A stretch of DNA of 36,970 bases, taken from assembly GCA_009841725.1 (NCBI GenBank), contig VYGS01000094.1, forward strand, positions 67,114 to 104,083. The letters are read 5' to 3'. A program made the position numbers and the translations under genes. Below, piece after piece: positions 1 to 36,970 of this stretch. Position 1 is the first letter of the stretch. Each line of letters begins with the position of its first letter. This DNA is from Gammaproteobacteria bacterium (GTDB taxonomy: Bacteria; Pseudomonadota; Gammaproteobacteria; Arenicellales; Poriferihabitantaceae). The notes under the pieces were generated by a model. That model saw nothing but the letters and a program-made list of their open reading frames with translations, had not been told where the DNA came from and did not search any database.

Positions 1-1275
1 GTCGCATCGCAACCTTGAAATCAGCGACTCGGCATCCAGACTCTTGCCGGCCCCCTGCCCAAAGCCGTCGACATAGAACCCGGACAGTTTCGAGTGTTCC
101 TCCCCCAGGCAGTACAACGCATCGATCCGGCGTTTCCTGGCATACGCGCCGACTTCACGGTGATGTTCGGGCCCCGTGACGCCCAGCTCGGCCATCTCGC
201 CCAACACCAGAATTTTCCTGCCCTGAAAACCGGCCAGCACGTCTATGGCGGCCATGATCGAGCGGGGATTGGCATTGTAGCTGTCGTCAATCACCTCGGC
301 CCCGTTGATGCCCGCTACCCTCCGCAATCTCCCCGGTGCCCCGACAACCGACTCAAGCCCCCTTCGAATGGACCCAAGGTCAGCTCCCGCAGCATGAGCA
401 ATCGCTGCCGAGGCGGTTGCATTGCTGATATTGTGCAATCCCGGCAAAGGCAGTGTCACGTGCGCCCTGTCCTGCCCGATGTGCAGATCGAATTCGCTTC
501 CCGACCAGCCGACGACGGGATTTTCATGACGGACATCCGCTTGCGGAGACGAGCCGAAGGTCAGGATGGTGCCCTGCCGCACCTCTGAACGGAAACACCT
601 GCACCAGTCGGAATGGAACCGGTCATCGAGATTGATGATCGCTGTTCCGCTTTCCTTCATTCCCGAAAATATCTCCGACTTGGCCCTGGAGATCTGCTCC
701 ACATCCCCGAGGCCGGCGACATGGGCTGGCGAGACGTTGTTGATGATGGCAATGGTAGGGCGGGCCAGCGATGAAAGATAACGGATCTCCCCGGGACCGT
801 TGGTCCCCATCTCGATCACTGCATACCGATGGGTATCTCTCAGCCCGAGCAGCGTCAGCGGCACGCCCCATTGATTGTTGAAGCTCTTCTTGGGTGACAG
901 ACACTTCCCCATTCGGGAGAGAATCGATGCGACCAGTCGTGTGACCGTGGTCTTGCCATTGCTGCCCGTAATGGCCACAACCGGCATGGTGAATCGCTCC
1001 CGCCAGTTCCGGGCCAGCACACCAAGCGATCGCGTCGTGTCATCGACCCTGATCTGCGGTATCGGGGCCGGCTGCAGCGTCATGACCATCGCCCCGGCCG
1101 CTCCGGATTCGGCGCTGCTTGCAACAAAGTCGTGACCATTGGAGTATTCCCCCTTGATCGCGACGAACAGTTCCCCGGGACGCAGGGTTCTCGAATCAAT
1201 ACTGACCGACTCGAACAGGGCTCCATCGCCATGCAGACACCCGCCGACGAGTTCCGATGCTTCGGACAGCGTCAT
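1..1275 (-). CDS. murF: UDP-N-acetylmuramoyl-tripeptide--D-alanyl-D-alanine ligase, partial (runs off left edge)
   Basis: Reverse-strand translation from the ATG at 1275 reads MTLSEASELVGGCLHGDGALFESVSIDSRTLRPGELFVAIKGEYSNGHDF...VVAITGSNGKTTVTRLVASIL, with the Mur ligase ATP motif GSNGKTT. Overlaps the murE stop (ATGA). Missing from the ORF track because it is open at the edge. Confidence 0.93.
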   Translation of the reverse strand, partial: MTLSEASELVGGCLHGDGALFESVSIDSRTLRPGELFVAIKGEYSNGHDFVASSAESGAAGAMVMTLQPAPIPQIRVDDTTRSLGVLARNWRERFTMPVVAITGSNGKTTVTRLVASILSRMGKCLSPKKSFNNQWGVPLTLLGLRDTHRYAVIEMGTNGPGEIRYLSSLARPTIAIINNVSPAHVAGLGDVEQISRAKSEIFSGMKESGTAIINLDDRFHSDWCRCFRSEVRQGTILTFGSSPQADVRHENPVVGWSGSEFDLHIGQDRAHVTLPLPGLHNISNATASAAIAHAAGADLGSIRRGLESVVGAPGRLRRVAGINGAEVIDDSYNANPRSIMAAIDVLAGFQGRKILVLGEMAELGVTGPEHHREVGAYARKRRIDALYCLGEEHSKLSGFYVDGFGQGAGKSLDAESLISRLRCD

Positions 1276-2777
1276 CATGATACGGTCCCCAGCAGTTTCA
1301 GAACCGTCTGACGATCGTCAAAATCGAACACATCGTCACCGACGATCTGCTGACGCTCGTGTCCCTTGCCCGCGACTAGGACCATGTCGCCCCGGCCGGA
1401 CGATTCGATTGCGAGGCGAATGGCCGCCTCTCTGTCCGGGCAGATTTGCGGAGGGGACTGCATGCCCCGGGCAATGTCGGCAATGATGCGCCCGGGCAGC
1501 TCTCCGCGTGGATTGTCGTTGGTCAGGATCACCGAGTCTGCATGCCTTTCGGCCACCGCACCCATGGCCGGCCGCTTGCCCGGATCCCGCTCTCCGCCGC
1601 AGCCGAATACCGCAACCAGATTTCCCCGGCACAATTCCCGCAGCGAGGACAGGGCATGTTCCAGTGCATCCGGAGAATGCGCGAAGTCCACCACGACGGC
1701 TGGCGATTCCCCGTGCCCCCGCAACAGGTCCATCCGCCCGGGCGGCGGCCGCATTTCGCGAAACGCCTCCGCGATCCGGCCTGGCGGGATGCCGAATGCC
1801 AGCAATGCGCCGGTCGCGGCCAGCAGATTGCCGAGATTGACCCGCCCTATCAGGGTCGATTCAAGGCGGATTCGATTGCCCTCGATGCCGAGATCGAACG
1901 ACGTCCCGTCATGGCGCAGCTCCACGTTGTCCGGGCACAACTGCGCGCTGTCGTCCAGGCCGTAGGTGAAGCAGCGGATTGATGCATTGGCGCGGCAGAA
2001 CCGGACGATTTCCCGTCCAAAGGCATCATCGGTGTTGACCACCACCGCAGCCAGGCTCGGACATTCAAACAATTTCCTCTTGGCCAGTCCATACTGCTGC
2101 ATGGTGCCGTGATAGTCCAGATGCTCGCGGGTCAAATTCGTGAATATCCCGATCTGGAACTCCACACCGTTGACACGCCCCTGATCAAGTCCGTGCGAAG
2201 ACACCTCCATGGCCAATGCGGGAATCTCCCCTTCGACAGCATCCGCCAGGGCGTTCTGCAGGGTGATGCTGTCCGTCGTGGTCAGGTCGGACTGTCTGAG
2301 CGCGCCGACTCTTCCCGAGCCGATTGTCCCGAGATAGGCGCACGGCATGCCCAGGCGGTCCAGCGCCTGGGCGACGAGATAGGCGACCGTGGTCTTGCCG
2401 TTGGTGCCGGTCACCCCGACCACCCGGATCCGTCTCGACGGAAACCCGAAAAATCGCGATGCGATATGACCCAGCGCATCGCGCAATCCCTCGATCGCCA
2501 GCAGGGGAATCTCGCTCATCCGATCCGGCGTGTCGCGTGCGCCCGTTTTTTCGTAGACCACTGCCGCGGCTTTCCGCTCGACCGCCTGATCGATGTAGTC
2601 CCGTCCGTCAGACCGGGCTCCCGGCATGGCAAAGAACACGTCCCCGGCATCAACGCGCCGGCTGTTGAGCCGGAGCTCCCGGACCGGCCGATCCAGGTCG
2701 GGCGGAATCCGGGCATACCCCTCAAGCAGTTCGCTCAGCCTGCAATTCCGGTGGATGGATTGGGAAATGGCCATCAT
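1275..2777 (-). CDS. murE: UDP-N-acetylmuramoyl-L-alanyl-D-glutamate--2,6-diaminopimelate ligase
   Basis: 500 aa ORF with GVTGTNGKTTVAYL, HLDYHGTM and DNPRGE (meso-DAP specificity motif DNPR). Confidence 0.95.
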   Translation of the reverse strand: MMAISQSIHRNCRLSELLEGYARIPPDLDRPVRELRLNSRRVDAGDVFFAMPGARSDGRDYIDQAVERKAAAVVYEKTGARDTPDRMSEIPLLAIEGLRDALGHIASRFFGFPSRRIRVVGVTGTNGKTTVAYLVAQALDRLGMPCAYLGTIGSGRVGALRQSDLTTTDSITLQNALADAVEGEIPALAMEVSSHGLDQGRVNGVEFQIGIFTNLTREHLDYHGTMQQYGLAKRKLFECPSLAAVVVNTDDAFGREIVRFCRANASIRCFTYGLDDSAQLCPDNVELRHDGTSFDLGIEGNRIRLESTLIGRVNLGNLLAATGALLAFGIPPGRIAEAFREMRPPPGRMDLLRGHGESPAVVVDFAHSPDALEHALSSLRELCRGNLVAVFGCGGERDPGKRPAMGAVAERHADSVILTNDNPRGELPGRIIADIARGMQSPPQICPDREAAIRLAIESSGRGDMVLVAGKGHERQQIVGDDVFDFDDRQTVLKLLGTVS

Positions 2778-4492
2778 CCCGTTGTGCCCTCCCTGTGCGA
2801 AGAGGCGCTGGTCACAACCTTGTCGAGAACATCCGGCCTCACATTGTAGAGCCGCATGATGTCCCCCATCAGACTGGCGAACGTCGGTGCAGCGACTTCT
2901 CCGCCGTAGTGGTGCCTGCCGCGGGGCTCGTCTATGATCACCACGGCGATGAAGCGGGGCTCGGAAATCGGCCCGAGTCCCGCGAACAGGGACAGGTAGT
3001 CCCTGTTCCTGTAGTTGCCGTTGACCAGCTTGTGTGTGGTCCCGGTCTTTCCCCCCACCCGGTATCCCGGAACTTGCGCTTTCCTGGCCGTGCCCTGGCG
3101 GGTGGTAACCTTCTCGAGCATCTGTCGAACCTGAAACACGGTCGAGGAACTGAATACGCGCTGGCCGGTGGCGCTGTAGCCTTCCGGTTTCCGCTCGATC
3201 GTCACCGGCAGCAGCACGCCGTCGGTGGCAAACACCGTGTAGGCTCTTGCGATCTGGAGCGCGGTGGCGCTGAATCCGTAGCCGAATGACATCGTCGCAT
3301 GCTCGATTCTCTTGTCACGTCGCGGGAGGATGCCGGCAGACTCTCCCGGGAGATCACTGGCCGCATTGCCGAAGCCAACGCCCTTCAAGGCCCCGTAGAG
3401 GTTGTCGTAAGGCAATTCGAGGGCCAGCTTGGCCGTGCCGACATTGCTCGACTTCGCGACGATGTCGGTGACCGCCAACTCTCCGTAGTCGTGTATGTCC
3501 GAAATACGATTGCGTCCGACGTACATCATCCCGGGATGGGTGTTGACGACGGTGTCGGGCATCACCTGCCCGCTCTCGAGCGCCATCGCAACCGTGAACG
3601 GCTTGGTGAGCGAACCGGGCTCGATCGCGTCCGTGACTGCACGGTTTCGAAGCACTCCCCGGGTAATCGTCCTGCGATCGTTCGGGTTGAACTGGGGCGA
3701 GTTGACCATCGCGATGATCTCTCCGCTTGGAACCTTGAGCACGACAATGCTGCCTCCGGCCGCCTCGTGGGTTCTGACGGCGGTCTCCAGGTAACGACTG
3801 GCAAGAGACTGGATACGCTGGTCTATGCTGATCTGCAGGTCGGCACCGTGCCGGACCGCCTGGCCGCTGTCCACGGCCTCCACATACCGCCCGAGCCTGT
3901 CCTTGAGAACACGCTGCATCCCCTCCTCTCCGGTGAGCAGGTCGTCATACCTGAGCTCCAGCCCTTCCTGGCCCTTGTCGTCGGTGTCCGTCAGTCCGAT
4001 CAGCTGGGCCCCGATCGGCCCTCCGGGGAAAAACCGCTTGTATTCCCGTCTGACCTCCAGTCCCGGAATGCCCAGATCGATAGCGGCCTCGGCCTGTTCG
4101 GGAGGAATCCGCTTCAAGACGTACATGAATCCGGCATCACGGTATCGATCGCAATTTTCCTGCAGCGCCTCCATATCGACCCCGACGGTCTCGGCGAGCC
4201 CCGGCCATTTGTCCCTGTTCCGGCAGAAGCGCTTCGGATTGGCCGCCAGGGAGTCGACCGGCGTGCTGACCGAGAGCATCCGCCCATGCCGATCGACGAT
4301 GCTTCCTCGCTGCGGCGACATCTTGACCACCCGCAGGAACCGGTTTTCCCCTTCGGTCCGGAGCTGGTCCTTCATGGTGGTTTGCAGGTAGGCGATACGC
4401 AGACAAAGCGCCAGAAAAATCACGAACATCATGATCAGGACAAGGGCCATCCTGTTCGGGACCGTCTGCAGGAATCCTCCGTTGCGGATCAT
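2774..4492 (-). CDS. ftsI: Peptidoglycan D,D-transpeptidase FtsI (PBP3)
   Basis: PBP dimerisation and transpeptidase domains: EPGSLTKPF (SxxK), KSSNVGTAK (SxN) and VGGKTGTTHK (KTG). Start reset to the internal ATG at 4492 (MIRNGGFLQTVPNRMALV), which overlaps the ftsL end. Confidence 0.93.
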   Translation of the reverse strand: MIRNGGFLQTVPNRMALVLIMMFVIFLALCLRIAYLQTTMKDQLRTEGENRFLRVVKMSPQRGSIVDRHGRMLSVSTPVDSLAANPKRFCRNRDKWPGLAETVGVDMEALQENCDRYRDAGFMYVLKRIPPEQAEAAIDLGIPGLEVRREYKRFFPGGPIGAQLIGLTDTDDKGQEGLELRYDDLLTGEEGMQRVLKDRLGRYVEAVDSGQAVRHGADLQISIDQRIQSLASRYLETAVRTHEAAGGSIVVLKVPSGEIIAMVNSPQFNPNDRRTITRGVLRNRAVTDAIEPGSLTKPFTVAMALESGQVMPDTVVNTHPGMMYVGRNRISDIHDYGELAVTDIVAKSSNVGTAKLALELPYDNLYGALKGVGFGNAASDLPGESAGILPRRDKRIEHATMSFGYGFSATALQIARAYTVFATDGVLLPVTIERKPEGYSATGQRVFSSSTVFQVRQMLEKVTTRQGTARKAQVPGYRVGGKTGTTHKLVNGNYRNRDYLSLFAGLGPISEPRFIAVVIIDEPRGRHHYGGEVAAPTFASLMGDIMRLYNVRPDVLDKVVTSASSHREGTTG

Positions 4493-4785
4493 TGCGACCG
4501 CGCCTCCCCGTTTTCGGCGCGAGTGGTCAGCGCAACGAAAACGATCTCGTCGGGATTGGGCGGAGACATCCCCAGTCGGCGGTTTGCCTCCTCTGTCGTA
4601 TTGTGTATCTTCCACGTGGCCCGCTCCAGCATCAGCCGACCCCAGTCCATCTGATAGCGGTCCCGCTGTTCAACGGCCTGATGGAGGCGGTCGAAGACGA
4701 CCCGGTGCTGGTGGCGCACCGTCATGACGGCGAGCGCGCCGGCCACCACCAGTGCCAGCAGCAGTATCGATGTCAGCAGCCTCAT
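4489..4785 (-). CDS. ftsL: Cell division protein FtsL
   Basis: 98 aa, N-terminal TM (LLTSILLLALVVAGALAVM), short coiled coil, located between rsmH and ftsI. Confidence 0.88.
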   Translation of the reverse strand: MRLLTSILLLALVVAGALAVMTVRHQHRVVFDRLHQAVEQRDRYQMDWGRLMLERATWKIHNTTEEANRRLGMSPPNPDEIVFVALTTRAENGEARSQ

Positions 4786-4795
4786 CCGCCTCTCC

Positions 4796-5728
4796 TCATG
4801 CCACTTTCCGGGCCGTTCGAAAGACCGCGCTGCGTGAACGGGGATTCACCCTGATTTCCTCGGGGCTCGGCTTGAGCGGCTTGCCCATCCGGGCAAGGCG
4901 CGGCCGGATCATCTCGCTCGGCACGGGAAAGTCGGGAGGAAACGGGTCGCCGCGCGACTCGTTTCTGAAAAAGCGCTTGACGATCCGGTCCTCGATGGAA
5001 TGAAAACTGATCACGACCAGCCGCCCGCCCGGCGACAGCGCATCGAGCGCCTGCTCAAGCCCCTGCTCGATTTCCGAGATTTCGTCGTTGACCGCGATAC
5101 GGATCGCCTGAAAGGTCCGGGTCGCCGGGTGCTTGGTCTTTTCCCTGCGCGGCACCGCGGCGACGATGACACGCTCGAGGTCACCGGTGGTCCGGACCCG
5201 TCCGTGCGCCAGCGCCTTCTTGATCGCCACGGCAATCGCCCGGGAATACCGCTCTTCGCCAAACTTCCAGAGGGTCCGGGCCAGCTCCTTCTCCGGAACG
5301 GTCGTGATCCACTCCAGGGCGGTCATGCCGCAACTGTTGTCCATGCGCATGTCCAGCGGGCCGTCCCGCATGAAGCTGAAGCCCCGACGGCCGCTGTCGA
5401 GCTGGGGCGAGGACACGCCGAAATCGAACACCACCGCGTCCACCTTGCCAAACGCGTCAAGGACCTCAAGCTCCTCTCTCATTTTTGAAAAAGGCGCATG
5501 GCCGATCTCCCCCCCTCCGATACCCTGCCAGTGCCTGCGGGCATGCTCGACGGCCTCCGGATCGCGATCGAACAGGATCATCCTGGCGCGGCCAGACAGC
5601 CGGCCATGAATCGCGGCAGCATGACCGCCACGGCCATAGGTCGCATCCACCACCGTGTGGCACTGTTCCGGTTCGACGGCCTCGAGCACCTCATCGATCA
5701 TGACCGGAGTGTGGGCTGAACAGATCAT
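4796..5728 (-). CDS. rsmH: 16S rRNA (cytosine1402-N4)-methyltransferase
   Basis: HTPVMIDEVLEAV, DATYGRGGHAAAI, FDFGVSSPQLD, RRGFSFMRDGPLDMRMD. Confidence 0.96.
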   Translation of the reverse strand: MICSAHTPVMIDEVLEAVEPEQCHTVVDATYGRGGHAAAIHGRLSGRARMILFDRDPEAVEHARRHWQGIGGGEIGHAPFSKMREELEVLDAFGKVDAVVFDFGVSSPQLDSGRRGFSFMRDGPLDMRMDNSCGMTALEWITTVPEKELARTLWKFGEERYSRAIAVAIKKALAHGRVRTTGDLERVIVAAVPRREKTKHPATRTFQAIRIAVNDEISEIEQGLEQALDALSPGGRLVVISFHSIEDRIVKRFFRNESRGDPFPPDFPVPSEMIRPRLARMGKPLKPSPEEIRVNPRSRSAVFRTARKVA

Positions 5729-5738
5729 CTCATACCGG

Positions 5739-6197
5739 TCAGATCGACAGCTGCTCCATCTCCAGGGTGATGGCGGATGGATCGGGGACTTCCTTCAGCC
5801 ATTCGGCACGCCTGGCAACCCACAGATCCTCGCTCCAGATCTCGAACTTGTTGCCCTGCCCGATCATGAACACGGACTTTGTCATGCCCGCGAATTCCCT
5901 CAGGTGAGCCGGCAACAGGATTCGTCCGTTGCCATCCATTTCCACATCGTTCGCATGCCCAACCATGAATCGCTTCAGTTTCTGGTGCTCGGGATTGAAG
6001 CTGGGAAGCTCCACGATTTTCTGTTCCACCATGATCCACTGATCCACGGTATAGAGCCACAGGCAACGCTCTTTCGTGTTGTTGAGCGTCACGACCATAC
6101 TGCCGTCACAGACCTTGAGAATGGCCTCGCGATACCGTGCCGGTATCGCCAGCCTTCCCTTGCTGTCAAGCGCCAAAGATGAGGAACCCCGAAACAT
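5739..6197 (-). CDS. mraZ: Transcriptional regulator MraZ
   Basis: MFRGSSSLALDSKGRLAIPARYRE ... GNGRILLPAHLREFAGM; AbrB/MraZ-type repeats. Start reset to 6197. Confidence 0.94.
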   Translation of the reverse strand: MFRGSSSLALDSKGRLAIPARYREAILKVCDGSMVVTLNNTKERCLWLYTVDQWIMVEQKIVELPSFNPEHQKLKRFMVGHANDVEMDGNGRILLPAHLREFAGMTKSVFMIGQGNKFEIWSEDLWVARRAEWLKEVPDPSAITLEMEQLSI

Positions 6198-6558
6198 AAC
6201 GAACCTGGAATCGTCAATCCGCCGATTTCTTATCCTTGTGGCAACCAATTAATTGCATTTTTTGGCTTTCGGAAGGCCCGATTTCCCGATTTGCCGCCTT
6301 CAAAATCGGAGAGCGCCGGGATTCGCCATCGGGCGAACAATGAAATCGGACCCGTGAATTCGGACGATGCAAACCGGATAACGCGCCAAAACCTGCACGC
6401 TTCAACCCCTCTGTTCAACACATTTTTGCCGAGTCGGGGTATAGTTGAGACGGATCGATCATCTCCTTGTCCGACAAGCTTCCGGCATTCGTCCGTGCAA
6501 CCGGCCACCCCGCCGCGACCGCATCGGCCGTCGATGTCGGGAGGAGTCGAACCCTGGT

Positions 6559-8070
6559 GTGCGAATCATGAAGTCACGAGCCAGAATGCGCGCAATACGA
6601 GGCCGAAAACCGGCTGACCCGTCAATGCAGGACGGAACACGGATCGGGCTTCGCTGCGCACCCCTTTCCGAACAGGACGTCCAGAAGGTGCACCGCGCGG
6701 CACTCGACCTGCTTCAGGATGTCGGTCTGGCGAATCCGACGCCCCGCGTCAGGGAGCTCTGTATCGAGCACGGCTGCACTCTCGTGGAAGACGGGCGGCT
6801 GGCCTTTCCCCGTTCGCTGATCGAGGACGTGATCTCGAACGCCTCCAAGTCGTTCCCCGTGCACGGACGCGACGACAGGTTCAGCTTCGAGGCCAAGAGC
6901 GGCAGCGTCCGTTTCTGCACAGGCGGCGCGGCGGTGCAGATGCTGGACATGGACACCGGCCGCTACCGTCCGAGCACGCTCCGGGACATCTATGACCTCT
7001 CGCGTTTGTGCGACACGCTGGAGAGCATCCACTGGTTCACCCGGCCGGTGGTTGCCACCGATATTCAGGATATCTTCGAGCTGGACGTCAACACCGTGCT
7101 GGCCTGTGCAATGGGAACCCGCAAGCACATCGCGACCAGTTTCTGCAACGGGGAGCACGTGTACCGGATCGCTCCAATGCTGGACATGATCGCCGGTGGC
7201 AGTGGCCGGTTCCGGAAAAAGCCGTTCTGTACCGTCCATGCCACGACCGTCGTCTCTCCGATGACATTCGCACGCGACGGTCTGGATGCTGCATGCGCCG
7301 CAGTCGATATCGGCATGCCGGTTCATTGCCTGACCGGACCGCAAGCAGGAGCCACGGCGCCGGCCGCCTTGGCCGGGACGCTGGCGCAGGGTTGTGCGGA
7401 AAGCCTGGCCACCCTGGCTGTGGTCAACCTGCTGAAACCGGGACATCCGACCATTCTGGGCAACTGGACATTCGTTTGCGACTTGCGGACCGGGGCTTTC
7501 TGCGGCGGCGGGGCGGAACAGGCTCTTCTCGGTGCCGCATCCGGCCAGATGTCCGCCTTCTACGGCGTTCCAGGCGGCATGGGGGCAAGCATGACCGACT
7601 CCAAACTGCCGGACTATCAGGCCGGGTTCGAAAAGGCCTTCACCCTGATCATGGCGGCCCTTTCGGGAGGGGGGCTGGTCTATGAATCGGCCGGAATGCT
7701 GGCCAGCCTCATCGGATGTTCCCTCGAAGCCATGGTCATGGACAACGAAATTCTGTCGATCCTGAGCCGCCTCGCCCGGGGCATCGAGGTGACCGACGAG
7801 ACGCTATCGGTTTCCGTGGTCAGGGATTGCGCCAGGCAAGCCGGGCATTTTCTGGGCCACTCGCAGACGATTTCATTGATGGAATCCGAATACGTCTATC
7901 CGAAGCTGGCGGATCGGTCACCGCCGGCCGCATGGTATGAGGCGGGGGCTGTGGGCATGAGGGAGAAAGCGGCAGCCGTGGTGCGGCAAACCCTCGACAC
8001 GCATCAACCCCGGTACATTTCCGGCAAGGCCGAACGGTTGATCAGGGAGCATTATCCGGTGAGATTCTGA
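6559..8070 (+). CDS. Trimethylamine/betaine methyltransferase (MttB) superfamily protein, non-pyrrolysine type
   Basis: C-terminal MttB-like pattern SDSKLPDYQAGFEKAFTLIMAALSGGGLVYESAGMLASLIGCSLEAMVMDNEIL; no in-frame TAG. Start uncertain (GTG 6559, ATG 6568 or ATG 6625). Confidence 0.8.
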   Translation: MRIMKSRARMRAIRGRKPADPSMQDGTRIGLRCAPLSEQDVQKVHRAALDLLQDVGLANPTPRVRELCIEHGCTLVEDGRLAFPRSLIEDVISNASKSFPVHGRDDRFSFEAKSGSVRFCTGGAAVQMLDMDTGRYRPSTLRDIYDLSRLCDTLESIHWFTRPVVATDIQDIFELDVNTVLACAMGTRKHIATSFCNGEHVYRIAPMLDMIAGGSGRFRKKPFCTVHATTVVSPMTFARDGLDAACAAVDIGMPVHCLTGPQAGATAPAALAGTLAQGCAESLATLAVVNLLKPGHPTILGNWTFVCDLRTGAFCGGGAEQALLGAASGQMSAFYGVPGGMGASMTDSKLPDYQAGFEKAFTLIMAALSGGGLVYESAGMLASLIGCSLEAMVMDNEILSILSRLARGIEVTDETLSVSVVRDCARQAGHFLGHSQTISLMESEYVYPKLADRSPPAAWYEAGAVGMREKAAAVVRQTLDTHQPRYISGKAERLIREHYPVRF

Positions 8071-8216
8071 CCCGGCATGACCAAATTCCTGGAGTGCATC
8101 AAACCCGCATCATTGACAATTGGAAATATCGCCGGTGCTTGCATTGATGTTGAACAACAAGACATCGGGCGTATACCATCGGCAGCAACGACATTTCCCG
8201 GAGGAGAGAGTCATTC

Positions 8217-9176
8217 ATGAGCCGAAAACCCGATCTTGCCGCGTTGTTCGGTGCTGTAGAGGCGTCAACCTTTCTGGGGCTGGACGCCTGCTCTGATGTT
8301 GAAAGAATCGAAGCATCTTCGGCCTTTATCGGCGCGCCTTGTGCCACCCCCTACATTTCGGCGGGGCCCTACGCAAGGAATGGCCCGGAATCCATCCGCA
8401 AAGCGGCTGCATCACTGGCTGCCAATACCGACCGGTACAATTTCGACATCGGCGGACCATTGTTCCCGGAAGGCAGCATGCGCGCCGTGGATTGCGGGGA
8501 TTTGCCCTGGCACGAAACGGACTTCGCATCAAATCGAGAGACCATCAGAAAGACAGTCAGCACCGTTGTCGACAGAGGGACGATTCCCATCCTGATCGGG
8601 GGTGACGACTCGATTCCCATCCCGATGCTTGACGCGCTGGGTGACACCGGCAAGCGATATACCGTCTTGCAGATCGATGCCCATATCGATTGGCGCGACG
8701 AGTACCTTGGCGAAAAGCTGGGACTGTCTTCCAACATGCGACGAGCATCGGAAATGGGTCACGTCGAAAACATCATTCAGGTAGGCGCCCGGGGTACGGG
8801 ATCCGCCTATCCCCAGGATGTCGGGGATTGCCTCGGTTGGGGAGTCCACCTGATTCCCGCCAGCCGCATCCTGCACGACGGCGTCCAGCAAGCCCTGGAC
8901 CACATCAGCGATAATGCAAGCGTGGCAATCTGTATTGATATCGACGGGCTTGATCCTTCGATTACGCCAAACACCATCGGCCGAACACCTGGCGGTCTCG
9001 GTTATCAGCATGCATTGGATCTGATCAAGGGAGTGGCTGACAAAGCGAAAATTGCCGCTGTCAATTTTGCGGAAATCTTTCCCGAAGCCGACATCGATGG
9101 TCAGGGCGGCATGACCGTTTCGAGGCTGGTTGCGGCAACGATGGGCATAGTCGCCCGGCAACAGATGGCAAAGTGA
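8217..9176 (+). CDS. Ureohydrolase (arginase/agmatinase) family protein with GGDDS variant motif
   Basis: LIGGDDSIPIP, QIDAHIDWRDE, CIDIDGLDPSITPNTIGRTPGGL; strong Shine-Dalgarno ggaggagag upstream. Confidence 0.85.
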   Translation: MSRKPDLAALFGAVEASTFLGLDACSDVERIEASSAFIGAPCATPYISAGPYARNGPESIRKAAASLAANTDRYNFDIGGPLFPEGSMRAVDCGDLPWHETDFASNRETIRKTVSTVVDRGTIPILIGGDDSIPIPMLDALGDTGKRYTVLQIDAHIDWRDEYLGEKLGLSSNMRRASEMGHVENIIQVGARGTGSAYPQDVGDCLGWGVHLIPASRILHDGVQQALDHISDNASVAICIDIDGLDPSITPNTIGRTPGGLGYQHALDLIKGVADKAKIAAVNFAEIFPEADIDGQGGMTVSRLVAATMGIVARQQMAK

Positions 9177-9291
9177 ACCTGCTCGCGGAGCAGTGAGCCC
9201 GCATTTCACATATCTCACTTCGACATGCGTCGTATCATGTCCAGCTGAAGTCAATCCGGGAGAACCCTGACTTCATGCCGAGGCCATCCTC

Positions 9292-10419
9292 CTATTCGTC
9301 ATGCCCGGCGGTCGCGGCATGGCCAATATGGAGAGGGTGGTCATGGCTTTTGTTGAACAGATACCCGCCATCGTTAAACGGAACCCGGTCGGGCTGGATG
9401 CGCCCGGCGCGGTCGGTCGCACGGGTTCTGATCGCGTGACGTCCGGGAGCAGCCTGCCAGTCGAAGGCGAATCTGACCCAGGCCCATATCCGGTTCTCGG
9501 AGAGGATATCCGCCGGCGACCAGGTTGCACCGCCGTCAGCGCTCCACTCGACCAAGGCGATCTCGGCCCCGGGTGAATGGGCATAGCCGAACAGGCGATG
9601 TCGCCCGGCGGGCAGGCTTGCCGGCCAGGGCAGGGCGAGCGCGCTCTTTATGGTCTGTTCGGTGATCCCGATACCCTTGGCGGGGCTGCCCTCCGGTTTG
9701 GGATAGGCGTCGCCGCTCAGCACATAAAGCTCGGTATTGCGATACACCCACTGATGGGTCCGCGTGACGTCGATCCGGTCCAGCCACTTGATCGAATAGG
9801 TGCCGACCCAGCCGGGCACGATCAGCCGCGCCGGAAAGCCGTGATCGGCGGGCAGGGGGACGCCATTCATGCCGAGCGCGATCAGCGTGTCGGGATGCAT
9901 CGCCTTCTGGACAGGCAACGGCACCTTGATCCCGTCTTCGCCCTCATAGCCCCGGTCCAGGCCGACCGGGCAGATATGATGGGCGTCCTTCCTGATCCCG
10001 GCGGCCTGCAGGACATCCCGCAGCCGCACGCCGGACCACACGGCCATGCCGATCGCCCCCAGCCTCCAGCGGACCTCGGTCATGTGGGGGCGGCGGTCGA
10101 GCACTTCGCCCGACACCTCTTCGAACAAGACCCGATGGTTGCCGGCGCATTCGAGGAAGGCGGGCAGATCGACCTGCGGCATCGATTTCAGAGACCGGTA
10201 ATCCAGGGTGATCGCCTGTGTGACCCCGTCACCGCCAACGGCCAGCGACCACCGGTCGAGATCGACGACGGGCGGAGTGCCCACGCTGCAGACGAAGAAG
10301 CGCTCGTTCGGGGTGATGTAGCCGTCCTGTGTTTCAAAGGGCATCTCCAGCGCGCCCGGCAACCGGATGAACCCCGTCGTGTCCTTGGCGAATGCGGCAT
10401 CCGCCCTATTCGATGACAT
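9292..10419 (-). CDS. Sulfite oxidase-family molybdopterin oxidoreductase
   Basis: FLECAGNHR (candidate Mo-ligand Cys), WVGTYSIKWLDRI, and a C-terminal dimerisation domain with YGxAHSPGAEIALVEWSADGGATW. Start set to ATG 10419; no obvious signal peptide. Confidence 0.85.
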   Translation of the reverse strand: MSSNRADAAFAKDTTGFIRLPGALEMPFETQDGYITPNERFFVCSVGTPPVVDLDRWSLAVGGDGVTQAITLDYRSLKSMPQVDLPAFLECAGNHRVLFEEVSGEVLDRRPHMTEVRWRLGAIGMAVWSGVRLRDVLQAAGIRKDAHHICPVGLDRGYEGEDGIKVPLPVQKAMHPDTLIALGMNGVPLPADHGFPARLIVPGWVGTYSIKWLDRIDVTRTHQWVYRNTELYVLSGDAYPKPEGSPAKGIGITEQTIKSALALPWPASLPAGRHRLFGYAHSPGAEIALVEWSADGGATWSPADILSENRIWAWVRFAFDWQAAPGRHAIRTRATDRAGRIQPDRVPFNDGGYLFNKSHDHPLHIGHAATAGHDE

Positions 10420-11524
10420 GAACCGGTTCTCCGAGGACATCCATCTTCGGCGTGATTCCGAGACCGGGCGCCCTATTGAACCCGAGCACCCCGTCCCTGG
10501 CGCACACATGGCCATCGCCGGTCTGAACCTCGACATAGTCGGTCAGGTCGGTTGCATTCAGGCGGAACTTGGGAGGCGTGCTCCAGGCGAAATGGGCCAG
10601 CGCGGACGAGACGAATTCGCTGCCCCAGATGTCGTCCGGCACCGCGCCGATGCCCAGATCGACACAGACATCGCGCATCCGGCGCGCCTTGCTCAGGCCG
10701 CCGACGCGGCTGATCTTGATGGTGCAGTAATCCATCGCGCCCGCCTTCCAGGCGCGCAGCAAATCCTGCATTGTCTCGATGTTCTCATCCAGCTTGACCG
10801 GATTCCAGCACCGTTTGCGGAAGTCGATACATTCCTCCAGCGTCCGGCAGGGCTGTTCGATGATCACCGGCAGATTGCGCACCCCGGCGGCAATCCGCAC
10901 CGCATCGGCATAGGGCCAGGCGCCGTTTGCATCGCAAAGCGCCATTTCACCCGGCTCCAGAATGTCACAGCATGCTTCGATGATGGCGACGGCGGCGTCG
11001 GGGGTCGAAGCGCCCTTGAGCTGGAAATGCCGGATACCCTCGGCGCGGTAATCGCGGCAGCGCTACGCCCAGCCTTCGGGCGTGTCTTCGTGCTGACGGA
11101 ACAGATGCACGGTTCGATACAGGGGAATATCGCCCTCGTAATGGCCACCCAGTAGATGGCAGACCGGGCGACCCGTCGCCTTGCCGGCAATGTCCCAAAG
11201 CGCGGCATCGACCGGCGCCTTGACATACTGATCGTCCTTGAACTTGATGTCCCACATGCGGTTGAGCTTTTCGATCTGCAACGGATCTTCGCCAATGACC
11301 GTCCTGGTCAGCAGCGGAATGCCCGACAGCGCGGCCTCGCCCCAGCCCCGGCCGTAATGGGTGCCGATGGGGCAGACTTCGCCGAAACCGGAAATGCCTT
11401 CATCGGTGTCCAGCTGGACGATGACACTCAGATTGCCATCCGGGGCGAATCCTATGCTTCGCCGATAGCCGCCGCCCTTGGTCGGCAGATTCACCCTGTA
11501 CACCGAAGCCCTGACAATTTTCAT
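10406..11524 (-). pseudogene. Mandelate racemase/muconate lactonizing enzyme (enolase superfamily) gene interrupted by an in-frame TAG at 11063-11065
   Basis: N-terminal half (MKIVRASVYRVNLPTKGGGYRR...GWA) and C-terminal half (RCRDYRAEGIRHFQLKGAST...CDANGAWPYA...IEQPCRTLEE...KISRVGGL...DDIWGSEF) lie in the same frame, separated only by TAG. Resembles the 4-hydroxyproline betaine epimerase/dehydratase-type subgroup. Confidence 0.82.
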
Positions 11525-11607
11525 GACCCGCCCCCGCATGGATTTTCCGAGACTATATCACGGGCAGGCCGGGGTATATGTGTGTATACTCTGACCACTT
11601 TCTATCA

Positions 11608-11717
11608 GGGAAAGGACTTCACGTACCGGTTCCTCCATGGCGCCTTACGCATTTGCGGAACAGATGCTGCGGGGCATGATCCATCGCCTGAGAGAACATC
11701 AGCCTGCCGTCGTACAT
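11608..11717 (-). mobile_element. Remnant of an IS4-family (DUF4372-type) transposase N-terminus, frameshifted
   Basis: Translation from 11717 gives MYDGRLMFSQAMDHAPQHLFRKCVRRHGG, then a shift to the frame reading RNRYVKSFP. This fits the typical transposase start (FxQLxDxxPxxxFxRxVxRYGGNRYVKSF). Nothing of the catalytic domain remains. Confidence 0.62.
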
Positions 11718-11961
11718 GACCGATTCCGTCGTGGAATTGCGAAACGTCGCCAGAATCCACCAGGATCCTTTCTCGGCCCAAGTCGATGACACTCGAAACC
11801 GTGATTTTCAAGATCCGGGCAACTTTCTTGGATCAGCCGTGATATTCATTACAATGTATGATGAACAATCTTCAAGACCCTGTCCGGACATGCGCATCCT
11901 TTCATATCATGCGTAAATCGAGGTTGTTCCACCGGTCCGGAAGTGCTGGAGAACCGCGATC

Positions 11962-13176
11962 GTGACGGAACATGTCAGGGTAGCGGTGATCGGCGGTGGC
12001 ATTGTCGGATGCAGCATCCTCTACCATCTGGCTCGGCAAGGCTGGACAGAGTCCCTGCTGCTTGAACGCGGCCAACTGACTGCCGGAAGCACCTGGCACG
12101 CAGCAGGCAATGTCACGCATTTCGGACACTATACCCGCATGACGCGACTCTACGCGGACTCGATCCGGTCCTACCTCGAAGCGGAAGCCGAGACCGGATA
12201 CGACGTCGGGTTTCATCGAACCGGCAGTCTCAGACTGGCCACAACACCCCGTGAACTGTCCGACTACACGAGCCTCGCACTGTCCTATCGGCAACTGGGC
12301 ATTCGCTACAGCGTCGTGGATCCCGGCCGGGCTCTGGCCCTGCATCCACTGCTTGATCCCGGCGGACTCCACGGCGCCGCCCACACCCCGGACGACGGCC
12401 ATGTCGATCCTTCGGCCGCCACCCACGCCATGGCCCGGGCGGCACGACAGCGCGGCACCCGGATCGTCACCGGCGTCCCTGCCCTGTCGCTCCGGAAAAC
12501 CCGTCAGGGAGAGTGGGAGATCGCAACCCCGGGGGACAATGTCCTGTGCGAACATGTGGTGCTCGCCAACAGTTTCTGGGCCCGGGAATTCGTTCTGCCC
12601 CTGGGCCTTTCTCTCCCGCTGTACGCCCTGGAACACCACGAGATCATTACCGGCCCGGTCGCCGAACTGGAACGGACAGGATTCGAACTGCCCACCGTAC
12701 GCGATCCGGACGGGCCGGCAAATGTCCGGCAGGAGGGAGGCGGACTGCTGTGCGGAGTCTACGAGTCCAACCCGAAGCCCTGGGCGCTCGACGGAATCCC
12801 GTCCGGATTCGGGGGCGAATTGCTGGAATCCGATCTGGATCGGCTGCATCCCCACCTTTCTCGGGTCGCGAGGCGGATTCCCGCGTTCGCAGAGGCGGGA
12901 ATCAAGACCGTGAACAACGGTCCGATCTGCTACACCCCTGACGGGCTGCCGCTGCTCGGTCCCGTGGATTCGCATCCTGGCCTGTGGCTGGCCACAGGAT
13001 TTTGCGTGGGAATCGGGACCGGCGGCGGATCCGGTCGCTATCTCGCCGAGTGGATGGCGAAGGGCCGTCCGCCCTACGAGTTGCCCGAGATCCGTCCTTC
13101 GAGATTTCCTGCGGCGATGGAGCGGGATGAATGCGTCCGGAAGATCGTTCGGACCTATGCGAGAGGCTATCGCTGA
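11962..13176 (+). CDS. FAD-dependent oxidoreductase, dimethylglycine/sarcosine dehydrogenase-like FAD domain only
   Basis: VAVIGGGIVGCSILYHLARQGW (Rossmann), AGSTWHAAGNVTHFG, DGLPLLGPVDSHPGLWLATGF. The 404 aa product ends where a GCV_T/folate domain normally follows in DMGDH-like proteins. Confidence 0.82.
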   Translation: MTEHVRVAVIGGGIVGCSILYHLARQGWTESLLLERGQLTAGSTWHAAGNVTHFGHYTRMTRLYADSIRSYLEAEAETGYDVGFHRTGSLRLATTPRELSDYTSLALSYRQLGIRYSVVDPGRALALHPLLDPGGLHGAAHTPDDGHVDPSAATHAMARAARQRGTRIVTGVPALSLRKTRQGEWEIATPGDNVLCEHVVLANSFWAREFVLPLGLSLPLYALEHHEIITGPVAELERTGFELPTVRDPDGPANVRQEGGGLLCGVYESNPKPWALDGIPSGFGGELLESDLDRLHPHLSRVARRIPAFAEAGIKTVNNGPICYTPDGLPLLGPVDSHPGLWLATGFCVGIGTGGGSGRYLAEWMAKGRPPYELPEIRPSRFPAAMERDECVRKIVRTYARGYR

Positions 13177-13177
13177 A

Positions 13178-13963
13178 TCAGTGCGGGACAACCCGGCCGA
13201 TCAGCATCTGCACGAATCGGTAGGTCAGTCCCCAGAGCACCTGCCCTCCTTCCAGCCGGATCGCCGGGTAGTGAAGATCCGACCGATCGATACGATGGTC
13301 CATCCGGTTGGCCGGATCGGCCAAATGGTCGATCCGCGTCCAGAAGCTGTCGTTGACCTCGTCCCCGTTGACGGCCGAGGGCAGTTCCGGGACCTCGAAG
13401 ACAAAGCAGTTGATCACCAGGGGCTTCGAGTTGATCCGGATATGGCTTTTCTGGTCGTCAAGCTGCCCAAGCAGGCGGTATCCATCCAGGGAAATGCCGA
13501 CCTCTTCGAGAGTCTCCCGCCTGGCCGTATGAAGCGTATCGGGGTCGGCTGTATCGCGGCTTCCGCCGGGGAAGGCAATCTGGCCCGACCAGGGATCCCC
13601 TTCATGCAGGGCCCGCTGGATGAAGAACATCTGCGGGCAACGATCCAGTTCGCCAAGGAGCATGGCCACAGCGGCCTGGTGGCATCCCTGCGGGGGAATG
13701 TGCACGGGGTCGTGCGACTGGACTGCTGAACGAATCGGGTTGGAGGGCACGGCGAAATGTAGGCGACTGTTTGATGGGGAGCCGGGTTTCCTGTCTCGGT
13801 TGCGACATGTCACACAAGGAATTATAGGGGACTTGTGGAGAATAGTTGACCCTGCCATCTTCTCAGTATCTTCTTCACGGCCAGGCAGGAACGGGGCATA
13901 TTTTCCGACTCGGCCCGTGAGGACCGGATCGGGTGTTTCCGTTTGTCTTTCTTTTTTGCACAA
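13178..13963 (-). CDS. Nudix hydrolase (CoA pyrophosphatase-like)
   Basis: SGQIAFPGGSRDTADPDTLHTARRETLEEVGI Nudix-box region; start codon uncertain (probably internal). Confidence 0.8.
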   Translation of the reverse strand: MCKKERQTETPDPVLTGRVGKYAPFLPGREEDTEKMAGSTILHKSPIIPCVTCRNRDRKPGSPSNSRLHFAVPSNPIRSAVQSHDPVHIPPQGCHQAAVAMLLGELDRCPQMFFIQRALHEGDPWSGQIAFPGGSRDTADPDTLHTARRETLEEVGISLDGYRLLGQLDDQKSHIRINSKPLVINCFVFEVPELPSAVNGDEVNDSFWTRIDHLADPANRMDHRIDRSDLHYPAIRLEGGQVLWGLTYRFVQMLIGRVVPH

Positions 13964-14018
13964 TACGGGGTTCGGGAATCCGACCGAATCCCGCTACATC
14001 GACATTCGGAAACAGGAT

Positions 14019-14996
14019 ATGAACGGACAAGATTCAGACCGGCTCAAGGGGGCGATCCTTGACATGAGATCGTTCGACCGGGGGGATGTCCGTATGGATC
14101 CGCTCATGAATCTCCCGGTCGACTGGTCCCGCTATCCGAGCACCGCGTCCGGCCGGGTGGCCGAGCGGATACGCGACATGCAGATCATCATCACCAACAA
14201 GGTCGTGATCGACCGGGAGACGATCGAGCGCTCGCCCGCACTCAGGCTGGTGCTGATCGCGGCAACGGGCACGGACAATGTCGACCTGTCCGCCTGCGCG
14301 GCCCGGAACATCACGGTCTGCAACGTGCGCCAGTATGCCACCCCTTCCGTGGTCCAGCATACGATCGGCCTCATGCTCAACCTGCTGACGCGGCAATACC
14401 GCTATGTCGAGGATGTCAGGTCGGGAGCGTGGTCGCGCAATGACGTGTTCTGCCTGCTGGATCATGGAATTGTCGAGGCAGAGGACAAGGTTTTCGGCGT
14501 GATCGGCCACGGAACGCTCGGCAAACGGACCGCCGACATCGCCAGGGCATTCGGAATGGAGGTGATCGTTGCCGGCCGCAAGGGTTCGGAACCGCCTGCA
14601 GGCCGTGTCGGATTCGATCGTTTTCTCCAACTGAGCGACGTGGTATCCATACATTGCCCGCTGACCTCCGGGACGCGGAACCTGATCGGAAAACGGGAAC
14701 TTGCCCTGATGAAACCGGACGCCTTTCTCGTCAATACCGCCCGGGGCGCAATCATCGATCCGGAGGCGCTCGCCGGCGCGCTGAGGAACGGCGAGATCGC
14801 CGGCGCCGGCATCGACGTCCTGGAAAGCGAGCCGCCCGATCCGGCCCACCCGCTCTTGCAGGGCGACATTCCGAATCTGATCGTGACTCCGCACAATGCC
14901 TGGGGGTCGAAAGAATCCCGGCAGCGTCTGGTCAGCATCATGTCCGACATTATTGTTGCGTGGATATCCGGCTCCCCGATCAATGCTGTCACCTGA
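14019..14996 (+). CDS. D-2-hydroxyacid (glycerate-type) dehydrogenase
   Basis: FGVIGHGTLGKRTADIARAFGMEVI (NAD-binding), NTARGAIIDPEALAGAL, VTPHNAWGS. Start chosen at ATG 14019. Confidence 0.85.
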   Translation: MNGQDSDRLKGAILDMRSFDRGDVRMDPLMNLPVDWSRYPSTASGRVAERIRDMQIIITNKVVIDRETIERSPALRLVLIAATGTDNVDLSACAARNITVCNVRQYATPSVVQHTIGLMLNLLTRQYRYVEDVRSGAWSRNDVFCLLDHGIVEAEDKVFGVIGHGTLGKRTADIARAFGMEVIVAGRKGSEPPAGRVGFDRFLQLSDVVSIHCPLTSGTRNLIGKRELALMKPDAFLVNTARGAIIDPEALAGALRNGEIAGAGIDVLESEPPDPAHPLLQGDIPNLIVTPHNAWGSKESRQRLVSIMSDIIVAWISGSPINAVT

Positions 14997-16134
14997 CCGT
15001 GCCGACGATATCTCGCTCTACATCCATTTTCCATGGTGTGTCCGGAAATGTCCGTACTGCGATTTCAATTCCCACGAAGCGAAGCGGGACATTGACGAGC
15101 ATCGGTATGTGAATGCGCTGATCAGCGATTTCGATTCATCCCTCGACACGCTCGCCGACCGTTTCGTCAAGTCCATATTTCTCGGCGGCGGGACCCCCAG
15201 CCTGTTCTCGGGCCATTCTCTCATGCAGCTCCTTGAGCATGTCAGGAGCGGGGCCCGATGCAGGGAAAACATGGAAGTCACCCTGGAAGCCAACCCGGGC
15301 ACACTCGAGCACGACGACTTCGGCCGATACCTCGAGGCCGGCATCAACCGACTGTCCCTGGGTGTCCAGAGCTTCGACGACGCCTGTCTGGCGGCGATCG
15401 GCCGGATCCACACTGCGAGCGCCGCCCTCAAGGCCGTTGAAAATGCCCGAAAGTCCGGCTTTTGCAACATCAACATCGATCTCATGTTCGGGCTGCCCGG
15501 CCAGTCTGTCGACATGTCCGTCCGCGATTGCGAACAGGCAATGGCCTGCGAGACCGAGCACATTTCCTTCTACCAGCTCACCCTTGAACCGAATACGCGG
15601 TTTTATCTCCATCCGCCCAGGCTGCCCGACCACGATACCCTTTTCGACATGCAGCAACGGCTGCAGGCGTCGCTTGAGAACCGGGGCTTCATGCAGTACG
15701 AGGTCTCGGCCTATGCACAGCCCGGCATGCATTGCCGTCACAACAGCCATTACTGGGAATTCGGCGACTACCTGGGAATCGGCGCCGGCGCCCACTCGAA
15801 AATCACGGCCCGGGACCGCGTGTCGCGCCACTGGAACGAGAAGCACCCCGAGCGTTACCAGAAAAAGATCGAAGGGGGCGCCTCCTGGAGGCACTGCCGG
15901 CCCATCGAGCGGGACACCCTGATCATCGAATGCCTGATGAACGCGCTCCGGCTCAAGGACGGGGTTCGCCTGGATCTGTGCGAGCAGCGCACCGGACAGG
16001 ACCGAGGCGCGATCACCGACCGGCTTGGACCGTTATGCGACGAGGGCCTTCTGTCGATTGAAAACGACCGAGTCCGGTGCAGCGCCTGGGGTTATCTCTT
16101 CATCGACGAAATCATCCAGCGCCTGCTTCCCTGA
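14983..16134 (+). CDS. hemW: HemW family radical SAM protein
   Basis: YIHFPWCVRKCPYCDFNSHE (CxxxCxxC), FLGGGTPSLFS, NIDLMFGLPGQ, YQLTLEPNTRF. Start at 14983 overlaps the previous gene. Confidence 0.9.
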   Translation: MLSPDRADDISLYIHFPWCVRKCPYCDFNSHEAKRDIDEHRYVNALISDFDSSLDTLADRFVKSIFLGGGTPSLFSGHSLMQLLEHVRSGARCRENMEVTLEANPGTLEHDDFGRYLEAGINRLSLGVQSFDDACLAAIGRIHTASAALKAVENARKSGFCNINIDLMFGLPGQSVDMSVRDCEQAMACETEHISFYQLTLEPNTRFYLHPPRLPDHDTLFDMQQRLQASLENRGFMQYEVSAYAQPGMHCRHNSHYWEFGDYLGIGAGAHSKITARDRVSRHWNEKHPERYQKKIEGGASWRHCRPIERDTLIIECLMNALRLKDGVRLDLCEQRTGQDRGAITDRLGPLCDEGLLSIENDRVRCSAWGYLFIDEIIQRLLP

Positions 16135-16220
16135 ACTGCCCGGTCAACAGCAACAGGTGAAAGTCCGGCCTCCGGGCAGGCAAGGATACCGCATTCCCCC
16201 TGATCGGATCCGGACCGGGG

Positions 16221-17345
16221 TCAGCCGTATTCGACCACGCTCCGGATGGACTCTCCGGCATGCATCAGGGTGAAGGCGTCGTTGATCTGGTCAAGTGGCA
16301 TCTTGTGCGTGATGAGATCGTCAATGTTGATCTTGCCATCCATGTACCAGTCGACGATCCTGGGCACATCGGTTCTTCCCCTGGCCCCGCCGAACGCGGT
16401 GCCGCGCCAGACCCGGCCGGTCACCAGCTGGAAGGGACGCGTGCTGATTTCCTGGCCGGCTCCGGCCACACCGATGATGACGCTTTCTCCCCAGCCCTTG
16501 TGGCAGCATTCCAGTGCCTGGCGCATGAGTTCAACGCTGCCCACGCATTCGAAGCTGAAGTCCGCTCCGCCTCCGGTGAGGTCAATCAGGTAAGGCACCA
16601 GATCGCCTTCCACCTCATTCGGATTCACGAAATGGGTCATCCCGAATTGCGCTGCCAATGCTTCCCGGGCAGGATTGATGTCGACGCCGACGATGATGTC
16701 CGCCCCGGCGAGCCGGGCACCCTGAATCACGTTCAGCCCGATTCCGCCCAGGCCGAACACCACGACATTGTCACCGGGCTGGACTTTGGCGGTGTTGATC
16801 ACGGCTCCGATTCCGGTGGTCACGCCGCATCCGATATAGCAGACCTTGTCAAACGGGGCATCCTCGCGAATCCGGGCCACGGCAATTTCGGGAAGCACCG
16901 TAAAATTCGAGAACGTGGATGTTCCCATGTAGTGGTACAGCTTCTGATCACCCAGTGAAAAGCGGCTGGTGCCATCCGGCATGACGCCCTGGCCCTGGGT
17001 GACCCTGATTGCCTGGCACAGGTTGGTTTTTCCGCTGGTGCAATACTCGCACTGGCGGCATTCCGGGGTGTAGAGCGGGATGACATGATCCCCCTTCTTG
17101 ACGCTGGTCACCCCGGGACCCGTATCGACAACGATCCCGGCACCCTCGTGGCCGAGAATCGCCGGAAACAGGCCTTCCGGATCGGCGCCGGAAAGGGTGA
17201 ATTCATCCGTATGGCAAATTCCGGTGGCCTTGATCTCCACCAGCACCTCTCCGGCCCTCGGGCCGTCGAGCTGCACGGTTTCGATAGCCAGCGGCTTGCC
17301 GGCTTCGTAGGCGACTGCTGCTTTCGTTTCCACATCATCCTCCAA
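16221..17345 (-). CDS. frmA: S-(hydroxymethyl)glutathione dehydrogenase / class III alcohol dehydrogenase
   Basis: [48 protein letters not shown] structural Zn motif, [15 protein letters not shown]. Confidence 0.95.
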
Positions 17346-17558
17346 GATACCGGGCAGCAGGAAATCCGGCCCCGGCAGGTTTCACTATTCTGGGTTACAA
17401 CCCCGGGCTTTCCGAGGTATCGGGGTTTCGGGAAACATCATACCAGAAACATTGTGAGCCGGACGAGTCGTTTGCGCTTCTGTGCCACAAGAGACATGGA
17501 CTTGCCCGCCGTCTACCCGGTATCATCGAAAGCCGTACTCATCGGCACCGCCTCCGCC

Positions 17559-18887
17559 ATGCCAGACGATTACCTGAAATCATTGCAAAGCGGTCTTGCG
17601 CCTGCACAAAGGCTGAGCCAGATCGTCGAGCACTCGATGTGCATTGGCTGCGGAATCTGCCAGGGCATCGTCGGCCCGGAAAAAATCACGCTCGAAGTCA
17701 CGGAAAACGGGAACCTTCGCCCGGTTGCCGGCGATTCGCTCTCCCATGAGGACATGGACCGCGTCATCGACGTCTGCCCAGGCACCCGGATTGACGGCAT
17801 GCCCGATTCGGAACGGACCGCAGGGTGCCGGACCGATGAAGTATGGGGAGTCTGGCACGATATCTGTTTTTGCTGGTCGGCAGACCCCGGAATACGCCAC
17901 ATGGCGGCCACGGGCGGCGCATTGACCGCAATCGGACTGTATCTGCTCGAGTCCGGCGAGATCGACTTTCTGGTCCACGCCCGGGCATCCGGAACGCATC
18001 CCGCATTCGGGGAGCGCCACATCAGCCGCACTCGGCAAGACGTCCTGAGCGGATCGGGCTCAAGATACGGACCGACTCCGACCCTGCTCGACATTTCGGA
18101 CATCATCGAGTCCGCCGACAGAAACAACGAAAATTTCGCCTTTGTCGGGACGCCCTGCGACGTCAGCGCGCTTCGAAACTACTCCCGTCACGAACCGAGG
18201 GTCAGCCGCTACTGCCGGAGTATCCTGACCATGGTTTGCGGCGGATTCATGGAACTGTCCGGAACCCGGGAAAGACTGGCCGCGTTCGGAATCGAGTACC
18301 GGGATGTCGCATCATTGCGCTACCGGGGGTACGGTTGTCCGGGGCCGACCGTGGTCGCGACACGGGACGGCAGGACGGTCAGCATGAACTATCTGGACTA
18401 CTGGGGAAAGGACGAGTCGACCTGGAACCTGCCGCCTCGCTGCAAGGTCTGCCCGGACGGCATCGGGGATGCGGCGGACATCGCCGCGGCCGATACCTGG
18501 GATGGCGGCAGTCCGCCCCAGCATGGACAGGAAGACGACCCCGGCGTCAATGCCGTGCTAGCCAGGACGCAACGGGGCAGGGAAATCATGGATCGCGCCA
18601 TCGCGGCCGGATATCTGGTCCGGGGAGACAGCCTGACCTGCGAGGACCTGAACCGCCTTCAGCCCCATCAGGCGAACAAGAAAAGAGCCGTCTGGGCCCG
18701 ATTTCAGGGACTGAAGGATTCGGGTCGGATCGTTCCCCTGACCTCGGGGCTGCGGCTTGAGTCGCTGCATGACCGGAACCGCCCCGAATTCAACGAACGG
18801 GAAAGACAGGGAACGCGCCGTCGCGTTGCCGAGGGCCGCTTCAGCGAACCGACACCAAAGCGGTGCAGAAGTCGGGGATGCGACTAG
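17559..18887 (+). CDS. Coenzyme F420 hydrogenase/dehydrogenase beta-subunit (FrhB/FdhB) family Fe-S flavoprotein
   Basis: N-terminal CIGCGIC cluster motif, ATGGALTAIGLYLLE, FVGTPCDVSALRNY, CRSILTMVCGGF, RCKVCPDGIGDAADIAAADTW. Start chosen at ATG 17559. Confidence 0.78.
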   Translation: MPDDYLKSLQSGLAPAQRLSQIVEHSMCIGCGICQGIVGPEKITLEVTENGNLRPVAGDSLSHEDMDRVIDVCPGTRIDGMPDSERTAGCRTDEVWGVWHDICFCWSADPGIRHMAATGGALTAIGLYLLESGEIDFLVHARASGTHPAFGERHISRTRQDVLSGSGSRYGPTPTLLDISDIIESADRNNENFAFVGTPCDVSALRNYSRHEPRVSRYCRSILTMVCGGFMELSGTRERLAAFGIEYRDVASLRYRGYGCPGPTVVATRDGRTVSMNYLDYWGKDESTWNLPPRCKVCPDGIGDAADIAAADTWDGGSPPQHGQEDDPGVNAVLARTQRGREIMDRAIAAGYLVRGDSLTCEDLNRLQPHQANKKRAVWARFQGLKDSGRIVPLTSGLRLESLHDRNRPEFNERERQGTRRRVAEGRFSEPTPKRCRSRGCD

Positions 18888-20134
18888 GAGGCGATGCCCG
18901 CAACCCTGAGCATGGAGTGCAGCAATACGTTGCAACCGGCCTCCAGATCCTCGGGGGTCGCATACTCGGCCTCGTTGTGACTCAGCCCGTCCCGGCACGG
19001 GACAAAGATCATGGCCGTCGGCACCACACGGCACACCTGGCACGCGTCATGACCGGCGCCCGAGACCATCCGCTGGCTGCGAAGGCCGAGGGCCTCCGTC
19101 GCGTCGCTGACAGCGCGAACACAGGCCGGATCAAACTCGACAGGAGGATTGTGCCAAACCGGGACAAGGTCGATTTCCGTCCCGTGCCTTGCCGCCATAT
19201 CGTCCAGATTCACCCTTAGCTCCTGTTCCATGTCGTGAAGTCGGGAATCTTCGGGGTGGCGGATATCGATGCTCATCCGGACCGCGCCCGGTATGGTGTT
19301 TCGGGAATCGGGCGATACCGACAAACAGCCCACCGTGGACAGCGCATGGGGCGGATTGTCGAGTGCAATCCGGTTGATCATCCCAACCGCTTCGCCGGCC
19401 GCGAGCAACGCATCTTTGCGCCTCGACATCGGAGTCGTTCCGGCATGGGAATCCTGGCCCCGTATGGTCGCGTCGAACCACTTCACCCCCTGGCCCCCGG
19501 TCACGATACCGATCTGGTTGCCCTCCGCCTCAAGTATCGGTCCCTGTTCGATATGGGCCTCGAAGAGCGCAGCCATCGGATGGTTTCCGCATGGCTGGCT
19601 GCCCAGGTAGCCGATCTGCTGAAGCGCTTCATACAGGGTGATGCCGGCCTGATCCTGTCGTGCCCAGGCATATTCCTTGTCGAACAGTCCGGCAAAAACA
19701 CCCGAGGCAATCATGGCCGGAGAAAACCTGGATCCTTCTTCATTGGTCCAATCCACGATTTCGATCGGCGCCTCGGTCTCGACACCGTTCTCGTTCAGCG
19801 TGCGAACCACTTCCAGTGCCGCCAGAACGCCGTAGATTCCGTCAAACCGGCCGCCATGCGGCTGGGTGTCGAGATGACTGCCTGCGCAGACCGGGGGCAG
19901 GGAATCGGTCTTTCCCGCCCTCCGGGCAAAGATATTGCCCATGTCGTCAACCGTTATCGAACACTGCTCCTCGACACACCATTGCACGAAGCGGTCCCGA
20001 CCGGCACGGTCTTCTTCGGTCAGGGCGAGGCGGCTCGATCCCCCGTGCTTGCCCGGGCCGATTTCGGCCATGGCCATGATGCTGTCCCAGAGCCGTTCTC
20101 CGTTCACGCGGAGCCGATGCATTGATCCGTTCAT
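18884..20134 (-). CDS. M20-family Zn-dependent amidohydrolase (N-carbamoyl-L-amino acid hydrolase / allantoate amidohydrolase-like)
   Basis: GSHLDTQPHGGRFDGIYGVLAALEV, DWTNEEGSRF, FEAHIEQGPILE, SGAGHDACQV. Confidence 0.88.
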   Translation of the reverse strand: MNGSMHRLRVNGERLWDSIMAMAEIGPGKHGGSSRLALTEEDRAGRDRFVQWCVEEQCSITVDDMGNIFARRAGKTDSLPPVCAGSHLDTQPHGGRFDGIYGVLAALEVVRTLNENGVETEAPIEIVDWTNEEGSRFSPAMIASGVFAGLFDKEYAWARQDQAGITLYEALQQIGYLGSQPCGNHPMAALFEAHIEQGPILEAEGNQIGIVTGGQGVKWFDATIRGQDSHAGTTPMSRRKDALLAAGEAVGMINRIALDNPPHALSTVGCLSVSPDSRNTIPGAVRMSIDIRHPEDSRLHDMEQELRVNLDDMAARHGTEIDLVPVWHNPPVEFDPACVRAVSDATEALGLRSQRMVSGAGHDACQVCRVVPTAMIFVPCRDGLSHNEAEYATPEDLEAGCNVLLHSMLRVAGIAS

Positions 20135-20173
20135 TTCAATTAGAACCTCCTGACAGTCCGTCTTCCCCGCGAA

Positions 20174-20953
20174 TCATGATTCCGGGCCCTGCTCGGCGTC
20201 ATCATCCGCAAGCCCGAGCGAACCGGTATCCAGCCGCTCGACCCTTCGGCACCAGGACCGGCCGAAACTGCGACGCTCACGCATCTTCCCCGGAAAGACG
20301 GTAACCTCCGGATTCGTCTCAATGTTCCGGGGAAAGAAAAACACCGAGCCCAGGAGAATCTCATCCCGGGGAATCCCAAGAAGCATGAAGGCTTCACGTG
20401 TTCTCAACGGACCTCCGCTGGACCAGTAGTTCGGCACGCCTTCCTCTGTGGCGGACAGGAGGATGTTCTGTATCGCCGCACCCGTGGCCGCAATGTGCTC
20501 CATGTTGGTCAGCGACGCATCATACCTGTCGTCCTCTTCGGGTTCCGGCGTCTCCTCAAGCCGGGTCGGACACCACGTGACCTGCAACACCATGTCTGCC
20601 GTCGCCAGCATTTCGGGAACCTTGGTCTTGTCATTCCGGTCAATCAGCCACTTCCTGACTGCCCGACAGACATCCCGATGCAGGATATAGATTCGCCACG
20701 GCTCAGGCGCATGATCGGACAGTTTGGCACGATGCGAGGCGGCCGCGACGTAGTGGAAGGGCGCGTGCGCGGCCGCAAACACCAGCGATTCGAGCACATT
20801 CCGGTCGGCCTCGTCCTGCAACGGCGATTTCGACAGCACCTTGCTGGTCTTTCTGGAGGATATGATTTTCTTGATCGACAAGGTATTGGGCCCCGTAACC
20901 CGAAATTCAAGAACAGAGGGCATCAGGCTTTTCCGCTGCCGGACATCCTGCAC
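20174..20953 (-). CDS. Nitroreductase family protein
   Basis: RKTSKVLSKSPLQDE...LVFAAAHAPFHY, PEPWRIYIL, AATGAAIQNILLSATEEGVPNYWSSG, LLGIPRDEILLGSVFF. Start may be 20923. Confidence 0.78.
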   Translation of the reverse strand: MQDVRQRKSLMPSVLEFRVTGPNTLSIKKIISSRKTSKVLSKSPLQDEADRNVLESLVFAAAHAPFHYVAAASHRAKLSDHAPEPWRIYILHRDVCRAVRKWLIDRNDKTKVPEMLATADMVLQVTWCPTRLEETPEPEEDDRYDASLTNMEHIAATGAAIQNILLSATEEGVPNYWSSGGPLRTREAFMLLGIPRDEILLGSVFFFPRNIETNPEVTVFPGKMRERRSFGRSWCRRVERLDTGSLGLADDDAEQGPES

Positions 20954-21174
20954 ACCGACTTGTCGGACACCCGGGAATCAAGGCCGCCCGTCAACCCGAT
21001 CCGACATGCTTGCGGCAGTTCGTTTGCGTAGATTATATACTTCCAAGACATCGATTCAGAATCGATCCGTGCTTGAAGAGGACGAACAAAGACCGGCCCC
21101 GGACTGATATGATTCGCTGATTCCATTCTCGCGATGCGGCGAGGGAACAATCGGAGTCAAGACTGGAAAGTTGA

Positions 21175-22527
21175 ATGAGCGACAGCAGATATGACTATAT
21201 CGTTATAGGGGGCGGCAGCGGAGGGATCGCCTCTGCACGCAGGGCGGCCGAATACGGCGCGAGGGTCTTGCTGGTGGAATGCGGCCCGTTGGGAGGCACC
21301 TGCGTCAATGTCGGATGCGTTCCCAAAAAGGTCATGTGGTCGGCGTCCCAGATCGGCGAAACGCTGAGCATCGCCCGGGAATACGGGATTCCCGTCTCGT
21401 CGGGAAAGATCGACTGGGAGGCAATCAAGTCATCCCGGGACGCATACATCGAGCGGCTGAACGGCATCTATGCACGAAACCTCGACAACTCCGGAGTCAC
21501 CGTTGTACACGGTCTGGCCCGTTTCGAGACGCCAGAGAGCATCGTGATCAACGGCGACCGGTTCCACGGCCGCCACATCCTCATTGCAACCGGGGGACGA
21601 CCTTCGACCCCGAATATCCCGGGAGCAGAACTCGGGATCGACAGCAACGGTTTCTTTGCGCTGGAGCGGCAGCCGGACAACCTGCTGGTCGTCGGCTCCG
21701 GATACATTGCAACCGAACTGGTCGGCCTGATGCACGGCCTGGGCAGCCGGGTCACCATGGCCTTGCGAAAGAACCGGTTGCTGGGGGCCTTTGACCAGGA
21801 CCTGCAACAGACCGTCATCAGTCAAATGGAGGATTCGGGCATCGAAATCCTGCGAAACATCTCGCTGGCGAGACTTGAGGACCGCTCCGGCACCCTGGAA
21901 TACGAAGACACCGACGGAAACAAGCGTTCCGGTTTCGACTGCGTGATCTGGGCCATCGGAAGGCGCCCCAACATTGAGCACCTTGGTCTCGAAAACGCGG
22001 GACTGGCCGTCAGCGAGCGGGGATTCATCGAAACCGACGAGTTCCAGAATACCGCCCGGGAAAATATTTACGCGGTCGGCGACGTCACCCACCGCGCCCA
22101 ATTGACGCCGGTGGCGATCGCTGCCGGAAGAAGATTGTCCGACCGGGTTTTCGGTGGAGATTCGAAGGCCCGTCTCGAGTATTTGAATATTCCCACCGTG
22201 GTGTTCTCGCATCCTCCGGTCGGCACGGTCGGGCTAACCGAGGCGGAAGCCGTCTGCCGGTTCGGGGCGGATTCGATCAGAATCTACCGCAACACGTTCG
22301 TCGACATGTATTTCGCGCTGTGCGACCACAAGCCAAGAACACTGGTCAAGCTGATCGTGCACGGAAAAAACGAGCGTGTGGTCGGATGCCACGTGGCCGG
22401 CCGCGGGGCCGACGAGATGATTCAGGGATTTGCGGTTGCAGTCCGGATGGGGGCCACCAAATCGGATTTCGACAACACGGTTGCGATTCACCCCACCGCG
22501 GCCGAGGAACTCGTCACGCTGAGATAG
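21175..22527 (+). CDS. gor: Glutathione-disulfide reductase
   Basis: [49 protein letters not shown] redox motif; C-terminal [14 protein letters not shown]. Confidence 0.92.
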
Positions 22528-22618
22528 CTGCGACCGCCCCATCTCCGGTCCGGAGACGACGTCACGACACCGGGGCTCCGCAAACTCGCAAGGACGGAAA
22601 GCGGCGGACCGGAACCGC

Positions 22619-24496
22619 TCAGGCCGCCTGCCCGATCCGGCCAAGATGGACGAGCAACAGCGCGACCGCCGCCGGAGTGACTCCCGGAATCCGCGCGGCC
22701 TGCCCCACGGTTTCCGGGCGAATCCGGTTGAGCTTCTCCGTGACCTCGCAGGACAATCCGCGAACCTCGGCAAAATCCAGCGTTTCCGGGATGGACAGGT
22801 CATGGCTGCGCTGAAGACGCTCGATCTCGGAGGCCTGACGCTCGATGTATCCATCGTAACGGGCCTGGATTTCCAGTTGGCGCATGATCTGGGAATCTTC
22901 CAGCGGTGACTCCAGGCCCGCCAGCTTCACCAGTTTCCGGTATTCCACCTCCGGTCTTCGCAGCAGGTCGAACAGGCTGGATTCCCGAAGCAGCGGCTGG
23001 CCAAACGTCTCGGCAAACCGGTCCCGAACGGTTTCCGGGCGAAGGTGAACCTGCTTCAGTCGATTCCTTTCCCGATCGAGGCTGTCGCGCTTTGTCACGA
23101 AGATCCTCATTCTGGAATCATCCACCAGCCCCAGTTCATGCCCCTTTTCCGTAAGGCGCAAGTCCGCATTGTCCTCGCGCAACTGCAACCGGTATTCGGC
23201 GCGGGAGGTGAACATCCGGTACGGCTCCGAAGTCCCCCGCGTGATCAGATCGTCGATCATGACGCCGATATAGGCCTCGTTTCTCGCCGGGCACCAGGGC
23301 TCCGCTTCCCTGGCCCGCCTCGCTGCATTCAGCCCGGCAACCAGTCCCTGGCCTGCCGCCTCTTCATATCCTGTCGTTCCGTTGATCTGTCCTGCAAAAA
23401 ACAGGCCTTCGATGCACTTTGTTTCCAGGGAGCTCTTCAGCCCTCTGGGATCGAAGAAGTCGTACTCGATCGCATATCCCGGACGGGTGATCCGGGCGTT
23501 GTCAAATCCCGGGATCGTGCGCACGAACGCCAGCTGCACATCAAACGGCAAACTCGTGGAAATCCCGTTGGGATAAATCTCGGTGGTATTCAATCCCTCC
23601 GGCTCGATGAATATCTGGTGTGCCGGCTTGTCGGAAAACCGGACCACCTTGTCTTCGATCGAAGGGCAATACCGGGGGCCCGCGCCCTCGATCATGCCTT
23701 CGTACATCGGAGAGCGGTCCAGAGCGGAGCGAATGATTTCATGCGTTGCGGCATTCGTGTGCGCAATGTGGCAGCAAACCTGCTCGGGATGTTCTTGCGG
23801 ATTCCCCACAAAGGAGAATACGGGGACCGGAACATCTCCCGGTTGCCGTTCGAAGGTGCTGAAGTCGATCGTCTTGCCGTCGATTCTCGGAGGTGTGCCG
23901 GTCTTGAGACGTTCAACGGAAAACGGCAACTCGCGCAGACGCTCGGCCAGGGCGAGTGAAGGCGGATCTCCCGCTCGTCCACCCCGGCTTTGCTCCATGC
24001 CGACAAAGATTTTTCCATTCAGGAACGTTCCCGCAGTCAACACCACGCTTGAAGAGCGGATGTCAATGCCGAGCTGGGTGCGGACCCCGCCTATCCTGCC
24101 TCCCGTGATCAGCAGATCGTCCACGGATTGCTGGAACACGGAGAGATTGGGTTGATGTTCGACCGCCCGTCTGACCGCCATCTTGTACAGGGCGCGGTCC
24201 GCTTGTGCCCGGGTTGCCCTGACGGCCGGACCCTTGCGTGAATTCAGGATGCGGAAATGGATGCCGGCACGGTCGATCGCCTTGGCCATGAGTCCGCCCA
24301 AGGCATCGATTTCCTTCACGATATGCCCCTTGCCAATCCCCCCGATTGCGGGATTGCAGGACATCTGCCCGATCGTCTCGATGTTGTGGGTGATCAAAAG
24401 TGTGCTGCAGCCCATCCGGGCGACAGCCAGTGCCGCTTCGACGCCGGCATGGCCGGCGCCGATCACAATCACATCGAACTGTTCGGTGTAACGCAT
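22619..24496 (-). CDS. mnmG: tRNA uridine-5-carboxymethylaminomethyl modification enzyme MnmG (GidA)
   Basis: [45 protein letters not shown], [18 protein letters not shown] segment, [15 protein letters not shown]. Confidence 0.96.
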
Positions 24497-24534
24497 GCGC
24501 TTGTTCCACAAACCGTAATCGGACAGGACGCGTC

Positions 24535-25953
24535 CTATTCCTGATAATAGTAGTCGTACCGTGTCAGAATGTCATCCGTAAACACCCATGCCTCATGATG
24601 GGTCAGAACGCTGTCATCCGGGATCACGATCCGGGTGTACAACTGCTTTCCGAGCTGTTCCCTGAGCCGTTGCAGACTCTCGTGAAGCTCGCCCTTTGTC
24701 ACCGCCCTGGCAACCTCTTGGCCCGGCTCGCGAATCCGGTACTGAAATTCGAACCCGATCTTGTCGAAGTAGACGGTCACCACTTCTTTTCCGGCATCTG
24801 ACCTTGCTGGCCGAATCAGGTTCCGGTACTGTTCGTCCAGGCTGTGGTATTCCTCCTGAAGGGTTCGATACTGCAGGGCCGAACGATCGATCTCGTCCTC
24901 CAGATCGATAATCTCGAGCTCTCTCAGCCTGAGCAGGCTTTTCAGCGTCGCGATCTGCTCGGCCGTCATCCGGTACTCTTCAGCCTGAAGTTCCCGTGCG
25001 GCAACGTGTTCGCTGATCTCCTCTTTCAAGTCCCGGTTGAGCAATTCGGACCGGTCGAGCAATTCCTGGACTCCGGCAAGCTGTATCGAAACGATGTCAA
25101 GCTTTTCATCAAGGGTTTCACGCTGCCTGGTCAATGACTCGATGGTTTCGCTGGAGGCGAGCTCCAGCCCGGCAAGCTGCTGCACCAGATCATCAAGCTG
25201 GGTCCTGAGCCCCTCGTTACTCAGAATCAGCTCTTCGACCCTTTCCTTCGAGAGTTGCTCGCTCTCGATCAATTCGCCAATCCTCCTTTCGGATTCCCGC
25301 TTCTCGGCGAGCAGCTGCTGTTCGGTCTCCAGTTGGCTGGCGAGGTGCTCCGAGAGGCGGTCGATCCTGTTCTCCAGCGCCGCGTTGGACTCGGTCAACC
25401 CTTCGATTCTTTCTCTGGATTGTTGCTCGCTCGCCTGCAATTCGGCCAGACGCCCCTTGGATTCCCGCATCTCGGCAATCAGCTGAAGTTCGCTTTCCTG
25501 CAGCTTGTCTACCTGTTTCTCCACCTCCTCCTTCTCGCCTGCCAAACGGGCGACCCGCTGCTCCACTTCCGCCTTTTCGTCGGCCAGGCGGGCAGACGAT
25601 GTTTCCAGATCGTCCTTCAGCCTCTTGAGGCCGGACACCTCGTTTTGCAGGACGTCCACTCGAGACTGTTCCGACTGCAATTCCTCGTGCAGGACATTCC
25701 GCTCAATTTGCACCTGATCCAGCTGCATTCGCAAACTGTCCCGGGCCATTTCCGCCTGCTCCTGATCGGATTGCGTAATCAGCAGCTCCCTGGACAGATC
25801 GAGCTTCTGCACCATGATCACGGCCAGCGCCATCAGAAATATCATGACGATGACGGCCATGATATCGGTAAAGGACGGCCAGACGCTTTCGTCTCCGATC
25901 CCCCGAGTACTGTGCCCGATTCGGATATCGGGAAAGCCGGAGTGTTCAGCCAT
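24535..25953 (-). CDS. MotB/ExbD-like single-pass membrane protein with long coiled coil and small C-terminal domain; no recognisable OmpA/PG-binding domain
   Basis: 472 aa. N-terminal [28 protein letters not shown] (Asp30 at the TM start, MotB-like), ~300 aa Glu/Leu-rich heptad region, C-terminal [17 protein letters not shown]...[34 protein letters not shown]. Confidence 0.72.
25162..25497 (-). repeat. Tandem 56-residue (8-heptad) duplication inside the MotB-like coiled coil
   Basis: aa153-208 [56 protein letters not shown] vs aa209-264 [56 protein letters not shown]; 27/56 identical by hand count. Confidence 0.8.
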
Positions 25954-26977
25954 GCGAATCTTTTTCGCCTGACCCGATCCTGAAACCCCGCTGCAGCAAA
26001 TCGATCACCTCATCCAGACGTTCCCCGCTCTGCTCGAGATGATGACTGTTGATCTGGATCAATTTCTGCATGGCCACAATGTGCTCGACAAGCTGTTGAT
26101 CGAGCTGGGGCCGTGTCTTGTCGGTCAGGATTTCAGCGGCCGCACCGAGTTCCTGCGCGGCATCAGTGTGCCGTTTCCTGGACTCGTCCAGCTCCCGCAT
26201 CAGCGATATCGACTCCTCGACAAGTCCGGACAGCGTATCCGTCTCGCCCGCTCCCACATGGCGCACCATGACCGTAGCGGTCAATTCCTCCAGTCTGCTG
26301 ATGAGATAGGTCTGGGTATCGGTCAGCTTGATGAAGAAATATCCGAAGAACAGGTAAGCGACAATTGCCGTCAAGGTCGTCGACAAAGCCGTCGACATAC
26401 CGAAAATCATGACACCCAGGCTGCTTTCCTGTGCGACAGACTGTTCGAAAACACTGGTTCCGGTATTGTCGATCTGGAGAAGTTCGGATGCGCCCAGCAG
26501 GGACATTGAAAGGGAAATGATCGTCCCGAACACGCCGGTCAGGATCAGCACGTTGTGCACGAATTTCAGAAAGCTGTTGCGACTCGATTCTGCTGCCAGC
26601 AATGTGGCGGCCAATGCGCTCTGGTTGACGCGGACACCCTCCTTGACGGCCCGGCTGAGAATCCGGTAGCGCGCCGCCACCATGCCGTTTTCATCCAGGC
26701 CCGTCAGCGCATGCCTGTCCGCATGGACATTCTCTTCGAATTGCCTGATATCCTGCTCCTGGGACTGATAGTCGTAAAACCGGAAGATCAGTTGCAGCAA
26801 GCCGCCCAGGAACAGGACGAGTATCCCGCCGTTGACAACCATGCCCACCGCGTTCACCTGGTTTGCAACATAAATCTGGTACAGAACGTCTCTCTGCCAC
26901 AGGCAGATCACAACCAGCAGGCCGAGAAGAGTGGCCATCCGAATGAGGATGGTTCGAGTGTAGTTTTGAGTGTTCAA
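25946..26977 (-). CDS. MotA/TolQ/ExbB-like proton channel family membrane protein
   Basis: 343 aa with four predicted TMs: TM1 MATLLGLLVVICLW; TM2 VVNGGILVLFLGGLLQLIF; TM3 FVHNVLILTGVFGTIISLSMSLLGA; TM4 GVMIFGMSTALSTTLTAIVAYLFFGYFF. The last two resemble MotA/TolQ channel helices (GxxGTI.. and GM.xAL.TTL). The track start is TTG at 26977; an internal ATG at 26938 is an alternative. Confidence 0.72.
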   Translation of the reverse strand: MNTQNYTRTILIRMATLLGLLVVICLWQRDVLYQIYVANQVNAVGMVVNGGILVLFLGGLLQLIFRFYDYQSQEQDIRQFEENVHADRHALTGLDENGMVAARYRILSRAVKEGVRVNQSALAATLLAAESSRNSFLKFVHNVLILTGVFGTIISLSMSLLGASELLQIDNTGTSVFEQSVAQESSLGVMIFGMSTALSTTLTAIVAYLFFGYFFIKLTDTQTYLISRLEELTATVMVRHVGAGETDTLSGLVEESISLMRELDESRKRHTDAAQELGAAAEILTDKTRPQLDQQLVEHIVAMQKLIQINSHHLEQSGERLDEVIDLLQRGFRIGSGEKDSHG

Positions 26978-27060
26978 CGCATTCGTGCCCGGTCGATGTT
27001 GGAGCCAACGGTCGGAAAACCGGAGGTGCAGGCCGCTTTTTCAGACTCGATCCCTAGCAA

Positions 27061-27066
27061 ATTATA
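27061..27066 (-). promoter_or_regulatory. Candidate -10 element (TATAAT) for the MotA/MotB-like pair
   Basis: Reverse strand reads GGAGATATAATTTGC in the 140 bp gap after mnmE; no consensus -35 could be assigned. Confidence 0.35.
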
Positions 27067-27117
27067 TCTCCAAACTCGACAGAATATGAAAATGCCCGGA
27101 AAGCGCCTTCCGGCCGA

Positions 27118-28452
27118 CTATTTTCCGATGCAAAACGAACTGAAAATCATGCCCAGCAGCTCATCGCTCGACACGGCACCGGTGATTTCTCCCAACGCCC
27201 GGTGACAGGCCGCCATATCCTCGGCCAGAAGCTCGCCGGCCCGGTGGTCGCGCATCTGCTCGATGCCGGAATCGAGAAATTCCCTGGCCCTGCCCAGAGC
27301 GTCAATGTGCCGCTGGCGCGCCATCAAGGGGCTTTCCTGCTTCTCCGTATAGCCGACTGCCGACTTGAGCCTTTCCTTCAGCAGGTCAATACCCTGTCCG
27401 GTCAGCGCCGATATGCACACTTCCGACGGATCGTCGGATTGCTGGCGGCGACTGATGTCGATCTTGTTCCGCACAAGCAGGGTCGGCAGATGCCGATGGG
27501 CGACGATCATCCTTTCAATCTCTTTCTGGCCGGTTGCGGCGTCGTCGACGACAAGCAGGACCATGTCCGCTTCTTCTTGGGCGAGCCGGGCCCGCCTGAC
27601 CCCTTCTGCCTCGATGGCATCAAGGGTGTCCCGGATCCCGGCCGTATCGACGATCTCCATCGGTATGCCGTCCAGATCGATGATCTGCTCCAGGGTGTCC
27701 CGGGTCGTACCGGGGATGTCGCTGACGATTGCCCGGTCTTCCCGGCCGAGGGCATTCAGCAGGCTTGATTTCCCGGCATTGGGAAGGCCGGTCAGCACGA
27801 CCTTCAGTCCGTCCCGCAGAAGCCGGCCTTGCTGCATGCGCGCCTGGATCCTGTCGAATTGCCTGCCGAGCTGCTGTACGCGTTCGAGCGCTCCCAGTTC
27901 GGTCAAAAAATCGATTTCCTCTTCCGGGAAGTCGATAGACGCCTCGATCAGCACTCGCAACTCGGCGACGGCATCCGCCAGCTTCCCGATGTCCCGGGAC
28001 AGTTCGCCCTTCAGCGAGCGCATCGCGGAACGCGCCGCCGATTCGGTATGGCTGTTGATCAAATCCGCAACCGCCTCGGCCTGCGCCAGATCCATGCGGC
28101 CGTTGAGGAAGGCCCTCTTGCTGAATTCTCCGGGCTCTGCAGGTCTCGCCCCGAGTTGCAGGCAGCGCCGAACGATCAGGCTCAGTGTCACCGGGCTGCC
28201 ATGCCCCTGGAACTCCAGCACATCTTCGCCGGTGTAACTGTGGGGGGCGGCGAACAGCAAGGCGATACCGTTGTCGATGGGGCTCGCGTCCCGGTCCAGG
28301 AAGGAGCAGTATCTTGCCCGGCCGGGATCCGGTCTTGCGGACAACGCGGTGTGTGCGATGGAATCGACTTCGGGTCCGGACAGCCGGACAATGCCGATTC
28401 CGCCTTGCCCGGGAGGCGTGGCGATGGCTACGATCGTTTCACGAGAATCCAA
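27118..28452 (-). CDS. mnmE: tRNA modification GTPase MnmE (TrmE)
   Basis: TIVAIATPPGQGGIGIVRLSG, GLPNAGKSSLLNAL, DTAGIRDT, C-terminal GMIFSSFCIGK. Confidence 0.97.
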   Translation of the reverse strand: MDSRETIVAIATPPGQGGIGIVRLSGPEVDSIAHTALSARPDPGRARYCSFLDRDASPIDNGIALLFAAPHSYTGEDVLEFQGHGSPVTLSLIVRRCLQLGARPAEPGEFSKRAFLNGRMDLAQAEAVADLINSHTESAARSAMRSLKGELSRDIGKLADAVAELRVLIEASIDFPEEEIDFLTELGALERVQQLGRQFDRIQARMQQGRLLRDGLKVVLTGLPNAGKSSLLNALGREDRAIVSDIPGTTRDTLEQIIDLDGIPMEIVDTAGIRDTLDAIEAEGVRRARLAQEEADMVLLVVDDAATGQKEIERMIVAHRHLPTLLVRNKIDISRRQQSDDPSEVCISALTGQGIDLLKERLKSAVGYTEKQESPLMARQRHIDALGRAREFLDSGIEQMRDHRAGELLAEDMAACHRALGEITGAVSSDELLGMIFSSFCIGK

Positions 28453-28462
28453 GCCCGGTTGT

Positions 28463-30148
28463 TCAGTTGCCCGCGTACTTGCGGGTATTGTAGTACTGCT
28501 GGGCGATGGAAAGGATGTTGTTCACCACCCAGTAAAGGACCAGGCCGGCAGGGAACCACAGGAAGAAGATCGTGAACACGAACGGCAACGCCAGCATGAT
28601 TTTCTTCTGGATGGGATCGACCGGCGCCGGGTTCAGGAAATGCTGGATCAGCATGGATGCGCCCATGATGATCGGCAGCACGAAATAGGGGTCCGGCAAC
28701 GACAGATCGTTCAGCCAGCCCATGAAATCCGCCTGCCGCAACTCGACGCTTTCGAGCAACACCCAATACAGGGCTATGAACACCGGAATCTGAACCAGGA
28801 TCGGAAGGCAGCCGCCCGCCGGGTTGACCTTCTCCTCCTTGTACATCTTCATCATTTCCTGCTGAAACCGCTGCTTGTCGTCGCCATAGCGCTCCTTCAG
28901 CGTCGCCATCCTGGGCTGCAGCTTTTTCATCTTGGCCATGGACTTGTAGCTCGTGGCCGACAACGGATAGAACACGAGCTTGACCAGAACGGTGAGGAAG
29001 ATGATTGCCCAGCCCCAGTTGTTGGTGAATCCGTGAATTTTCTGCAGCAGCCAGAAGAGCGGCGAGGCAACGGGCGTCAGCCATCCGTAATCCACTGTCA
29101 GCTTGAGACCGGGCGCGCCCTGTTGATCAAGCCGGATCTGTTCCTTGGGACCGGCATAAAGCACGGCGTCCAGCTGTCCCGACTCGCCGGGCTGGATCGT
29201 TACCGGACGGAGCGTCTTGTAGCCGATTCGGTACTGTGGCTTGCCGCCGTTGCTCACGCCGGTGTAGAACTGGTAGTTGTCGGAACCCATCGGCAACCAG
29301 GCAACCACAAAATAATGCTGCATCATCGCCACCCATCCGGAGTCGGTGGTGATATCCAGCGGCTCGCTCCGCATCTCGTCGTAGTCGATCTTGTTGTACT
29401 TGTCCGCCTCGGTGTACACGGCGGCTCCGGTAAAACTGGGCAGCGCGCCCAGTATCCCCATGGTCCCGCCCGAGTCGATCTCCGTCTGCTTGAGATGACC
29501 GTAGACAAAACCGGTCCAGGGACGGTCCCCCGAATTGACCACCCTGAAGCGGGTTTCAATCCGATAGCTGTCCTTCCTGAACAGGAATACCTTCTGGTAC
29601 TGGATACCGTCCGGAGACGTCCAGTCCAGCGCCACCTCCATGCTTTCCCTGCCGGCCAGATCGTATGTGTCCTGATCGACGCTGTAGAGCACATTGTGAT
29701 TCGGATACTCTCCTTCACTCCCGATCAGCCCGCTCTGGGCCACGAACAAGTTGGAATTGTCCTTGAACATCAGCACGAACGGATCGTCCGGCGTGTCCAC
29801 GCTGACCGGGTGCTTTTTCAGCTCGACACGTGTCAGATCCCCGCCGCGGAGATCGATCTCGGCATTGATCAGATCGGTTGAAATCCGGATCAGGCGTCCC
29901 GGCGAATCCTCCGGTCCGGCGGGAACGTCCGTCTCGGGCGCGGCCGGCTCGTCCGGGGCGGTTCCGGCAGCAACCTCCGGGGCTTCGGGAACCTCCTCCA
30001 GGCTGACCCCGCCCGGCGTAACCGGGCTCTCTGCCTGTTCGGCACTCCCGTCGGCGTTGTAGTTTGCCTGGAAATCGAGCCACGACGTCCAGATCATCAT
30101 GAGCGTCAGCCCTAGGGCGATGAACAGCAGGATTCGTTGGAACTGCAT
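28463..30148 (-). CDS. yidC: Membrane protein insertase YidC
   Basis: N-terminal TM, periplasmic domain, NWGWAIIFLTVLVKLVFYPLSATSYKSMAKMKKLQPRM, C-terminal LYWVVNNILSIAQQYY. Confidence 0.97.
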   Translation of the reverse strand: MQFQRILLFIALGLTLMMIWTSWLDFQANYNADGSAEQAESPVTPGGVSLEEVPEAPEVAAGTAPDEPAAPETDVPAGPEDSPGRLIRISTDLINAEIDLRGGDLTRVELKKHPVSVDTPDDPFVLMFKDNSNLFVAQSGLIGSEGEYPNHNVLYSVDQDTYDLAGRESMEVALDWTSPDGIQYQKVFLFRKDSYRIETRFRVVNSGDRPWTGFVYGHLKQTEIDSGGTMGILGALPSFTGAAVYTEADKYNKIDYDEMRSEPLDITTDSGWVAMMQHYFVVAWLPMGSDNYQFYTGVSNGGKPQYRIGYKTLRPVTIQPGESGQLDAVLYAGPKEQIRLDQQGAPGLKLTVDYGWLTPVASPLFWLLQKIHGFTNNWGWAIIFLTVLVKLVFYPLSATSYKSMAKMKKLQPRMATLKERYGDDKQRFQQEMMKMYKEEKVNPAGGCLPILVQIPVFIALYWVLLESVELRQADFMGWLNDLSLPDPYFVLPIIMGASMLIQHFLNPAPVDPIQKKIMLALPFVFTIFFLWFPAGLVLYWVVNNILSIAQQYYNTRKYAGN

Positions 30149-30164
30149 GGCCTGGCAATCCGGT

Positions 30165-30425
30165 TTACGCCCGTTCCCGGCCCGGCATCGCTTCCGGTAC
30201 GGGATCGTAGCCCCCCTCGTTCCAGGGGTGGCAACGGGCGATCCGGGTCACGGACAGGGCCGTTCCCTTCAATGCCCCGTACCGGTCAATCGCCTCCATC
30301 GCGTAACGTGAGCAACAGGGATAGAACCTGCAGTTTCGACCCAGATAGGGGCTGATGGCCAACTGATACAGGCGAATCAGTCCCAGCAGACATCGGCGTG
30401 GAAGATCTATCCTCGGTTCTGGCAT
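30165..30425 (-). CDS. yidD: Membrane protein insertion efficiency factor YidD
   Basis: [39 protein letters not shown]...[17 protein letters not shown]. Start reset to ATG 30425. Confidence 0.95.
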
Positions 30426-30772
30426 TTTGCTCGGCTGATCTCCAGCAATCGTGTGAGTTCCTGTTTCAATACCGAATTGTCCTGATCGGATCCCCCCGGT
30501 CTGGCCACCACCACATAGTCCATGTCCGGCAATTCGCCCTGGCCAAGTCGGAATGTTTCGCGAATCTGGCGTTTTATCCGGTTTCTCTGTACCGCCTTTT
30601 TGCTGACCTTTCTTGAAACCACCAGTCCCAGCCTTGCACAACCGGTCCGGTTGTGGGCAGCATGAACACTGAAGTACCGCCCATGCACGGAAACCTTGTC
30701 GCGAAAAACCGCTTCAAACGAAGTGCCGTCAACGATTCTTTGCCGGCGAGGCAGTCCCGTCGATTTTCGCAA
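30407..30772 (-). CDS. rnpA: Ribonuclease P protein component
   Basis: [29 protein letters not shown] signature. Confidence 0.95.
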
Positions 30773-30786
30773 CTCGAGCGGAGAAT

Positions 30787-30921
30787 TCAGGCACTCAGAC
30801 GGACACGTCCCTTGGCGCGCCTGGCGTTGATGACCGCGCGTCCTGCCCGGGTGCGCATGCGCTGCCTGAAACCATGGGTCCGCTTGCGCTTGATGTTACT
30901 GGGCTGAAATGTTCGTTTCAT
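30787..30921 (-). CDS. rpmH: 50S ribosomal protein L34
   Basis: Reverse-strand translation [44 protein letters not shown] (44 aa; below the ORF track cutoff). Confidence 0.98.
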
Positions 30922-31247
30922 GACTGATTGGTGGAACAGAGTGTCAACATGAAGGGATATTGGATTGTACTGATCCGGAGCGGAATTTCAAGAGTGGGAG
31001 AAAGCGGAAAGGAACTGCCGACACAAGGAAAAAATACGAGAGGTTCGGAAAAAACCGACACGAGCCGGGAACCGTTTCCCGGGGAAGGACGAGAAAGCGA
31101 CCGGATCGGGGACCGATTTCGGGAGCGATGCGATTTTGCCGGTCCGCGGCCTTCGACCGCCAGACCGGCTCTTCGATCCCAGCCGGGATTCCAATCCGGT
31201 ATGTTGTAGAATTGCATGTCCAAGTCACGCCGCCCAATCCCGGTTCG

Positions 31248-31604
31248 ATGTCCACGGATTTCACCCAAACGGAACTGCACCGCATTCGTGAGATGCTGAC
31301 CCAGCGCTATCGCAAGGAGGTCGAGGTTCAGCTCGCCGACTGCGAACTCAGCCTGGACATGGGCGAGACGGAACCGATGAGCTGTCCGACCGTTTTCTGG
31401 CACGAGCGCGACGCGAATTTCGTGGTTTTCAAGATCAGCCCTTTCCGATTCCGGTCGCAGTTCTTCTACTCGCCACACGAACAGTACGGTACCGGAATCG
31501 ACGAGTTCAACGACCTTGATCAACGCGTCGCGGCATTGCTGCAAACCCAGTCGGACCACGAACGGGAGCACCGCGGCATGAATCCGCCGACAGAGAACAC
31601 ATAA
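31248..31604 (+). CDS. Hypothetical protein upstream of pfp
   Basis: ATG 31248 gives MSTDFTQTELHRIREMLTQRYRKEVEVQLADCELSLDMGETEPMSCPTVFWHERDANFVVFKISPFRFRSQFFYSPHEQYGTG...; ends 23 bp before pfp. Confidence 0.65.
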   Translation: MSTDFTQTELHRIREMLTQRYRKEVEVQLADCELSLDMGETEPMSCPTVFWHERDANFVVFKISPFRFRSQFFYSPHEQYGTGIDEFNDLDQRVAALLQTQSDHEREHRGMNPPTENT

Positions 31605-31627
31605 TCCTTGGGAACCATAAGCCGACC

Positions 31628-32887
31628 ATGACCAGAAACGCGCTATACGCACAATCCGGCGGCGTGACAGCCGTGATCAATGCCAGTGCCTGCGGCATCA
31701 TCGAAACCGCCCGGAAACACAACGATCGAATCGGAAAGGTGTTCGCGGGGCGCAACGGGATCGTCGGGGTCCTGAAAGAAGACCTGATCGACACTTCCGT
31801 GGAATCGACGGATGCCATCTCCCGGCTTCGCAGCACCCCTTCCGGAGCCTTCGGCTCCTGCCGATACAAGCTGAAGAGCATCGAGGAGAGCAGACTGGCG
31901 TACGGAAGACTGATCGACGTCTTCGCGGCGCATGACATCGGCTATTTCTTCTACAACGGCGGCGGCGACTCGGCCGACACATGCCTCAAGATTGCCCGGC
32001 TTTCCCAGGACATGGGATACCCGGTCCAGGCCATTCACGTGCCGAAAACCGTTGACAACGATCTGCCCGAAACCGACAACTGCCCGGGATTCGGGTCGGC
32101 CGCAAAGTACATTGCCACATCCACCCTCGAAGCCAGCCTGGACGTCGCCTCGATGGCGATGTCCTCGACCAAGGTCTTCATCATTGAGGTGATGGGCCGT
32201 CACGCCGGGTGGATTGCCGCAGCGGGCGCCATGGCGTCGAGTGCGGAACATCCGATCCCCACGATCATCCTGTTTCCCGAAATCCCGTTCGACCGCGGGC
32301 GGTTCATCGACCGGGTCCGGGACGCTGTGTCATCCTCAGGCTATGCGACGGTTGTCGTCTCGGAAGGCCTTTCCGACGAAAACGGCCGGTTCCTGTCGGA
32401 CCAGGGGCTGACCGACGCCTTCGGTCACAAGCAGCTGGGCGGGGTTGCTCCAGCGCTCGCGGCAATGGTCATGCAAGAGACGGGATACAAGTACCACTGG
32501 GCCGTGGCCGACTATCTGCAGAGGTCGGCCCGGCACATTGCCTCGAAAACGGATGTGGAGCAGGCCTATGCGGTAGGCCGCGCGGCGGTCGAGATGGCAT
32601 TGGAGGGAGAGAATTCGGTCATGCCCTCCATCGTCAGGACAGACAATGATCCGTACCGGTGGGAAATCGGCAAGGCACGGCTCGAGGACGTGGCCAACAT
32701 CGAGAAAAAGATGCCGAGAGATTATATCGACGCGAGCGGCTACGGGATCACCCGGGCCTGCCGGGACTATCTCCGGCCACTGATGGAGGGCGAGGATTAT
32801 CCAGCCTATCGGAACGGCCTGCCGAACTACGTTCGACTCCAGAACGTTTCCGTGCCGAGAAAACTCGACACGGATTTCCGGATATAA
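31628..32887 (+). CDS. pfp: 6-phosphofructokinase, PPi-dependent type
   Basis: YAQSGGVTAVINAS, YNGGGDSADTCLKIA, PKTVDNDLPETDNCPGFGSAAKY (KTVDND of PPi-type PFKs), VFIIEVMGRHAGWIAA. Confidence 0.9.
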   Translation: MTRNALYAQSGGVTAVINASACGIIETARKHNDRIGKVFAGRNGIVGVLKEDLIDTSVESTDAISRLRSTPSGAFGSCRYKLKSIEESRLAYGRLIDVFAAHDIGYFFYNGGGDSADTCLKIARLSQDMGYPVQAIHVPKTVDNDLPETDNCPGFGSAAKYIATSTLEASLDVASMAMSSTKVFIIEVMGRHAGWIAAAGAMASSAEHPIPTIILFPEIPFDRGRFIDRVRDAVSSSGYATVVVSEGLSDENGRFLSDQGLTDAFGHKQLGGVAPALAAMVMQETGYKYHWAVADYLQRSARHIASKTDVEQAYAVGRAAVEMALEGENSVMPSIVRTDNDPYRWEIGKARLEDVANIEKKMPRDYIDASGYGITRACRDYLRPLMEGEDYPAYRNGLPNYVRLQNVSVPRKLDTDFRI

Positions 32888-33087
32888 GGGGTATGGACAC
32901 GGCCCTCGCCAGGGCGCGGGAGTTGCTCAAGATACTGGCAGATTTCGGAGTTCCTGCAACCGGCATTCCGCCAGGCTGATCCTGAAGGAAAGCGTCCGGA
33001 CGGCACGGCCAGGAAGCGGTCGAGCAGCCGATCGGGGAATTCCGGCTTGACGGGATATTCGATTTCGTCGTCGAAGAACTTCGGCAA

Positions 33088-33121
33088 CCGCAGGAGGCCG
33101 GAGGGCTCCGGCCTCCTGCGG
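33088..33121. terminator. Strong hairpin between convergent pfp and hppA; candidate bidirectional terminator
   Basis: ccgcaggaggccggag-gg-ctccggcctcctgcgg: perfect 16-bp inverted repeat with 2 nt between arms. T-tracts are weak. Confidence 0.6.
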
Positions 33122-33131
33122 ACCGTCCCGT

Positions 33132-35135
33132 TTACAGCAAGGGGGCGATGACAAGACTCACGATCGCCATGACATTGATGAGTATGTTCATGGACGGTCC
33201 GGAGGTATCCTTGAAGGGGTCCCCGACGGTATCGCCCACGACCGCAGCGGCATGCACTTCCGAGCCCTTGCCTCCGTGATGCCCCTTTTCAATGTATTTT
33301 TTCGCATTGTCCCAGGCACCGCCTGCATTGGCCATGGTCAAGGCCATCAGGACGCATCCCAGCAGTGCGCCGCCGAGCATGCCGCCCAGTGCGGTTGCGC
33401 CCAGTCCGAAGCCCACAACGCACGGTGCCGCAACAGCCAGAACGCCAGGAGGAACCATGCGCTTCAATGCCGCCCGGGTTGCAATGTCGACACACCGGTC
33501 CGAATCGGGGCTCGCCGTACCTTCCATCAGTCCCGGAATTTCCCTGAACTGACGGCGGATTTCCTGAATCATGTCGAACGCCGCGCTGCCCACTGCATTC
33601 ATGGTCAGCGAAGAGACGAGAAACGGAAAGATGCCGCCCAGGAACATTCCGGCCAGCACCTTGGGATCGCTCATTTCAAGGGAGAAATCGGGATCGAGAA
33701 CGGACACTGTCTCGATAAATGCGGAGATGATCGCCAAGGCCGCCAGGGCCGCCGCGCCGATGGCAAAGCCCTTGCCGATAGCGGCGGTGGTATTTCCGAG
33801 TTCGTCCAGGGAATCCGTTATCTTGCGCACGTCCTCGCCCAGGCCCGACATTTCGGCAATACCGCCCGCGTTGTCCGCAACCGGACCGTAAGCATCAATG
33901 GCCATGGTGATTCCCACCGTCGCCAGCATGCCGACAGCCGAGATGCCGACACCGTACAGGCCCGACAGGTAACTCGAGACCAGGATAATGGTTGCAATGA
34001 TCAGCAGCGGCACGACCACCGACTGCATGCCGACAGCCAGCCCCGTGATCATTACGGTGGCCGTGCCCGTTTCTCCGCTTTTCGCGATGTCCCGGACCGG
34101 CTTTCCGCCGGTATAGTATTCCGTGATCAGGCCGATCCCGATGCCGCCGGCCGCGCCGACCACAACCGAAATCCATATCCGTGTGTTCACGTCCATCCAT
34201 TGAACGACCGCAAACGCCGCGGCCATGAACACAACGGTCGCGCCGATGGTGCCTATCCTGAGGGCGAGCTCCGGAGATCTTGCGCTGTTCAGCTTGACCA
34301 GCCCGACACCGAAGATGGAGCAGAGGATGCCGGCCGATGCCAGTGCAAGCGGCAGGAACATCAGCGTCTGCTGCGCACCGTAGATTGCGAACGCGGCTGC
34401 AGGCAATGTTGAGGCGATTGCAATGGTGGCAATAATCGATCCGCAGTAGGATTCGAATATGTCCGAGCCCATGCCCGCCACATCGCCGACATTGTCCCCG
34501 ACATTGTCGGCGATCACGCCGGGATTACGCGGGTCGTCCTCGGGAATTCCCGCCTCGACCTTGCCAACAAGATCCGCGCCGACATCCGCGCTCTTGGTGA
34601 AGATGCCGCCGCCCACGCGCGAAAACAAGGCAACGGACGAGGCGCCCATGCCGAAACCGTGGATGACATGTGCGGTATGCGGGTCGCCGCCATAAAGAAG
34701 ATAGAGAAATCCGATACCGAGAAGGCCCATGGCGGCGATCGTCAGCCCCATTACCGAGCCGCCGAAAAACGAGACCGCGAGCGCCGTTTCCGCCCCGTGC
34801 TGAGCGGCAGCGGTCGTCGTGCGGACATTCGCGCGGGTGGCCGAATACATGCCGATATACCCGGCCACTCCGGAACAAAACGCCCCAACCAGGAAGGCGA
34901 TGGTGGTCTTGATTCCCAGATCCGAAAACAGGATAAACACTGACACGACCGCCACGAAAATCAGAAGATAGGTGTACTCCCGCCGCATGAACACCATGGC
35001 GCCGCGATGGATCTGCTCGCCTATTTCAGCGACCTTCCCTTCACCTTCGGGGTATTTGAGGATCATCCGGTACACCATGTAGGCGGTGAACAGACCAAAG
35101 GCTCCGAGCAGCACCGGCAAATAGGTAACATTCAT
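33132..35135 (-). CDS. hppA: Membrane-bound ion-translocating pyrophosphatase (K+-dependent-type signature)
   Basis: [70 protein letters not shown] (Ala rather than Lys at the K+-dependence site). Confidence 0.96.
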
Positions 35136-35179
35136 TGTGATGAGGCTCCCGTGCGAGTCAGTAATATCAAAAACCGGGG

Positions 35180-35209
35180 ATTATAGCGGCCCCGTTGTTC
35201 ACAAATCAA
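35180..35209 (-). promoter_or_regulatory. Candidate sigma70-type promoter for hppA
   Basis: Reverse strand TTGATT-18 nt-TATAAT, about 45 nt upstream of the hppA ATG. Confidence 0.45.
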
Positions 35210-35246
35210 TTCGGGGGAGCCTGTACAGCGTGAGGCGGGCGGGCCT

Positions 35247-36167
35247 TCACCCTGCATCCGTGGTCTTTTTTCTTGCCCGGGGATGAGCCCGGTCGAACAC
35301 GTTCGCGAGGTGCTGGAAGTCAAGATGGGTGTAGATCTGGGTTGTCGAGATATCGGAATGGCCCAGCATTTCCTGCACGGCCCTCAGATCACCGCTGGAT
35401 TCGAGCAGATGACTGGCGAAGGAATGGCGCAGCGCATGCGGGTGGACGTGTTGCCCGAAACCCTTGCGGCGAGCCCATTGGGACAACCGGTACTGGATAC
35501 CCCGGGGACTGAGTCGGCCGCCCCGGATATTGACAAACAGGGCCTCTTCGCCTTCTGCGGCCAGCTCGGGCCGACGGTCAAGCCACTTCCTGACCGCCTT
35601 GCAGGCCTTCGAGCCGACCGGAACGATCCTTTCCTTGCCGCCCTTGCCCATCACTCGGACCTGCCTTTCCTGAAAATCGACCGTATCAATATCGAACGAT
35701 GCAAGCTCCGAAAGCCTGAGACCCGAGGAGTAGAACAGCTCGAGCATGGCCCAGTCCCGCAACATGATCGCCGGGCTGTCACGGGAGACATCGTCCTCAA
35801 GCAGTGCGCTGAGATCGTCGACGCTCAGGGTATGCGGCAATTTGCGGGCTGCCTTGGGTGCGCTGATGCCGACGAAAGGATTCAACCCGACCGCCTTCTG
35901 GCCGAGCAGGTGATCGAAGAATTTCCGGCAGGAGGACAGCATTCTCTGGATCGTCCTTGGAGATTGCCCGCGCTGGAACAGCCGGGCGGGGAAAGTCCTG
36001 GCCAGCGTCTCGTCCACCGCAGCCCAGTCGGAAACATCCCGGTCCCGGAGGAAGCGCTCGAGAACGGCAAGATCCCGGCGGAAGGCGTTCACGGAATTTT
36101 CGGAATACCTGCCTTCCCTGTTTACGATATGAATGAACTGCTCAACGCTGTCAAACAGATCAGCCAA
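35247..36167 (-). CDS. xerC: Tyrosine recombinase XerC
   Basis: SSGLRLSELASFDIDTVD, VHPHALRHSFASHLLESSGDLRAVQEMLGHSDISTTQIYTHLDFQHL; follows a DUF484 gene. Confidence 0.92.
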   Translation of the reverse strand: MADLFDSVEQFIHIVNREGRYSENSVNAFRRDLAVLERFLRDRDVSDWAAVDETLARTFPARLFQRGQSPRTIQRMLSSCRKFFDHLLGQKAVGLNPFVGISAPKAARKLPHTLSVDDLSALLEDDVSRDSPAIMLRDWAMLELFYSSGLRLSELASFDIDTVDFQERQVRVMGKGGKERIVPVGSKACKAVRKWLDRRPELAAEGEEALFVNIRGGRLSPRGIQYRLSQWARRKGFGQHVHPHALRHSFASHLLESSGDLRAVQEMLGHSDISTTQIYTHLDFQHLANVFDRAHPRARKKTTDAG

Positions 36168-36840
36168 CAGTTCGCCTCCTTCCGCCCAGATAACTGCCGA
36201 CGAGACTGCCGATCCGGTTCAGGTAAAGCACGCCAAGATCCGGCTGGAACCGCTCACCGTTTGGCGAACCCAGCACCATAACTCCGGTAATGTCCTCGCC
36301 ATTGAGGATGGGAACGAAGGCGCTGGACTGGATGGTCTCGGCATCATGGCTGAATATCTCTTTCAGCAGGGCGGTGGAGACCCGGTCATCACAGATGCTG
36401 CTCCGATGGGCCACCCTTTGATGGATTTCATCATACCGCGAAGACCTGGAACCCTTTTCGGGCGACTCCTCCAGAATGGCAACATGCTCGATGTCAAATT
36501 CGCTGCCCAACAATTTTCTTACGAACTCGACCGGATGGGCGATCGATCCGCCCTGATCCAGCAGTGCAGTGGTAAACGCCGTCAACTGATCCTGCATCTT
36601 TTCCAGGTTTTTCGTGATTTCGAGGATGGTCTCGATTTTCCTCTTTTGTTCAGTTTCCCGCTCGCGCAACGTCTCGATCTGCTTTTTGAGGAACACATTG
36701 CCATCCTCGTCAGGAACTGGAGCAATTTTTGCAAGAAGCTTGCCGTTCTCCGCCAGAAATTCCGGATGCTGCCTGAGAAAGTCGACAACCTGTTTGGGTT
36801 CAAGAGCCGTTCGGGATTTATTCGCTGCACGCTTGGCCAT
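36160..36840 (-). CDS. DUF484 family protein
   Basis: VVDFLRQHPEFLAEN, GAF-like C-terminus FVPILNGEDITGVMVLGSPNGERFQPDLGVLYLNRIGSLV; upstream of and overlapping xerC. Confidence 0.88.
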   Translation of the reverse strand: MAKRAANKSRTALEPKQVVDFLRQHPEFLAENGKLLAKIAPVPDEDGNVFLKKQIETLRERETEQKRKIETILEITKNLEKMQDQLTAFTTALLDQGGSIAHPVEFVRKLLGSEFDIEHVAILEESPEKGSRSSRYDEIHQRVAHRSSICDDRVSTALLKEIFSHDAETIQSSAFVPILNGEDITGVMVLGSPNGERFQPDLGVLYLNRIGSLVGSYLGGRRRTVG

Positions 36841-36912
36841 GGCGGTTCCTTTTGTTCATGAGCAAAATTCAGGTTTTCCGGATCATTGTGAAACGGGGCT
36901 CATTGCTTGTGG

Positions 36913-36918
36913 ATTATA
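36913..36918 (-). promoter_or_regulatory. Candidate -10 element (TATAAT) upstream of DUF484-xerC
   Basis: Reverse strand CAGATATAATCC, about 73 nt upstream of the DUF484 ATG; -35 not convincing. Confidence 0.3.
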
Positions 36919-36970
36919 TCTGAATTGGGCGAATCGACAGAATTTACGGCACATCATCCAACTTGAATTC

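Follow-up and report, generated by a model that had tools for sequence, protein, structure and literature searches.

The window, i.e. the whole stretch of 36,970 nucleotides analysed, carried on its minus strand a gene of the MR/MLE enolase superfamily split by an in-frame amber codon (Table 1). The minus strand around the amber read GAA GGC TGG GCG TAG CGC TGC CGC. This was the only internal stop between ATG 11524 and the terminal TAG; the frame was open elsewhere, with no frameshifts and no additional stops besides codon 154. In profile searches the two halves were matched separately, and above gathering scores, by MR_MLE_N (5' half, 1.4e-13) and MR_MLE_C (3' half, 9.4e-34): a capping domain followed by a barrel, as in other MR/MLE enolases, with one domain on each side of the amber. 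The halves also matched consecutive stretches (1-139 and 152-366) of NF043002, a single model of 366 positions whose position 1 was aligned to ATG 11524, ruling out a chance pair of open reading frames. The preliminary description of this DNA, which had placed an amber splitting an MR/MLE gene at this codon, was thus confirmed by the sequence and the profile matches.

Table 1. Coordinates of the interrupted gene, its neighbours and the loci compared with it (window positions unless another sequence is named).
Feature	Position	Strand	Basis or remark
MR/MLE enolase-superfamily gene	ATG 11524 to TAG 10406-10408	-	own terminal TAG is codon 373
5' half, capping domain (MR_MLE_N), codons 1-153	11066..11524	-	profile matches
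In-frame amber stop TAG, codon 154 from ATG 11524	11063..11065	-	sequence reading
3' half, barrel domain (MR_MLE_C), all catalytic/metal-binding motifs, ends in own TAG	10406..11062	-	
Molybdopterin oxidoreductase, sulfite-dehydrogenase-like, intact, downstream	9292..10419	-	
MttB-family methyltransferase, no in-frame TAG	6445-8070	+	TIGR02369 342 bits, cut-off 525
Mesorhizobium relic, unannotated, 5'-truncated	NZ_AP023251.1 267824-268633 (L090:4001-4810)		
Same-frame pair with TAG at 6065, one gene or two	L098:4956-7289	-	
Same-frame pair with TAG at 19400, one gene or two	L104:18801-19892	-	

The metal ligands and catalytic-region lysines of the MR/MLE enolases were intact and all located in the 3' half: FQLKG (Lys at 170), CDANG (197), IIEQP (221), KLDEN (244), IKISR (269) and DDIWG (297), in agreement with the earlier statement that these motifs all follow the TAG. 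Since the stop precedes every catalytic motif, the 153-residue product would correspond to the capping domain alone, without any catalytic residue. The stop lies close to the boundary between the two Pfam domains, as might be expected if the locus worked as two polypeptides, the capping domain and a barrel domain made by reinitiation, assembling with each other; this was considered highly unlikely, given that no ATG, GTG or TTG was found in frame after the amber before ATG 10945, itself beyond the first catalytic-region Lys, and that no homologue split at the same place was seen.

The fused reading scored 350.1 bits against NF043002 (cis-3-hydroxy-L-proline dehydratase), below the cut-off of 500, so the protein was classified, by sequence, as a relative of the cis-3-hydroxy-L-proline dehydratases and not as a tested member of NF043002. 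Solved structures related by sequence included PDB 4mgg (the nearest) and 2rdx. The window gene resembled the cis-3-hydroxy-L-proline dehydratase type in end-to-end homology, first Lys region, metal ligands and second Lys, but differed in carrying a 5-residue insertion ahead of the first Lys, a DDxWGS motif and the amber at codon 154. The nearest full-length homologues were about 43-45% identical, and no close orthologue above about 43% identity was found in 109 genomes of the order, 369 of the class and 399 of the phylum. In the six congeners there was no orthologue (best genus match, 31% identity), and the same genome kept intact MR/MLE paralogues, on contigs C119 (40%) and C123 (34%). A literature search found no publication bearing directly on the locus.

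The closest relative found was a relic on plasmid MesoLj131b3 of Mesorhizobium sp. 131-2-5, 54% identical (144/266) over residues 107-372. The relic had the 5-residue insertion and the DDxWGS motif in common with the window enolase, but its first ~100 codons were missing and a Ser (sense codon) was aligned to the window amber. A small hypothetical protein is annotated on the strand opposite the relic. Further decayed members of the family were present in relatives (G015:C108 and G025:C26).

Forty-one homologues, 35-47% identical in either half, were compared at the position aligned to codon 154, the partner residue being approximate because of the 5-residue insertion close by. The position was variable (A in 16, E in 7, G in 4, S in 4, D in 3, Q in 3 and others in 4) and none of the 41 carried a stop there. 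In-frame TAG codons in two of the matches were considered and rejected as counterparts: the G015 match was a frameshifted relic with stops elsewhere, and the TAG of the G019 match was the natural end of its gene, so the window stop was not common to either.

As for the state of the rest of the gene, the window protein deviated at 17 of 74 strongly conserved columns (residues 107-372). The Mesorhizobium relic deviated also at 12 of those 17, with an identical residue in four, so many of these departures are traits of the subfamily and not necessarily damage. Codon-position GC was 0.63/0.44/0.74 in the 5' half and 0.64/0.47/0.79 in the 3' half, near the values of the intact neighbour. An otherwise clean gene is what either a recent lesion or an error would leave, and it sets a weak upper limit on age.

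An error of sequencing, assembly or consensus would leave the gene intact and functional. The assembly is a draft in metagenome style (2.61 Mb, 168 contigs, 93.8% complete), there was no second lesion, the overlapping downstream gene was intact, and the catalytic motifs looked maintained, as did the subfamily residues and the codon-position GC; a single lesion with normal codon-position GC is just as compatible with a working gene misread in the consensus. Single substitution errors are, however, rare per base, and a plain substitution with no homopolymer indel is atypical of assembly artefacts. Such an error was considered rather unlikely; it is the main rival of a nonsense mutation, and less likely than it.

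The decoding apparatus of the genome was normal. Thirty-four tRNA matches were obtained and all their anticodons read (ARAGORN; one incomplete tRNA completed by hand, the partial tRNA at the end of contig C19, which was Val-TAC once the missing end was supplied). None of the 34 had a CUA anticodon, in a genome 93.8% complete, and the tRNA-Sec model returned just ordinary tRNAs with scores below the cut-off. Release factor 1 (RF1) was intact (511.9 bits). The best PylS match reached 31.7 bits (cut-off 178), and such matches were also given by 13 of 14 control genomes. The UAG-reading tRNA and synthetase of a UAG-recoded or pyrrolysine gene were therefore not found in the assembled 93.8%.

TAG terminated 64 of the 282 long frames (at least 300 codons) in a 337-kb sample, which represents about 13% of the genome and is not a census; the enolase gene and the overlapping downstream gene both end in TAG as well. 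The same sample was screened for split genes, defined as two open stretches in one frame, each 140 codons or longer, parted by one stop. Seven TAG pairs in which both sides had a coding-like composition were inspected. Four had an ATG at most 8 codons past the stop and look like adjacent genes; in two others (L098, TAG at 6065; L104, TAG at 19400) the next ATG lay 65 and 26 codons on, only ATG starts being considered. The enolase was the sole pair of the seven shown to be a single gene across the stop. Because of this, and of the TAG-terminated frames, amber is an ordinary stop here, as the preliminary description had maintained from the TAG ends it reported for gor, mnmE and rnpA.

Readthrough by a suppressor tRNA, pyrrolysine insertion or a leaky context, giving a full-length enzyme, would be compatible with the clean frame on either side of the TAG and with the C directly after it, a comparatively leaky context in bacteria; a suppressor could also sit in the ~6% of the genome left unassembled. 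It was considered very improbable in view of the tRNA, RF1 and PylS results, the lack of a conserved stop among the homologues and the RNA fold 3' of the amber, which resembled shuffled sequence (z 0.37) and showed no special structure. Even less probable is the passage of some ribosomes owing to a UAG suppressor that escaped assembly or recognition, with enzyme production low and perhaps regulated. The tRNA, RF1 and homologue checks suffice for setting recoding aside.

The downstream molybdopterin oxidoreductase gene started inside the end of the enolase gene, with an overlap of 14 bases. It had no orthologue in the six congeners, and its relatives in the order were rare and distant (36-38%). 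The MttB-family methyltransferase contained no in-frame TAG and is thus apparently of the non-pyrrolysine type. Together with the other neighbours, an agmatinase-like gene and an FAD-dependent oxidoreductase, it suggests an accessory region for amine or amino-acid catabolism.

The best explanation, to which we give a probability of about 0.7, is that an accessory catabolic gene of the MR/MLE group has recently become a pseudogene through a nonsense mutation. A point mutation would have turned sense codon 154 into TAG, translation would halt after 153 residues with the capping domain only, and the loss would be tolerated because the gene is accessory; we infer all three of its premises, namely a real base, a recent mutation and a loss made tolerable by accessory status. 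The stop removes essential residues in a genome with RF1 and no CUA tRNA found, and the pseudogene is supported by the single lesion, the normal decoding apparatus, the lack of an orthologue in congeners, the intact paralogues, the variability of position 154 among homologues and the decay of the Mesorhizobium relic and of other family members. The earlier description had preferred a recent nonsense mutation, or an error, to recoding, and the tests of tRNA, RF1, PylS, TAG usage and homologues agreed with it. Single-stop nonsense pseudogenes are a known kind in bacteria, and nonsense pseudogenes are common among accessory genes; the window gene resembles the former in that a single premature stop interrupts an accessory gene intact elsewhere, with no notable difference. 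The case counsels caution: when a draft genome shows a lone in-frame amber in a gene that is otherwise clean, what is seen is an ordinary pseudogene or a consensus error. The enzyme belongs to a rare, uncharacterised subfamily, accompanied by an overlapping molybdopterin oxidoreductase, and the nearest relative found is decaying as well.

Two other broken frames were observed. Within the same family of organisms, a gene related to the molybdopterin oxidoreductase (L123; G010:C111:5340-6389) had one in-frame TGA, and a frame on the plus strand at L109:4369-5577, broken by a TGA at 4945, looked by eye like an IS30-type transposase in decay.
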